The notes beneath the pieces were generated by a model. It did not search any database, had not been told where the DNA came from, and saw nothing but the letters and a program-made list of their open reading frames with translations. From Methylococcus capsulatus (GTDB lineage Bacteria; Pseudomonadota; Gammaproteobacteria; Methylococcales; Methylococcaceae), in the NCBI RefSeq assembly GCF_036864975.1, contig NZ_CP104311.1, forward strand, positions 660,001-724,000: a DNA stretch of 64,000 nucleotides, in the 5' to 3' direction. This document shows positions 1 to 64,000 of the stretch, piece after piece. The position numbers and the translations under genes were made by a program. The first letter of the stretch is position 1; every line of letters starts with the position of its first letter.

Positions 1-93
1 TTCGAACCCGGCTTCGATCTGGATGGCGCGCTCGCCACCGCCCGGCGCCTGACCGGCCGGGACGATGCCAATGCCCATCTGTCACAGTCGTAA
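1..93 (+). CDS. hoxF: C-terminal end of HoxF, diaphorase subunit of soluble [NiFe] hydrogenase (partial)
   Basis: An open frame enters from the left edge and ends at TAA 91-93, giving 30 residues that begin FEPGFDLDGALATARRLTGR. The start lies outside the window. The assignment rests mainly on position: it directly precedes hoxU and hoxY, and in soluble NAD-reducing hydrogenase operons hoxF is the gene before hoxU. The tail also resembles the end of HoxF proteins as I recall them. HoxF carries FMN and the NAD binding site of the diaphorase module. So little of the gene is visible that the identity is an inference from neighbours. Confidence 0.6.
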   Translation, partial: FEPGFDLDGALATARRLTGRDDANAHLSQS

Positions 94-109
94 TGTCCAG
101 GAAAACAGC

Positions 110-841
110 ATGACCAAACCCACCATTCAGATCGACGGCAAGCCGGTCACCTTCACAGAGGGGCAGACCATCATGGAAGCGGCCACCGCGGCAGGGTTCT
201 ACATCCCTCATCTGTGCCACAACCCGGAATTCGAGCCGCACGGCAGCTGCAAACTGTGCACGGTCAAGGTGAATGGCCGTAACTGCTCGGCCTGCACCTT
301 CCCGGCGGCAGACGGCCAGGAAGTGCTCAACGATACTGCCGAGTTGAACGCGCTGCGGCGCACCATCACCCAACTGCTGTTCGTGGAAGGGAACCATCTG
401 TGCCCGTCCTGCGAAAAGAGCGGCAATTGCCAGTTGCAGGCAACGGCCTACTTCCTCGGCATGACCGATGCCCATTTCCCCTTCTTCTACCCCCGAAGGG
501 AACTGGACGCCTCCCACCCCGACATCCTGCTCGACCGCGACCGCTGCATTTTCTGCGCATTGTGCGTGCGGGCCAGCCGGGACGTGGACGGCAAAAACGT
601 CTTCGCCATCGCGGGACGCGGCATCGACTCGCGGCTGATCGTGAATTCGCCCTCGGGCAAGCTTGCGGATACCCCGATCGCCACGACGGACAAAGCGACC
701 CGGGTCTGTCCGGTCGGAGCCATCCTGATAAAACGGCATGGCTTCGAGGTACCCATTGGGGATCGCGTCTACGACCGGCACACCATCGCCGAAGAAAGTC
801 TGGAACGCGAGGAACCGATCGTGGAGGCGCGCCATGGCTGA
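110..841 (+). CDS. hoxU: HoxU, iron-sulfur diaphorase subunit of NAD-reducing hydrogenase
   Basis: A 243-residue protein like the N-terminal part of NuoG. Three cluster sites are visible in order: a 2Fe-2S ferredoxin set (C36, C47, C50, C62), a His-Cys3 4Fe-4S site (H97, C98, C101, C107) and a further 4Fe-4S set (C146, C149, C152, C200). It passes electrons between the HoxYH hydrogenase module and the HoxF diaphorase in the cytoplasm. I chose the ATG at 110 because an AGGA box precedes it and the ferredoxin fold begins there; an in-frame ATG at 65 would add an unrelated 15 residues overlapping hoxF. The stop overlaps the hoxY start by 8 bases, suggesting translational coupling. Confidence 0.92.
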   Translation: MTKPTIQIDGKPVTFTEGQTIMEAATAAGFYIPHLCHNPEFEPHGSCKLCTVKVNGRNCSACTFPAADGQEVLNDTAELNALRRTITQLLFVEGNHLCPSCEKSGNCQLQATAYFLGMTDAHFPFFYPRRELDASHPDILLDRDRCIFCALCVRASRDVDGKNVFAIAGRGIDSRLIVNSPSGKLADTPIATTDKATRVCPVGAILIKRHGFEVPIGDRVYDRHTIAEESLEREEPIVEARHG

Positions 842-1376
842 CAAACTCACTGTCGCCACGACTTCCCTGGCCGGCTGCTTCGGCTGCCATATGTCGTTCC
901 TCGACATCGACGAGCGCATCCTGGCACTGGCGGAGGTCGCCCGTTTCGACCGCTCGCCGCTGACCGACGTCAAGCATTGCGGGGACAGGGTCGATCTGGG
1001 ACTGGTCGAAGGCGGCGTGTGCAACGCGGAAAACGTCCATACCTTGCGGGAGTTCCGTCAGCACTGCCGGATCCTGGTCGCCATGGGAGCCTGCGCGATC
1101 AACGGCGGGCTGCCCGCACTCCGCAACCCCATAGCGCTGGAAGAATGTCTGCAAGCATCCTATCTGGACGGCATCGGGATCGAAAACCCGCAAATACCCA
1201 ACGACGTCGAGTTGCCGCTACTCCTGGACAAGGTGCATCCGATCCATGAGGTCGTGAGGGTCGATTATTTCCTGCCCGGCTGCCCACCTTCGGCCGATGT
1301 GATATGGACATTCCTCAGCGATCTCGCCGCGGGACGGGAACCTTCGCTTCCCCGCGAGCTCATTCACTATGACTGA
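834..1376 (+). CDS. hoxY: HoxY, small subunit of soluble [NiFe] hydrogenase
   Basis: A 180-residue small subunit. The ligands of the proximal 4Fe-4S cluster are present: C15 and C18 in the GCFGCHMSF motif, C87 in GACAINGG and C150 in LPGCPPS. There is no export signal, as expected for the cytoplasmic bidirectional type. The start at 834 lies inside the end of hoxU. In this family hoxY is normally followed by hoxH, the NiFe-carrying large subunit. Here the next gene, 62 bases on, is lgt, so HoxH must be encoded elsewhere (possibly upstream of the window) or be absent. Confidence 0.92.
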   Translation: MADKLTVATTSLAGCFGCHMSFLDIDERILALAEVARFDRSPLTDVKHCGDRVDLGLVEGGVCNAENVHTLREFRQHCRILVAMGACAINGGLPALRNPIALEECLQASYLDGIGIENPQIPNDVELPLLLDKVHPIHEVVRVDYFLPGCPPSADVIWTFLSDLAAGREPSLPRELIHYD

Positions 1377-1438
1377 GAAGGTGGCATAATGACGAGTTCT
1401 GCCGTGGGCCAATCAACACCGACAGCTCCGCACGCGCC

Positions 1439-2227
1439 ATGCTGACCTATCCTTCCATTGATCCCGTTGCCGTCTCCATCGGGCCGCTCAAAGTCCACTG
1501 GTACGGATTGATGTACGTCATCGGCATCGCCGCCACCTGGATACTGGCGCGGCGGAGGGTACGGCACAGCGCGAATCCTCTGTTCACCCCGGCCCAGGTC
1601 GAGGATCTGGTTTTCTATGCCGCCATCGGAGTCGTGGCCGGCGGACGGCTCGGCTATGCATTGTTCTACAATTTCTCCGGCTTTCTGCACGATCCGGCGA
1701 TGCTGTTCCGCATCTGGGAGGGCGGCATGTCTTTCCACGGCGGGCTCATCGGCGTGCTGATCGCCATGTATGCCTACGGCCGATCGCAGGGCATCCGGTT
1801 TTTCGACGTCGCCGACTTCCTCGCACCTTATGTGCCCATCGGCCTCCTGGCCGGACGTATCGGCAATTTCATCAACGGCGAACTCTGGGGCAAACCTAGC
1901 GATCTGCCTTGGGCGATGGTCTTTCCTCATGCCGGTGACGTACCGCGCCATCCTTCCCAGCTTTACGAGGCGTTTCTGGAAGGGTTGGTCCTCTTGATCA
2001 TTCTCCAATGGTTCAGCCTGCGTTCGCCGCCGCGGATGGCGGTAAGCGGCATGTTCCTCCTGGGTTACGGGGTGTTCCGCTTCGCGGTGGAGTTCGTCCG
2101 GCTGCCGGACGTGCAACTCGGCTATCTCGCCTTCGGTTGGCTGACCATGGGTCAGATCCTATGTCTGCCGATGATCCTGTTCGGAATCGTCCTGCTAGCC
2201 GCCGCCTACACCCGCCGATCCGCCTGA
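1439..2227 (+). CDS. lgt: Prolipoprotein diacylglyceryl transferase
   Basis: A 262-residue inner-membrane enzyme that transfers diacylglycerol from phosphatidylglycerol to the lipobox cysteine of prelipoproteins. The family signatures are clear: HGGLIG at 100-105 and GRIGNFINGELWG at 139-151, between several hydrophobic helices. The length is typical. Its TGA (2225-2227) directly abuts the thyA ATG at 2228, an lgt-thyA pairing also seen in enterobacteria. Lipoproteins in this window that would depend on it include the proteins at 35263 and 57947. Confidence 0.97.
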   Translation: MLTYPSIDPVAVSIGPLKVHWYGLMYVIGIAATWILARRRVRHSANPLFTPAQVEDLVFYAAIGVVAGGRLGYALFYNFSGFLHDPAMLFRIWEGGMSFHGGLIGVLIAMYAYGRSQGIRFFDVADFLAPYVPIGLLAGRIGNFINGELWGKPSDLPWAMVFPHAGDVPRHPSQLYEAFLEGLVLLIILQWFSLRSPPRMAVSGMFLLGYGVFRFAVEFVRLPDVQLGYLAFGWLTMGQILCLPMILFGIVLLAAAYTRRSA

Positions 2228-3010
2228 ATGCGCCCGTATCTCGACCTACTGCGCGATATCCTCGAGCACGGCTGCGCCAAAGAAGACCGGACGGGCACGG
2301 GAACCCTGAGCGTGTTCGGTCGCATGATGCGGTTCGATCTTTCGCGCGGGCTCCCCCTCGTCACCACCAAGAGACTGCACCTGCCTTCGATCATTCATGA
2401 GCTGCTGTGGTTCGTCTCGGGCAGCGTCAACGTGCGTGACCTGCAACGGCACGGCGTCACGATCTGGGACGAGTGGGCGGATGAAAACGGCGATCTCGGC
2501 CCCGTGTACGGCCGCCAATGGCGGAGCTGGGGAGGCGCCATCGATCAGCTTGCCGGACTGGTCGAGCAACTGCGCCGGAACCCGGACTCCCGCCGCCTGC
2601 TGGTGAGCGCATGGAACCCCTCCGACCTGCAGGCCATGGCGCTACCACCCTGCCACTACGCCTTTCAGTGCCATGTGACGGATGGGAAGCTGTCGCTGCT
2701 GTTCCAGATGCGCTCAGTGGACGTGTTTCTGGGGCTGCCGTTCAACATCGCCAGCTATGCCCTGCTCACCCACATGCTGGCACAGCAGACCGGATACGAA
2801 CCGGGGGAGTTGATATGGTGTGGCGGTGACGTGCACCTGTACCGGAATCACTTGGATCAGGCGCGCCTTCAGCTCACGCGCGAACCCTATTCACCGCCTA
2901 CGCTGAAACTCGCCCGCAAGCCCCAGAGCCTGTTCGATTACCGCTACGAGGACTTCGTGGTCGAGGACTACCAGGCGCACCCGCACATCAAAGCAGCGGT
3001 GGCGGTATGA
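2228..3010 (+). CDS. thyA: Thymidylate synthase
   Basis: A 260-residue folate-dependent ThyA that converts dUMP to dTMP using methylene-tetrahydrofolate. The catalytic cysteine is C142 in the [10 protein letters not shown] motif, and the N-terminal phosphate-binding region (EDRTGTGT) and the FNIASYALL region are both present. The length is close to that of the E. coli enzyme. It starts immediately after lgt and overlaps folA by 4 bases (ATGA). Pairing with folA makes functional sense because ThyA produces the dihydrofolate that FolA reduces. It is probably co-transcribed from upstream of lgt or hox. Confidence 0.98.
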
Positions 3011-3525
3011 ACGGCTTGCCGGACATTTCCATCATCGTAGCGATGGCACGGAACCGAGTGATCGGCGCGGACAATGCCATGCCCTGGCATCTGTCCGCCG
3101 ACCTCAAACGGTTCCGCACCCTGACCCTAGGGAAACCGGTCCTCATGGGCCGCAAGACCCACGAATCGATCGGCCGTATCTTGCCCGGGCGCCAGAACAT
3201 CATCCTGACCCGCTCGCCGGATTTTTCCGCCCCGGGCTGCACCATTGTGCATGATCTCGGCGAACTGGCGACCGTCTGCGCCGGGACCCCGGAACTCATG
3301 GTCATCGGCGGCAGCGCTTTGTATGAAGCCCTGCTGCCGCGGGCCAGGCGGCTCTATCTGACCCTGATCGATCACGACTACCCCGGTGACACCTACTTCC
3401 CGGAGTTCGCGGCCGCGGATTGGCGCGAAATCAGCCGCGAAGACGTCCGGAACGATCCCGACTTCCCCTGGCCCTACAGCTATCTGGTGCTGGAGCGCCC
3501 CTCGCCGGAGGCGCGCTGCCAATGA
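3007..3525 (+). CDS. folA: Dihydrofolate reductase
   Basis: A 172-residue FolA. The N-terminal signature [16 protein letters not shown] and the NADPH-binding stretch GRKTHESIG with [11 protein letters not shown] are present, followed by [10 protein letters not shown]. It regenerates tetrahydrofolate from the dihydrofolate left by ThyA. The start overlaps the thyA stop (ATGA). The 3' end overlaps the convergent moaC gene by 46 bases, so the last 15 or so codons of each gene share DNA; both reading frames look intact. Confidence 0.97.
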
Positions 3526-3983
3526 CCGGATTTGCCGCCGATCTTCTCCAACAGGCGCACCGATTCGATGCTCATACCGCGGTCGACCGCCTTGCACATG
3601 TCGTAGATGGTCAGCAGTGCGACGTGGGTGGCGGTCAGCGCCTCCATCTCCACGCCGGTCTGGCCGACGGTCTGGACCGTGGTCCGACAGCGGATGCGGT
3701 TGGCCTCCGGCTGAGGCTCCAGCGCGAGATCGACATGGGTGATGGGGATGGGGTGACAGAGCGGGATCAGGTCCGCGGTCCGCTTGGCACCCATGATCCC
3801 CGCGATGCGGGCGATGCCCAGCACGTCGCCTTTCTTATGCCCGCCGGCCATGATCAGCCGCAAGGTCTCGGGCAACATGGCGATGTACCCCTCGGCCACC
3901 GCCATCCGGGCAGTGCTGGGCTTACCGCCGACATCCACCATGTGGGCATCGCCGGCGGTATTGAAGTGGGTCAGCTCAGGCAC
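3480..3983 (-). CDS. moaC: Cyclic pyranopterin monophosphate synthase MoaC
   Basis: A 167-residue molybdenum cofactor enzyme that, with MoaA, converts GTP to cyclic pyranopterin monophosphate. The conserved LCHPIP motif is at 75-80, and D128 and K131 in [11 protein letters not shown] match the catalytic residues of the E. coli enzyme at the same positions. It faces folA and overlaps its end. No other moa gene is in the window. Formate dehydrogenase is a likely client of the cofactor in a methanotroph, but that is inference. The gene diverges from the flavin reductase at 4049. Confidence 0.96.
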
Positions 3984-4048
3984 GTTCGGCTCCGTGCGGA
4001 AAATGAAGGACGTATTCTAATGCCTCAGCCACGGGCGGGGCGAATGCA

Positions 4049-4543
4049 ATGAACCTCGAAATGACCCGACTGTTCCGGACCATCACTCATGGCGTCTATG
4101 TCGTCGGCGTTGCCGATGCCGAAGGCCCCAATGCCTTCACCGCGGCCTGGGTGATGCAGACCTCGTTCGATCCGCCCATGCTGGCGCTCAGCATCAACCC
4201 CAACGGTCTGTCTTACCGGAAACTGATGGCCAGTGGTCTTTTCAGCATCAACGTGGTACCCAGAGACCGGGTCGATTGGGTGGTGCATTTTGCCCGCCCG
4301 GCCGGCAGCGACAAACTCGCCGGCATCGACTGGACGGCCGGTGAAGGCGGGGTTCCTTTGCTGAGCGGCGCGATCGCCTGGTTCCAGTGCCGGCTTGCCG
4401 GAACGCTGGCCAGCGGCGATCATGTGCTGGCCAGCGGCCGCGTCTGCGCCGGCAGGCTCAACTCCCCCGACGGCGAGCCGCTGGGCTACCGCGACACCGG
4501 CGACCTGGATGGCTCCTCTGCCCTGTATCCCGATGGATTCTGA
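4049..4543 (+). CDS. Flavin reductase-like domain protein (FMN-binding split barrel)
   Basis: A 164-residue protein with the layout of flavin reductase-like proteins: an N-terminal FRTITHGVYVVG strand, a PNAFTAAWVMQTSFDPP flavin-contact segment and LLSGAIAWFQCR. Such proteins bind FMN and either reduce flavin with NAD(P)H or act as oxidoreductase partners; the substrate here is unknown. Its last 11 bases overlap the start of the nucleotidyltransferase gene at 4533, so the two are probably translated together. I am confident of the fold, not of the reaction. Confidence 0.8.
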   Translation: MNLEMTRLFRTITHGVYVVGVADAEGPNAFTAAWVMQTSFDPPMLALSINPNGLSYRKLMASGLFSINVVPRDRVDWVVHFARPAGSDKLAGIDWTAGEGGVPLLSGAIAWFQCRLAGTLASGDHVLASGRVCAGRLNSPDGEPLGYRDTGDLDGSSALYPDGF

Positions 4544-5489
4544 GTCTGGATTTTTGCCGAAGGACTTCATCCAAACGACGGAAGGACTGCGTTTCGCCGT
4601 CGTCGACGGCTGTCCCGAAGACGGCCGGCTGCTCTGCACCTTGCGCTACGTCCCCATGGCCAGCGGCGGACTGCGCAAGCTGAGCACAGCGGAAGCCGTG
4701 GATTTCCTGCAGGAGCACGGTCCCGCTTATCTGCGCCGTTCCCGGCGACTGGATGCGGTATTGCCGGCAGTGCCCCTCGAATGCATAGCGGGGCATTTGC
4801 GCCCCCGTGACCGGGTTCGAACCCTGTTGGCAGACACGAACTGCGACGCCATTGAAGCCAAAGCCCGCCGACTGCTCGGAATCTTCGCCGGGGAAGGACT
4901 GGACTTGCAGGAATTCGGCATAACCGGCTCGCTGCTGGTCGGCGCTCAGACCCTGGCTTCCGACATCGACCTGGTCGTCTACGCCCCGGCCACCTTCGAT
5001 GCGGCACGCACCGTGGTCGCCGAAGCCACGGCGGACGGCCGGCTGGACGCACCGGCCGAGGCAGACTGGCGGATAGCTTACGAGCGCCGCGGCTGCACGC
5101 TCGCCTTCCAGGACTATCTTTGGCACGAGCGGAGGAAATTCAACACCGGCTTCTTCGAGGGCACCAAATTCGACCTGACGCTGGTGCTGCCAGGCTCTTC
5201 GGGCTCCCTCCAACCCGCCGAGAAACGCGGTTCCTTGACTCTGCGCGCCACGGTGACGGACGACCGCAGGGCGTTCGAATTCCCGGCCCGCTACCTTATC
5301 GATCATCCGCGCATCGGCCAAGTCCTGAGCTTCACCCATACCTATGTCGGACAGGCGCGGATCGGGGAGAGCATCGAGGCTTCGGGGCAGGTCGAAGCAC
5401 TCCCCGACGGCAGCGAGCGCCTGATCGTCGGCAGCAGCCGGGAAGCGCCCGGCGAATACATCCGGGTTCTGCACGATGAGACAGACTGA
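4533..5489 (+). CDS. Predicted nucleotidyltransferase with large flanking domains
   Basis: A 318-residue protein. The core is a pol-beta-type nucleotidyltransferase signature: the GS pair at 132-133 followed by D144 and D146 in ASDIDLVVY, the two metal-binding aspartates. About 130 residues precede the motif and about 170 follow it, so this is much larger than the minimal MNT antitoxin proteins. It resembles predicted nucleotidyltransferases better known from archaea; that link is from memory. The ATG at 4533 was chosen because it avoids a long overlap with the flavin reductase. The 3' end overlaps the HAD gene by 14 bases. The substrate is unknown. Confidence 0.65.
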   Translation: MDSESGFLPKDFIQTTEGLRFAVVDGCPEDGRLLCTLRYVPMASGGLRKLSTAEAVDFLQEHGPAYLRRSRRLDAVLPAVPLECIAGHLRPRDRVRTLLADTNCDAIEAKARRLLGIFAGEGLDLQEFGITGSLLVGAQTLASDIDLVVYAPATFDAARTVVAEATADGRLDAPAEADWRIAYERRGCTLAFQDYLWHERRKFNTGFFEGTKFDLTLVLPGSSGSLQPAEKRGSLTLRATVTDDRRAFEFPARYLIDHPRIGQVLSFTHTYVGQARIGESIEASGQVEALPDGSERLIVGSSREAPGEYIRVLHDETD

Positions 5490-6195
5490 CTATCCCCTCA
5501 CCGGCATCAAGGCGGCTATCCTGGACATGGATGGCCTCGCCATCGATACCGAAGCGACCTATGTCGCCGCCTGGCGTGGCGCCGCTGCCAAGCTGGGGGT
5601 CGATCTCGATGAAGCCTTCTGCCAGTCGCTATTCGGCTGTCATGCCGAAGCGGTCAACCGGCGGATCGGCAACTATGCCGGCCCCGGCTTCGATGCCCAG
5701 CGCTTCGACGCGCTCGCCGCGCAGATCTGGCACCGGCACATCGAGATCCATGGCATCGCCCCGATGCCCGGCCTGGAGAATCTGTTGAGGTTTTTCCGCG
5801 AACGGAATCTGCCTTATGCGCTGGCGACCAACAGCGAGGCCCGATTCGCCGCTATCTGCCTGGACCGCTCCGGCCTGGCACACCGGTTTCCGCTCATCGT
5901 CACTCGTGACCAGGTCGCCCAGGGCAAGCCCGCGCCGGACCTGTATCTCGAAGCGGCCCGCCGCCTGGGCGTAGCGCCCAGCCAATGCCTTGCCCTGGAA
6001 GACTCCGAAGCCGGCATTGAATCCGCCGCCACTGCCGGGACCTTCGCCATCCTGGTCAACGGGCGACGACAAGCGAGCCAGCGGGAACGCGGTTTTGCCC
6101 GGCGGCATGTCGCCAGCCTGCACGAAGTACCGCCGCTGTGGAACGAGGAAGCACCGACGGACGAGGCTTGCCTCCGGCCCATCCGTCTGAGGTAA
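5476..6195 (+). CDS. HAD superfamily hydrolase, beta-phosphoglucomutase-like
   Basis: A 239-residue haloacid-dehalogenase-fold phosphatase or phosphomutase. Motif I is LDMDGLAIDTE with D17 and D19, motif II is ATNSEAR, the motif III lysine lies in QGKPAPDLYLEAARRLG, and motif IV is LALEDSEAGIESA. This is the subfamily IA pattern with a helical cap. It overlaps the nucleotidyltransferase by 14 bases and closes a tightly packed three-gene set. The substrate cannot be read from the sequence; sugar phosphates are common for the subfamily. Confidence 0.85.
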   Translation: MRQTDYPLTGIKAAILDMDGLAIDTEATYVAAWRGAAAKLGVDLDEAFCQSLFGCHAEAVNRRIGNYAGPGFDAQRFDALAAQIWHRHIEIHGIAPMPGLENLLRFFRERNLPYALATNSEARFAAICLDRSGLAHRFPLIVTRDQVAQGKPAPDLYLEAARRLGVAPSQCLALEDSEAGIESAATAGTFAILVNGRRQASQRERGFARRHVASLHEVPPLWNEEAPTDEACLRPIRLR

Positions 6196-6233
6196 GATGC
6201 GAGGTCTCTGATCGCGAGCGGGAAACCATCGCC

Positions 6234-6533
6234 ATGATCGGCGCCATAGCCGTCCTTTTCGTTGCCTATTGGTTCTACCGCACCGCCCTGCGGCTGAAGC
6301 TGCCCCCCCTCGCCTGGGCCGCCGGCGGCGTCATCGTCTATTACGCCGGCTTCGCCGTCTGGCTCTATGGGGTCCTAAGACCCCTTCTGGGAGAGTCCTT
6401 CCGCAACCATACCTTCTTATTGGGCCTGGGGATTGACCTCTCCTCGGTGCTGGTCGGGATCCTGCTCGCCACGCTGTTCCGCGCGAAGATCATGGTGAAG
6501 CAGGGCGGTACCCCTTACGAAAAGCACTTCTGA
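6234..6533 (+). CDS. Small membrane protein of unknown function
   Basis: A 99-residue protein that I do not recognise. It shows three hydrophobic stretches: MIGAIAVLFVAYWFY at the start, AWAAGGVIVYYAGFAVWLYG in the middle and LGLGIDLSSVLVGILLATLF near the end, followed by a basic tail. The ATG at 6234 fits the first membrane segment; an earlier in-frame codon would overlap the HAD gene. It lies 38 bases after the HAD gene and 107 before the antiporter. Confidence 0.6.
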   Translation: MIGAIAVLFVAYWFYRTALRLKLPPLAWAAGGVIVYYAGFAVWLYGVLRPLLGESFRNHTFLLGLGIDLSSVLVGILLATLFRAKIMVKQGGTPYEKHF

Positions 6534-6640
6534 CTCAAACAAACGCCAGCCGTCGGCGGCCATTTCCGGCTCCCCGTCGCATGCGTTCTTCGATATCTTC
6601 TGCCAGCGGCGCGTCCAGGCACTTTCAGACAGGAATCCGA

Positions 6641-8128
6641 ATGCCATCACTCTTCATGTCCCCACCGATTCATATGGGTAAACTTGCCGCGACGCGGACG
6701 CGCATGCCGTTTTGGGTTCCGGCTGCCGGCGTCTCGTTCGTCTGCGCACCGCAGCCTTGTCTTGCGGCCGCTCACGGCCCGGTCGGCCCCTTGGACCTGA
6801 CCCGGCACTGGGCCGGCTACCTGGCCGTGGTTATTTTCTTCCTCGCCTATTTTCTTGCCATGGCCGAGGAGGTGACGGAACTTCGTAAGTCCAAGCCGAT
6901 GGTGTTCGCCGCCAGTGTGATCTGGGGCTTGATCGCGGCGGTCTACGTCGGCGGTGGCATGCCGGAACAAGCCGGCGAGGCATTCCGCGCATCGCTCCTG
7001 ACCTATGCGGAACTGTTGCTGTTCATCCTGGTGTCGATGACCTACCTCAATGCCATGGAAGATCTCGACGTGTTCGAGGCTCTGCGCTGCTGGCTGCTGG
7101 GCAGGGGATACAGTTACCGGCAACTGTTCTGGCTGACCGGCATCTTGGCCTTCATGATTTCCTCGGTGTGCAACAATCTGACCACCGCCCTCCTAATGGG
7201 CGCGGTCGTCATCGCCCTGGGCAAAGACTGTCCGCGCTTCGTCACGCTGTCTTGCATCAACATCGTGGTCGCCGCCAATGCCGGCGGGTCGTTCAGCCCT
7301 TTCGGCGACATCACCACCCTGCTGATCTGGCAGAAAGGCAAAGTCCCTTTCGTGGATTTCTTCCACCTCCTGATCCCCTCGATTGTCAATTTTGCTCTCC
7401 CTGCGGCCTGCATGTTCCTGTTTCTGCCCCGCCATCACCCGGCGGCTGTGGACAAACGGATTCCGATCAAAACCGGCGGACGCCCCATCATCGTATTATT
7501 CCTCATGACCATCGTCACCGCGGTATGCTTCGAGAACTTCCTGAACCTGCCGCCCGCGGCCGGCATGATGGCCGGGCTGACCTACCTCAAGTTCTACAGT
7601 TTCTACCTGCAGAAGCGAACCGCCACCCGCTCTCCCTCCGCCGACGAGGTCATCCCGCCGGACGAACCGATCGGGGATACCGAGGAGTTCGACATCTTCA
7701 AGAAAGTCTCGCGCTTGGAATGGGATACGCTGCTATTTTTCTACGGCATCATGTTGAGCATAGGGGGGCTGAGTTTCATCGGCTATCTGGAACGCATCTC
7801 CCAGTTTCTCTACGCCGATCCGGAGCGGACCACCTTTGCCAACATCCTCGTCGGCATCGCTTCGGCTTTCATCGACAATGGCACCATCATGCTTGCGGTT
7901 CTGACCATGGACCCGCAGATCTCGCAGGGCCAATGGCTACTGGTGACCCTCACGGCCGGCGTCGGGGGCAGCCTCCTCGCCATCGGCTCGGCTGCCGGCG
8001 TCGGCCTGCTCGGCCAGGCCAAGGGTTACTATTCCTTTGGCGCCCACCTGAAATGGGTACCGGTGATCCTGCTGGGCTATTTCGCCAGCATCGGTACGCA
8101 TTTCCTGATCAACCGGTCGTACTTCTAG
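6641..8128 (+). CDS. nhaD: NhaD-type Na+/H+ antiporter
   Basis: A polytopic inner-membrane protein of about 495 residues in the ion transporter superfamily, matching NhaD sodium/proton antiporters. The helix pair SSVCNNLTTALLMGAVVIALG and the NAGGSFSPFGDITTLLIWQ region are characteristic, and a second repeat near the end carries ASAFIDNGTIMLAVLTM. It exchanges cytoplasmic sodium for protons. The start is uncertain: the ATG at 6641 has an AGGA box 6 bases upstream, but ATGs at 6581, 6674 and 6704 are also in frame, and the last would begin just before a signal-like segment ending in a cleavable AAHG region. Confidence 0.88.
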   Translation: MPSLFMSPPIHMGKLAATRTRMPFWVPAAGVSFVCAPQPCLAAAHGPVGPLDLTRHWAGYLAVVIFFLAYFLAMAEEVTELRKSKPMVFAASVIWGLIAAVYVGGGMPEQAGEAFRASLLTYAELLLFILVSMTYLNAMEDLDVFEALRCWLLGRGYSYRQLFWLTGILAFMISSVCNNLTTALLMGAVVIALGKDCPRFVTLSCINIVVAANAGGSFSPFGDITTLLIWQKGKVPFVDFFHLLIPSIVNFALPAACMFLFLPRHHPAAVDKRIPIKTGGRPIIVLFLMTIVTAVCFENFLNLPPAAGMMAGLTYLKFYSFYLQKRTATRSPSADEVIPPDEPIGDTEEFDIFKKVSRLEWDTLLFFYGIMLSIGGLSFIGYLERISQFLYADPERTTFANILVGIASAFIDNGTIMLAVLTMDPQISQGQWLLVTLTAGVGGSLLAIGSAAGVGLLGQAKGYYSFGAHLKWVPVILLGYFASIGTHFLINRSYF

Positions 8129-8306
8129 GCGCCCTTTCCTCCAAATATCTTTTCTCACTGGCGGTGGTACACGCCATGACCGTTAGTCCCGATATCCAAA
8201 CCCAGCCGACGCGAACCCGCCCAGCGGTTGAGCGTTCGGCCGGAGTGCCTCGGCACGTGGCGGCGTTGCACCACGCGTCCCGGTCGAAGCGCAAAGCAAG
8301 GAGGGA

Positions 8307-9039
8307 TCATGAAGAATGCGCATCGGCGAGAGCACGTAGCAGGTTCCGCCATCACCACGCCATGCGCTGCCATGCATGCACGCGAGCGTCGTCGGGTTCG
8401 TCGATGCCAGTCTCTCAAGCATCGCGCAGGCGTTTTTGGTGTGCGAGGAGTAATCCATTTCATGGCAAAACGCCTCGCTCGGCCCGAGAATGTCCGATTC
8501 CGTGACGGGCGGAAGATCAACGCCTTCCTGCGTGAACAGGTCGCCACAGAGCAGTGTCCTTGTCTTGTCTTGTCTTCCATCAGAAAGCCGCAGTCCCACG
8601 CGTGCGGCAGTTGCGGCGCGTCGAGCCAACGCACGGTGTGCTTGCCCAAAGGAACCAGCCCTCCATCGGCCACGGCATGGGGCGCCCTATCCGCAAGGTC
8701 GTGAACCGATACGCCGGCAGCCATAGTACCGCACAAGGGTAGAGAGTGCGGGGCGGCACCAAGCCATTCATTAAGCGAGCCGCGCTCGTCGGCCTCCACA
8801 TGGGAAAACGCAATGTAGCGCAGCCTCTCGACCGGCAACACGTACGCCACAGCTTCGTGCACCAATGGAAACATCTTTCGCGGGCCGGTGTGGAAAAGTA
8901 AAGATTCATCATCCACGATGAGGTATTGGTTGAACGAAAACCCGGCTGTGCCCACGCTTACCACCGGCGTGTTGGTGCGGTAGATCCCCTCGGCAACCTC
9001 ATGCACATTCGTCCCGGACTGCTTGTTCGTAATGGTCAT
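8307..9039 (-). pseudogene. Metallo-beta-lactamase-fold oxidoreductase-like gene with two frameshifts
   Basis: The first frame runs from ATG 9039 (AAGGAG box just upstream) and gives an MBL-fold protein with the diiron-type motif FSHVEADERGSLNEWL. After LMEDKTRQ it is lost. The fold continues in another frame as RTLLCGDLFTQEGVDLPP and ACMHGSAWRGDG, then shifts again, the family-like end NLLRALADAHSS reading to TGA 8307-8309 in the third frame. The first break sits in a 5-bp tandem repeat (8560-8574); removing one unit restores MEDKTRTLLCGDLF. The second needs one extra base near 8375. The reconstructed protein would be about 245 residues. It is a decayed gene, or the assembly carries errors. 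Confidence 0.85.
8560..8574. repeat. Pentanucleotide tandem repeat TTGTC x3 at a frameshift
   Basis: Three perfect copies of TTGTC (GACAA on the coding strand) lie inside the metallohydrolase gene. With two copies the coding strand would read on in frame into the conserved GDLF motif; with three it does not. This is the expected signature of slipped-strand replication. Confidence 0.9.
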
Positions 9040-9156
9040 CAAACTCTCCTTACTGCAGATTCTGAGTCATGGCGACGTTCAGGTGCGGGGCGCCCAACGG
9101 CAAGGCCGAACCTGCGCCCGGAGCGCTGAGTGCATCTCGGTCGATTCCGTCGTGCT

Positions 9157-10200
9157 TTACTTCCGCCCTCCCGTGAGGAAAGCGTGCCGAAACTCCCGCT
9201 CCAGCGCCTCCTCCTGCCCCTGGTAGACCGGTGAGAAATGAAAAGGCGTGGGAAATTTGACACCGGCCCGGCGCGCGATGGTACCGGCCTGGCGGGCGGT
9301 GAGATGGTATTTCCGGGCCGCGCGCTCATTGAGTTCATCGCCGAAGACCGCCTCGATGAAAAACTGGTCGGCGCCTGCGGCCAGCGCCACCATGCGCGCG
9401 GCGTTCGCTTCGTGATAGACGGCGTCGGTGACGTAGGCGACTTTCTGCCCTTCCGAGACATGCACGAGAGAGGGGGCCAACTCGCCCAATCGATACACCG
9501 CTTCCCGCAGACGAGCTCCGTCACGCATCAGTGCCCGGACCGGTGTGTCTTCGTGCTGCCCGGTCAGCAAGGCGTGCTTGAGGTCACGCACCCAGGAGCC
9601 TGGCGCCAGGCCGAGTTCCACCAGCCGGTTTTTCCAGACATTGAGGTGGCGCTTTTCCCGCAGGGCGAATGCCAGGCAGGGTGTCGCGTGATCCAGAATC
9701 ACGAATTCGACCGCAAGATTCAGTTCGTCCAGCAGCCGGCGATTTTCGATCGGAAATTCGGTTTCGCCCTCGCGGCGAAAGGCAGTGTGGCAACGGAACG
9801 AGGCCCTGCGACCTAAGGTTTCGGTCAATACCTCGGAGACTTCGAACGAGAAATCGGTGCTGTAGCCTCCCACCAGATTCCAGGTATAGGCCGAGAGCTT
9901 GTGCTCCACCTGGTCCAGAAAACCTGCCGGCCCGAACAGACGGATGCCCAGGTCGCGCCCCAGACATAGCCGCAGCAGCCAGTCGAAGCCAAAGAAGTGA
10001 TCCATGTGGGCATGGGAGACGAACACATCGCTCAGGCGCAGAATCTTGCGTACCGGAAGCGTGCGGATGTCGCCGAGATCGAACAATACCGCGCGCTTCT
10101 CGAACAGGAAGTCCACGTACACCGCAGGGTCGCCGCAGGGGCCATTGACCAGGGCGGGATGGAAGACCGGCTTCACGGTGGTGCTTCTGCAGTCGGGCAT
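9157..10200 (-). CDS. Ribonuclease Z-like metallo-beta-lactamase-fold protein
   Basis: A 347-residue protein. The HxHxDH zinc motif is in VSHAHMDHFFGFDWLL near residue 65, preceded by AVLFDLGD, and further candidate ligands occur in VEFVILDHATPC and VAYVTDAVYHE. This pattern fits the RNase Z/ELAC branch that processes tRNA 3' ends, but the protein is longer than bacterial RNase Z and lacks an obvious exosite, so another phosphodiester or ester substrate is possible. It starts at ATG 10200. It is unrelated in frame to the broken MBL gene that follows it, although both share the fold. Confidence 0.75.
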   Translation of the reverse strand: MPDCRSTTVKPVFHPALVNGPCGDPAVYVDFLFEKRAVLFDLGDIRTLPVRKILRLSDVFVSHAHMDHFFGFDWLLRLCLGRDLGIRLFGPAGFLDQVEHKLSAYTWNLVGGYSTDFSFEVSEVLTETLGRRASFRCHTAFRREGETEFPIENRRLLDELNLAVEFVILDHATPCLAFALREKRHLNVWKNRLVELGLAPGSWVRDLKHALLTGQHEDTPVRALMRDGARLREAVYRLGELAPSLVHVSEGQKVAYVTDAVYHEANAARMVALAAGADQFFIEAVFGDELNERAARKYHLTARQAGTIARRAGVKFPTPFHFSPVYQGQEEALEREFRHAFLTGGRK

Positions 10201-10236
10201 CCCGTCTCTGCGCGGGACGGCCAGTAAGTGCGCCGC

Positions 10237-10728
10237 CTATTCGTCCTCGGAATAGGCAGTGGTTCCGCTTCCTTCCCCCCCCGACTCTTCCTTGGTTTCT
10301 TCGAGCGCTTGCGCCTCTTCCGCTCCACCCAAGGCGAGTTCCGGCTCCAGCTCCAGCGGGATCATCTCGGATCCCTCCTCTTCAAAGATGGATTCTTCTT
10401 CGGGAACTTCTTCAACCGGCCGATCCTCCTGTTTGACGATTTCTTCCAGAGGTTCCGACCAGTCTTCGGGACACGTGTCGGTAATCTCGGTGCCGCCGAG
10501 ATCATCCAGCTCGGCGACGTCCAGGGGACCGCTCCAGTTTTCCGGCTCTTCGATGAGTTCGATCGGCAGCAGGTACCACGTGTCGAGGTCGATTTCTTCC
10601 AGATCACCGTCGAAATGTTGAATTTCGACGGTGCGGGCATCGTCATCGATGGCGACCACCGTGAACGACTGCCCTTTGTCCAGATGCCGGTACCAGTTGC
10701 CGACGATCGGATCAGCTTCGGAATTCAT
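10237..10728 (-). CDS. DUF6763-like acidic protein
   Basis: A 163-residue protein. The N-terminal 60 residues (WYRHLDKGQSFTVVAIDD, then DTWYLLPIE) form a compact domain I associate with DUF6763. The rest is very acidic, with runs of glutamate such as EEVPEEESIFEEEG, and is probably disordered. The ATG at 10728 has a strong GAGGAGGTG box 7 bases upstream, which decides the start against upstream in-frame codons. It follows the hps-phi terminator, so it is likely a separate unit or shares the promoter region of the RNase Z-like gene. Confidence 0.6.
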   Translation of the reverse strand: MNSEADPIVGNWYRHLDKGQSFTVVAIDDDARTVEIQHFDGDLEEIDLDTWYLLPIELIEEPENWSGPLDVAELDDLGGTEITDTCPEDWSEPLEEIVKQEDRPVEEVPEEESIFEEEGSEMIPLELEPELALGGAEEAQALEETKEESGGEGSGTTAYSEDE

Positions 10729-10818
10729 GGCGCACCTCCTCATCAACACGCCGGGGAAACACGAAAAGGCCGGCTACACGTTAACATCCTCCGCTGCCGA
10801 TGACGACATTCGCAGCCA

Positions 10819-10851
10819 AGAAAAAAGGCCGGCATGCAAGCCAGCCTTTTC
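10819..10851 (-). terminator. Rho-independent terminator after hps-phi
   Basis: On the minus strand an AAAAGGCTGGC arm, a 6-base loop and a GCCGGCCTTTT arm form a hairpin with one mismatch, followed by a T-run. It begins about 30 bases past the hps-phi stop codon. The shape is a classic intrinsic terminator, and the A-rich left arm could make it partly bidirectional. Confidence 0.85.
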
Positions 10852-10879
10852 GAATCGCAGGCGGAAGGGGCGAGAAAAC

Positions 10880-12049
10880 CTATTCCAGATTGGCGTGACG
10901 CGTCCGCATCTGCTCCTCGGGAATCTTCTTGGCATGGATGATGTGCGAAATCGTGGCTTCGAGCAACACCAGGGTGGACAACTCGAAGGTGGTGCCCATC
11001 GGCATGCCGACCACCTTGCCATACTGCTCGGGGGTGCCGATTCGGAACACTACGTCCGCCATATCGCCGATCGTGGACTTGTCGCGGGTGGTGATCAGCG
11101 CGATGCTGGCCCCCTGCTCCTTGGCTTTCTTGGTGTAGGCGATCATGGTTTCAGTTTCCCCCGAACCGGAAATCACGATCAGGAGATCGCCTTTGCGGAT
11201 GCTGGGTGTCACGACCTCGCCGACGATGTAAGCCTGATACCCCCCGTGCATCAGCCGCATGGCGAAAAAGCGGCCGACCAGACCGGAACGCCCGGCGCCG
11301 GCGACGAAAATACGGCGAGCACGCTCGAGCAGACCGGTCAGACGCGCCTCGTAGCTCTTGTCGGTGGCAGCGAGCACGCCACCGATCTTCGACACGATGA
11401 ACTTGTGGTGGGCCCCTTCCAGCAATTCGCGGATGGTACGGGCGGCGGTTACCGGACAGGGCGCTCCGTAAATCGCCGCACCGACCACGACGATGTCTGC
11501 CCCCGCCTTGGCGACCCGCGTGGCGGTGTTCTGGTTGATACCACCGGCCACCGAGATTCGAACCGGCAGCTTCAGGCGGGCGATGCTCTCGAGATCGGCG
11601 AACGGCGTCTGACCCTGGGCCTGGGCGTCGAGGCCGGTATGCACGCCAATGATCTGGGCGCCGAGCCTGGCAGCCTCGCGCGCGCAGGCGGCTTTGTCCG
11701 GCACGTTGATGAGATCGACCTGGACTTCGGCATTGTGCGCCTGGGCCGCCTTGACGACCCCGGCGATGGTCGCAGGTCCCGACACCCCGAGGACGGTGCA
11801 GATGTCGGCACCGGCGGCATAGAACGGCGTAGCCTCGTATTCGCCGGCGTCCATGGTCTTGAGGTCGACCAGGATGAGCCGGTCCGGGTGGCGGCGCTTG
11901 AGCTCGCGGACGATTTCGATGCCGTTGTATTTGATACAGGGCGTGCCGATCTCGAAGATGTCGACATAAGGCGCCGTGAGGCGGGCGAGTTCAAGCGTCT
12001 GGTTGCGATCCAGGGAATCCAGGGCCAGCTGAATGAGTGGTCTTGCCAT
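10880..12049 (-). CDS. hps-phi: Fused 3-hexulose-6-phosphate synthase / 6-phospho-3-hexuloisomerase
   Basis: A 389-residue fusion of the two RuMP enzymes. Residues 1 to about 210 are the HPS barrel, with the DLK catalytic stretch (D62, K64, D67) and later SVAGGINQNTA; it joins formaldehyde to ribulose 5-phosphate. Residues from about 215 are the PHI sugar-isomerase domain, with VAGAGRSGLVGRFFAMRL and VISGSGETE, giving fructose 6-phosphate. The ATG at 12049 follows a GGAGG box; earlier in-frame codons read through the leader. Fused forms are known from archaea and from Methylococcus, where separate hps and phi genes also occur. A strong terminator follows and inverted repeats precede it. Confidence 0.96.
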   Translation of the reverse strand: MARPLIQLALDSLDRNQTLELARLTAPYVDIFEIGTPCIKYNGIEIVRELKRRHPDRLILVDLKTMDAGEYEATPFYAAGADICTVLGVSGPATIAGVVKAAQAHNAEVQVDLINVPDKAACAREAARLGAQIIGVHTGLDAQAQGQTPFADLESIARLKLPVRISVAGGINQNTATRVAKAGADIVVVGAAIYGAPCPVTAARTIRELLEGAHHKFIVSKIGGVLAATDKSYEARLTGLLERARRIFVAGAGRSGLVGRFFAMRLMHGGYQAYIVGEVVTPSIRKGDLLIVISGSGETETMIAYTKKAKEQGASIALITTRDKSTIGDMADVVFRIGTPEQYGKVVGMPMGTTFELSTLVLLEATISHIIHAKKIPEEQMRTRHANLE

Positions 12050-12084
12050 GAGCAATCCTCCAATAGATTTTATTTTTAGGAACT

Positions 12085-12143
12085 GCGGCGATCCCAACGA
12101 GCGCCGCACTCGGACCGTCCGCTTCCGGATGGCAAGTTTGCCA
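12085..12143 (-). promoter_or_regulatory. Dyad symmetries upstream of hps-phi
   Basis: Two inverted repeats lie in the 133-base gap before hps-phi. TGGCAA-GT-TTGCCA at 12130-12143 is a perfect 14-base dyad of operator size. GCGGCG at 12085-12090 with CGCCGC at 12102-12107 could form an RNA hairpin followed, in the coding direction, by an A/T-rich stretch. Either could control hps-phi, or the second could end transcription from the DUF4124 gene. No factor is identified. Confidence 0.4.
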
Positions 12144-12182
12144 AGCGGGCGAAGCCCGGTCCAGAACCCCGAGCTTCCTCCT

Positions 12183-13211
12183 TCAAGGAACGGCACCCAT
12201 TTCTACCTCGACACGGGCGCGGAAACCGGCACGGATGTCCTGCACCCGGGAACTTGCGCACAGCTCACGGCCGAGGCTCGACTGGCGGCAGCGGATGTCG
12301 AGGAATACCGTTTCTTCCTCTGGTCCGGCGATGCGCGCCAGGGTCAGGGCGATTTCCCGGTCCGCCAGCGGCACCGAAGTGTACACCAGGCGTTCAGTGT
12401 CGATCGCCAGCGGCGTATCGGCCTTGCTGAGTACATAGCCGCGCCCCAGTGCCCAGACTTTGGCACAGATCGCATCGGACGAGCAGGCCACGGCACTGAG
12501 CACGCCGTTGCCGTCATCACTCGCGAACACCTCGCCGAGAGCGCCACGGCCGCTACGCGCCTGTTCAGCTTTGAGCGAACGCAGACGCTCGATGTCGCGG
12601 CCGAAACGGGCGGCGATGACGCGTTTCTTGTCTTCCAGGACGCGGATTTTGTCTTTGTAATCCGCGATCCGGCGACGCTCGTCCTCCATAGCCTTCAGGA
12701 CTTGCGCAGTGACGGCCAGGCCCTGGCGCTCCATGTCGGCGGCATGCTTTTCCTGGGTCCGGAGGACGTCCGCGTGCCGAGCCCGGTATTTTTCCAGGAG
12801 ATTGATCGATGCGTCGCTCTGGGTGAGATGGTCGTTCAGGGCCAGCCGCATGTCCTCTTCGCTGGCGTAGGTTCGCAGCAGCGCATCGTCCAGCTTGCGC
12901 TGCTCTTCGACCAGACGCGCCGTTTCCGCCCGAAGATGCCTGAGCGCCCGTTCCCGCTCGATCGTCGCCGGGCTCTTGGCACCCTCGATGATCTCCACCA
13001 GGCGTCCCTGGCCGTCGAGCCGGGCATGCTTCTGCTGACTGTGTTCGGGAGGAATGCTGTCCGAATAGTGGACACGCCCCTCTTCATCCAGCCATTTGTA
13101 GGTGGCCGCCGGTACCGCCCGCGGCAGGGCGAGCAAAATAATGCCCAGAGCCCTCGCCCACGCGGGAAACGCTGCTCCGATGCAGGCGAAGGAAGGCACC
13201 GAAGCCGCCAT
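12183..13211 (-). CDS. DUF4124-domain exported coiled-coil protein
   Basis: A 342-residue protein with a hydrophobic N-terminal segment (ALGIILLALPRAVPA) that looks like a signal peptide, followed by a DUF4124 module (YKWLDEEGRVHYSDSIPP). Residues about 75-220 are charged heptad-like sequence (for example DERRRIADYKDKIRVLEDKK), probably coiled coil. The C-terminal 110 residues contain three or four cysteines (ACSSDAICAKVW, DIRCRQSS, ELCASS) that may form disulfides in the periplasm. Function unknown. Its stop is 133 bases ahead of hps-phi and its start is 4 bases after pyrE. Confidence 0.75.
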   Translation of the reverse strand: MAASVPSFACIGAAFPAWARALGIILLALPRAVPAATYKWLDEEGRVHYSDSIPPEHSQQKHARLDGQGRLVEIIEGAKSPATIERERALRHLRAETARLVEEQRKLDDALLRTYASEEDMRLALNDHLTQSDASINLLEKYRARHADVLRTQEKHAADMERQGLAVTAQVLKAMEDERRRIADYKDKIRVLEDKKRVIAARFGRDIERLRSLKAEQARSGRGALGEVFASDDGNGVLSAVACSSDAICAKVWALGRGYVLSKADTPLAIDTERLVYTSVPLADREIALTLARIAGPEEETVFLDIRCRQSSLGRELCASSRVQDIRAGFRARVEVEMGAVP

Positions 13212-13215
13212 GGTG

Positions 13216-13857
13216 TCAGGCGGTGCCGTAACGACTACGGTAGTCCTCGAGTGCTGCCAACTCCCTGATCCGGCCCGATCCGCGCAGGTAATCGATCAGA
13301 TGGCGGAAACCGATGATGGCGTGGACCGGAATCCCCAGGCTGTCCCGAACCTCCTCCACGGCGGATTTTCCGGACTGACCGACTTCTTCCCGGTCCAACG
13401 CGATCAGCACCCCGCAAGGCTTGGCGCCGGCCCCCCGGATGATTTCGATCGACTCCCGCACTGACGTACCGGCGGTGATCACATCGTCGACGATCAGCAC
13501 GTCACCCCGCAACGGTGCGCCGACCAGGATGCCGCCTTCGCCGTGGTCCTTGGCTTCCTTTCGGTTGAAGGCGTAGGGAATTTCTTCGCCGCTGGCCCTG
13601 GCCAGGGCAATGGCAGTGGCAGTGACCAGTGGAATGCCTTTGTAGGCCGGGCCATACAGCACGTCGGCCCGGATACCACCCGCGGTCAGGGTCTGGGCGT
13701 AAAACTCGCCCAGCCTGCCGAGCCGGCCACCAGTGTTGAACAGGCCGGCGTTGAAAAAGTAAGGGCTCTGGCGGCCGGATTTGAGAGTGAAATCGCCGAA
13801 GCGGAGCACCTCGCAACCGAGGACGAAATCGATAAAGGCTTTCTGATAGGTCTGCAT
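13216..13857 (-). CDS. pyrE: Orotate phosphoribosyltransferase
   Basis: A 213-residue enzyme that makes orotidine 5'-phosphate from orotate and PRPP. The PRPP-binding signature VLIVDDVITAGTSVRES and the loop FNRKEAKDHGEGG are complete, and KSGRQSPYFFNAG is typical of the proteobacterial enzyme. I chose ATG 13857; an in-frame TTG at 13887 would add ten residues and overlap less tidily with moxR. It lies 32 bases after the moxR stop and directly before the DUF4124 gene. Confidence 0.97.
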   Translation of the reverse strand: MQTYQKAFIDFVLGCEVLRFGDFTLKSGRQSPYFFNAGLFNTGGRLGRLGEFYAQTLTAGGIRADVLYGPAYKGIPLVTATAIALARASGEEIPYAFNRKEAKDHGEGGILVGAPLRGDVLIVDDVITAGTSVRESIEIIRGAGAKPCGVLIALDREEVGQSGKSAVEEVRDSLGIPVHAIIGFRHLIDYLRGSGRIRELAALEDYRSRYGTA

Positions 13858-13889
13858 GAAACGGAATACGGGAATATGGAAAATCAAGG

Positions 13890-14894
13890 TTAAGGCACGG
13901 CGACCCGACGCAGCAGGTCCTTCACGACCTGGTCGGTGGAGACCCCTTCCGCTTCCGCCTCATAGCTCAGAATCAGCCGATGGCGCAGGATGGATGGCGC
14001 CAGGGCCTGGATGTCGTCGGGAGTCACGAAGTCGCGGCCGTCGAGCCAGGCACGGGCGCGGGCACAGCGGTCCAAAGCCAGCGTGGCGCGCGGACTGCCG
14101 CCATAGAGTATCCAACGCGCCAGCGAATCACCGTAGCGGGCCGGCTCGCGCGTGGCCAGAACGATCTGCAGCAGATAATCCTCCAGCGCCTCGGCCATGT
14201 AGATGCCGAGCACTTCCTCCCGCGCGGCGAACAGCGCCTGCTGACTCACCGGCGCCATTCCAGCGGCGGGCTTACGCTCCGGCGGACGGGACTCCCCACG
14301 TACCAGGTGGAGGATGGCCTTTTCTTGCTCGGCACTGGGGTAGCCGATGCGCACGTACATCAGGAACCGATCGAGCTGCGCCTCCGGTAAAGGATAAGTG
14401 CCCTCCTGCTCGATCGGGTTCTGGGTAGCCATCACCAGGAACAAGGCTGGCAGCGGATAGGTCTTGCGCCCCACGGTGATCTGCCGTTCCGCCATGGCTT
14501 CGAGCAGCGCGGATTGCACCTTGGCCGGGGAACGATTGATCTCGTCGGCAAGAACTAGGTTGTGGAACAGCGGACCCGGCTGGAAATGGAACGAGCCGTC
14601 CTGGGGGCGGTAGATTTCGGTGCCGGTCAGATCCGCCGGCAGCAGGTCGGGGGTAAATTGGATACGCTGGAAATCGGCTTCCACGCCCTGACTCAAGACG
14701 TGGATCGCTCGGGTCTTCGCCAACCCCGGCGCACCTTCGACCAGCATGTGGCCGTCGGCCAGCAATGCAATGAGCATGGCGTCGACCAGATCGTTCTGGC
14801 CGATGATCTGGGCGTTGAGATAAGTCCGGAGCCGTTGGACATCCCGCTGCGCAGCGGAAACCGCCGCCACCTGGGTTCGAGGATAGGCATTCAT
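13890..14894 (-). CDS. moxR: MoxR-family AAA+ ATPase
   Basis: A 334-residue AAA+ ATPase of the MoxR group. Walker A is GAPGLAKT near 54-61, Walker B is LVLADEINRSPAKVQ, and sensor 1 is MATQNPIEQEGTYPLPEAQLDRF. MoxR proteins act as chaperone-like ATPases, often with VWA-domain partners, in enzyme maturation. No VWA gene is adjacent here; the nearest VWA protein is CbbO at 19405, which has its own MoxR-like partner CbbQ. The gene heads a minus-strand run with pyrE and the DUF4124 gene. Confidence 0.93.
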   Translation of the reverse strand: MNAYPRTQVAAVSAAQRDVQRLRTYLNAQIIGQNDLVDAMLIALLADGHMLVEGAPGLAKTRAIHVLSQGVEADFQRIQFTPDLLPADLTGTEIYRPQDGSFHFQPGPLFHNLVLADEINRSPAKVQSALLEAMAERQITVGRKTYPLPALFLVMATQNPIEQEGTYPLPEAQLDRFLMYVRIGYPSAEQEKAILHLVRGESRPPERKPAAGMAPVSQQALFAAREEVLGIYMAEALEDYLLQIVLATREPARYGDSLARWILYGGSPRATLALDRCARARAWLDGRDFVTPDDIQALAPSILRHRLILSYEAEAEGVSTDQVVKDLLRRVAVP

Positions 14895-15041
14895 GCGTTT
14901 GGTCTAGGCTGGCTGTTGGATCGGAGGCTGACATTATAAATCGTGTCCGCCGCCCCGCCTTCACCGCGACCCATGACACGCAGCCTTAACCTTGGCCGGC
15001 TAGACTCCGGTTGTTTCGGCCACATCGGCGGATACGCCTGC

Positions 15042-15623
15042 ATGTCTTTGGAATCGCTGATCACCGAATACGGCTTCCCGGCCCTCGTCGTCGGGCTGCT
15101 CCTGGAGGGCGAGACCGTCCTGCTGATCGCAGGTTTCCTGGTAGGCCGCGGTTATTTTTCTTTCCTCCATATCGTGATGCTGGCCTTCGCCGTGACACTC
15201 GCGGCGGACCAGGGATATTTCTGGCTAGGCTACAAACATGGAGACGCGCTGCTGCGCCGCTTCCCGTCACTGACACCGGCGGTGGAAAGGGCCTCGACCC
15301 TGTTCCATCGTTATCACTCTTATTTCATCTTCGGCTTCCGTTTCTTCTACGGGCTGCGAGTGGTGACGCCGATCCTGATCGGCATGAGCCGCTTCTCGCC
15401 GATCCGCTATCTCACGGTCAACGTCATGGCGGTTGCAGTCTGGGCGGTGATGACGACGGGGTTGGGACTGGTGTTCGGAAAGGCCGTCGCCGGCATGATC
15501 GAGGATCTGCGCCAGTACGAATCCCTGCTGGTCGGAGGACTGTTCGTCATCGGTTCGGGGCTGGCGATCTACCGATGGAAGCATATCGGTGACCGCAACC
15601 GGAACGACAGCGCGGACGAGTGA
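15042..15623 (+). CDS. DedA-family membrane protein
   Basis: A 193-residue integral membrane protein of the DedA/SNARE-associated (VTT) family. Features include GFPALVVGLLLEGETVLLIAGFLVGRG at the start, the loop FGFRFFYGLRVVTPILIGMSR that is typical of the family, and a final helix before a basic and acidic tail. DedA proteins are linked to undecaprenyl-phosphate or phospholipid flipping and to envelope integrity. The ATG at 15042 was taken because it matches the family start; an in-frame codon at 14943 would add an unrelated 33 residues. Confidence 0.85.
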   Translation: MSLESLITEYGFPALVVGLLLEGETVLLIAGFLVGRGYFSFLHIVMLAFAVTLAADQGYFWLGYKHGDALLRRFPSLTPAVERASTLFHRYHSYFIFGFRFFYGLRVVTPILIGMSRFSPIRYLTVNVMAVAVWAVMTTGLGLVFGKAVAGMIEDLRQYESLLVGGLFVIGSGLAIYRWKHIGDRNRNDSADE

Positions 15624-15754
15624 TCCGCCGGGCATGGATTTCCGCCCGCAGCGCGGACCGTGAACGCCGTTTTGGAGCAAGGGGCACCCATGGATTATGC
15701 TGACGGCCCTCATCCCGCGGCGGGACGGAAGGCTTTTCAGTATAACGCACACTT

Positions 15755-15774
15755 ATTGTCGTGATTATGACAAT
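15755..15774 (+). promoter_or_regulatory. Inverted repeat upstream of cbbL, candidate operator
   Basis: ATTGTC at 15755-15760 and GACAAT at 15769-15774 form a perfect 6-base inverted repeat with an 8-base spacer, about 120 bases before cbbL in an A/T-rich island that stands out from its high-GC flanks. CbbR, the LysR-type activator of cbb operons, binds dyads of this general kind, but no cbbR gene is in the window. A TATAGT hexamer at 15802 could be a -10 box; no good -35 partner is seen. Confidence 0.45.
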
Positions 15775-15894
15775 TTAGTTCCTTTTATGGATGCCAACGC
15801 TTATAGTGCCTCACGAAAAGGGATCGGCTCGATGCCGGCTAGGGAACGGCGGTTCATTGCCACAGCGCTGTTGCTAAACGAGTAGGAGAAACCC

Positions 15895-17316
15895 ATGGCT
15901 GTCAAAACATACAACGCGGGCGTCAAGGAATACCGCGAAACCTATTGGGACCCAAATTACACACCTGCCGACACCGATCTGCTGGCGGTTTTCAAGATCA
16001 CCCCGCAGCCCGGCGTGCCGCGCGAAGAAGCCGCCGCCGCCGTGGCCGCCGAATCCTCGACGGGCACCTGGACCACCGTCTGGACCGACCTGCTGACCGA
16101 CCTCGATTACTACAAAGGCCGCGCCTACCGGATCGAGGACGTACCCGGCCACGACGAACAGTTCTATGCCTTCATCGCCTATCCGATCGACCTGTTCGAG
16201 GAAGGTTCCGTCGTCAACGTATTCACCTCGCTGGTGGGCAACGTGTTCGGCTTCAAGGCCGTGCGCGGCCTGCGCCTGGAAGACGTGCGCTTCCCTATCG
16301 CCTACGTGAAGACCTGTGGCGGCCCGCCCCATGGCATCCAGGTCGAACGCGACATCATGAACAAGTACGGCCGTCCGCTTCTGGGCTGCACCATCAAGCC
16401 CAAGCTGGGCCTGTCGGCCAAGAATTACGGCCGTGCCGTCTACGAGTGCCTCAGAGGCGGCCTGGACTTCACCAAGGACGATGAGAACGTCAACAGCCAG
16501 CCGTTCATGCGCTGGCGTCAGCGTTTCGACTTCGTGATGGAGGCGATCGAAAAGGCCGAGGCCGAAACCGGCGAGCGCAAGGGCCATTACCTGAACGTGA
16601 CCGCGCCGACCCCGGAGGAGATGTACAAGCGCGCGGAATATGCCAAGGAGATCGGCGCCCCGATCATCATGCACGACTTCATCACCGGCGGCTTCTGCGC
16701 CAACACCGGCCTGGCCAACTGGTGCCGCGACAACGGCATGTTGCTGCACATCCACCGTGCCATGCACGCGGTGATGGACCGCAACCCCAACCATGGCATC
16801 CACTTCCGCGTGTTCACCAAGATGCTGCGGCTTTCCGGCGGCGACCACCTGCACACCGGTACTGTGGTCGGCAAGCTGGAAGGCGACCGCCAGGCTACGC
16901 TGGGCTGGATCGACCTGCTGCGTGATAAGTTCATCAAGGAAGACCGCAGCCGCGGCATCTTCTTCGACCAGGACTGGGGCTCGATGCCCGGCGTATTCGC
17001 GGTCGCCTCCGGCGGCATTCACGTCTGGCACATGCCGGCGCTGCTATCGATCTTCGGTGACGATGCGGTGTTCCAGTTCGGTGGCGGCACCCTGGGCCAT
17101 CCCTGGGGCAATGCAGCCGGCGCCGCAGCCAACCGGGTGGCCCTGGAAGCCTGCGTGGCGGCCCGCAACGAAGGCCGCCAGCTCGAGAAGGAAGGCAAGG
17201 AAATCCTGACCGAAGCCGCCAAGAGCAGCCCGGAACTCCAGGCCGCGATGGAGACCTGGAAGGAAATCAAGTTCGAGTTCGACACCGTCGACAAGCTCGA
17301 CGTAGCCCACCGGTAA
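15895..17316 (+). CDS. cbbL: Ribulose-1,5-bisphosphate carboxylase large subunit, form I
   Basis: A 473-residue RuBisCO large subunit. The active-site lysine lies in TIKPKLGLS (K168), the carbamylated lysine is K194 in [10 protein letters not shown] with the metal-binding D196 and E197, and the loop 6 region is in [32 protein letters not shown] and the linked cbbS, cbbQ and cbbO genes fit form IA. It fixes CO2 in the Calvin cycle, here alongside RuMP formaldehyde fixation. A GTAGGAG box precedes the ATG. The inverted repeat at 15755 may control it. Confidence 0.99.
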
Positions 17317-17341
17317 GCTTCAAGAGGATTCGGGAAATACC

Positions 17342-17698
17342 ATGAGTGATATGCAAGACTACAAATCCAGCCTTTCCGACAGCGGCTCGCGCAAATTCGA
17401 GACATTCTCCTACTTGCCGCCGATGGACCCGGCGAAGATCCGCCGGCAGGTGGAATACATCGTCAGCCGCGGCTGGAATCCGGCCATTGAGCATACCGAA
17501 CCGGAGAACGCGTTCGACCATTACTGGTACATGTGGAAACTGCCGATGTTCGGCGAGACTGACGTCGATGCGATTCTGGCCGAGGCCGAGGCTTGCCACA
17601 AGGCGCACCCCAACCACCACGTCCGTCTGGTGGGCTACGACAACTTCAAACAGACCCAGGGCGCGGCCATGGTGATCTACCGCGGACCGGCGGTCTGA
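17342..17698 (+). CDS. cbbS: RuBisCO small subunit
   Basis: A 118-residue form I small subunit. The family stretch [20 protein letters not shown], the [10 protein letters not shown] loop, [11 protein letters not shown] and HVRLVGYDN are all present. It caps the large-subunit octamer and is needed for full activity. It lies 25 bases after cbbL with its own GAGGA box. A GC-rich hairpin follows at 17732, which would end most transcripts here and keep cbbQ expression lower. Confidence 0.98.
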
Positions 17699-17731
17699 TT
17701 CCGCCCCGGCACGCAAGCCCACACTGAAACG

Positions 17732-17757
17732 CCCCTCCCCGGGAAACCGGGGGGGTT
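17732..17757 (+). terminator. GC-rich hairpin after cbbS
   Basis: CCCCTCCCCGG pairs with CCGGGGGGGTT around a short A-rich loop, 34 bases past the cbbS stop. The T-tail is short, so it could stabilise the cbbLS message or attenuate read-through into cbbQ rather than stop it fully. Confidence 0.65.
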
Positions 17758-17832
17758 ATGTTCAGGCAATGACGCCGCCGGAGCATTCGTGGGCACAATT
17801 TCTGCGCATAAACCACGCGCAAGAGACACGCC

Positions 17833-17939
17833 ATGCCTTTCCCCTCCGACACCAGGAAAGCCGTCAATGTCTCGGCCAACGCCGGGCTGTTGCGCGAAGC
17901 CAAAGCTCTGAACATCAATCCCAGAAGGAGCCTGCATCG

Positions 17940-17943
<4 letters not shown>
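17833..17943 (+). pseudogene. CcdA-like antitoxin N-terminal remnant
   Basis: A 36-codon frame that reads [20 protein letters not shown] after the first seven residues. This is the N-terminal DNA-binding ribbon and helix of type II CcdA-family antitoxins (compare the family pattern KKATNLSINSDLL). The C-terminal toxin-neutralising half is missing: the frame leaves the family pattern after NIN and stops at TGA 17941-17943. That stop overlaps the cbbQ ATG at 17940 as ATGA. No CcdB-like toxin frame is adjacent. It is either the scar of a lost toxin-antitoxin module or a short leader peptide coupled to cbbQ. Confidence 0.65.
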
Positions 17944-18746
<803 letters not shown>

Positions 18747-19404
18747 GCCATCGTATGGGAGGGCGCAGCCGGAGGCAGTAACGGTTGCGCTCGAACCAGG
18801 GTATACCGGCACAGTTGATACCCGATCCCTATGCGCATCGACGGAACTATTTGTTTTTCATAGTTTCAGCGCCGCCGTCATAGAATTTGGAAGGCCCGGG
18901 AAGGGCAAGGCATTCCTTACGGGCGTATCGCGCTCCCAGCGATGATCCACCTGAACGACGTCAGCGACAAACTGTTCTTGCTGCAGGACACCGACACTCT
19001 GGTGCAATGGAGGCACGCCAACGGCGTTATCGCCCCCCTTCGGGGCGGCAGGCTGGACACGGGCCTGACCGTTTACAAGCTGCTCGGCAAGCGGCATACC
19101 GAGCCGGGCGACTGCGCGGTACCCGGCAGGACCTGCTCTGGCCATGGGAGCGTGCGACTCCAGCCATGGCGACCAAAGCCCAAGCATCGCATGCCATCGC
19201 GTGGACTGCAGCATTCTCGATGCCTGCCACCTGCGCAAACTCCAAGTCGAGTACAACCCGGACGCGCTGGATTCGGTGAATCCGGTTGATCGTATGCCAT
19301 TTGTGGATGCAACGCCATGCGTCTGCCAGGGTTTACCAAGATGTCGAGGCACGTATGATTTTCCGTAGCCAACCACGATTTTCCGGACCAACGAGACAAA
19401 CCCC
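18747..19404. other. 658-base stretch between cbbQ and cbbO without a convincing gene
   Basis: Open frames exist on both strands (for example plus 18942-19289 and minus 18858-19406) but none shows a family I recognise, and they overlap one another. The plus frame at 18942 starts with a plausible globular sequence (MIHLNDVSDKLFLLQDTD) and then turns into arginine- and proline-rich text, as a frameshifted gene would. A different plus frame at about 19144-19368 then looks more protein-like (CSILDACHLRKLQVEYNPDA). A degenerate inserted gene is possible. An A/T-rich patch near 18845 could hold a promoter. Confidence 0.4.
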
Positions 19405-21741
19405 ATGAGCTTGAACTTGAGCGATTACCAGGAATATCTCGAACGGCTCGATCCTCACGTCAAGGACACTCTCGAAGCGAGTTTTCACGAAGCCGCGCGG
19501 GTCATGTCGCCGGGCGCGCTGAAAAACTACATCGAAGGGGCGCGGGCGCTTTCCGAACTCGGGCGCGGTGCCGGATTGGTGCTCGGCTATGTCCAGCAGA
19601 TGCCGCTGGTGTGCAAGGAAGTCGGCGACGAGGTGATCCCGGACGTCGTCAGCGGCGTGATGAAACTGGCATCCATGGTCAGCGGGGCGGTGATCGAACG
19701 CCTGTTCGACAGTCTGCCGACCGCAGCCAGACGGCTGGGCGATGGCGAACTTTTGCGGCAGTACCTCGGCCTGATCCACCAGCTTTCGGCCAAGGCACCG
19801 CGGGGCCTACGCCCCATGCTGGACCACCTCGAGCCGCTGTTCGACAAACTGACCCTCGGGGGCTTACGGCGCTGGGCATTGTGGGGCGCCCAGGCCCATG
19901 CCCGCGATTTCGAAACCCTGGCCAGGTATTTCGCGCTGGAGACCGCCGACAGCCTGGCGGTGCTGCAACAGGAGCGGCGCGGCACCCTGTTCGTCGACAC
20001 CCAGCGCAAGCTGAACTTCTATCTGCGCGCACTGTGGGGCCGTGACTTCTACCTGCGGCCGACCTCCGGCGATTTCGAGACGCGCGAAGGCTACAAACCG
20101 TACATCGAACACGGTGTGATCTTCGTACCCGATGCGTATGACGACTTCGGCCCGGTGCCGGGCAAGGAACTGTACCGGGCCACCGCCGCCCATGCCGCCG
20201 CCCACCTGACTTACACCACCCGCCCGCTGTCCGCGGAGCAGCTGACGCCGGTGCAGATGTTCCTGATCGGGCTGTTCGAGGATGCCCGCGTCGAGGCGCT
20301 GGCGATCCGTGAATTCCCGGGACTCAAACAGCTCTGGGCACCTTTGTTTGAAGCCGCTCTCGATCGCGAACGCAACGCCGACCCGATGGTGCTCTGGCTG
20401 GAACGGCTGGCTCACGCCCTACTCGATGAACGGAGAGGGACCGACGATCCGATCGCGGCCGAGATGCGCGAGTCCTTCCACGCCGCGCTGGCCAAGGACC
20501 CGACCGACAACCGGCTGAGCTGGGATCTGGGTGTCACCCTCTCCCACCGCATCAAGGATCGCTGGGGCATGCCTTCCCTGCGCGTCCTGGAGAGCTTCGG
20601 CATACCGTATCGGGACGACAACCGCTTCCTCTGGGCCTTCGGCGAAACCGAATGGGCCGACGCCGATCATCTCACCGCCGGCAAGCACCAAGTGCGCAGA
20701 AAGGTATCCGTGATGGAGATGATCAACGAGATCGACTGCGAACTGGCCGGCGACGACGCCCAGGAAGTCTGGACTCTGGAAACGCCGTTCTATCTCGATC
20801 AAGAAGGCTGTACCATCAACGAACTGGAAGGGAAAGAGCCGATCAGCGACCCCTACCACTACCCCGAATGGGACTATCAGGTCCAGTTGCATCGCCCCCA
20901 CTGGACCACCGTGCTGGAGCGCCGCCAGGCCAAGGACGATCCAGCACTGATCGAGCGGATCTTGCTCGAATACAAGCCCATTGCCAGCCGCCTCAAGCAC
21001 ATCATCGACGCCCTGCAGCCGCAGGGCGTGATCCGCCAACGGCGGCGGGAAGACGGCGACGAGATCGACCTGAACGCCGCAATCCGGGCCATGATCGACA
21101 TCCGCATGGGCGAGATGCCCGATCCCCGCATCAACATCCGCACGATCCGCAAGACCCGCGACCTCGCGGTACTGCTGCTGCTCGATTTGTCGGAATCCAC
21201 CAACGAAACCCCGCCCGGCAGCGACCGGCCAATCATTCAGCTGGCACGCGAGGCCTGCACGCTCCTGGCCTGGGCCATCGACGGCATCGGCGACCCCTTC
21301 GCCATCCATGGCTTCGCCTCCGACGGCCGCCACGACGTACAGTACTACCGCTTCAAGGACTTCGACCAGCCCTTCGACGACCAAGCCAAGTCCCGCCTCG
21401 CCGGGATGAAGGGCGGGCTGTCCACCCGCATGGGCGCCGCCATGCGGCATGCCGCGCACCATCTGAGACACCAGCCGCAACAGAAGAAACTGCTGCTCCT
21501 GGTCAGCGACGGCGAACCCGCCGACATCGACGAGCGCGACCCGCAATACCTGCGATTCGACACCCGGAAGGCGGTCGAAGAATTGGCATCCACAGGCATC
21601 ATGACCTACTGCCTGACGCTCGACCCGGACGCCGACGACTACGTCTCCCGAATTTTCGGACCGAACCGCTATACGGTGGTGGACCGCGTCCAACGCCTGC
21701 CCGAACGGCTGCCCATGCTGTTCGCCACCCTGACGGCCTGA
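19405..21741 (+). CDS. cbbO: CbbO, VWA-domain RuBisCO activase adaptor
   Basis: A 778-residue protein. The C-terminal third is a von Willebrand A domain with a complete DxSxS MIDAS start, D594-L-S596-E-S598, followed by LLLLVSDGEPADIDERD. The long N-terminal region is helical and CbbO-specific (RRWALWGAQAHARDFETLAR and AAHAAAHLTYTTRPLS). It binds CbbQ through the VWA side and recognises RuBisCO, so that ATP hydrolysis can reopen blocked active sites. The ATG at 19405 fits the family start. Confidence 0.95.
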   Translation: MSLNLSDYQEYLERLDPHVKDTLEASFHEAARVMSPGALKNYIEGARALSELGRGAGLVLGYVQQMPLVCKEVGDEVIPDVVSGVMKLASMVSGAVIERLFDSLPTAARRLGDGELLRQYLGLIHQLSAKAPRGLRPMLDHLEPLFDKLTLGGLRRWALWGAQAHARDFETLARYFALETADSLAVLQQERRGTLFVDTQRKLNFYLRALWGRDFYLRPTSGDFETREGYKPYIEHGVIFVPDAYDDFGPVPGKELYRATAAHAAAHLTYTTRPLSAEQLTPVQMFLIGLFEDARVEALAIREFPGLKQLWAPLFEAALDRERNADPMVLWLERLAHALLDERRGTDDPIAAEMRESFHAALAKDPTDNRLSWDLGVTLSHRIKDRWGMPSLRVLESFGIPYRDDNRFLWAFGETEWADADHLTAGKHQVRRKVSVMEMINEIDCELAGDDAQEVWTLETPFYLDQEGCTINELEGKEPISDPYHYPEWDYQVQLHRPHWTTVLERRQAKDDPALIERILLEYKPIASRLKHIIDALQPQGVIRQRRREDGDEIDLNAAIRAMIDIRMGEMPDPRINIRTIRKTRDLAVLLLLDLSESTNETPPGSDRPIIQLAREACTLLAWAIDGIGDPFAIHGFASDGRHDVQYYRFKDFDQPFDDQAKSRLAGMKGGLSTRMGAAMRHAAHHLRHQPQQKKLLLLVSDGEPADIDERDPQYLRFDTRKAVEELASTGIMTYCLTLDPDADDYVSRIFGPNRYTVVDRVQRLPERLPMLFATLTA

Positions 21742-22118
21742 ACAGGACACCGTAAAGCGCAGCCGAGCGGATCGGCTGTCAGTGCCAGATCGTACGAAAG
21801 CGAAAAATCTTCGAAACTCTAGTAAATTACGGCAGGGCGCAGTGGAGGCTGCCTTCCAAAGGCTGCCCGCAGCCAAAAACCCTGGCGAAAAAAACAATGA
21901 AACCATTCGAACACCCGCCATCCCGCATCCCTTCCCCTCCGTTCCGCCCGGCCCGGTGGCTCTGTACGCCAATGGCTGAGTGCGGCGCCCGCCGATCCGA
22001 TCCGCCCGCAAGGTCGTTGCAAGACTCTGGCGATGACGCCGGACTTGCACGCCGGCCCTAGATGTAATCGAACGGGTCCTGTACGCGTCGGCGGAATTTC
22101 TCCCACTGGCAGCCCTCC
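21742..22118. other. 377-base gap after cbbO with a small hairpin
   Basis: AGCCGA at 21761-21766 and TCGGCT at 21772-21777 form a perfect hairpin 20 bases past the cbbO stop, without a T-run; it may help end the cbb transcript. A 65-codon frame at 21782 has no recognisable features and a biased composition, so I do not call it. The rest shows nothing I can name. Confidence 0.4.
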
Positions 22119-23372
22119 ATGTTCTTCAATTACCAAGGCTTCCTGAAGGCCCTGTACCTTTCGTTATTCCAACGGCCGTTCCGCCTCAGACGCTGGTTCT
22201 ACGTGCTGTTCTTTTCGGTACTCTATCTGGCGTTCGTGGCTTTCGTGGCAGTCGGTCGCCTGCTGGACCACCTGTTTTTTCCCGGCTTCAAAAGAACCCG
22301 CATCGAACGACCGGTCTTCGTGATCGCCCCGCCCCGGAGCGGGACCTCCTTTCTGCAGCGCCTGCTTTGCGCGGACGAGCAACGTTTCGTGCACTGGAAG
22401 ATGTACCAGACTATCTTTCCGAGCATCTGCTTTCAGGCCGTCTTCAACGGTCTGGCGTGGATCGACGTCAAGTGCGGCGGCGTGATCTGGCGCCTGATGC
22501 AATGGTGCGAGCGGAAATGGTTCGGCGGTTGGGACGAGATGCACCGGATGCGGCTGGATCAGCCGGAGGAAGACCAGGCGCTGTTCCTCTACGCCTTCGC
22601 TTCCGAAGCGATCTTCATGCTGTTTCCGTTCGTCGTGCCGCTTTGGGAGGTGGGTTTTCCCGATGCCCTTCCACCGCCATCCCGCCGCGCCCTGATGGCC
22701 TATTACCGCTCCTGCCTGCAGCGCCATGTCTACGCCAACGGCCGCGGGCGCACACTGCTGGTCAAGTCGACCCATGCTTCCGGCGCCATCGAATCGATTC
22801 TCGAGACGTTTCCGGATGCCCGCTTCATCACCATCGTGCGCCATCCGGATGAAGCCATCCCCTCCCACGTCAGCCTGTTCGTTCCGGTCTGGCAGGCCCA
22901 TTCTCCGGAAATCGAAAAAGACGGGGACGAATCGAAAGCCTATGCTGCCCTGGCGGCCGAGTGGTACCGGCATTTGCACCGGTTCCGCGCGCGAGTGGAC
23001 CCCGCCAATTTTTACTCCATCGACTATCGCGATCTCCGGGCCGATCCGGCTCATACGATCGCCACCCTCTACCGGCATTTCGGCTGGGACGTGAGCGAAT
23101 CCTACCGGGCGAGACTGCGGGAGTTCACCGAACAGCAGCACGCGTTCCAGAGCGCCCATTGTTATTCGCTGGAAGAATTCGGCCTGTCGAAACAGTGGAT
23201 ACGCGAGGAACTGGGTCCAGTGATCGAAAGCTACGGCCTGGACGGCAAGGCGGCTGCCGTCCAGCAGCCACAAGGGGGAGGACTACGGCAGACGCTTGCG
23301 CCCGACCGCTACCGGCAGCCTCCCCCGCTCGGCCAGCCGGCGGTAATACACGGCGTGCAGGAGGCCGAGTAG
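22119..23372 (+). CDS. Sulfotransferase family protein, membrane-anchored
   Basis: A 417-residue protein. An N-terminal hydrophobic segment (WFYVLFFSVLYLAFVAFVAVG) precedes a PAPS-dependent sulfotransferase domain. The 5'-phosphosulfate loop is APPRSGTSFLQRLL near residue 70, and the 3'-phosphate contact is in ARFITIVRHPDEAIPS. The acceptor is unknown; extracellular polysaccharide or lipid is plausible given the membrane anchor. The 3' end overlaps the convergent transporter gene by 90 bases; the last 40 residues are Pro/Gln-rich, and the true stop is clear. Confidence 0.82.
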   Translation: MFFNYQGFLKALYLSLFQRPFRLRRWFYVLFFSVLYLAFVAFVAVGRLLDHLFFPGFKRTRIERPVFVIAPPRSGTSFLQRLLCADEQRFVHWKMYQTIFPSICFQAVFNGLAWIDVKCGGVIWRLMQWCERKWFGGWDEMHRMRLDQPEEDQALFLYAFASEAIFMLFPFVVPLWEVGFPDALPPPSRRALMAYYRSCLQRHVYANGRGRTLLVKSTHASGAIESILETFPDARFITIVRHPDEAIPSHVSLFVPVWQAHSPEIEKDGDESKAYAALAAEWYRHLHRFRARVDPANFYSIDYRDLRADPAHTIATLYRHFGWDVSESYRARLREFTEQQHAFQSAHCYSLEEFGLSKQWIREELGPVIESYGLDGKAAAVQQPQGGGLRQTLAPDRYRQPPPLGQPAVIHGVQEAE

Positions 23373-24188
23373 GATCAGCGCAAGACCGTTGGCAACCACC
23401 ACTGCCGCCACCTGGGTACCGGCGAAGCTCTCCACGGCGATGAGGATAGCCAGTGCGATGTTGCGATTTGCTGTGCCGAATGCGATCACTCGCCTGCCCT
23501 GTGAACCTGGCCCGCCGGCGACATAGCCCAGGCAAAATGACAACTCCCCCGCCAGAATGAATGCCATGAGGGGTTTCCAGCCGGTCGCGAGGAGAGTCCC
23601 GGATTCGACCCATGTCACGAACGCCAGAGACACGGCGCCTGCCGTTTCCGCGAGGACATCCAGAGGCCGGAGGAGGCGGCTGGCCAGTCCGGGCAGTCCG
23701 AATCTGAGTACCATGCCTGCTAGGAGCGGCATGCTGACGGAGCAGGACAGCACAGTGAGAAGATTCAGATAGCTGAACCGGAGCGTGGCAGCGCCACCCA
23801 GAGCCGCGAAACCGGCATCGAAAGCCAGCGGCGTGAGGAAAATGGCAAAGAGGGGGAAAATCGCAGTCAGCCCGGCCGCGAGCGCCAGGTCGCCCCGCGC
23901 CATTTTCACGAAGACCGGCACCACCGGGGCGAAGGGTGCGGCCGCCAGCAAGAGCATCCCGGCCGCATATTCCGGAGGAAGGGCGAAAGCCCGTGCCAGC
24001 GCGCATGCCAGCAGCGGAACCGCGATGAAATTGAGCGGCAGAACGACGGACCACCGGCAGCTCCGGATGGCCGCCACGACCGCTGCGACTTCGAGCCGCA
24101 GGCCAGTCGCCAGCAGCAGTCCTCCCAGGGAGACCAGGGTGAGGCCGCGGATCAGCAGCTCAGGCTGTATTGGAAGAGTGTGGGGCAC
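23283..24188 (-). CDS. Bile acid:sodium symporter (SBF/BASS) family transporter
   Basis: About 301 residues with eight to ten hydrophobic helices. The family pattern is seen in LTLVSLGGLLLATGLRLEV, LPLNFIAVPLLACALARAF, ILAGELSFCLGYVAGG and VIAFGTANRNIALAILIAVE, the last matching the conserved inverted-repeat core. Members carry organic anions with sodium; the substrate is unknown. The start is uncertain: GTG 24188 gives the family length, but no good ribosome site is seen, and the frame stays open upstream without membrane character. The gene converges on and overlaps the sulfotransferase gene. Confidence 0.75.
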   Translation of the reverse strand: MPHTLPIQPELLIRGLTLVSLGGLLLATGLRLEVAAVVAAIRSCRWSVVLPLNFIAVPLLACALARAFALPPEYAAGMLLLAAAPFAPVVPVFVKMARGDLALAAGLTAIFPLFAIFLTPLAFDAGFAALGGAATLRFSYLNLLTVLSCSVSMPLLAGMVLRFGLPGLASRLLRPLDVLAETAGAVSLAFVTWVESGTLLATGWKPLMAFILAGELSFCLGYVAGGPGSQGRRVIAFGTANRNIALAILIAVESFAGTQVAAVVVANGLALILLGLLHAVYYRRLAERGRLPVAVGRKRLP

Positions 24189-24664
24189 GGAAGACGACAA
24201 GAAGCAAGATCGGGAAGCCGCCTTTCCCGGCAGCAAGAGTAAGCCGATGTGAAATACGAGTTCAACCGCCCGCCAAATCGACCGCGGAGCGCTTGCGCTA
24301 TACAGATTATGGAGAATCTGTTCAAAGGCTACGCGAAACGTGGCCGACTCGGCTCTTGATTTTCTTCCCGTCAGACCGCGCTGAGCATCGCAGCTTTCGG
24401 CGAGAATAGCCCCAAGGGGAGCGCAGGGAGGCGGCTCGTCCATGGCGGGGCAGGAGCCCCTTCGATGGACCCTCGCCGCAAGCGAGAAGCGCAAGGGATT
24501 TTGCAGTCTCCGGGCGGTTTTTCTTTGGTTATTTTTCTTTTGTACGTACAAAAGAAAGTAACCCGACCGTGGGTTCGGATACCCACATTCAAAACGCCTC
24601 GCGCAGCGTTTCATTATCAGATTCTCATAGCGCCATCGTCCCGAAATACAAAAGGAGGCACGTT
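24189..24664. other. 476-base divergent intergenic region
   Basis: The space between the divergent SBF and hpnN genes holds the long palindromic element at 24511-24570 and an A/T-rich patch, and so probably carries both promoters. Open frames run through it on both strands but have low-complexity Arg-rich translations and no family resemblance. I see no further gene. Confidence 0.45.
24511..24570. repeat. Long palindromic element with a 24-base perfect core
   Basis: TTTCTTTTGTAC at 24534-24545 is followed at once by its reverse complement at 24546-24557, a perfect palindrome with no loop. Imperfect symmetry continues outward (GGTTATT on the left against GTAACCC on the right, then a CGGGCGG/CCCGACCG pair). 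Similar elements built on a CTTTTGTACG...AAAAG core are scattered through several gammaproteobacterial genomes in my recollection, so this may be a REP-like or MITE-like repeat. Confidence 0.75.
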
Positions 24665-27376
24665 TTGATCACGCGAAAAATACGCCTGCGGACCCGCATT
24701 GACCGCCTATTGTCCGTCTGGTTCTATTTTTCGATGCGCCATGCTATGGCGGTGATCCTTATTTCGATCCTCGCCGCCGCGGCCGCCGTAAACTACACGC
24801 TCCACCACCTCCGCATCAACACCTACCCCGGCAACGTCCTGTCGGACGAACTGCCGTGGCGCCAGGACAAACTGGCCTACGAAAGGGCCTTCCCTCAGTT
24901 CCGTGATTCCATCGTCATCGTCCTCGACGCCCCGACGCCGGACCAGGCGCAGGATGCGGCGGCCAAGCTTTATTACCGGCTGCGCGAAGATTCCGCACAA
25001 TTCGAATGGGTGTTCTATCCGCCGGAAAGCCGGTTTTTCCGCGACAACGGCCTGCTGTTCAAAGACGTCGCGGACCTGGAAAAACTGTCCGATCACCTGG
25101 CCAAGGTGCAGCCGTTCATCGCGGAGGTATCCGCAGACCGGAGCCTGCGCGGCGTGTTTTCGCTTCTGGAGCGAGCCCTGAGCACAGGGGAAGACAAGGA
25201 CATCGATTTCGCCACCGTGTTCGACCGGATTGCCTCGGCGCTCCGTGGCCAACTGGATGGCTCCGGGACGCCGCTGTCCTGGAGCGACCTGATGGCCGGC
25301 GAGGACGCCAAGCCCGCCGACAGGCGCGCGCTGCTGGAGGTCATGCCGCGGATCGAATACAACTCGCTGGCGCCCGGCGAAAACCTGATGGCGGCGATCC
25401 GTCGGACCGGCAAGGAACTGGACTTGGACGAAAGCGGCGTGACCATGCGGCTCACCGGTGCCGCCGCCTTGTCCGTGGCCGAACTCAAGAGCGCCAGCAT
25501 CGGCGCCCAGATGGCAAGCCTCGGCTCATTCCTGGGGGTCAGCCTGGTCATGCTGATCGGGTTGCGGTCGCTGTGGCTGGTGCTGGCCGTGCAGATCGGT
25601 CTGGTGCTCGGGCTGATCTTCACCGCCGCCTTCGCCGCCGTGGCGATCGGTCAGCTCAATCTGATTTCGGTCGCCTTCGCGGTGATGTACATCGGCATCG
25701 GCGCCGATTACGCCATTTATCTGAGCCTGCGTTACCGCGAGCTGGCCTGCCGTTCGCACAGCCACCGTAGCGCCTTGAAACGCGCCGTCCGCCACGTCGG
25801 CGGTTCGCTGGAAATCGGCACACTCACCACCGCCGTGGGCTTTTTCTGTTTCGTGCCGACCAGCTATCGTGGCGTCGCCGAGCTGGGGATCATTTCCGGC
25901 GCCGGCATGTTCATCAGTCTGCTGGTCACGCTCGCCATCCTGCCGGCTTTCCTTGGCCTGCGACGCCCCTGTCCTTACCTCGGCCCCCATGCAGGCCATG
26001 GCGAGCTGCCGCTGTGGCAGCGGAATCTCCTGACGTTTCCGCTGCGCCATTCGCGGAGTGTTCTGCTCACCGCGGCCGTCGCCGCCGCTCTTGCCTTCGT
26101 GCCACTGAAGTCGGCGCGCTTCGACCAGAATCCGCTCAACCTCCAGGACCCCACCGCCGAATCGGTCCGGACCTTCCGCGAACTGCTGGCCGACGGCTTC
26201 GATTCACCGTGGTTCCTGGCGGCGCTGGCCAGGGATGGCGGAGAAGCTGCGGCCATGAAGCGGCGACTGGAAAGACTGCCGGTGGTGGATAAGGTCCTGA
26301 CACTCGAGAGTTTCGTGCCGGAAGACCAGGACGAAAAACTGGACCTGGTCGACCAGATGGCGCTGACCCTGGGGCCGCTGCCGGCATCGGGCGAAACCAA
26401 GCCGCGGCCCGCGCCCGACGAGGAGGCCGCAGCCGTGCGCCGGTTCCTGGCGACCCTTGCGGCTCACCTCTCGGCCCACCCCGACGTCGCCGGCGCGCCG
26501 GCCGGCTTCCGCCTCGCCGTGGAACAGGCCCGGCTGGCCGAACGCATCCAGTCCACGCAAGGCGAGGCCCGCACCGAAACCGTGGCGCGGCTGTCGCAGG
26601 CCCTGGTGGGCGGGCTCGGCAGCCAGTTGGACCGGCTGGCGGATGCTCTGAAGGCCCGCCGGGTCGATATTGGCGACCTGCCGGACGACTTCCGCTCCCG
26701 CTGGATTACCAAGGATGGCATCCAGCGGGTCGAAATCCGGCCGAAAGAGGACCTCCACGACCCGCAAGCCATGCGCCGGTTCGTGGACCAGGTCCGGCGG
26801 GTGGTGCCGCACGCCACCGGGGTGCCGGTGCTGTTCCTCGAATCCAGCGACGCGGTGGTGACGGCCTTCCTGCAGGCCTTCGCCTACGCCATCGTAGCGA
26901 TCATCGTGATCCTGTTCCTGACCATGGAGAAAAAAATCGACGTGCTGCTGGTCCTGATACCGCTGCTGCTGGCCTCCCTGCTGACGGGAGCGGCAATGGC
27001 GCTGGCGAGGGTCCCCTTCAACTTCGCCAACATCATCGCTCTGCCGCTGGTCTTCGGCATGGGAGTGGATAACTGCATCCACATGGTCCACCGCTTCCGC
27101 ACCGCGCCGCCGAAGGACGGCATCCTCCTGCACACCAGCACCGCCCTGGCTGTCGTGCTGAGCGCACTCACCAACATCAGCGGCTTCGGCAACCTCGCAG
27201 TGTCGCCCCATCTCGGCATGGCCAGCATGGGGATCATGCTGAGCATTGGCATCCTCGCCACGCTCTTGTGCAGCATGATCGTGCTGCCGGCGCTGCTGGC
27301 GCAGACGGAGCATCTGGGGCGATTGAAACGATTTCCTTGTGATCGAACGCGTGAGAAGACTCCCGGCTTAAAATGA
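24665..27376 (+). CDS. hpnN: HpnN-like hopanoid-associated RND transporter
   Basis: A 903-residue inner-membrane protein of the MMPL/RND superfamily with two repeats of one helix, a large periplasmic loop and a five-helix bundle. The N-terminal region LSDELPWRQDKLAYERAFPQ matches the start of HpnN proteins, which move hopanoids to the outer membrane. The second bundle carries NCIHMVHRF and SALTNISGFGNLAVSPHLG. The start is TTG 24665: an AAAGGAGG box ends 6 bases before it and no ATG fits as well. Hopanoids are expected in this organism type. No other hpn gene is in the window. Confidence 0.82.
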   Translation: MITRKIRLRTRIDRLLSVWFYFSMRHAMAVILISILAAAAAVNYTLHHLRINTYPGNVLSDELPWRQDKLAYERAFPQFRDSIVIVLDAPTPDQAQDAAAKLYYRLREDSAQFEWVFYPPESRFFRDNGLLFKDVADLEKLSDHLAKVQPFIAEVSADRSLRGVFSLLERALSTGEDKDIDFATVFDRIASALRGQLDGSGTPLSWSDLMAGEDAKPADRRALLEVMPRIEYNSLAPGENLMAAIRRTGKELDLDESGVTMRLTGAAALSVAELKSASIGAQMASLGSFLGVSLVMLIGLRSLWLVLAVQIGLVLGLIFTAAFAAVAIGQLNLISVAFAVMYIGIGADYAIYLSLRYRELACRSHSHRSALKRAVRHVGGSLEIGTLTTAVGFFCFVPTSYRGVAELGIISGAGMFISLLVTLAILPAFLGLRRPCPYLGPHAGHGELPLWQRNLLTFPLRHSRSVLLTAAVAAALAFVPLKSARFDQNPLNLQDPTAESVRTFRELLADGFDSPWFLAALARDGGEAAAMKRRLERLPVVDKVLTLESFVPEDQDEKLDLVDQMALTLGPLPASGETKPRPAPDEEAAAVRRFLATLAAHLSAHPDVAGAPAGFRLAVEQARLAERIQSTQGEARTETVARLSQALVGGLGSQLDRLADALKARRVDIGDLPDDFRSRWITKDGIQRVEIRPKEDLHDPQAMRRFVDQVRRVVPHATGVPVLFLESSDAVVTAFLQAFAYAIVAIIVILFLTMEKKIDVLLVLIPLLLASLLTGAAMALARVPFNFANIIALPLVFGMGVDNCIHMVHRFRTAPPKDGILLHTSTALAVVLSALTNISGFGNLAVSPHLGMASMGIMLSIGILATLLCSMIVLPALLAQTEHLGRLKRFPCDRTREKTPGLK

Positions 27377-27409
27377 ACCAATGGCCAATTTGCTGAACAG
27401 GGGCACAAC

Positions 27410-27646
27410 ATGCGCAAGATCCTTTTTATTCGGGCCGAACGGGACGATGAGGCGGAAGTCTGGGTAGCCACGTCCGACGACGTAGCGGGGCTCGCCACGG
27501 AAGCCGAAACACTGGAAGCCCTGTCATCGAAGTTGGAAAACCTGGTGCCCGAACTGCTCGATGCGAACCACTATCCAGAAGGCCCTGAAGTGCCATTCGG
27601 ACTGCTGGTCCGGAAATTTTCGGTGGCGCACCGAGCCATGCACTGA
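27410..27646 (+). CDS. DUF1902 protein, HicB-like antitoxin
   Basis: A 78-residue protein (RAERDDEAEVWVATSDDVAG, then TLEALSSKLENLVPELLDAN) matching DUF1902, a small fold related to the HicB partial RNase H domain. Such genes usually precede a hicA toxin. Here the stop codon overlaps the ATG of a HicA-like frame (TGATG at 27644), the standard tandem arrangement. It would neutralise HicA and may repress the pair. There is no separate C-terminal DNA-binding domain, and the partner toxin is frameshifted. Confidence 0.8.
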   Translation: MRKILFIRAERDDEAEVWVATSDDVAGLATEAETLEALSSKLENLVPELLDANHYPEGPEVPFGLLVRKFSVAHRAMH

Positions 27647-27841
27647 TGGGCAACCGTTTCACACCTGAAATCAAACGGATATTGCTCGAAGCAGGCTGTC
27701 ACTTCGTCCGGGGAGGAAAAGGCGATCATGACATCTGGTTTTCTCCCCATACCGGCATCCCTCACCGTTGACCAAAAGATCGAGTCGCACCATACGGCAA
27801 ACGCCGTGCTCAAACAGGCCGGCCTGCCCAAGCGATTCTGA
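27646..27841 (+). pseudogene. hicA: hicA toxin gene with a single-base frameshift
   Basis: From ATG 27646 the frame reads MGNRFTPEIKRILLEAGCHF then VRGGKGDHDIWFSPHTG and stops at 41 residues. One frame over, the family end continues as LTVDQKIESHHTANAVLKQA then GLPKRF and a stop at 27839-27841. Removing one C from the CCC run at 27759-27761 joins the two into a normal HicA-like mRNA interferase of about 64 residues, including the G(D)H catalytic region. The toxin is therefore inactive as read, unless the base is a sequencing error or frameshifting occurs. Confidence 0.88.
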
Positions 27842-27873
27842 AGACGAGCGGGAATCGGCCCCGGAAGCCGGGA

Positions 27874-29052
27874 TCAGGGCGAACGGCTGGCGGCCAGCGC
27901 CATCCGGACCAGTTCGGTAAGGCGGCGGACGCCGGTTTTCTGGCGGATATGCTGGATGTGGGAGCGGACCGTGGCGACGCTCACGCGCAGGGTCGCCGCG
28001 ATAGCCTCGGGCGTCGCTTCATCCATCAGCCCGAGCAGCACGGACTGCTCCGCCGCAGTCAGTTGGAACAGCCCGCAGAACGATCGCAGCGCGTCCTCGT
28101 TGATCCCGCGGCAATTCTCGATCACCAGCAGATAGCGCGCCTGCAGCGATGGCAGCCCCAGCACGGAGACTTCGCCCAGCGGAGCGACCAGGGCGCTGAG
28201 CGTTTCGCCCGCCTCGCCCGGCTTGGCAAGGGTAAAGGCGACTCGTGCGTGCCGGCCCTGATCCGCCAGGGCTAAAGCTGCATCGAGATCCGGATAGGCC
28301 CGTGCGCCGAGCGCGATGACCCGGCCATGGCGGATCTTGACCGGCGCCGGGCTGAAATCCAGCAGCCGCTGAGCCGCCGGATTGCAATGCAGAATCCTGC
28401 ATCCAGCATCGAGCACGAAAACGGCATGGCTGAGCCCGGCGATCACCGACTCCTTGAGAACGCCGCCGCGATCCAGCACACCCAACCGGAAAGCGATCCG
28501 GAATGCCCGGTTGAGGTGCCTTGAGATGCTTTGCAGCCTCAGGCGGTCTACCTCCTCGAAACCTTCCGAGCCGACGCCGCGGAAAAAGCAGAGCACGACA
28601 TGCGGCGTATCGGACTCCGCGTCCCATAAGTTGCTGCAAAGCACATCGCCGATGTCCTGCCCGACCAGCCAGTCGTTGTAGAACGCGCTCCGGACCAGCT
28701 CCCGCCGCTCCACCAGCATGCCGCCGGCGAGCGTGTGGCCGCCTTCGGCCAGGTTCTTGTCGCGCGCCGCCTGAACCCAGACGTCGCGCTCGCCCCAGTA
28801 AGCCTGGTAGTTCTTGCCGTAGTCGGCGGAAATATTGTGGCTGAGCAGAAACGGGTTGGCGTAGTCGGTCAGCTTGAAACCGATCAGATTGAACGCGCTC
28901 GCATCGAGGTGGATGCGCAGATGATCGAGCGTTTCCTGCCAGCTTTCCGGATTCAGGGCTGACTCGTAGATGGCCTGGACCAGTTCATCGTAATCCGGGC
29001 CGGCCCGCCCCTCGGCAGGCGCGGTTTCCGGCTTTGAATCTTTCCCGCTCAT
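27874..29052 (-). CDS. LuxR-family transcriptional regulator with N-terminal sensory region
   Basis: A 392-residue protein. The C-terminal 65 residues are a LuxR/GerE helix-turn-helix (LTAAEQSVLLGLMDEATPEA, then VRSHIQHIRQKTGVRRLTEL). A PAS-like segment at about 205-300 (GLSHAVFVLDAGCRILHCNP) precedes it, and the first 200 residues form an uncharacterised domain. The signal is unknown. The gene is divergent from nothing close: the GloVer-repeat gene upstream is on the same strand, 170 bases away, so this is probably its own unit. Confidence 0.82.
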   Translation of the reverse strand: MSGKDSKPETAPAEGRAGPDYDELVQAIYESALNPESWQETLDHLRIHLDASAFNLIGFKLTDYANPFLLSHNISADYGKNYQAYWGERDVWVQAARDKNLAEGGHTLAGGMLVERRELVRSAFYNDWLVGQDIGDVLCSNLWDAESDTPHVVLCFFRGVGSEGFEEVDRLRLQSISRHLNRAFRIAFRLGVLDRGGVLKESVIAGLSHAVFVLDAGCRILHCNPAAQRLLDFSPAPVKIRHGRVIALGARAYPDLDAALALADQGRHARVAFTLAKPGEAGETLSALVAPLGEVSVLGLPSLQARYLLVIENCRGINEDALRSFCGLFQLTAAEQSVLLGLMDEATPEAIAATLRVSVATVRSHIQHIRQKTGVRRLTELVRMALAASRSP

Positions 29053-29222
29053 AAGGCCTTCCGCATGAGACGCCCGATTTACCCGAATGGCTCGAAAGCG
29101 CCTGACCGGCCAGCCCCTGATCCGAACCGGAACCTATTACACTATTTTTCTTGCTACTCCTTCAATCCGAAAAAACGTGCGGCTCATCCGGACGCCATTG
29201 GCGGATTGCCTTCGGCATCGCC

Positions 29223-30470
29223 CTACAGCCCGAAAATCGCGGCGAGGCCCGGATAGATGCCAGGGCTGCGCTTGAAGTCGTGGAGCACGCTATAACCGTT
29301 GGCCGGGTCGATCCGGTACACCGTGCCGATGTTGGAACTGCCACCGTTAGCCGTGGTGCCGTAGATCGCGCCATCCGGACCGAGGGTGATGCCGGCGTAG
29401 GGGTACGCCCCTTGAGCCCCATCGAATTCGTGCAGGATGCCAAAACGCCCGTCAGGGCCGATGCAGTATACGGTCCCGGCGCCCGCGCGGCCGCCTCCGC
29501 GCGTGGTGCCGTAAAGTCCCCCTTTTCCGAACGCTACGGCGGCGAAAGGCTGGGCTCCCTCCTTCCCATCGAAGTGGTGTAAAACGCCGAAACGGCCATC
29601 GGGGAGGAGACGGTAGATCGTGCCGGCGTTCGAACGCCCGCCGCCGACGGTGGCGCCGTAGAACGCGCCGTCCGGACCGGCAACCAGTCCGGCATACGGA
29701 CTGGCGCCGCGCTTGAGGTCGAAAGTGTGCACTACGCGGAAACGGCCGCCCGGGTCGATCCGGTACACCAGACCGGCCCCCAGCCCGCCGCCGCTCCAGG
29801 CGGTGCCGTAAAGGGTCCCGTCCGGCGCGAATGCCGGAGCGCCGTAAGGGTTGGCGCCGGCGGTTCCGTCGAAATGATGCAGGACGCCGAAGCCGCCGTC
29901 GGGATGGATACGGTACACGGTGCCGTGACCCGCATGGGCGCCGGTCCAGGCCGCGCCGTACAATGCGCCGTCCGGCCCCAGCTTGACGGGCGCGTAGTGG
30001 TTCGCCCCGTGCAAGCGCTCGAAGTCGTGCAGGATGCCGAAGCGTCCGGCGGAATCGATCCGGTAGACCGTACCCTGGTCCGATTCGCCGCCGTTCACGG
30101 TGGTACCGTAGAGCGTCCCGTCGGGGCCGAAGGCCGGAGCAGCGTAAGGATTCGAACCGTGCGCCCCGTCGAAGTCGTGCAGCACGCGGAAGGCGCCATC
30201 CAGGCCGAGCCGGAACACCGTGCCGCGGTCGGCGCTGCCGCCGCGCCAGGTCGTCCCGTAAAGCGCGCCGTCCGGGCCGAAGCTTACCGCGGCGTAGGGA
30301 TGCGCGCCACGCGCCATGTCGAAGTCGCAGCACACGCCCGCGACGGCGCTAGGGGCTGCGACACGACCCATACCCGCGTGTTGCTCTCCACCGGAAGTAC
30401 CGTCTTCGGTACAGTGGCCGTGTGGGGCCGGAGCACCCGGCGACGTGTCAAGAAAATGAGCGGCGTTCAT
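29223..30470 (-). CDS. GloVer tandem-repeat protein
   Basis: A 415-residue protein consisting largely of seven tandem repeats of about 48 residues and a partial eighth. The unit reads like VLHDFDGAHGSNPYAAPAFG, then PDGTLYGTT.GG......GTVYRI, the GloVer repeat family. Repeats of this kind are expected to build a beta-propeller, probably outside the cytoplasm. The N-terminal 70 residues lack an obvious signal peptide from ATG 30470; an in-frame start at 30560 adds no better one. Function unknown. DNA identity between units is visible as recurring gccgtaaagcgcgccgtccg-like blocks. Confidence 0.82.
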   Translation of the reverse strand: MNAAHFLDTSPGAPAPHGHCTEDGTSGGEQHAGMGRVAAPSAVAGVCCDFDMARGAHPYAAVSFGPDGALYGTTWRGGSADRGTVFRLGLDGAFRVLHDFDGAHGSNPYAAPAFGPDGTLYGTTVNGGESDQGTVYRIDSAGRFGILHDFERLHGANHYAPVKLGPDGALYGAAWTGAHAGHGTVYRIHPDGGFGVLHHFDGTAGANPYGAPAFAPDGTLYGTAWSGGGLGAGLVYRIDPGGRFRVVHTFDLKRGASPYAGLVAGPDGAFYGATVGGGRSNAGTIYRLLPDGRFGVLHHFDGKEGAQPFAAVAFGKGGLYGTTRGGGRAGAGTVYCIGPDGRFGILHEFDGAQGAYPYAGITLGPDGAIYGTTANGGSSNIGTVYRIDPANGYSVLHDFKRSPGIYPGLAAIFGL

Positions 30471-30971
30471 AGTAAGGCCCGGGAAGTTTGCGGATTGCTC
30501 GCTTCGGAAATGGCTGGCCGCGCCCTCAGCAGCGGGGATACGACCGAGGCCGCGAAGCACGAAGGCTTGAAAGAAGGCATGTTCATCTCTCCGTTCATGG
30601 TGTTTTCTCGTTCATTGCCGGGTTCCACCCGATCTTTGTCGTTCCTGGCCGGGCCGGTGCGGCGCTCGCGAAGCGCCGGCCCATACGGCAGCCAAGCTAC
30701 CACCGCGGTTTCCTCCCGCACATCATCCAAATGGATGATGATTTCTTCGGTGATTTGTGATAAGGGGTACAGGCATCAGTCCTTAGCCTTGCGCTGAGCG
30801 AAGCCGAAGCGGGAGCCGAAAGGTCCGCCCCACGGTGCCGCGGATCGGCGCCATCCCGCCCGCAACAGATTGAGGTTCTCAACAGGTCGGGATAGACTTC
30901 GGCCCCATGTGCCGGCGCGATCCGAGCGGCGAGGCATTCCACTTACAACTATAAGAAAGGAGAATCGCTCT
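30471..30971. other. 501-base divergent intergenic region with a perfect inverted repeat
   Basis: The gap separates the GloVer gene (minus) from the TonB receptor gene (plus). CATCATCCA at 30721-30729 and TGGATGATG at 30732-30740 form a perfect 9-base inverted repeat with an AA centre. It is 231 bases before the receptor and 250 before the GloVer start, so it could be an operator for either. No cobalamin-type or other riboswitch signature is apparent. Confidence 0.5.
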
Positions 30972-32858
30972 ATGAGCTTGCGGGCTGAAGTCATCGGCTT
31001 GCTGACGGCCATGGCAAGCCTGTCAGCCACGGCCAATGAGCAAACGCAGGAAGACGAGCAGAAATCCATCGTCCACCTGAGCCCGCTGGTGGTGTCCGGC
31101 ACCCTGAGCTATCCCTTCGGCCACCAGACGGACGACCACGCCGTCACCGCCCTCGACAACCAGGCGCTGATCCGCTCCGGCAAACGGGGGCTGGAAGAAA
31201 CACTGCAGGGCTTTCCCAGCCTCAACATGCTCACGGTGCCTGCCGGCGGGGTGGCATCCCTCACCTTGCGCGGCGCCAGCGGCTACGGCCTGATCCAGAT
31301 CGACGGCATCCCCCTGCCGATCAGCAACACCGGCCAGTTCAACCTTGCTGGGATGCCGGCGGAAGCCTTCGAGAATTCAGAGATGATCCGCGGTTCCGGC
31401 GCCGTGCTCTACGGCAGCCATGCCCTGGGCGGACTGATCCGGCTGTCGACCCGCGACCTGCTCGCCACCACCGGTTCGGCCCACATCGAAGGCGGCAGTT
31501 TCGGCGCTCTGCGCGACACCGTGGCCGGAAGCTGGGCCGGCGACCACGGCCGGATCAGCGGCACCTACAGCCGGGACGATTTCTTCGACGGCACGCCCTA
31601 TGTCAATCCGCAATTCGGGGACGGCTACCGCAAACCGGCCAACGCCAGCCTCGCCACCCTGCGCGGCAGCGCCAAACTGGGCGATGTGGGGGAAACCGAG
31701 AGCAGCCTGGTGTATTCCGACTCCCACAGCGGCTATGGCAAGTACGTCCTTACGCCGGAGCACGTCCTTGATTTCGTGGACGACCCCAACGCCTTCATCG
31801 ACCAGGAAACCTGGCTGGCGCAGAACCGCAGCCGCGTCGCGCTCCACGACCATTGGCAGAGCGGGCTTCAGTTCGGTTTCACCCAGCAACAAAAGACGGT
31901 GCGCTCCGGCACCGTCGAGACCGGCATGCTCGCCCATACCTATCTGGTGCGCTGGGAGAACCTGCACCAGTGGATCACGCCGGATACCGGCACCTGGCGC
32001 CTGACCTGGGGCGGCGAAGGCTGGTACGAGGACGGCTCCACACCGGATGGCCGGTACGGCGGCCAGCGCGCCACCGGTGTAGCCGTCGGGCGCCTGGAAG
32101 TGAAGTCCGACCGCTACTCGGGCGTGGTCGGCTTCCGTACCGACAGCTACGAGCAGTACGGCGTCCACACCACGTTCCACGCCGGCAGCCAGTACCGGCT
32201 ACTGCCCGAATTCGCGGTCTTCGCGGACGGCGGCATCGGTTACCGCCTGCCCAGTTTCCCCGAACTGCTCACGCCTTTCATCGGCAACCCCACCCTGCGT
32301 CCCGAGCAGGGCGCCAGCGGCCAGGCGGGATTCAACTGGGACGTCACCGGCTCCACCCAGCTTTCCCTGACCGGCTTCTACAACCGCTTCGACGACCTGA
32401 TCATCCTGGCCCGGCTGCCCATCGGCCTCTACCGCTCGGAAAACATTCCCCACACCCGCATCATGGGCCTGGAGATGCAAGGCGACACGGCCTGGAACGC
32501 GCAATTCAGCAGCGGCATCGACTACACCTTGAGCTCGAACGAAAACCTGGACACCGGCGCCCCGCTGCCGCACCGCCCCGACAACATCGGCCGCTTCTGG
32601 ACCGAATGGCGCGGCCACACCTGGCCCCTGCGCCTCTGGACCGAAGCCATCTACCGCGGCGCGAGCTACTCCGACGGCCGCAACATCCGCATAGGCGACG
32701 CCCTGCTCATCAACATGACGCTGAACTACATCGTCGATCCCCGCCTCACCCTCTACGTCCGCGGCGAAAACATCACCAACAACCAGACCTCCGACACCTA
32801 CATCCTCGGCGTCCCCGGCGCCGCGATGTATGGAGGGATACGGGCAAGTCTGCCCTGA
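30972..32858 (+). CDS. TonB-dependent outer-membrane receptor
   Basis: A 628-residue receptor. A short signal peptide (LRAEVIGLLTAMASLSATANE) is followed by a TonB-box-like LVVSGTLSY, a plug domain (LEETLQGFPSLNMLTVPAGG, GASGYGLIQIDGIPL, RGSGAVLYGSHALGGLIRL) and a beta-barrel that ends near YVRGENITNNQTSDTYILG. The AAAGGAG box before ATG 30972 fixes the start. The substrate is not evident; metal chelates, vitamin B12 or a chalkophore are possible. No TonB, ABC or Fur-box neighbour is visible, which leaves the transport system incomplete here. Confidence 0.9.
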   Translation: MSLRAEVIGLLTAMASLSATANEQTQEDEQKSIVHLSPLVVSGTLSYPFGHQTDDHAVTALDNQALIRSGKRGLEETLQGFPSLNMLTVPAGGVASLTLRGASGYGLIQIDGIPLPISNTGQFNLAGMPAEAFENSEMIRGSGAVLYGSHALGGLIRLSTRDLLATTGSAHIEGGSFGALRDTVAGSWAGDHGRISGTYSRDDFFDGTPYVNPQFGDGYRKPANASLATLRGSAKLGDVGETESSLVYSDSHSGYGKYVLTPEHVLDFVDDPNAFIDQETWLAQNRSRVALHDHWQSGLQFGFTQQQKTVRSGTVETGMLAHTYLVRWENLHQWITPDTGTWRLTWGGEGWYEDGSTPDGRYGGQRATGVAVGRLEVKSDRYSGVVGFRTDSYEQYGVHTTFHAGSQYRLLPEFAVFADGGIGYRLPSFPELLTPFIGNPTLRPEQGASGQAGFNWDVTGSTQLSLTGFYNRFDDLIILARLPIGLYRSENIPHTRIMGLEMQGDTAWNAQFSSGIDYTLSSNENLDTGAPLPHRPDNIGRFWTEWRGHTWPLRLWTEAIYRGASYSDGRNIRIGDALLINMTLNYIVDPRLTLYVRGENITNNQTSDTYILGVPGAAMYGGIRASLP

Positions 32859-32923
32859 CCGGGTGCGATCATTTCACTTCGGGCCCCTGCCTGTTCGACA
32901 TGATCAGGTTTCCAGCGGCCCCG

Positions 32924-34273
32924 TCAGTTATGGCCATCCATCACCTGCACCAAGCTCTTCAATCGCCCGGCGATTTCGACTGGATAAGCCGGCGCCGGTG
33001 CCAGCCGGCGTAACGCTTCCGGCAGGCGACCGAGCTGCTCGAGCGCACGGGTTCTGAGCGTTTGCAGCGATGGGCTCGCTGCGAGCCGGCGGCCATTGCG
33101 CATCACCGGACGCAGCAGGGGCTCCCCCGGCTGCGCGTCGTCCACTAACGTCAGGCTGTCCCTCTGCAATTTCCCCTCTCCGTCGTAATAACGGTAAACC
33201 TGTTTCCGGCCGGGCCAGGTCGCCTTGCCTTCCGAGCGCTTGCGCCGGGGAATGCCGGCGTATTCCTGGAGTTTGTAGGCGCAGTCGAGATAAGGTGCAT
33301 CGGACGAGGTATCCATGCGGGTGCCGATGCCGTAGCCATCGATCGGCACGGCTTCCTCGGTGTGCCTGGCCAGCAGGTATTCGTCGAGGCTGCCGCTGGC
33401 GAAGATGCTGACATGGCCGAGGCCGCCCCGATCGAGGATATTCCGGACCCGGCGGGCGTGCTCGGCCAAGTCGCCGCTGTCCAGGCGCACGCCTTGGATG
33501 CGGATTCCTTTGGCCGCCAAGCGTTCGGCCAGGGGGATGAGCTTTTCCGCCCCGGCTTCGGTGTCGTAGGTGTCGATCAGCAGCACCAGATTGTCCGGCT
33601 GTGCCAGGGCGAAATGCTCGAAGGCGGTGAGCTCGTCGTCATGGGCCTGAACGAAGGAATGGGCCATGGTGCCATACAACGGGATGCCCCAAAGCCGGCC
33701 GGCGAGCACGTCAGAGGTGCCGGCGAAGCCGGCGAGACAGGCGGCGCGGGCTGCCAGGAGTCCTGCCTCGGCGCCGTGGGCGCGGCGCAGGCCGAAATCG
33801 ATGAGCAGTTTGCGCGGCGCGGCCAAGGTCATTCGCGCCGCTTTAGATGCGATGAGGGTCTGGAAATGCAGCAGGTTGATCAGCCGGGTTTCGGCCAGCT
33901 GCGCCTGGGGAAGTGGCGCCGTCACCCGCAATATCGGTTCGCCGGGAAAGCACACCGTGCCTTCCGCCATGGCATCGACGTCGCCCGTGAAGCGCAGCTC
34001 GGCCAGGGCGTCGAGGAAATCCGGTGCGAACCGTCCGGTGGTGCGCAGCCACTCGATCTCTTCGGGCCGAAACCGCATGCCTTCCAGGAAATCCAGTGCC
34101 TGTTCCAGCCCGGCCGCGACCAGGAAGTTGCGCTTGGGCTCGGCTCCGCCGGGAAATTTGCGCACGAAGAATTCGAACACCGCAGTCCCGTTCATGCGTT
34201 GGGCATGATAGCCCTGCAGCATGGTCAACTGATAGAAGTCGGTGAGCAGGACGCTGTCGATCGGCAGACTCAT
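32924..34273 (-). CDS. pncB: Nicotinate phosphoribosyltransferase
   Basis: A 449-residue enzyme that makes nicotinate mononucleotide from nicotinate, PRPP and ATP for NAD salvage. Family motifs include LLTDFYQLTMLQGYH at the start, IDFGLRRAHGAEAGLLAARA, GTMAHSFVQAHDDELTAF, GIRIQGVRLDSGDL and IFASGSLDEYLL. The ATG at 34273 overlaps the stop of the upstream nicotinamidase-like gene by 4 bases (ATGA), so the two are coupled. The product of a nicotinamidase is the substrate here. Confidence 0.95.
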   Translation of the reverse strand: MSLPIDSVLLTDFYQLTMLQGYHAQRMNGTAVFEFFVRKFPGGAEPKRNFLVAAGLEQALDFLEGMRFRPEEIEWLRTTGRFAPDFLDALAELRFTGDVDAMAEGTVCFPGEPILRVTAPLPQAQLAETRLINLLHFQTLIASKAARMTLAAPRKLLIDFGLRRAHGAEAGLLAARAACLAGFAGTSDVLAGRLWGIPLYGTMAHSFVQAHDDELTAFEHFALAQPDNLVLLIDTYDTEAGAEKLIPLAERLAAKGIRIQGVRLDSGDLAEHARRVRNILDRGGLGHVSIFASGSLDEYLLARHTEEAVPIDGYGIGTRMDTSSDAPYLDCAYKLQEYAGIPRRKRSEGKATWPGRKQVYRYYDGEGKLQRDSLTLVDDAQPGEPLLRPVMRNGRRLAASPSLQTLRTRALEQLGRLPEALRRLAPAPAYPVEIAGRLKSLVQVMDGHN

Positions 34274-34866
34274 GCGAAATCCTTGCATCCGGCAAATACT
34301 GCACCTTCCTCCCTCATCCGAGCCAACGCGCGGCGGCCGTCTTCCGGCTCCACGTCCACGGCACGCACGGCATCTTCGAGAACGACGACTTCGAAGCCCA
34401 AGCGCCGGGCGTCAAGCACGGTGTGCAACACGCAGTAGTCGGTCGCCAGACCGCCGATGAACAAACGGCGAACGCCGATTTCCTGCAGAAGGTACGCCAG
34501 ATCCGTGCCTTCAAAACTGGAATAGGCCTCCTTATCCGGCCATGTCGCCTGGGATACGATGGGAACGTCCTCGGGCAGGGCGAGCCCGGACGCGAATTCC
34601 GCCCCCCGGCTACCGGCCACGCAATGCGGAGGCCAGGGCCCGCCCTGGGCGTGGAACGAGCAATGGTCCGGCGGATGCCAGTCGCGCGTGGCGATGACGG
34701 GCAATCCTTCCTGGACGAAGCGTGCGATGTATTGATTCAGGACCGGAATCACCTCGTCCCCACCTGGGACGGCGAGGCTACCGCCCGGCAGAAAGTCGTT
34801 CTGTACGTGGACCACGATCAAAGCATCGCCCGGCGAAAGGCGGAATCCGTCAGTCTTGGTGTTCAT
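34270..34866 (-). CDS. pncA: Nicotinamidase (PncA) homologue lacking two catalytic residues
   Basis: A 198-residue isochorismatase-fold protein that aligns with PncA along its length: NDFLPGGSLAVPGGDEVIPV, metal-site residues in TRDWHPPDHCSF and the nucleophile cysteine in GLATDYCVLHT. Two members of the Asp-Lys-Cys triad are changed. The aspartate of the usual VDVQNDF is histidine (CAC) in VVHVQNDF, and the lysine nine residues before YSxF is glutamine (CAG) in VSQATWPDKEAYSSF. If read correctly, it should not deamidate nicotinamide by the known mechanism. It overlaps pncB by 4 bases, which still points to NAD salvage. Confidence 0.85.
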   Translation of the reverse strand: MNTKTDGFRLSPGDALIVVHVQNDFLPGGSLAVPGGDEVIPVLNQYIARFVQEGLPVIATRDWHPPDHCSFHAQGGPWPPHCVAGSRGAEFASGLALPEDVPIVSQATWPDKEAYSSFEGTDLAYLLQEIGVRRLFIGGLATDYCVLHTVLDARRLGFEVVVLEDAVRAVDVEPEDGRRALARMREEGAVFAGCKDFA

Positions 34867-34983
34867 TTCAGCCACTCCATCACGATGAACAGATGATACG
34901 CCGGAGCGGGCGCGGACGGATTGAGTTTTCCGGTGTCTGCCCCTATAAATGCCGCATTCGTGGAATGCAGGAAGGAAAACGCC

Positions 34984-35244
34984 GTGCCGAAATACGACTA
35001 TTTTTGTGAAGCGAACGACCGGGTCGTGGAAGTGAGCCATCCGATGAACGAACGCCTGACAACCTGGGGCGAAGTGTGTGAGCGCGCCGGGCTGTCGGCG
35101 GGCAATACCCCACCCGACACGCCGGTCAAGAAGCTGATCACCGGTGGCGGCGTCGTGCGCGCCGGCGCCCTCAAGAATCCGGAAGCGCCCCCCTGTCAGA
35201 GCGGCGCCCCCTGCTGCGGCGCTGGCACCTGCGGATTCAACTGA
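34984..35244 (+). CDS. FmdB-like putative zinc-ribbon protein
   Basis: An 86-residue protein starting VPKYDYFCEANDRVVEVSHP and ending in a cysteine cluster (PPCQSGAPCCGAGTCGFN). It belongs with small FmdB-type regulatory-protein annotations in gammaproteobacteria. The first cysteine pair of the usual zinc ribbon is incomplete (one Cys in YFCEAND), while the C-terminal tail has five cysteines that could hold metal. The start is GTG 34984, with AAGGA 7 bases before it. It diverges from the pncA homologue. Confidence 0.7.
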   Translation: MPKYDYFCEANDRVVEVSHPMNERLTTWGEVCERAGLSAGNTPPDTPVKKLITGGGVVRAGALKNPEAPPCQSGAPCCGAGTCGFN

Positions 35245-35262
35245 CGGGCAGCGCCGGCGTTT

Positions 35263-36036
35263 TCAGCGCGCGCCCTGCTTGCTCCCCGCCTCGTATTCGA
35301 ACTTCTGCCGGTATTTCAGGATTTCGTCTACGATCTGTTCCGCGGTCTTTTCGATGTCCTTGCTGGTCGCATTTTTCTCCATCACGAACTTGGCGGCGGC
35401 GACGTAGGGGTTCATGGTCACGACCGCGCCCGGCATCTTGGAAGGATCCTTCACCGCGCCGAACACGATGAAGTGCTGACGCGGATCCTTGGCGGCGAGA
35501 TCGCTCACGCCGACCTGCACGTCCATGGAGGTCGCCCCGGCGCCGAAACCGATCACGGCGCGCTTGAGCCGGCTGCCTTCGTCGACTTCGGTGAACATGC
35601 CTTGCACCAGCCAGCCCTCGCGCGGTAATGCTCCGCCGGTGGAAGCGATGCGCCGCGCCGGGAACCCCTTGTCCGACAGGCCATTCACCAACGCGGCCGC
35701 CATGGTGTCGACGATTTCCCGGGCCCGCTCGTCGGGAGTTTTAGCACCGAAGGGATTCACCATGCGCTGACCGAGCCCGCCCAGTAACCCCTGGCGCGAG
35801 GATTGCGACGGGCCCGGCAGCAATCCCCTGACGCCGGGATCACCCTGGATGTTTTCGGCATCCAGCGCGAAATCGGCGACATACACCATCCTCGGCCCTT
35901 CGCCGGGTTTGACTGGGCCAAGCTTTTCGTTGCGAACCTCCACGCCACCGAGGAGATTCCGGGAGCGATCCGCTCCGCAACCACCGACCGCTACACCTAA
36001 ACAGACCAGGAACAAAAGCGAAGTCCGGCGTTTCAT
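35263..36036 (-). CDS. DUF4410-like lipoprotein
   Basis: A 257-residue predicted lipoprotein: the N-terminal MKRRTSLLFLVCLGVAVGGC is a signal peptide with lipobox VGGC. The mature part (MVYVADFALDAENIQG, then REIVDTMAAALVNGLSDKGF and WLVQGMFTEVDEGSRLKRAV) resembles DUF4410 proteins of unknown function. After the cysteine comes GADRS, with no +2 aspartate, so an outer-membrane destination is likely. It converges with the FmdB-like gene, 18 bases away. Confidence 0.7.
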   Translation of the reverse strand: MKRRTSLLFLVCLGVAVGGCGADRSRNLLGGVEVRNEKLGPVKPGEGPRMVYVADFALDAENIQGDPGVRGLLPGPSQSSRQGLLGGLGQRMVNPFGAKTPDERAREIVDTMAAALVNGLSDKGFPARRIASTGGALPREGWLVQGMFTEVDEGSRLKRAVIGFGAGATSMDVQVGVSDLAAKDPRQHFIVFGAVKDPSKMPGAVVTMNPYVAAAKFVMEKNATSKDIEKTAEQIVDEILKYRQKFEYEAGSKQGAR

Positions 36037-36399
36037 GTGCGTTTCCTGGAGATTTCAAAAAACTGAGGCATTCGAGCATTTTCCTGCCATCGCCCGAAGG
36101 CGGCGGATGCTTGTTGCTGGTGATGCCGATATTCAGCCGACCTACCCTCCGGGCGGTCTCGGGTCTTCCGGTCCGCCGAATCTGGCAGGATTCGTTGAGT
36201 TTGCTGAACTGATCGACCAAGGAACACAACCCCGTACCGCATCGAAAACGACAAGCAACGGATCGCTGGCAAGACCGTGGAATGATGCCGTTTTTTATCA
36301 CGATTGACGGGATATAAAGACAAGGAAACAGGGGTAGACTGATCCGCAACCGCAGGTGCGGATCAGACCGCCATTGCCACCGGTGCTCTTTGATTATTA
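36037..36399. other. 363-base gap with a strong hairpin downstream of the 36400 gene
   Basis: No gene is supported. CTGATCCGCA at 36339-36348 and TGCGGATCAG at 36357-36366 form a perfect 10-base-pair stem with an 8-base loop, starting 34 bases past the stop of the minus-strand gene at 36400. There is no T-run on that strand (TCTACCCC follows), so it would act as a Rho-dependent or message-stabilising structure. A promoter for the lipoprotein gene at 36036 is expected in the rest. Confidence 0.55.
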
Positions 36400-37062
36400 C
36401 TAATGGCTCGACTGCTGGCGAACTTTCTCCACCAGATCGATCATGAATTGCTCCAGGGTAATGGCCTTGGAAGATCCCACCGCGCGTCCCGCAAACCCAG
36501 CCGCATCACCCATTTGATAACCGGTCATCACAACGGGTTTTCCGATATAGGATCCGGACATTTCGAGTTTTATGGTCACGCCCTTGACAGCAATCCGTAC
36601 CCCCAAACCGTAAGCACCTTTGATATTGCCACTGGCCAGCACCTTGCCATTGAAAGAATTGCCGGTAATCGTCACCGTGCCTCCAAGCTGCTCGACCAAA
36701 GCGATCAGTTCCTGGAAATTCATATCGACCGCAAATTTGGACGAATTAAGCATGGACCAGGTCCCATGCAGTCGAATGGGAGTGCTGCTGTCAAGCGGAT
36801 TGTTGATCGTCATCACGAAGTTGTTTTGGCTACCCGCCGGCGAGTCGAATTCGAAGGCCAACCCGAGCAGCCCTCCCAGAACGCCCACATTCGGGCTGCT
36901 GACGGACATATGGATGATGCCGGGCACTTTTAATTTCAGCACCATAGGGCCGCTCGGCGAATAAACCCCATCCGGCTCCGCCGCGCGGGCCACCCCGGGC
37001 AGTAGCGACAGTGAAACTGAAAGGCAGAGCAGCGCAACAACCTGCAGGACTTTCTTGAACAT
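36400..37062 (-). CDS. Exported protein of unknown function
   Basis: A 220-residue protein that I do not recognise. MFKKVLQVVALLCLSVSLSL followed by LPGVARAAE is a convincing Sec signal peptide, which fixes the start at ATG 37062 rather than an upstream in-frame codon. The mature part is rich in Gly, Ser and beta-branched residues (LKLKVPGIIHMSVSSPNVGV and TVTITGNSFNGKVLASGNIK), suggesting a beta-rich fold, and ends in a helix (LEQFMIDLVEKVRQQ). It is flanked by A/T-richer DNA than the genome average, which hints at acquisition. Confidence 0.65.
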   Translation of the reverse strand: MFKKVLQVVALLCLSVSLSLLPGVARAAEPDGVYSPSGPMVLKLKVPGIIHMSVSSPNVGVLGGLLGLAFEFDSPAGSQNNFVMTINNPLDSSTPIRLHGTWSMLNSSKFAVDMNFQELIALVEQLGGTVTITGNSFNGKVLASGNIKGAYGLGVRIAVKGVTIKLEMSGSYIGKPVVMTGYQMGDAAGFAGRAVGSSKAITLEQFMIDLVEKVRQQSSH

Positions 37063-37229
37063 GGCGATTTCCGGATATTTTTTGAGAATCAGCCTTCCGG
37101 CACTCTTGGCGCTTACGATCGCTGACATGATATCGAACGGTCCGAGGAAAACCCAACGCCGCCGACCATAGCTCCTGAATGCCGTACCCATCACATAGCA
37201 ACCACGATCGCAGCCCCCTGCCAGCAAAC

Positions 37230-37664
37230 TCATTCAGGCAGATAATCCGGATCCAGCACCTCCCCGAGGTCGAAAGGCGGCTGTGCCGGGAAGGCTTCCA
37301 ATGTCAGTCCCGTTTCCATCATGGCGCTGAAACGGGCGTTGTCGTAGGTCTCGAGAAAACAGACGTGGAGGGCGGGCTTCAGGCTCGGGTTGGCATCGAT
37401 CAGCTTGGCGAGCCGCCTGCGCTGGTCGAGGATGGCTGCCTGCCAGCGCGGCCCGTGAAATTCGGGCTGGTGCACCCATTTCAGTAGATGCGTCAGCAGC
37501 ACCTCCAGGCGCCGGGTCAGTTGCAGCCGCGCACTCCGACCCATGGCCTCGATCTCCTCGCACAGATGCTCGGTATCCAGTTCAGAGAACCGGCCGGCTT
37601 TGAGCAGTTCGGACTGTTGCAGAGTCCAGCCGAAAAAATCACGTTCGTAGAGACTGGCGTTCAC
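37230..37664 (-). CDS. DUF29 family protein
   Basis: A 144-residue protein with the DUF29 pattern: YERDFFGWTLQQSELLKAG, LDTEHLCEEIEAMGRS, LEVLLTHLLKWVHQPEF and a C-terminal PPFDLGEVLDPDYLPE. The function is unknown; the family is common in cyanobacteria and in some methanotrophs and is largely helical. It starts at GTG 37664. It lies 58 bases downstream of pntB and may be co-transcribed with it. Confidence 0.85.
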   Translation of the reverse strand: MNASLYERDFFGWTLQQSELLKAGRFSELDTEHLCEEIEAMGRSARLQLTRRLEVLLTHLLKWVHQPEFHGPRWQAAILDQRRRLAKLIDANPSLKPALHVCFLETYDNARFSAMMETGLTLEAFPAQPPFDLGEVLDPDYLPE

Positions 37665-37722
37665 ACGATGACCCTCTTCGTCAGCAGCGCCGGACGGGAA
37701 TTCCCGCCCCGCGGATTTCCGC

Positions 37723-39120
37723 TCATCCTTTCAGGTGCTTCAGGACTTCGTCCAGCATTTTTTTGGCGTCGCCGAACAGCATCCGGTTGTTCTCCTTGTA
37801 GAACAACGGGTTGTCGACGCCGGCATAGCCGGATGCCATAGAACGCTTCATGACGATGGAAGTGCCCGCCTTCCAGACCTCCAGCACCGGCATGCCGGCG
37901 ATGGGGCTGTTGGGGTCTTCCTGGGCAGCGGGATTGACGATGTCGTTGGCGCCGATGACCATGGCCACATCGGTTTTCGGGAAGTCATCGTTGATCTCAT
38001 CCATTTCCAGCACGATGTCGTAAGGCACCTTGGCTTCGGCCAGCAACACGTTCATGTGTCCGGGCATCCGGCCCGCCACCGGATGGATGGCGAAACGCAC
38101 GTTGACGCCTTTGTCCCGCAGATACTTGGTGATTTCATACACGGTATGCTGGGCCTGCGCCACCGCCATACCGTAGCCGGGCACCAGGATCACGCTGCGG
38201 GCGCTGCGCAACAGCTCCGCAGTTTCCTCGGCACTGATCGGCTGCACCTCGCCCTCCGGCTTCATACCCGCAGCGGCGGTGCCGCCCTCGGTGCCGAAGC
38301 CGCCGGCGATGACCGACAGGAAGTGGCGATTCATGGCGCGGCACATGATGTAAGACAGGATCGCACCGGATGAGCCCACCAGCGCCCCGGTGACGATCAG
38401 GAGATCGTTCGACAGCATGAAACCCGTGGCCGATGCGGCCCAGCCGGAATAGCTGTTGAGCATGGACACCACCACGGGCATGTCGGCGCCGCCGATCGCC
38501 ATGACCATGTGGATGCCGAACAGCAGTGCGATCCCGGTCATGATACTCAAGGGCACGATGCCGGCGGCACTCGAATCGGCGTCGAGAAACTGTTTGCCGA
38601 CCAAGATGACGGCGATCAACAGTCCGAGATTGAACCAGTGGCGTCCCGGTATCAGCACCGGTTTGCCGGTGATCTTGCCCGACAGCTTGCCGAAGGCGAT
38701 GACCGATCCGGAAAAAGTGACGGCGCCGATCAGGATCCCGATGTAGATTTCCGATTCGTGGATGGTCTTCTCGACGCCGCTGAAGTGCGCGCTCGGGTCG
38801 AAGTAGTTGGCAAAACCGACCAGCACCGCAGCCAGCCCGACCAGGCTGTGCATCAGAGCCACCAGCTCAGGCATCTCGGTCATCTTGACCTTGATCGCCG
38901 CGAACACGCCGATACTGCCGCCGACCAGCATGGCGATCAGGATTGGCACATAGCTCGTGACCTTGGGGCCCAGCAGCGTCGCCAGAATGGCGATGGCCAT
39001 ACCGGCGATGCCGTAGAAATTGCCCCGCCGCGCGGTTTCCGGATGGCTCAGGCCGCCCAGGCTGAGGATGAACAGGATGGTCGCGCCGAGGTAGGCGACC
39101 GTAACCAAACCTTCAGACAT
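37723..39120 (-). CDS. pntB: NAD(P) transhydrogenase subunit beta
   Basis: A 465-residue membrane subunit. The first 270 residues contain about nine helices. The C-terminal NADP(H) domain (dIII) shows [55 protein letters not shown] and [18 protein letters not shown], all typical. With PntA it uses the proton gradient to reduce NADP+ with NADH, supplying NADPH for biosynthesis. It lies 18 bases after pntA. Confidence 0.98.
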
Positions 39121-39138
39121 GATCTTCTCCCGTCCGTA

Positions 39139-40677
39139 TTATTTTCTGAACATGCGCAGCATGCGCTGGGTCACCCAGAAGCCACCCGCCATGTTGACCG
39201 TCGTCAGGACGATGGCCAGCCCCGCCAGCGTCAGGATCAGCGTACCGGGCGAGGAAATCTGGATCAGGGCGCCAATCGCGATGATGCTGGAGATGGCATT
39301 GGTGACACTCATCAGGGGGGTATGCAACGCCGGTGTTACATTCCAGATCACCATGTAGCCGACGAAGCAGGCGAGTACGAAGACGGTGAAATGTTCCATG
39401 AAGGTGGCCGGGGCATTGGCCCCGATCAGATAGAAGATCAATGCACCGATACCGATACCCAGGCCGGTTCGGGCCCAAGCCGGCAGCAGCGGCTTTTTTT
39501 CGACCACGACCGGCGGCGCGGCCGTGGCCATCTGCGGTGCCACCGCGCTGATCTTGGGCGGCGGGGGCGGCCAGGTGATGGTCCCGTCTTTGATCACGGT
39601 GGTACCGCGGATCACTTCGTCCTCCATGTCCACCACGATGGTACCGTCCTTCTGCGGGCACAGCTCTTCGAGCAGATGCAGCAGGTTGGTGGCATAAAGC
39701 GTGCTGGACTGGCGGGCCAGCCGGCTGGGTAGGTCGGTGTAGCCGATGATGGTGACGTCGTGGCGCACGACGACCTCGCCGGGGACGGTCAGCTCGCAGT
39801 TGCCGCCCTGCTCGGCCGCCATGTCGACGATCACGCTGCCGGGTTTCATGGACTTGACCATACCGGCGGTGATCAGCTTGGGCGCGGGTTTGCCGGGAAT
39901 CAGGGCGGTGGTGATGATGACATCGACGTCCATGGCCTGGCGGGCGATCATCTCGGCCTGGGCCTTCTGATAACCTTCACTCATCACCTTGGCGTAACCG
40001 CCGACGCCGGTGCCCTCTTCCTGGTAGTCCACCTCGACGAACTCGGCACCCATGGATTTGACCTGGTCTTTCACTTCCGGCCGGGTATCGGTCGCCCGGA
40101 CGATGGCGCCCAGCCCGCTGGCGGCCCCGATCGCGGCCAAACCCGCCACGCCGGCGCCGATGACGAAGACCTTGGCCGGTGGCACCTTGCCGGCCGCCGT
40201 CACTTGGCCACAAAAAAAGCGGCCGAAATGATGGGCCGCTTCGATCACCGCACGGTAGCCGGCGATGTTCGCCATGGAGCTCAAGGCGTCGAGTTTCTGC
40301 GCCCGGGATATCCGCGGCACACTGTCCATGGCCAGCACGGTTCCACCCGTGGCGGCGAGCCTGTCCATCAGCTCCGGATTCTGGGCCGGCCAGATGAAAC
40401 TGATCAGGCAGCCGCCTTCCTTCATCAGTTCGACTTCGGCCAATGAAGGCGCGCGCACTTTGAGGACGATGTCGGAACCCGCCCAAAGATCGGCGGCGTT
40501 TTCGACCACGGCAACGCTGGCCTCCCTGAAGGCGTCATCGGAGAAATTCGCCGCGTCCCCGGCGCCCGATTCGACCGCGACCTCGAATCCAAGTTTCATT
40601 ATTTTCTCGGCCACCTCCGGTGTGGTCGCTACCCGGCGCTCCCCGGGAAAGGTTTCCTTCGGTATTCCAATTCGCAT
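39139..40677 (-). CDS. pntA: NAD(P) transhydrogenase subunit alpha, single-chain form
   Basis: A 512-residue subunit that begins MRIGIPKETFPGERRVATTP. The NAD(H)-binding domain includes KVFVIGAGVAGLAAIGAASG and RATDTRPEVKDQVKSMGAEF. After a Pro-rich linker (WPPPPPKISAV), four hydrophobic helices follow at about 400-505. This is the E. coli-type chain with the membrane part fused, unlike organisms with split PntAA and PntAB. It is the first gene of the pair. The region 40678-40797 before it must hold the promoter; no clear boxes are seen. Confidence 0.98.
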   Translation of the reverse strand: MRIGIPKETFPGERRVATTPEVAEKIMKLGFEVAVESGAGDAANFSDDAFREASVAVVENAADLWAGSDIVLKVRAPSLAEVELMKEGGCLISFIWPAQNPELMDRLAATGGTVLAMDSVPRISRAQKLDALSSMANIAGYRAVIEAAHHFGRFFCGQVTAAGKVPPAKVFVIGAGVAGLAAIGAASGLGAIVRATDTRPEVKDQVKSMGAEFVEVDYQEEGTGVGGYAKVMSEGYQKAQAEMIARQAMDVDVIITTALIPGKPAPKLITAGMVKSMKPGSVIVDMAAEQGGNCELTVPGEVVVRHDVTIIGYTDLPSRLARQSSTLYATNLLHLLEELCPQKDGTIVVDMEDEVIRGTTVIKDGTITWPPPPPKISAVAPQMATAAPPVVVEKKPLLPAWARTGLGIGIGALIFYLIGANAPATFMEHFTVFVLACFVGYMVIWNVTPALHTPLMSVTNAISSIIAIGALIQISSPGTLILTLAGLAIVLTTVNMAGGFWVTQRMLRMFRK

Positions 40678-40797
40678 GCAGCCACTCCTTATCCCTGTTC
40701 TGGTTGGAAGATGGGCCTCGCATGGAAGCCGTTCGCAAGCGGCGAGCCGTCACCCCGAGGAAACAACCCATCTCATGTGTCTGGATTGACAAAAGCA

Positions 40798-40820
40798 AAT
40801 CGGGCGCCGAGCGCCCTCTT
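40798..40820 (-). terminator. Terminator after the ygfB-pepP-ubiH operon
   Basis: GGGCGC at 40802-40807 and GCGCCC at 40811-40816 form a perfect stem with a 3-base loop, about 70 bases past the ubiH stop. On the minus strand it is followed by a T-rich stretch (GATTTGCTTTTG), and on the plus strand by TCTTCTTT, so it could act in both directions. Confidence 0.75.
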
Positions 40821-40883
40821 CTTTAATACCGGCAAAGCGGAGCCGGGTCAACCCTTTTTCCAAACAGGGAAAAACGGGAGGAA

Positions 40884-42089
40884 TCAGCAGAAGCGGGGCA
40901 GACGCTCGGCCAACCCCATGGCGTGGCGGGCCAGCAGGTGCTTGGCCGGAGGCAGGCAATCGAGCGCGAACAGACCGATACTGCGGACCAGCGCGAGCGG
41001 TGGGAAATCGGTGGAAAACAGCCGGATCAGGCTGTCGGTGAAGGCGACAGTGCTACTGAGGTCGCGCTGACGTGCCTCGGCATAGCTGTGGAGGAAGGCC
41101 GGCTCGCCAATGTCCTCACCAAACCCCTGTTTCACGATCAGGCGCTCGGCGAGCTGGGCGGCATCGCGCAACCCCAGGTTGAAACCCTGCCCCGCCACCG
41201 GATGGAGTTGGTGCATGGCATTGCCGATCAGCACCACCCGCTCGTCGGCCATGCGATCGGCGCGGATCAGCTTGAGCGGAAAACTTTGGCGCGGACCGAC
41301 CGGACCCAGTTTCCCCAGCCAGTAGCCGAAGGCATCCTGCAAGCGGGCCAAGAATTCTGCTTCGGGCACCGCACGCAGTTCCTCGGCATCGGACGGTGTC
41401 AGCGTCCATACCACGGAGCAGCGCCGCCGCCCGAGCGGGAGCACGGCCAACGGACCCGACGAAGTGAAGCGCTCGTAGGCGACATTTCGGTGGTCGAGTT
41501 CGGTGGTGACTTCGAACACCAGGGCCGTCTGTCTGTATTCGCGGACGATCTGGGGAATTTCCAGCAGCCGGCGGACGGTGGAATCACTTCCGTCGGCGCC
41601 GGCGACGAGACGAGCGGACAGCATCAGGGTTTCTTCGCCGCGCCTCAAACTGACGTGAACCGAGTCCGGCCCGGCCCGCAATCCGATCAGGCGGGAGGGC
41701 TGAATCAACTCGACCGTCCCCGCCTGCAGGGCCCCAGCCACCGCATCCTCGACATCGCGCGCCGTGACCACATACCCCAAGGCGGCGACGCCTTCCCGTT
41801 CGGCGCTGAGTCGGGTCTTGCCGAAATGACCACGGTCCGAGACATGGATGTCGCGAATCGGTGTGGCTTTCGGCTCGACCGCGGCCCAAACGCCCAATGC
41901 CTCCAGAATGCGGACAGTGCCCCGGGCCAGCGCCAGGGCACGCGCGCCGGCTGGCGCCGCCTGACGTTCGGATTCCGTACTGCTCTCCACCACGGCCACC
42001 TTGAGTGGCGAACCGGCCAAGGCCAAAGCGAGGCTGCCGCCGGCCAGGCCGCCGCCGATGATGAGGACGTCGTAATCGGAAGTCATCAT
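40884..42089 (-). CDS. ubiH: UbiH/VisC-family FAD monooxygenase of ubiquinone synthesis
   Basis: A 401-residue flavoprotein hydroxylase. The Rossmann start DVLIIGGGLAGGSLALALAG, the DG motif ARLVAGADGSDSTVRRLL and the FAD-contact VVLIGNAMHQLHPVAGQGFN followed by LGLRDA are complete. It hydroxylates the ubiquinone ring (C4 in E. coli). The pepP-ubiH-ygfB context matches E. coli and favours UbiH over UbiF or UbiI. The start ATG 42089 overlaps the pepP stop, so translation is coupled. Confidence 0.92.
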   Translation of the reverse strand: MMTSDYDVLIIGGGLAGGSLALALAGSPLKVAVVESSTESERQAAPAGARALALARGTVRILEALGVWAAVEPKATPIRDIHVSDRGHFGKTRLSAEREGVAALGYVVTARDVEDAVAGALQAGTVELIQPSRLIGLRAGPDSVHVSLRRGEETLMLSARLVAGADGSDSTVRRLLEIPQIVREYRQTALVFEVTTELDHRNVAYERFTSSGPLAVLPLGRRRCSVVWTLTPSDAEELRAVPEAEFLARLQDAFGYWLGKLGPVGPRQSFPLKLIRADRMADERVVLIGNAMHQLHPVAGQGFNLGLRDAAQLAERLIVKQGFGEDIGEPAFLHSYAEARQRDLSSTVAFTDSLIRLFSTDFPPLALVRSIGLFALDCLPPAKHLLARHAMGLAERLPRFC

Positions 42090-43396
42090 GGCCGCATCAG
42101 TGCCTCGATCTCGGCGACCGTCTTGGGCACGCCGGAAGTCAGGATTTCGCATCCGGTTTCGGTCACCAGGACATCGTCTTCGATGCGGATGCCGATGCCC
42201 CGGAACCGCGGATCGGCATCCTCGCAGTCCGCCGGCACGTAGAGCCCCGGCTCGACGGTGAGCACCATACCCGGCTCCAACCTGCGCCAGTTGCCGCCGG
42301 TCTTGTAGTCGCCCACATCGTGGACGTCCATGCCGAGCCAGTGGCCGGTCCGGTGCATGTAGAACTTCTTGTAGGCTTCACTCTTGATGAGCTTGGCCGG
42401 CCTGCCTTTCAGCAACCCGAGGTCGACGAGACCCCGGGTCAGCACTCGCACGGCAGCATCGTGCGGATCATTCCAGCGCTTGCCCGGCCCGACCTGGGCT
42501 ATCGCCGCCAACTGCGCCTCCAGCACCAGTTCGTACAGGACGCACTGGGCTTCGTTGAAGCGGCCGTTGACCGGGAAGGTCCGGGTGATATCGGCGGCGT
42601 AATGGTCGTGCTCGGCACCGGCGTCAATCAGCAACAGATCGCCGTCACGCAGCACCGCATCGTTGGCGGTGTAGTGCAGCGTGCAGGCATTGTTGCCGCC
42701 TGCAACGATGCTCGGATAGGCGGGTGAGCGCATGCCGTGACGGGTGAATTCGTGCAGGATTTCCGCCTCGATCTCGTATTCGTACATGCCGGGGCGGCAA
42801 ACCCGCATGGCCCGCTTGTGTGCCTCGGCGGACACCGCGGCGGCCCGCCGCATCAGGCCAATCTCGTGCTCCGACTTGAACAGCCGCAGCTCGTGCAGGA
42901 GCTTGTCGAGGGAGACGAACTGCTCCGGCACGCCGACGCCGCTGCGCGCCCGGCTGCGGATGTGGTTGATCGCCCGCATCACCTGGGCGTCGAATTCGGA
43001 CTGATGCCCGATCGGGTAATATACCGTTTCGTGGTTTTCCAAAAGGCCCGGCAGTACTGCGTCGAGCTCGGCGATCGGATAGGCTTCGTCCGCTCCGAAC
43101 ACCTCGCGGGCGCCCTCCAGCCCAGCGCTGCGCCCCACCCAGACCGCCATCTTGGCGTCGAATTCACGGCAGAACAGCACGAATTCGCCCTCTTTTCGGC
43201 CCGGAACGAATACCGCAAGCGACTCGGGCTCGGCAAAGCCGGTGAGATAGGCGAAATCGCTGTCCTGGCGGTACGGGAACTCCACGTCCCGGTTGCGCAC
43301 CGCAGCGGGCGCGCCAGCGATCAGGGCAACACTCCGTTTTTTCATGCGCTTGAGCAGACGGCTGCGGCGCTGTTGGAATTCGGACAAAGGCAACAT
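42086..43396 (-). CDS. pepP: Xaa-Pro aminopeptidase P
   Basis: A 436-residue metallopeptidase of the pita-bread fold that removes N-terminal residues followed by proline. An aminopeptidase P N-terminal domain (VEFPYRQDSDFAYLTGFAEP) precedes the catalytic domain. The metal ligands are in LLLIDAGAEHDHYAADITRT, MHRTGHWLGMDVHDVGDY, VLTVEPGLY and GIGIRIEDDVLVTE. It lies 8 bases after ygfB and overlaps ubiH by 4. Confidence 0.97.
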   Translation of the reverse strand: MLPLSEFQQRRSRLLKRMKKRSVALIAGAPAAVRNRDVEFPYRQDSDFAYLTGFAEPESLAVFVPGRKEGEFVLFCREFDAKMAVWVGRSAGLEGAREVFGADEAYPIAELDAVLPGLLENHETVYYPIGHQSEFDAQVMRAINHIRSRARSGVGVPEQFVSLDKLLHELRLFKSEHEIGLMRRAAAVSAEAHKRAMRVCRPGMYEYEIEAEILHEFTRHGMRSPAYPSIVAGGNNACTLHYTANDAVLRDGDLLLIDAGAEHDHYAADITRTFPVNGRFNEAQCVLYELVLEAQLAAIAQVGPGKRWNDPHDAAVRVLTRGLVDLGLLKGRPAKLIKSEAYKKFYMHRTGHWLGMDVHDVGDYKTGGNWRRLEPGMVLTVEPGLYVPADCEDADPRFRGIGIRIEDDVLVTETGCEILTSGVPKTVAEIEALMRP

Positions 43397-43404
43397 CGGG
43401 CGCT

Positions 43405-43941
43405 TCAGTGAAGCTGGGGCGAGGCATTCTGTTCGAACTCGCTGCGGACGAGTTGGACCCCGGCCCGCACGAATTCGGTCAGCTCGGCATAGGCCTCTTC
43501 GTCGGTTTCATCCGCATGCTCCGCGTCGAGACGGGATAACTGGAGGATATCGTCGAGCACCTCGGTGCATTCACCGGGCCAGTCGCTGCCGCCGAGCTTG
43601 TAGCCCAGACCGTAGAGGAATCCCTGGCACCATTCACCGAGGGCACGGGCGCGGTCGGGCATCGGATGGTCATCGTCCGGCAGGCACAGTTCGAAGCTGA
43701 AGTCGAAAGCGTCCAGCTGCTCGCGCGTCCGTTTGCACAAGGTTTCGCAGAACGCCCGCTCATCCGCATCCAGCCCCTCCTGGTTCTCGCCGAACAGGGT
43801 ACTCAGCCACTGCCCGCAATCGAGCCGTCCATCGACGCACAACAGTCCTGCCAACGTGCCGTGGGCTTCGGCGGCGCTGGCAGGAACGTGATGATTGACG
43901 AATATCGCCTGCATCTCGTCGTAGGAGGGGCTCTCGTGCAT
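43405..43941 (-). CDS. ygfB: YgfB family (UPF0149) protein
   Basis: A 178-residue protein with the UPF0149 pattern: AAEAHGTLAGLLC near the start, FSFELCLPDDDHPMPDRARA, LGEWCQGFLYGLGYKLGG and a final EAYAELTEFVRAGVQLVRSE. In Pseudomonas the homologue affects beta-lactam-stress gene expression. The start is a choice: ATG 43941 matches the family; ATG 43974 adds 11 residues. It is divergent from zapA, and this pair shares an intergenic region as in E. coli. Confidence 0.88.
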   Translation of the reverse strand: MHESPSYDEMQAIFVNHHVPASAAEAHGTLAGLLCVDGRLDCGQWLSTLFGENQEGLDADERAFCETLCKRTREQLDAFDFSFELCLPDDDHPMPDRARALGEWCQGFLYGLGYKLGGSDWPGECTEVLDDILQLSRLDAEHADETDEEAYAELTEFVRAGVQLVRSEFEQNASPQLH

Positions 43942-44068
43942 GGAGGTGACTTGTCGAACTTGTGAATGTTTCATTATGCTACCATCCCTTGGGCCAAGGC
44001 CGGTACCCAAGGCCGGCCGGTTTTCCCGCAACCTTCAAATTTCTCCCCAGCTCCAGGAAATACCCGCC

Positions 44069-44362
44069 ATGAGCGAACATCGCCCCATCAAAGTGCAGCT
44101 TCTCGGCAAGGAATATCCCATCGGCTGCGCCGAAGATGAGCAGCACGATCTGCTGATCGCCGCCCGTTTCCTCGATGAGAGAATGCGCAAGATCCGCGAA
44201 ACCGGCCGGGTGATCGGCAGCGAGCGCATCGCGATCATGGCGGCCCTGAACATCGCCCACGAACTGATCCAGGCCCAGCATGAAATCCGTCTGTTGAACC
44301 AGAGCCTCGCCAGTCAGCAGGCATTGAGTTCACTCGGCCCGGGCGGCGGCTGGCACGAGTGA
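44069..44362 (+). CDS. zapA: Cell division protein ZapA
   Basis: A 97-residue FtsZ-binding protein. VKVQLLGKEYPI-like N-terminal beta sheet (here IKVQLLGKEYPIGC) is followed by a long helix, LLIAARFLDERMRKIRETGR then IAIMAALNIAHELIQAQHEI, that forms the coiled-coil dimer. It bundles FtsZ filaments at the division ring. The start ATG 44069 lies 15 bases after a CAGGAA box. The order zapA, 6S RNA, fau is conserved across gammaproteobacteria. Confidence 0.95.
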   Translation: MSEHRPIKVQLLGKEYPIGCAEDEQHDLLIAARFLDERMRKIRETGRVIGSERIAIMAALNIAHELIQAQHEIRLLNQSLASQQALSSLGPGGGWHE

Positions 44363-44427
44363 GAACGAGCTTTTTCTGGCGCGTCAAGTCTCTCACCTGC
44401 GCCATTTATTCGGGTAAGATAGCCGCC

Positions 44428-44614
44428 AGTATTCCCTGTAACGCTCGAAGCATGCTGGGTTACTCTTTGAGCCTAATCTAAAACCCCGGGACTTCCGGGT
44501 GTTCGATGTGCGCAAGTCCGCTCCGGGCGGAAAGCCTGATTCGGCATCCTCTGGTCCCACCTGAACCGTTTGGTTCAAGGGCGAAAGCATGCTACGGCGC
44601 AAACGGGGAATACT
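44428..44614 (+). ncRNA. ssrS: 6S RNA
   Basis: The 187-base stretch between zapA and fau has the 6S RNA layout. AGTATTCCC at the 5' end pairs with GGGAATACT at the 3' end to close the molecule. The 3' half carries the conserved ACCTGAACC...TTGGTTCAAGG hairpin and a GCATGCTACGGCGC stretch that pairs back with GCATGCTGG near the 5' side. 6S RNA mimics an open promoter, binds the sigma-70 holoenzyme in stationary phase and serves as template for product RNAs. TAAGAT at 44415-44420 is a fitting -10 box. Confidence 0.93.
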
Positions 44615-44632
44615 CTTGACTGCCCGACTTCC

Positions 44633-45235
44633 ATGACCACGCCTGCCGATATCCGGACCCGCATCCGTGAGTGGCGACGTGCCCAGTCTCCTGCCGATGT
44701 CCACCGTAACAGCCTATTGATAGCCGGCCATTGCATCGGCTCGGGCTGGCTCGACAGCGCTGCCCGGATAGCAGCCTATTTGCCCAATGATGGCGAAGTC
44801 GATACGACGGCGCTGTTCAAGTATCTCCGCGAGCGCGGCCGCACCGCTTTCCTCCCGATTCTGCGGCAAGGCATGCTCTGGTTCGGCCCCTGTGCCGGCC
44901 CGGCGGCATTGCATCCCAACCGCTACGGCATTCCCGAACCCCCTATCGACGGCGAGACGGTCACTGACGCCAAGGAGCTCGATCTCGTGTTCGTGCCCCT
45001 GGTGGCGTTCGATCCGCGAGGTCACCGCCTTGGCATGGGCGGCGGATACTACGACCGCACCTTCGCATTCCGCCTCGATAAACCCACCCCCGCCGCCCCA
45101 CGCCTGATCGGCCTCGCTTTCGAAGGCCAGAAGGTCGAGCGGCTGGAGGCCCAACCCTGGGACGTCCCGCTCGATGCCGCAGTCACCGAAGCGGGCATCT
45201 ACCGCTTCCCTGGGCATCCGCCCACTTCCCTTTGA
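44633..45235 (+). CDS. fau: 5-formyltetrahydrofolate cyclo-ligase family protein
   Basis: A 200-residue enzyme that converts 5-formyl-tetrahydrofolate to methenyl-tetrahydrofolate using ATP. The signature VPLVAFDPRGHRLGMGGGYY then DRTF is complete, and IAAYLPNDGEVDT forms the substrate side. It is the E. coli YgfA (Fau) equivalent and sits 19 bases after the 6S RNA, which in E. coli is co-transcribed with it. The folate role suits C1 metabolism in this organism. Confidence 0.94.
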   Translation: MTTPADIRTRIREWRRAQSPADVHRNSLLIAGHCIGSGWLDSAARIAAYLPNDGEVDTTALFKYLRERGRTAFLPILRQGMLWFGPCAGPAALHPNRYGIPEPPIDGETVTDAKELDLVFVPLVAFDPRGHRLGMGGGYYDRTFAFRLDKPTPAAPRLIGLAFEGQKVERLEAQPWDVPLDAAVTEAGIYRFPGHPPTSL

Positions 45236-45322
45236 GCCATGCTGGAAAATTGCCGGAAGGCGGAGTATTTTTCCTATGCGGCAGGCCGATCGATCATTGC
45301 CGACCCTCATGGAGCGCTGTCT

Positions 45323-45976
45323 ATGTCTACCCGCCCGAACATCCGCAACAGCTCTTTGCACGACGGCAGGATGGAAGTCCTGGTCCATATCGTCGATGAC
45401 CATGCGACGGTGCGCGATGCACTGAAAATCCTGGTCGAATCCGAAGGTCTGCCGGCGCGTTGCTTCGCCACCGGGCAGGACTTTCTGGATTACTGCACGT
45501 CCGACACCCGGGGCTGCATCGTCCTGGACCCGCAGCTTTCCGGCATCTCGGGCCTGGAACTGCAAACTGCATTGAGAGAAAAAGGTATACGTCTACCGTT
45601 TATTTTCATCAGCGGGAACAGCGACGTACCGGCTGTGGCGGAGGCCTTCCGGAGCGGGGCTTTCGATTTCATCGAAAAGCCGTTGGAAAATACGTGCCTC
45701 TTGAGCCGCCTCAAGCAAGCCATTGCGCTGGACTTGAGGACCTGCGAACACAGGCGTCGACAGGCGGAAGCCGCATCGCAGTATGCCCGCCTCAGCAAGC
45801 GGGAGAAGGAGGTGCTGCATTGCACCGTCAAGGGCTATTCGGCCAAAGACACAGCCAAATCCCTCGGCATCAGCCATCGTACCGTCGAAATCTACCGTGC
45901 CAACGTGATGAGGAAAATGCACGCCGAAACTCTGGCTGACCTGGTGCGGATAGCTCTCCTGCTCGAAACCGATTAA
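45323..45976 (+). CDS. Orphan FixJ/NarL-type response regulator
   Basis: A 217-residue two-domain regulator. The receiver domain has the acidic pair in HIVDDHATVRDALKIL, the phosphorylated Asp in GCIVLDPQLSGISGLE, FIFISGNSDVP and FIEKPL with the conserved Lys. A LuxR-type helix-turn-helix follows (LSKREKEVLHCTVKGYSAKD and HRTVEIYRANVMRKM). The layout is FixJ-like. ATG 45323 has a GGAG box 9 bases upstream; ATG 45371 is an alternative that starts at the receiver. No sensor kinase is in the window, so the partner is unlinked. Confidence 0.88.
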   Translation: MSTRPNIRNSSLHDGRMEVLVHIVDDHATVRDALKILVESEGLPARCFATGQDFLDYCTSDTRGCIVLDPQLSGISGLELQTALREKGIRLPFIFISGNSDVPAVAEAFRSGAFDFIEKPLENTCLLSRLKQAIALDLRTCEHRRRQAEAASQYARLSKREKEVLHCTVKGYSAKDTAKSLGISHRTVEIYRANVMRKMHAETLADLVRIALLLETD

Positions 45977-45980
45977 GCCC

Positions 45981-46211
45981 TCAGTCGGGTGTCGGAATCG
46001 AAAGCTTCTCCTGCATCGCCAGCACTTCCTTCTCGGCCTCCAGCCAGTCTTCCAGCTCGCTGCCTCCTACGAAACCGCGCTTTTCGGCCCGCAAATACGC
46101 TGCCTCCGCGATCAGCGCATGCATCATGTCGGGATCGGGCGGCGGCGGCACGGTCTCCGGCTCCTCGCAGGAAACGGGTTTGATGGGTCGCGATAATACG
46201 GTTGCTGCCAT
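45981..46211 (-). CDS. DUF2934 protein
   Basis: A 76-residue protein. The DUF2934 core is HALIAEAAYLRAEKRGFVGG then SELEDWLEAEKEVLAM, a short helical motif of unknown role that often occurs near stress-related small genes. The first 28 residues are Pro-rich. It converges with the response regulator and leaves only 4 bases between the two stops. Confidence 0.85.
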   Translation of the reverse strand: MAATVLSRPIKPVSCEEPETVPPPPDPDMMHALIAEAAYLRAEKRGFVGGSELEDWLEAEKEVLAMQEKLSIPTPD

Positions 46212-46263
46212 GATAGCTCACCTCTTCAGGGTCAGAAAAAATTTCCTCCTCGCTTCCTCCTTG

Positions 46264-47442
46264 TCACAGCCTTCCGGCCAGTTCTCCCGGCCCCCAAGGG
46301 CCGGGCTCCTCAATCAGGGCACGAGCGGCCTCCACCCGATCCCAGACGTTCCATAGCAGTACGCCACGCACCCGCCCCTGATCCAGGTAGTAGACCACCC
46401 CTTTGTGATAAGGCTCGGACCAGTCTTCCACGGTCTCCAGCCTCGAATCCAGCTCCCCTACTGCTTCGTAGCCGAGGTCGAACAGATCGGAATAAAAATA
46501 GGGAAGATGCCGGTAGGGTGTCGCCTCACCGGCCATGTTGCGCCCGGCCAGCCGTCCCATGGTGCGGGCGTTGTCCTCGTGCTCCACGTGCATCCGGCGC
46601 CCCAGCACCGGGCTGTAAAAAGACGCAACATCGCCGGCGGCATAGACGTCGGCGTGGCCCGTCTGCAGAAATTCGTTCACGATGATGCCATGCTCCACTG
46701 GGAGCCCGGCCGCTTCGGCTAGCCGAGTCTCGGGCTCGATCCCGATGCCGGCGACGACGCCGTCCACCACGAGGACTTCTTCACCGGTCTCCCCGAGCGC
46801 AAGCCGGATCTCATCGCCCTCCCGAACCAGACCGGTGACCGCCCGGCCGCTCAGTAGCTCGACACCCTGGTCCCGGTAATAGTCATTGAGAAACTGGCAA
46901 AGGTCAGCCGGAAACACTCGGCCGCCAATGCATGCTTCCGGGAAGATCATCACGACATCCTTGCCGATCGACGCCAGGGCGGCCGCAATCTCCGAACCGA
47001 TGAAGCCGCCACCGATGATGGCGAACTTCCGCCGCTTCTCGGTCAGTGTTCGCAGCCGGAGATAATCGTCGATGGTACGGAAATACAGGATATCCTCGCT
47101 TCCGAACGAGAATCGACGCGGCCGGCCGCCGGTCGCCAGCAGCAGCTTCTCGAACCGGTAAACCGTGCCTTCGTCGTCGGCCACAGATTTTCCGGCCAGG
47201 TCGACTTGGGTCACAGTCCGACCCAGAAATGCACTGACCCCACAGGTTTCGGTGCCATACCACAGTTGGTCGAAGGACTTGCCGAGCCAGAGCCCCTTGG
47301 ACAGCAGGGGACGCTTATAGGGAAAATGCGGTTCCGCGCCAATGAGACCGATCGAGCCCTGCGGATCGAGCTCGCGGATGCCCCGGATCGCCGCATCCGC
47401 CGTCATTCCGCCGCCGACGACCAGGTATTTGTAGCTGTGCAT
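46264..47442 (-). CDS. FAD-dependent pyridine nucleotide-disulfide oxidoreductase family protein
   Basis: A 392-residue flavoprotein of the ferredoxin-reductase/AIF type. FAD site: YLVVGGGMTADAAIRGIREL. NAD site: KFAIIGGGFIGSEIAAALAS. The second FAD motif is ADVYAAGDVASFYSPVLGRR, followed by HEDNARTMGRLAGRNMAGE. There is no CxxC redox disulfide, so it fits rubredoxin or ferredoxin reductases or AIF-like oxidoreductases. The partner is not evident. It lies 33 bases after the DUF5335-like gene in the same direction. Confidence 0.88.
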   Translation of the reverse strand: MHSYKYLVVGGGMTADAAIRGIRELDPQGSIGLIGAEPHFPYKRPLLSKGLWLGKSFDQLWYGTETCGVSAFLGRTVTQVDLAGKSVADDEGTVYRFEKLLLATGGRPRRFSFGSEDILYFRTIDDYLRLRTLTEKRRKFAIIGGGFIGSEIAAALASIGKDVVMIFPEACIGGRVFPADLCQFLNDYYRDQGVELLSGRAVTGLVREGDEIRLALGETGEEVLVVDGVVAGIGIEPETRLAEAAGLPVEHGIIVNEFLQTGHADVYAAGDVASFYSPVLGRRMHVEHEDNARTMGRLAGRNMAGEATPYRHLPYFYSDLFDLGYEAVGELDSRLETVEDWSEPYHKGVVYYLDQGRVRGVLLWNVWDRVEAARALIEEPGPWGPGELAGRL

Positions 47443-47474
47443 GGCCGGTCTCCTTCCTCCGCAGCCGAAAAAAG

Positions 47475-47879
47475 TCAGAACCAAGGTGCAAAAAGTCCAT
47501 CGAGGCTATCCGGCGAAGCCGGCGCGCGGAACCTCAGTATCATCGCGCCATGGCCGGCGCTGTCGATACGCAGGCCCGCATGGATGCCTTCCCCGGCCTC
47601 CAGCACACCGATCGCCGCCACTTCCGCGATCGATTGAGTGATCTGCAACGCTCCTTCCCCCAGTAACAGCGACAGGCTGCCGTCCTTCGGCTCGAAGCAC
47701 AAGCTCCGGAATCGCACGTCGCGCACGATGCAACGCTCCTCCGCGACCTCGGCCACATCACGCTCCGCTGCCGCCGGTTTGTCCCTGATACTGGTTGTCA
47801 CCAACCACCCGCGGTGCTGCCGGCTGAACGCCTCGCAGAACCCGACCCAATCGGCAGGAGCGATAGGTCTGGTGTTCAT
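47475..47879 (-). CDS. DUF5335-like protein
   Basis: A 134-residue soluble protein: RPIAPADWVGFCEAFSRQHR then GWLVTTSIRD at the start, and DSAGHGAMILRFRAPASPD near the end. The Trp-rich start and the ending resemble DUF5335 proteins of unknown function; I am moderately sure. It has no signal peptide. It lies between the FAD oxidoreductase gene and a secreted-protein gene, all in the same direction, so a shared transcript is likely. Confidence 0.6.
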   Translation of the reverse strand: MNTRPIAPADWVGFCEAFSRQHRGWLVTTSIRDKPAAAERDVAEVAEERCIVRDVRFRSLCFEPKDGSLSLLLGEGALQITQSIAEVAAIGVLEAGEGIHAGLRIDSAGHGAMILRFRAPASPDSLDGLFAPWF

Positions 47880-47900
47880 GTCTTCGACAGACTGGAGAGG

Positions 47901-48344
47901 CTAATTCGTGCAGCGGACCTTCAGGGCGCTGACCTGGTCATGGAGACCGTACTCACCGAGGTGATGCACCTTGTGCCCGGCGGTAAAAGTCGCAACCTGG
48001 CTGCGATAATTCTCGTCCTTGCCGCCCCAGCTCCGGATTTCCTGTTCATGGTAAACCGGTCCGGAGGGAAGAGCGAAGTTTTCGTTCCCGTAGACACTCA
48101 CCTCCGCCGCCGGACCAACCTCCAGACTTTCGATCACGTCGTTCCAGTCGGCACCCTCGAGATCCTTCAGGCTTGCCATCTCCACCGGCCCGAACACTCT
48201 GACCTTGGCCCCTGTATAGTCCGGCCCCCTGTAAATGTCCACCCAGCAGTCGCCGGAACGGGATGCCGCCTGAGCCATGGAGCCCACCAACGCCCCCACG
48301 CACACTACCAGCCCGACAGGCATGACCGATGTCACTTTCTTCAT
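47901..48344 (-). CDS. Secreted beta/gamma-crystallin-like protein
   Basis: A 147-residue protein with a clear signal peptide (MKKVTSVMPVGLVVCVGALV then GSMAQAA). The mature part contains CWVDIYRGPDYTGAKVRVFG and SVYGNENFALPSG, which look like the Greek-key strands of beta/gamma-crystallin domains, and two cysteines (CWVD and KVRCTN) that may form a disulfide. Such domains can bind calcium. Function here is unknown. It starts at ATG 48344. Confidence 0.55.
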   Translation of the reverse strand: MKKVTSVMPVGLVVCVGALVGSMAQAASRSGDCWVDIYRGPDYTGAKVRVFGPVEMASLKDLEGADWNDVIESLEVGPAAEVSVYGNENFALPSGPVYHEQEIRSWGGKDENYRSQVATFTAGHKVHHLGEYGLHDQVSALKVRCTN

Positions 48345-48380
48345 ATGTCCTCCTTGCCGCCGGAATGCCGGCCAGCCGTT

Positions 48381-48887
48381 TCAGGGGAATGCCGGAATCG
48401 TCGGCTCGGTGCCCTCGAATTCGGCTTCCGGATGATGTTTCTGAACCCGTTGATGAATCTCTTCCACCTGCTCGCGCGGCACGTCCACCATGAGCAGAAG
48501 CTCACCTTTTTCTACCGCGCTTTGATAATTCTTGAGCCGGGAATTCTCGACGTCCAGTCCTATCATGCCGGACAGCCAGGAGCCGATGCCGGCACCGGCC
48601 AAAGCGATGGCAAGCACCGCTCCACCGCCGAGTACCATACCGGTCGGCAGGGCGACTGCGATCAGTCCTGCCAGGGTACCGGTGATACCCCCGATGGCCA
48701 AGCCGCGCTCCGTCGCGGGGATGAAGTCGCTCTTTTGAAACAAGGAGGCTTCGGGAAGATTGCCCAAGGGCGTTCCAGCCCTGGCCAGAATGTGAATGTG
48801 CCGCTCTTCGATCCGAGCAAGAAGCAGTTCATCGACGATCTTGCGCGCCAACTCCACGGACGGGACCAGGAAATAGATGCGCTTCAT
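48381..48887 (-). CDS. DUF1269-like membrane-associated protein
   Basis: A 168-residue protein. An N-terminal alpha/beta segment (RIYFLVPSVELARKIVDELL, HIHILARAG) is followed by a Gly/Ala-rich hydrophobic hairpin (LAIGGITGTLAGLIAVALPT and GGAVLAIALAGAGIGSWLSG) and a C-terminal segment with LLLMVDVPREQVEEIHQRVQ. This ferredoxin-like/glycine-hairpin layout is common in stress-linked bacterial proteins annotated DUF1269. Its start is only 12 bases past the fae stop, so the two are almost certainly co-transcribed. Confidence 0.65.
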   Translation of the reverse strand: MKRIYFLVPSVELARKIVDELLLARIEERHIHILARAGTPLGNLPEASLFQKSDFIPATERGLAIGGITGTLAGLIAVALPTGMVLGGGAVLAIALAGAGIGSWLSGMIGLDVENSRLKNYQSAVEKGELLLMVDVPREQVEEIHQRVQKHHPEAEFEGTEPTIPAFP

Positions 48888-48899
48888 GGCGACCCTTCG

Positions 48900-49418
48900 T
48901 CAGTCATGGGCCGCAAGGGGATGGTGAACGACGTCCTCCTGCGCGATGACCTCGTCGATGCCCGGCTTGCCTTCCACCGCCCGGGCGATCGCCAGCTTGG
49001 TCGCCTGGTAGTTCCAGTCCTGGATTTTGGCGTTGTCCTTGGCGTCCCAATGGATGAACACGCCCACGCAAATGAATACCTGGTCGGCCTCGGCCTTCGG
49101 GATGACACCTTCCTTGACCGAATCCACCACTGCCTTGGCAACACCGCGCTCCGCCGGCCCGAACATTTGAGTCGCTTGCTTTTCGTTCTTGATTTCCACC
49201 TTGTTGAACATGACGGTGGCGGGCTTCGCCATCAGATTGGGCGCAACCAGAGCGAGCAGGGCGTTGTCACCGCGCTTCTGATTGGTGAGGGCGGTGCAGA
49301 ATGCAACTTCCGCGGCACTGCCGCGTGGTCCCATAATGAGATCGATATGCGCCAGTTCGTTGCCCTCGCCGACCAGAGCCTCACCCACCAGGACCCGATC
49401 AATCTTCACACCGTTCAT
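48900..49418 (-). CDS. fae: Formaldehyde-activating enzyme
   Basis: A 172-residue Fae that speeds condensation of formaldehyde with tetrahydromethanopterin, the entry to the H4MPT oxidation and detoxification route. The catalytic histidine lies in [17 protein letters not shown], and [31 protein letters not shown] and [13 protein letters not shown] follow the family throughout. An AGGAG box precedes ATG 49418. The leader contains a long inverted repeat (49448-49502). No other H4MPT gene is in the window; downstream genes are of unknown function. Confidence 0.97.
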
Positions 49419-49447
49419 CTTCGGTTTCTCCTGTATGTCTGCCGGGG

Positions 49448-49502
49448 GGACTGACCTTGGGCCCGACGAGCCGCGGCATCAGCCGTCAGTCCTCTTTATC
49501 GC
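49448..49502 (-). promoter_or_regulatory. Stable hairpin in the fae leader
   Basis: GGACTGAC at 49448-49455 and GTCAGTCC at 49495-49502 are perfect complements enclosing 39 bases that can fold further (GC-rich GGC/GCC pairs). The structure would sit in the 5' untranslated region of fae, about 20 bases before the ribosome site. It could stabilise the message or respond to a signal. On the plus strand it is followed by TCTTTAT, but no gene there needs a terminator. Confidence 0.55.
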
Positions 49503-49639
49503 TTTTAACCCCGACACCATCCCGGCGCCAATACGAGCCGCTACCTAAGTAGTTCTACGTAGGCCGCGGCGCATGGCCTGCCCGGATGCGGCGCTGCGGC
49601 GCCGGCGGGCTGGTCTGCACCGACGTCGAAGGCCGCCGC

Positions 49640-50557
<918 letters not shown>

Positions 50558-50566
50558 TCAACGTGT

Positions 50567-52981
50567 CTAGAAAGGCAGTTCGAGCCCGGGCCGCACCTTC
50601 AGCAGCAGCGATCGGAAGCGCTGTTGGATTCGGGCCAGCCCTTCGGCGGTGTCGGCTTCGAAGCGGATCACCAGGGAAGGCGTGGTATTGGAGGCACGCA
50701 CTAGCCCCCAACCGTCGGCGAAATCGACCCGCAGGCCGTCGATGTCGGTGATGCGGCCATCGTCGAAATCGGCCAGTTCGCGCATTTTTTCCACAAAGGC
50801 AAGGTTCTCTCCCTCCTGCAACCGCACGCCGAGTTCGGGCGTGTTCACACTGTCCGGCAGCTCCGCGAACACGTCGGCGGTTGGGCGGGGATCGGCAGAC
50901 AGAATCTCCACCATCCGGGCGCAGGCATAGATGCCGTCGTCGAAACCGTACCAACGCTCCTTGAAGAAGAAGTGACCGCTCATCTCCCCCGCCAGCATGG
51001 CGCCGGTTTCCTTCATCTTGGCCTTGATCAGGGAATGGCCGGTCTTCCACATCAGCGGGCGGCCACCGTGACGCAGGATATGACCGCCCAGATGACGGGT
51101 GCATTTGACGTCGTAGATGATGTCAGCGCCCGGCTCGCGGGACAGCACGTCGGAGGCGAACAACATCATCTGCCGGTCCGGCCAGATGATGTTGCCGGCC
51201 GAGTCGACCACCCCCAGGCGGTCGCCGTCCCCATCGAAAGCCACACCAAGATCCGCGCCTTCCCGCTGCACCGTTTCGATCAGCACCGCCAGATTTTCCG
51301 GCTTGCTCGGATCGGGGTGATGATTGGGGAAATTGCCGTCGACCGTGCAGAACAATTCGACCACCTCGCAATCCAAGGCCCGGAGGATCTGCGGCGCCAC
51401 CACGGCCGCCACGCCGTTGCCGCAATCGACCACGACCTTGAACGGCCTGCCGACCTGGACGTCTTCCACGATGCGCCGGTGGTAATCGGGCAACAGATCG
51501 CGGCGCTCGATCCGTCCTTCCCCGCTATGAAAATCCCTTGATTCGATGCGACGCCGGAGCACCTGGATATCTTCACCGGCCAGGGTCTGCCCCCCCAGCA
51601 CGATCTTGAAGCCGTTGTAATTCGCGGGGTTGTGGCTGCCGGTCACCATGACGCCGGACCGGCCCGCCAGCACCTGGGTGCCGAAGTACAGCACAGGCGT
51701 GGGCGCCAGCCCCAGGTCGGTGACCTGGCAGCCGGCGCCGCGCAGCCCCTCCGCCAGAGCGGCGCACAGCGCGGGACTGCTCAATCGCCCGTCGCGGGCG
51801 ACGACGACCTGCCGTTCGCCACGGTGGATCGCCTCGCTGCCGATGGCCCGGCCTATCGCCTGGGCCGCGTCCGGTGTCAGCGTGTCGCCGACAATCCCGC
51901 GGATGTCGTAGGCCCGGAACAGGGTGGAAGCAACGGCCGGAATTGGCTGGATTTTCATGTGAGTCTTCTCCTCGTTCTGATCATCGGTGAGCGCCGACCG
52001 GCGCAAAAGGACGGCTTCTGACGCGCGCGGCCGCGCCTCGATTTCCTCCGACGCCGGTGTGCCTGATGCCCTCAGTCCTTCGAGCAGGCACTGCATTTCC
52101 AGCAGCCGCGCGCGACCGGCCACGCGGGATATTCCCGACTTCCCCGCTGAAACCTGAGCCAGCACCAGCGCCGTGTCGTGCTTCATCGCCTGCGCCAGCG
52201 CGAAATCCGCCCAGCGCAGCACTGCCAGGATCAGCAACAGCGCCGGTCCACCGGCCGCAAAAATCCACCACAGAGGAGACTGGTCCGGCGGCGGCCGCCA
52301 GTAGGCGATCCGCCAGCTGTGGCTGCCGAGCACCGACGCCTCTCCGTCCGGCGGCTCCCTCCGCCGGGCCTGATCGCCGGTAAAAACCAGCGGAAGCTCG
52401 CCCTGCCTGAGTTCCAGTGCGGCGCCGAAGGGCATGGGAACCGAACGCATGGCATCGAGCAGGAGGTCTGGCGACAGACTGGCCAGCAACACCCCCTGCC
52501 CTTCGGCAAGCGGAACGGCGAGCGCAATGTGGACATTCGGGCTGTTGGCGGCGTGCATAGCCGGCAGGGACTGGCCACGCCGGGCATCGCGGACCGCTTC
52601 GAGATCGGCGTATCCCATGGCCGGCAGGCGGGCGGTATCCAGCACCTCACTGTGATTCGGTATCAGACGAACGAGGAGCGAGCCGGGCAGAGAACCGGTA
52701 AGCCTGCCCTCCTCCGCCGCGATCCCGGCAGGATCACCGGCGGCCAGCGCCTCGGCCAGCCGCGCGTCGCCCGCCATGCCGCTCAGGGCGCGGAAGGACC
52801 AGCCCAAACGATCGCGCACGTTGAAGGCCGCAGCATCCGCTGCTGCAGCCATCGCCTGCTGGCCGGAAATTTCGATGCGATGCCGCTCGGCCCAGACGAG
52901 CCCGGCCACGGTCACGACGACCGCCAGCATCGACATCAGGCCGACGGCCCCGAGCAGCCGGCGGAGACTCAGTGATGGCAC
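50567..52981 (-). CDS. algC: Phosphomannomutase/phosphoglucomutase AlgC with N-terminal membrane region
   Basis: An 804-residue frame from GTG 52981. Residues 1-341 carry two transmembrane helices (about 9-30 and 243-262) around a roughly 200-residue periplasmic-type domain. Residues 342-804 are a full alpha-D-phosphohexomutase: phosphoserine loop GVMVTGSHNPANYNG, metal loop GVAFDGDGDRLG, sugar loop GEMSGHFFF and phosphate loop ASNTTPSLVIRFE. It makes mannose 1-phosphate and glucose 1-phosphate for polysaccharide and lipopolysaccharide. An internal ATG at 51958 with a GAGGAG box upstream would give the canonical 463-residue enzyme alone. Confidence 0.94.
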   Translation of the reverse strand: MPSLSLRRLLGAVGLMSMLAVVVTVAGLVWAERHRIEISGQQAMAAAADAAAFNVRDRLGWSFRALSGMAGDARLAEALAAGDPAGIAAEEGRLTGSLPGSLLVRLIPNHSEVLDTARLPAMGYADLEAVRDARRGQSLPAMHAANSPNVHIALAVPLAEGQGVLLASLSPDLLLDAMRSVPMPFGAALELRQGELPLVFTGDQARRREPPDGEASVLGSHSWRIAYWRPPPDQSPLWWIFAAGGPALLLILAVLRWADFALAQAMKHDTALVLAQVSAGKSGISRVAGRARLLEMQCLLEGLRASGTPASEEIEARPRASEAVLLRRSALTDDQNEEKTHMKIQPIPAVASTLFRAYDIRGIVGDTLTPDAAQAIGRAIGSEAIHRGERQVVVARDGRLSSPALCAALAEGLRGAGCQVTDLGLAPTPVLYFGTQVLAGRSGVMVTGSHNPANYNGFKIVLGGQTLAGEDIQVLRRRIESRDFHSGEGRIERRDLLPDYHRRIVEDVQVGRPFKVVVDCGNGVAAVVAPQILRALDCEVVELFCTVDGNFPNHHPDPSKPENLAVLIETVQREGADLGVAFDGDGDRLGVVDSAGNIIWPDRQMMLFASDVLSREPGADIIYDVKCTRHLGGHILRHGGRPLMWKTGHSLIKAKMKETGAMLAGEMSGHFFFKERWYGFDDGIYACARMVEILSADPRPTADVFAELPDSVNTPELGVRLQEGENLAFVEKMRELADFDDGRITDIDGLRVDFADGWGLVRASNTTPSLVIRFEADTAEGLARIQQRFRSLLLKVRPGLELPF

Positions 52982-52983
52982 GG

Positions 52984-53439
52984 CTAATGCCGGCCGGTGT
53001 GACCGAACCCGCCCTCGGCCCGCCGGCTTTCGGCGAACGCTTCGACCTGCTCGAATACCACTTGGGCCACCGGCACGAACACCATCTGGGCGATCCGCTC
53101 GCCCACGGCGATTTCGAAGGCTTCCGAGCCACGGTTCCAGCAGGATACCAGCACCTGACCCTGGTAATCGGAGTCGATCAGGCCCACCAGGTTGCCCAGC
53201 ACGATCCCGTGCTTATGGCCGAGCCCCGATCGCGGCAACAGCACCGCCGCCCAGGCCGGGTCGCCGATGTGGATGGCGAAGCCGGTTGGGATCAGCTGAG
53301 TCTCGCCCGGCCGCAGTATCAGCGGCGCATCGAGGCAGGCCCGGAGGTCGAGGCCGGCGGCACCCGGCGTGGCATAGTGTGGCAACGGGATCTCGTTGCC
53401 AAGACGGGGATCAAGGATCCTGATCTGTATTGTCGGCAT
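52984..53439 (-). CDS. dut: dUTP diphosphatase
   Basis: A 151-residue trimeric dUTPase. The five motifs are present: [54 protein letters not shown] and the C-terminal [12 protein letters not shown]. It removes dUTP and supplies dUMP to ThyA. Its start overlaps the end of coaBC by 29 bases, and algC begins 2 bases after its stop. The coaBC-dut-algC order is shared with Pseudomonas. Confidence 0.98.
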
Positions 53440-54673
53440 AGTAGCGTTCTGCTATCAATCGAATCAGTCGGCGGGCGATCTCGGTCTTATCGGCCAGGGG
53501 CAAATGGCACTCGCCGCCCCGCCAGCACACGAACAACGCATTTTCGTCCCGCTCGAAACCGCCCGGCGCCCCGCTGCCGACCTCATTGGCGGCCACCAGA
53601 TCGGCGCCCTTGGCTTCCAGCTTGGCGCGGGCGTAGGTTTCGACCTCACCGGTTTCGGCGGCGAACCCCACGATGAAGGGTTTGTCCGGCAAGGCCGCGA
53701 CGGCCTGAAGAATGTCCGGAGTCCGGTGCAGGGTCAGCTCCAACTGCTCGCCGTGTTTCTTGATCTTGGCATCCGCCACCCGCGCCGGCGTGTAATCCGC
53801 CACGGCGGCGGTGCCGATGTAGATGTCCACCCCGCCGGTCCGGGCCATGACCGCCGCGTGCATCTCCGCGGCGGTCTCCACCCTCACGGTTTCCACCCCG
53901 GCCGGCGCATCGAGTGCGACCGGTCCGCTGACCAGGGTGACGTCCGCGCCGGCATTCCGCGCCGCGGCGGCCAAGGCATAGCCCATTTTTCCGGAACTGC
54001 GGTTGCCGATGAAACGCACGGGATCGATGGGCTCGCGAGTCGGACCGGCGCTGATCAACACCCTGAGGCCCGAAAGCAGTCCCTTCGCCGCCAGCGCATC
54101 GGCAAGGTCGAGGACGAGCCGGGCCGGCTCCCGCAGCCGGCCCGGCCCCGTCTCGCCGCAAGCTTGATCGCCTTCGTCCGGCCCCCACAGGACGACTCCC
54201 CGCCCGGCCAAGGTGGCGGCATGGGAGTGGGTGGCCGGATGCAGCCACATCGCACGGTTCATCGCTGGCGCCAGAAACAGCGGTACTTCCGCGGCCAGGC
54301 ACAGGGTGGCCAGCAAGTCGTCGGCCAGCCCTAGGCTGATCCGGGCCATGAAATCCGCCGATGCCGGCGCCACGAGGATGGCGTCCGCCCAGCGGGACAG
54401 CTGGATGTGCCCCATCGCCGACTCGGCGCCGGGCACGAACATGTCATGGGCGACCGGATGCCCGGAGAGGGCTTCGAAAGTCAAAGGCTGGACGAACCGG
54501 CAGGCCGCCGGCGTCATCACCACCCGCACCTCTGCGCCGGCCTGACGCAGGCGGCGGGTGATCTCTGCGGCCTTATAAGCCGCGATGCCACCGGTCACGC
54601 CGAGGAGAATGCGCTTGTGATGGAGATCAGCCAAGGACGGAAATTTCGAGGAAGGGTCGATTCGGGGCGACAT
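53411..54673 (-). CDS. coaBC: Bifunctional phosphopantothenoylcysteine decarboxylase/synthetase
   Basis: A 420-residue coenzyme A enzyme. The N-terminal CoaC flavoprotein domain has [20 protein letters not shown], the catalytic His region [14 protein letters not shown], and [14 protein letters not shown]. The CoaB domain follows with [20 protein letters not shown] and [14 protein letters not shown], and K in FKPKH-like position is less clear. It makes 4'-phosphopantetheine from phosphopantothenate and cysteine. It diverges from radC with a 64-base gap that must hold both promoters. Confidence 0.97.
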
Positions 54674-54737
54674 TATGGCAAGTTTAGTCCAGCCCTTCTA
54701 TGCTTGACACGACCCGACACGGAAGGAGGTTACCATC

Positions 54738-55412
54738 ATGCCCATCACCGACTGGCCCGCCGACGAACGCCCGCGCGAACGGTTGCTGAAACTCGGCCCG
54801 GCCGCATTGTCCGATGCCGAATTGCTGGCCATTTTTCTGCGAACCGGCATCGCCGGCAAGAGCGCGGTCGATCTTGCGCGCGACCTGCTGCAGGAGTTCG
54901 GCTCGCTGTCCGCCCTGCTCAAGGCGGACCACCCGCGCTTCGTGAAATCGGCCGGGCTGGGTACCGCGAAATACACGCAGCTTCAAGCCGTGCTCGAACT
55001 GGCGCGACGCCATTTCGAAGAGTGCCTGAAGCGGGAAAATGCACTGACCAGCCCCGAGCTGACCCGGCACTACCTGTCCAACTGGCTGAAGGGTAGGCCT
55101 TATGAGGTGTTCGTCGGACTGTTCCTGGACAACCAGCACCGGGTAATCCACGCGGAGGAGCTGTTCCGCGGCACCATCGACGGGGCTTCAGTCTACCCCC
55201 GGGAAGTCGTCAAGCAGGCGCTCGCCCATAACGCCGCGGCCATGATTTTTGCCCACAACCATCCCTCCGGAATCTGCGAACCCAGCGAGGCCGACCGCCT
55301 GCTCACGCAACGGCTGAAACAAGCGCTGGGACTGGTCGACATCCGCGTGCTCGACCATTTCATCATCGGCGACGGTCAGCCTTATTCCTTTGCCGAGCGG
55401 GGATTGCTCTGA
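54738..55412 (+). CDS. radC: RadC family JAMM/MPN-domain protein
   Basis: A 224-residue protein. An N-terminal helix-hairpin-helix region ([20 protein letters not shown]) leads to the JAMM metal site [15 protein letters not shown] and a preceding acidic [20 protein letters not shown]. It was once thought to act in DNA repair; its role is unsettled. AAGGAGG lies 9 bases before ATG 54738. It diverges from coaBC as in E. coli, where dfp and radC are also divergent. Confidence 0.94.
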
Positions 55413-55726
55413 GCCCATGAGCGGAACGCGATTCAGCCGCCAGATCTTCCTCGCGAAGGATGGCGGCGAAACGGGTGTCAGGCGCTGCTCCGGTGCTTCG
55501 CGCCATGCCAGCATCAACGTCTCCTGGCCTGCACGTCGATGAGGCAGTCGCCGGAATTAAAGTCGAGTGCGCGGAGCAAAACGACCGAGATAACGATACA
55601 CTTTGTACCCCGCCACGGGTTTTCCGTTTGCCTCGTGGAGCTGGATTCTTCCGCCTGCCACATTTCCGAACGTGGCGGCGCACGCCAAGCCTCCCGCCAT
55701 ACTCTTGCGACCAGGCGTCCCCGACG
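55413..55726. other. 314-base gap with a possible gene remnant
   Basis: A minus-strand frame (55557-55703, 48 codons) reads GGRIQLHEANGKPVAGYKVY before stopping. It has the look of a real protein fragment, but I cannot place it and it has no good ribosome site. A second minus-strand frame near 55480-55520 (MLAWREAPEQRLTPVSPPSF) runs into radC. Both may be remains of an inserted gene. Otherwise nothing is seen. Confidence 0.3.
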
Positions 55727-56944
55727 TCAACGCGGCATGCCGATCAGATACAGCCCCAACCCTACCATCACGCCCCCGCTGACCAGCTTGAGCCAACGGC
55801 CCTCGTCTTGCTGCAGCCGGTGCTGGCTCAGGGTGGCGATACCGATGCCGAGCACGATGATGTCGTCCAGCATATAAGCAAGGTTGTACAGCAGGAGATA
55901 GGCATAGTATTCGGTGCCACTCAAAGGCCGCAGGGTCAGTATCCGGGTGTACAGAGCCGGAAAGCCGGAGGTGCAAAAAAGTTCGACCAACTGGACCAGA
56001 ATGGCGAGCACGACGGCGCCGATAAGGGCACCCCGGAGGCTTTCCGCCTGCAGGATGCGCCGTATGCGGGCGTAGATACCCGGCTTGGCGGCCGCCGGTA
56101 TGGACAGCGAAACGCCACGCCCGTAAGCCCAGAAATCCTTGAGGTGGATCGATCCGGCCAGGAGAGCGATTGCAGCCACGGCCAGTTCGGAAACCCGCGA
56201 TGCTCCGACCCATATGAACAGATGAAGCCAGGCCGCCATGAACGCAAAATAGGCCACGCCTTCCACCGCCACGAAGGTACCCGCGACCGCCAACATCCGC
56301 GGACGGTTTCGCATCGGCGCCAACAGCGAGAGCATGAGGACCAGCACCCACAAAGAACAGGGGTTGAAGCCGTCCAGCAGGCCCAAAACGAGGGTGAAGG
56401 CAGGCAGTCCGGTCTGTTCAAGCGTAACGCGCCGTCCGAACAGCTCGACCGCGAAGGCTTCGGGCGAGGTGCCAGTCGCGATTTCCGGACTGCAGGAGAG
56501 ATCCGTTTCGGCCTGGCAGCTCCTGGCCGCCGATGGACCGGCCGACTCTTCACCAGCCAGCAGAGCGATGATCCGCTGCCCATCGCCGGCTTCGCCGGAA
56601 TAACCGACCAGCCAGTGCCCCCGCACCAGAAACGAAGGAACCCGGGGAGATTCGCGGTGCTCGGCTGCCAGTGCCTGCAGCCGGAGCAAGGCACTCCGGT
56701 CCTGCATCACGTCGTGGATCAGGATACGCAGGCTGGGACGCTCGCGGCCAAGGTGTTCCAGAAAGGATTCCGCCTCCTCGCAATGCGGGCACCCCGGCCG
56801 CACAAAGGCCTCGACATCGGCTGGAGCCATCGTGGTCGCGCCGCCCCCGGCAGGCGCTTGTACCCGCGCTTCACTGGCCAGAGCCAGTCCCACGGCCAGC
56901 GCGAACGCCGCCAGCCAGTGATGCCATCCGTACCGGAGTCCCAT
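55727..56944 (-). CDS. Glutaredoxin/DsbD-like membrane protein
   Basis: A 405-residue protein. A signal-like N-terminus (HWLAAFALAVGLALASEARV) is followed by a thioredoxin/glutaredoxin-like domain with a CPHC active site (VRPGCPHCEEAESFLEHLG). A CcdA/DsbD-like membrane domain of six or more helices follows (LVLGLLDGFNPCSLWVLVLM and VELFCTSGFPALYTRIL), with one cysteine in each of two helices, as in DsbD electron-transfer modules. It may carry reducing power across the membrane to periplasmic thiols. It lies 7 bases after the oxidoreductase gene. Confidence 0.8.
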   Translation of the reverse strand: MGLRYGWHHWLAAFALAVGLALASEARVQAPAGGGATTMAPADVEAFVRPGCPHCEEAESFLEHLGRERPSLRILIHDVMQDRSALLRLQALAAEHRESPRVPSFLVRGHWLVGYSGEAGDGQRIIALLAGEESAGPSAARSCQAETDLSCSPEIATGTSPEAFAVELFGRRVTLEQTGLPAFTLVLGLLDGFNPCSLWVLVLMLSLLAPMRNRPRMLAVAGTFVAVEGVAYFAFMAAWLHLFIWVGASRVSELAVAAIALLAGSIHLKDFWAYGRGVSLSIPAAAKPGIYARIRRILQAESLRGALIGAVVLAILVQLVELFCTSGFPALYTRILTLRPLSGTEYYAYLLLYNLAYMLDDIIVLGIGIATLSQHRLQQDEGRWLKLVSGGVMVGLGLYLIGMPR

Positions 56945-56951
56945 GCGGCGC

Positions 56952-57950
56952 TCAAACGATGCGCAGCACCCGCTTGCCCGTGGTGTGTCCGGCCTCGATG
57001 AACTCATGCACCCGGGCGGCCTCCTCCAGAGGATGGACGCCACTGACATACAGCTCGAGCTTGCCGGCATCGATCCACTCGCCGCAGGTGCGGAGGATTT
57101 CCAGGTGGTGGTCCCGTGCCTCATCCAGCTTGCGCAGCATCGGCACCAGCATCAGTTCGAAACCGATCCTCAAGTTGCGCATCCGCGCCTCGGCGAGGGA
57201 CGTATCGCCGATGTCGAGCAGGGTCACCAGATCGCCGAAGTGAGCGGTACAGTCGATGCTGCGGCGGAACGCCTCGGGGCCGACCGTGTCCAGCACCAGA
57301 TCGGCGCCCCGTCCTCCGGTCAGGGCATTGACCTCAGCGACGAAATCCTGAGTGCGGTAATCGATGGTTTCATCGGCGCCCCAACGCTTGACCAATGCAG
57401 CCTTCTCGGGAGATCCCACAGTGGCGATCACCCGCGCCCCGCGCCGTTTGGCCAATTGCACGGCGACGTGGCCGACGCCGCCGGCGGCGGCATGGACCAG
57501 CACAGTCTGGCCGGGCTGCAGCCGTCCCCGGTCGTACAAAGCCCCCCAGGCCGTGATCAGTACCAGCGGACCGGCCGCCGCACCGACGAAATCGAGCGTT
57601 GCCGGCATGGGCGCCGCCCAGCGCTGATCCAGCACGGTGTATTCGGCATAATTGCCCTGCTCGGCGCCGAGCCCGCCATTGCAGAACCACACCCGATCGC
57701 CGACCCGAAAGCGGTCCACCTCCGCCCCGGCTTCGACGACTTCGCCGGCACCGTCGCAACCGAGCACCGCCGGCAGAGCGTCGGCGTAGAACAAGCCACG
57801 GCGCCGCACCTTGGTATCGATGGGGTTGACCCCGGCGGCCCCGAGCCGCACCTTGATCTGGGTCGGCGCCGTCAGTGCGGGCTCGGGCAGATCGCGCAAT
57901 TCCAGAACCTCGGCGGCCGGGCCGGGCCGGGTCATGACAATGGCTTTCAT
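56952..57950 (-). CDS. Zinc-independent quinone oxidoreductase-like protein (MDR family)
   Basis: A 332-residue medium-chain reductase. The GroES-like domain includes GVNPIDTKVRRRGLF and LGCDGAGEVVEAGAEVDRFR, and the NADPH site is VLVHAAAGGVGHVAVQLAKR. The catalytic zinc ligands of alcohol dehydrogenases are absent, as in quinone oxidoreductase and zeta-crystallin. The ATG at 57950 overlaps the stop of the NlpC/P60 gene by 4 bases; the frame also remains open far upstream, which I read as chance. Confidence 0.9.
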   Translation of the reverse strand: MKAIVMTRPGPAAEVLELRDLPEPALTAPTQIKVRLGAAGVNPIDTKVRRRGLFYADALPAVLGCDGAGEVVEAGAEVDRFRVGDRVWFCNGGLGAEQGNYAEYTVLDQRWAAPMPATLDFVGAAAGPLVLITAWGALYDRGRLQPGQTVLVHAAAGGVGHVAVQLAKRRGARVIATVGSPEKAALVKRWGADETIDYRTQDFVAEVNALTGGRGADLVLDTVGPEAFRRSIDCTAHFGDLVTLLDIGDTSLAEARMRNLRIGFELMLVPMLRKLDEARDHHLEILRTCGEWIDAGKLELYVSGVHPLEEAARVHEFIEAGHTTGKRVLRIV

Positions 57951-58492
57951 GGATGTCTTCTCCGTTGGGTTCGTTGGCCGTGATTGGCGGCAACCACGGC
58001 GTTCTCCGGCAACCGGAGTCGGGAATGCGGCCGCCGCACGCCGAGGAAACGGCTCAGCCAGTACGGCCTGTTCAGGCTGGAAACCTTGACGCTGGCATGG
58101 CTGCTGGAGGCATGGACGAAAGAATCGTTGCCGAGGTAGATGCCGACGTGGGAATACGAGCGTCCGTCGGTGCGGAAAAACAGGAGGTCGCCGGGCAGAC
58201 GGCAATGCTTGGGCACCTCCGGCAGCTTGCTCGCCATCTCGCTGGCGGTACGCGGCAGGTCGATGCCATGCCGCCGATAGACGTGCTGGACGAAGCCGCT
58301 GCAGTCGAATCCTTGCGCCGGTGAGGCGCCGCCCCACACATACGGCACCCCCTGCAGGCTCAGCGCATAAGAAATGACATGACCGTTGGCGGCAACCGGT
58401 ACGCGGGGCTTCACCTCGGGCGTGCTGGCGCAACCGGACAGCAGCGCCAGGAGCGGCAGCAGGACGAAACGCAGTAGCGAAACCACGGCCAT
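57947..58492 (-). CDS. NlpC/P60 family cell-wall hydrolase lipoprotein
   Basis: A 181-residue lipoprotein with signal LRFVLLPLLALLSGC (lipobox LSGC). The NlpC/P60 domain has the catalytic Cys in GFDCSGFVQHVYRRHG, His in YSHVGIYLG and a third polar residue in FVHASSSHAS. It should cleave peptidoglycan stem peptides. The start of the domain (YVWGGASPAQG) is typical. It overlaps the MDR gene by 4 bases. Confidence 0.9.
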   Translation of the reverse strand: MAVVSLLRFVLLPLLALLSGCASTPEVKPRVPVAANGHVISYALSLQGVPYVWGGASPAQGFDCSGFVQHVYRRHGIDLPRTASEMASKLPEVPKHCRLPGDLLFFRTDGRSYSHVGIYLGNDSFVHASSSHASVKVSSLNRPYWLSRFLGVRRPHSRLRLPENAVVAANHGQRTQRRRHP

Positions 58493-58573
58493 CGGCAGTC
58501 GAAGCGTTTGAAGTCACGGGCGGCCATTATCCGAAGATTCCATTGCGGGAGGAAGTGCGCTGCCCGGCTGGAC

Positions 58574-61206
<2,633 letters not shown>

Positions 61207-61265
61207 GAAAGACTCCTGAAGGGAAATGAGGGGAATACAGGGGCGTCAAGCACGCGGTATCATAG

Positions 61266-63163
<1,898 letters not shown>

Positions 63164-63166
63164 TCC

Positions 63167-63185
63167 GCCCGGCTTGACGCCGGGC
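63167..63185 (+). terminator. Hairpin after aroE
   Basis: GCCCGGC at 63167-63173 and GCCGGGC at 63179-63185 form a perfect 7-base stem with a 5-base loop, 4 bases past the aroE stop. No T-run follows, so it is a weak intrinsic terminator candidate. The 172 bases from here to the IS30 copy hold an open frame (63198 on) that runs into the insertion and is not recognisable. Confidence 0.55.
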
Positions 63186-63357
63186 GCGCGAAATTAAATG
63201 CAACGCCTGCTATTGGCCGCTGATCAGCACGATTCGCTCGATATGGACTCCAAGCCCAACGCCCCAGGTTATGAAATTTCTCATGTTTTTTATTCCTGTG
63301 GCGGTGATCCTAGATGTCAAGTCCCGGACGATCATAAATACGCCGATGAAATAGATT

Positions 63358-63984
63358 GGGCAGTCTCAAGTTTGAAGTGCAACAGTTTCGGTTAGTTTGA
63401 GGATTTCCTCTTGGTACACTTCAGCCGGTGTCTTGAGGCCCGGCACATTCCGTGGCCGGTTGATCAGCAGCCGGGGGATGGCGTTCAGCTCGGCCTGCGA
63501 GCCCCCCGACCAATCCATGCCCTGGGGCAGGTACGGGCGAATCAGGCCGTTGGCGTTCTCGTGGCTGGGCCTTTGCCAGGGGCTGTACGGATCGGCGAAG
63601 TAGACCTAGACCCCGGTGCGTCCAGTCAGTTCAAGGGGCCGGGCCATCTCCTTGCGCTGGTCGTAGGTCTTCCTGACGCAGGCCGGGACGGCCCGAAGCT
63701 TGCGCGTGAAGCCCTCCAGCGCCGCGCCCGCGCCGCCGTCCTGGCTGGTAGCGCCGTTGGGCGGCAGGGGCGGCGTAGCTCGCCACGCCGCCGTTGCGCG
63801 CCAGCTCGCGAGAGACGGTAGACCGCGAACAGCCCAGGTTGTCGGCAATGGCGGCCGGGCTTTGGCCCAGCCAGCGCCCCCGGTGGCTCGCGTCGCGCTC
63901 GGACGCACTCAGCTGTTGGTAGCGGATTTTCATGGCAACACCTCATCTCAGCTTCGGTGTTGCACTTCATTCTGGAGACCGCCC
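63358..63984 (-). mobile_element. IS30-family element, internally deleted, with both terminal repeats
   Basis: The ends are 27-base imperfect inverted repeats at 63358-63384 and 63958-63984. Both read GGGC.GTCTC then TGAAGTGCAACA inward, differing at about five positions. Between them lies a 568-base transposase remnant on the minus strand. An intact IS30-type element is roughly twice this length. The copy could still be moved in trans by a full-length relative, as its ends are preserved. Confidence 0.88.
63366..63933 (-). pseudogene. IS30 transposase remnant: deletion, frameshift and amber codon
   Basis: The N-terminal helix-turn-helix part starts at ATG 63933 (YQQLSASERDASHRGRWLGQ and IADNLGCSRSTVSRELARNG). 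After QRRY it jumps into a different frame at DGGAGAALEGFTRKL, so the middle of the catalytic domain, including the first Asp of the DDE triad, is gone. The rest reads TYDQRKEMARPLELTGRTGV, an in-frame TAG at 63606-63608, then VYFADPYSPWQRPSHENANG and the usual IS30 end (LLINRPRNVPGLKTPAEVYQ) with its stop inside the terminal repeat. It cannot make an active transposase. Confidence 0.92.
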
Positions 63985-64000
63985 TGGTATAAAACTCATC

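Follow-up and report, generated by a model that had tools for sequence, protein, structure and literature searches.

A conserved fae-led gene cluster with a candidate FixJ-type operator in Methylococcus

The window analysed here, a 64,000-nucleotide (64 kb) stretch of the Methylococcus capsulatus genome, carries six minus-strand genes in tandem, of which the first is a fae gene for a formaldehyde-activating enzyme (Table 1). The gaps between the open reading frames range from 12 to 52 bases (12 between fae and the DUF1269 gene, then 36, 21, 32 and 52 bases, the last of these before DUF2934), and the gene order and coordinates of six genes on one strand with short gaps are as given in the initial annotation. 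The response regulator that was placed at the end of the cluster is indeed found there, but it lies on the plus strand, convergent with the operon, 4 bases past the DUF2934 stop codon and after fthC. The cluster is real and not a product of chance, because its gene order is retained in all six Methylococcus genomes and all intact genes of the unit are under purifying selection, as judged by dN/dS.

Table 1. Features of the fae-led cluster and its immediate surroundings (positions in the window)
Feature	Coordinates	Strand	Evidence
Candidate FixJ-type operator, 18-bp imperfect palindrome	49545..49562	-	22-base longer match at 49541-49562
Type-2 formaldehyde-activating enzyme (second fae copy)	48900..49418	-	PF08714 229.9 bits; TIGR03126 236.8 bits (cut-off 118.05); own clade; dN/dS 0.04-0.06
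DUF1269-like protein	48381..48887	-	PF06897 E 0.0045, 17.7 bits, under gathering cut-off (26.9); dN/dS 0.077 (G000-G010)
Betagamma-crystallin-like protein, secreted-looking	47901..48344	-	Crystall_3 E 0.00095, 19.7 bits, under gathering cut-off (27.3); Nitrollin is top PDB match of model
DUF5335-like protein	47475..47879	-	PF17269 E 0.0029, 17.8 bits, under gathering cut-off (27)
AIF-like FAD/NAD(P)H oxidoreductase	46264..47442	-	Pyr_redox_2 172.4 bits and AIF_C 71.7 bits, both over cut-off; human AIF 5fmh
DUF2934 protein	45981..46211	-	PF11154 52 bits, over gathering cut-off (22)
FixJ-family response regulator	45239..45976	+	NF006900 188.8 bits (cut-off 255); FixJ 5xso alignment
fthC, 5-formyltetrahydrofolate cyclo-ligase (context only)	44633..45235	+	PF01812 135.2 bits; upstream of the regulator, same strand
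6S RNA (context)	44430..44613	+	Rfam RF00013 74.3 bits

Fae, the reductase and the DUF2934 protein exceed their Pfam cut-offs, whereas the matches to DUF1269, Crystall_3 and DUF5335 fall below theirs. Fae also surpasses the curated equivalog cut-off. The flavoprotein had been described as rubredoxin/ferredoxin-reductase-like. This identity was rejected, as apoptosis-inducing factor is nearer: the best PDB chain is human AIF (5fmh, E 3.6e-62), and the AIF_C domain (PF14721) passes. The signal peptide of the crystallin-like protein was judged by eye. The structural model of this protein is of low confidence (mean pLDDT 59), and its top PDB match is Nitrollin, a betagamma-crystallin from bacteria (E 3e-7). 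All six Foldseek PDB matches of this model at E ≤0.001 are crystallin-type by title, including two to spherulin 3a, which we count as a crystallin type. The predicted structure of the DUF5335-like protein was discarded (pLDDT 45).

The response regulator combines a receiver domain (PF00072) with a LuxR-type output domain (PF00196), and aligns to FixJ (5xso) over 192 residues, output domain included (E 6.5e-37). Because it remains below the cut-off of the NCBI FixJ equivalog NF006900, we call it FixJ-like rather than FixJ. It is present in all six genus genomes, adjoins fthC in each, and in four of them is the only close FixJ-type regulator, being the sole match to itself at E 1e-25. The true start probably lies further in, at 45323 or 45371, because in the G014 orthologue the stretch concerned is preceded by a stop: this copy is open from a later start, with a single TGA upstream of it. 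No kinase gene was seen beside the regulator in the window or at the genus loci.

The palindrome is located ~135 bases upstream of fae and reads CTACGTAG AA CTACTTAG on the minus strand. In the available text of PMC4999443, FixJ sites are 18-bp imperfect palindromes, and GTAMGTAG is one of two SELEX consensus motifs. The near-palindrome resembles such sites and is thus a candidate FixJ-type operator. It matches once in the window (0.00 expected in shuffles), and its half-sites occur just twice in the 64 kb, both at this box. The box heads the operon in all six genus genomes and is unique there at 0-1 mismatch; besides it, sites with two mismatches occur once in G000, once in G012 and twice in G014. 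The pattern is rare, given that a reversed-pattern control yields 10-17 matches per genus genome versus 1-3 for the real one. In G014, conservation is confined to the box and does not extend into its flanking sequence. A promoter scan of the window found no sigma-70-like promoter at the box.

Exact matches to TAMGTANNNNTACKTA are absent from the 291 loci examined, genus loci excepted. A looser search covered 27 loci: those from eight of the 12 other genera with type-2 fae, loci of the reductase, DUF1269 and DUF5335 genes, and G014. With up to three mismatches allowed, it found no box close to type-2 fae or to the reductase gene. At up to four mismatches, there are 18 real matches across these loci versus 33 in one shuffle, a single run that preserves base counts only. 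The idea of a box shared beyond the genus was rejected on these grounds; the only three-mismatch sites of the looser search outside the genus, in L108 (G008; 837 bases ahead of the DUF1269 gene start) and L117 (G023; downstream of the DUF5335 gene), are taken as chance.

The main fae copy is 86 kb from the cluster copy (hereafter fae2), with 67% identity between the two. In the tree, fae2 belongs to a separate clade, which we name type 2 and which is found in 31 of 251 genomes of the order; in the alignment, diagnostic residues are near-fixed between type-1 and type-2 Fae. The type-2 protein is predicted to be a formaldehyde-tetrahydromethanopterin condensing enzyme, and the near-fixed differences leave room for divergence. 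The clade could equal one of the five Fae groups of PMC11748545. A candidate upstream motif common to all type-2 fae genes was rejected, since the most widespread 7-mers, found in six of 13 genera, resemble ribosome-binding sites, and longer words occur in at most five genera.

Our preferred reading, to which we assign a probability of roughly 0.4, is that the cluster is a FixJ-type stress operon, activated by a response regulator of that type, with a diverged Fae plugged in. The shared site and the second fae suggest a dedicated stress response, with formaldehyde as a candidate signal. In the scheme we infer, the convergent regulator or a close paralogue, phosphorylated by a kinase, would bind the palindrome and drive a single transcript running from fae2 through the DUF1269, crystallin, DUF5335 and AIF-like reductase genes to DUF2934. 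Of the products, the crystallin would lend stability to the cell surface, NAD(P)H or the redox balance would be the task of the AIF-like enzyme, and type-2 Fae would turn formaldehyde into methylene-tetrahydromethanopterin as growth and the main pathway slow. Speaking against this reading are the loss or decay of fae and the DUF1269 gene in part of the genus, the failure to find the box at the loci searched beyond it, the eight of 13 type-2 genera with none of the three linked families nearby (see below), the unconserved flanks of the box in G014 and the absence of a sigma-70-like promoter from the scan at the box.

Presence and absence within the genus bear on whether Fae is central to this unit. 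The crystallin, reductase (dN/dS 0.10-0.145), DUF2934 and regulator genes are intact in all six genomes, fae and the DUF5335 gene in four each, and the DUF1269 gene only in this genome and in G010, having decayed in the other four. M. capsulatus Texas has a broken fae gene, and G014 has none at the locus; both still retain the operator, crystallin, reductase, DUF2934 and regulator. In G010, the middle part of fae is missing. The relatives' assemblies were accepted as given, and a frameshift in a draft genome may be an error. We rejected Fae as the defining partner, because fae and the DUF1269 gene undergo decay independently of each other in this genus. It is quite possible that the locus is a general envelope/redox stress operon of crystallin, AIF-like reductase and DUF2934 under the regulator, in which fae2 and DUF1269 ride along as dispensable cargo and formaldehyde plays no part. 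Type-2 fae also occupies many unrelated neighbourhoods elsewhere. However, fae2 has the lowest dN/dS and is thus under stronger constraint than any other gene here, it comes first wherever intact, and the reductase is linked to type-2 fae in two other genera in a different order.

Among the loci examined, the full gene set is seen only in Methylococcus. Conservation there also extends to argB, fthC and further housekeeping flanks, as would be expected if the genes were neighbours lacking common regulation and retained by descent in a young genus. This explanation is improbable, because the order survives the decay of single members and adjacent insertions, and because both the conserved box and the linkage beyond the genus, which is above chance, argue against it. 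In four of the 12 other genera, a DUF1269, DUF2934 or AIF-like reductase gene is found no more than 5 kb from type-2 fae, forming three independent arrangements; none of these families occurs within that distance in the other eight genera. By family, DUF1269 is near type-2 fae in three genera, the reductase in three and DUF2934 in two. Because g22 and g40 have the same arrangement, the count was also made with the two treated as a single case. Assuming random placement and independent genera, the chance probability of this linkage is ~1e-5 to 0.007, or 0.0007-0.007 at its most conservative. DUF1269 matches under ~100 bits were mostly excluded (fragments in G011, G012 and G063 were retained), and the statistic is weaker when all are counted; three of the 25 reductase matches (G137, G164 and G001) are partial. 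A hypergeometric figure, based on 17 genomes that have both genes, takes no account of phylogeny, and we do not treat it as proof. For type-1 fae, typed by identity ≤71% and leaving out distant homologues near 30-37% identity, the matches listed comprise 35 positions from 28 of the 33 genomes, and none of them is within 5 kb of the three families. Two DUF2934 matches sit ~9.6 kb from type-1 fae (G108 and G145), beyond the 5-kb limit. In G063, from another family, a row comprises a kinase, a FixJ-like regulator, rhodanese, type-2 fae, an FKBP_N protein, DUF2934, a small protein and a DUF1269 fragment.

It is very unlikely that fae2 simply adds another Fae to everyday methanol metabolism, such as one switched by lanthanides like fae1-2 of Methylotuvimicrobium alcaliphilum (up with La by a log2 fold of 4.09 in the available text of PMC11748545, and 14-fold for Fae2 in that of PMC6277846). 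That induction was not carried over to fae2 because the clade is probably different. Judged from related genomes, fae1-2 is probably not type 2: Methylomicrobium wino1 has, besides its type-2 copy, two further close fae copies that group with type 1, and G050, G107 and G130 of the same genus have no copy above ~66%.

The initial interpretation, in which Fae was linked to stress-type families, is partly supported: the link recurs beyond the genus, with a conserved operator here and a FixJ-like regulator both here and in G063, but Fae does not define the unit. A more extended version of the stress-operon reading is doubtful. It holds that the diverged clade is a stress-time formaldehyde sink or sensor, with a regulator-operator pair having essentially one target operon in Methylococcus, that in other Methylococcales its partners are an AIF-like reductase, DUF1269 or DUF2934, and that it is present on an alphaproteobacterial plasmid too. 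It would then be an aldehyde/formaldehyde stress module apart from EfgA and the main tetrahydromethanopterin cluster.

We found no papers on this cluster, a type-2 Fae clade or this operator in the open-licence literature, which does not prove their absence; 'fae' is absent from the main text of an RNA-seq paper on M. capsulatus Bath. We regard as new the FixJ-like near-palindrome at the operon head with its adjacent regulator, the type-2 clade and its linkage beyond the genus. A clade with near-fixed residues, stress-type neighbours and a single candidate operator offers a testable handle: one regulator, one box, one operon. Should formaldehyde prove to be the signal, methanotrophs would have a regulated formaldehyde defence independent of EfgA.

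Among known systems, the cluster Fae is homologous over 167 residues (E 2.9e-63) to 1y5y/1y60, which we take to be the Fae of Methylobacterium extorquens. By eye from the alignment, 1y5y differs in having type-1 residues at Q47, D51, L57, E75, W135 and L168, and shares the type-2 residue at V9 and C41. Unlike the known Fae system, the cluster fae has no adjacent tetrahydromethanopterin genes. Several methylotrophs have extra fae copies of unexplained role (PMC11748545, available text), as here, and in the accessible parts of PMC11748545 and PMC5023235, single deletions of fae1-2 and fae3 of M. alcaliphilum and of fae2 and fae3 of Methyloversatilis cause no growth defect. The likeness lies in the additional copies, clade identity aside, and those parts mention no stress cluster or operator. 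The EfgA response of Methylorubrum extorquens is likewise a methylotroph's programme against formaldehyde stress, although it is centred on EfgA, and 'DUF' has no match in the main text of PMC7916467 as available. Compared with the FixJ regulons of Alphaproteobacteria, the predicted target here is a stress-type operon rather than fixK or nifA, and no kinase was seen next to the regulator; the likeness consists of a FixJ-family response regulator together with an upstream 18-bp imperfect palindrome as its candidate site.

The initial annotation described a row of genes led by fae in this 3.43-Mb, single-contig genome, and this row is present as six minus-strand genes separated by gaps of 12, 36, 21, 32 and 52 bases. 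The window spans positions 660001-724000 of contig C1 of G000. The response regulator that had been placed at the end of the row is encoded on the plus strand, convergent with the unit and downstream of fthC (PF01812) and a 6S RNA gene. The fthC gene adjoins the regulator gene in all six genomes of the genus, and the two may be co-transcribed. The identities of Fae, the flavoprotein and the DUF2934 protein are secure. The flavoprotein is not best described as rubredoxin/ferredoxin-reductase-like, because AIF is its best match and it carries the AIF C-terminal domain. The DUF1269-like, crystallin-like and DUF5335-like proteins score under the Pfam cut-offs, and weak structural support suggests a crystallin fold for the second of these.

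Locations of the features discussed
Feature	Location	Strand
Six-gene unit, fae to DUF2934	49418 (fae) to 45981 (DUF2934)	minus
Candidate operator	49545-49562	minus
6S RNA, fthC, FixJ-like response regulator	44430-45976	plus
Other fae of the source genome	794975 (locus L103)	
Ankyrin-repeat gene between argB and the operator	L083:3343-3840	
Type-2 fae row of G063	L267:1-6678	
Macro-domain gene, Methylomicrobium wino1	L268:9328-9819 (also L122:9259-9750)	
Crystallin-like gene beside DUF1269 remnant, G020	L107:3985-4676	
Type-2-like fae, Methylovirgula sp. HY1 plasmid pHY1	L302:12001-12519	

All six genus genomes keep one arrangement, with argB first and, further along, crystallin, DUF5335 or what remains of it, the reductase and DUF2934, followed by the convergent regulator and fthC. 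DUF5335 is intact in four of them, and DUF1269 only in the source genome and M. capsulatus Texas. The regulator is found throughout, although in G014 a TGA precedes a later start codon, after which the frame is open. The intact unit genes are under purifying selection, with dN/dS values relative to the source genome of 0.08 for DUF1269, 0.10-0.145 for the reductase, 0.18-0.21 for DUF5335, 0.12-0.26 for crystallin and 0.13-0.29 for DUF2934 (argB control in three genomes, 0.056-0.083). The fae gene is intact in G000 (the source genome), G011, G012 and G013, but is broken in M. capsulatus Texas and absent from the locus in G014. Given the shared order, frames and selection, the unit is real, with Fae as an optional member. 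An ankyrin-repeat gene, assigned by a Pfam run on the L083 copy, lies between argB and the candidate operator in L083 and at the same place in L085, L086 and L087 (four of six genomes), and is missing in G000 and G011.

The source genome carries two fae genes, which are 67% identical to each other. The copy outside the unit resides near the tetrahydromethanopterin genes mch (TIGR03120) and a beta-RFAP synthase family gene (TIGR00144). Copies at least 79% identical to that of the unit occur in 31 of 251 order genomes, and the remaining copies among the matches listed for the order are at most 71% identical. These type-2 sequences are split from type-1 (main-copy) sequences by a branch with support of 93/81 in a 51-row tree that includes three distant homologues, and of 100/100 in a 55-row tree that includes a Methylovirgula plasmid copy, whose own placement is unsure because of its long branch. 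Twelve alignment columns separate 31 type-2 from 23 type-1 rows completely or nearly so, and at 10 of them the plasmid copy shows the residue most frequent in type 2. This alphaproteobacterial copy (79.5% identical) adjoins hydrogenase-4-like and F0F1 ATP synthase gene sets.

Among the best 80 of 531 reductase loci in named genomes, three include fae within the examined flanks (M. capsulatus Texas, Methylomicrobium wino1 and a gammaproteobacterial MAG). In the order, 25 of 251 genomes have the reductase at E up to 1e-90, and 17 of these also have type-2 fae. Up to 5 kb from type-2 fae, DUF1269 occurs in three genera (g1, to which the source genome belongs, g25 and g44), as does the reductase (g1, g22 and g40), and DUF2934 occurs in two (g1 and g25), whereas none of the three lies this close to type-1 fae at 35 positions among the matches listed. 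With g1 left out, linkage is seen in four of 12 genera (three if g22 and g40 are counted once), compared to 0.12-0.39 expected if placement is random and genera are independent (P from 9e-6 to 0.007 depending on counting). However, all three families are missing from this distance in eight of the 13 genera with type-2 fae.

Individual neighbourhoods vary. The G063 row comprises a PAS histidine kinase, a FixJ-like regulator (NF006900, 189.7 bits; 38% identical to that beside the unit), rhodanese, type-2 fae, an FKBP_N-domain protein, DUF2934, an unnamed small protein and, at the contig end, a 67-residue DUF1269 fragment. In g12, a DUF5335 gene and a FixJ-like regulator gene lie ~4.5 and ~7.6 kb from type-2 fae. 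Other neighbours, which were chosen by eye and carry no statistical weight, include aconitase (g12, g40 and g44), a ferritin-like protein, Hsp20, CBS, a small metal-binding protein and a flavodoxin-like reductase. In Methylomicrobium wino1, a macro-domain gene separates the AIF-like reductase from type-2 fae; none is called in the corresponding gap of G172. In G020, from another genus, a crystallin-like gene (40%) adjoins a DUF1269 remnant, and the 18-kb stretch contains no fae.

Close variants of CTACGTAG-NN-CTACTTAG upstream of fae are common to the genus genomes. This pattern has one match in the window versus 0.00 expected, and the only two half-sites in the 64 kb are both inside it. A scan allowing up to two mismatches placed the box at the operon head in all six genomes (no mismatch in four, one in G011 and two in G014), and no further site with zero or one mismatch was found in them. 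The case for homology in G014 is carried by the box and its position, since the flanking sequence is not conserved there. The box is kept where fae is broken or missing, and so is a feature of the operon and not of fae.

This retention, together with full frames for crystallin, reductase and DUF2934 in six of six genomes versus intact fae in four, supports the most cautious alternative, in which a general redox or envelope stress operon carries Fae as cargo. Against this view, the dN/dS of fae (0.04-0.06) is below the range of every other unit gene. We consider this alternative nearly as likely as the main reading, in which a FixJ-type regulator would switch on a stress operon that includes the diverged Fae. 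The original proposal is partly supported: the sequence gives a basis for a stress-type operon that has a diverged Fae and, as a candidate, its own dedicated regulator, but fae is optional within the genus, and a response specific to formaldehyde is conjecture.

The simplest prediction is that the neighbouring regulator pairs with the box. At E 1e-25 the regulator is the sole match to itself in G000, G010 (M. capsulatus Texas), G011 and G013, and a second match exists in G012 and G014. It scores below the FixJ equivalog cut-off and aligns with FixJ (5xso) over a stretch that takes in the output helix. The candidate operator is an 18-bp imperfect palindrome, as are the FixJ sites described in PMC4999443, where GTAMGTAG is one of two SELEX motifs.
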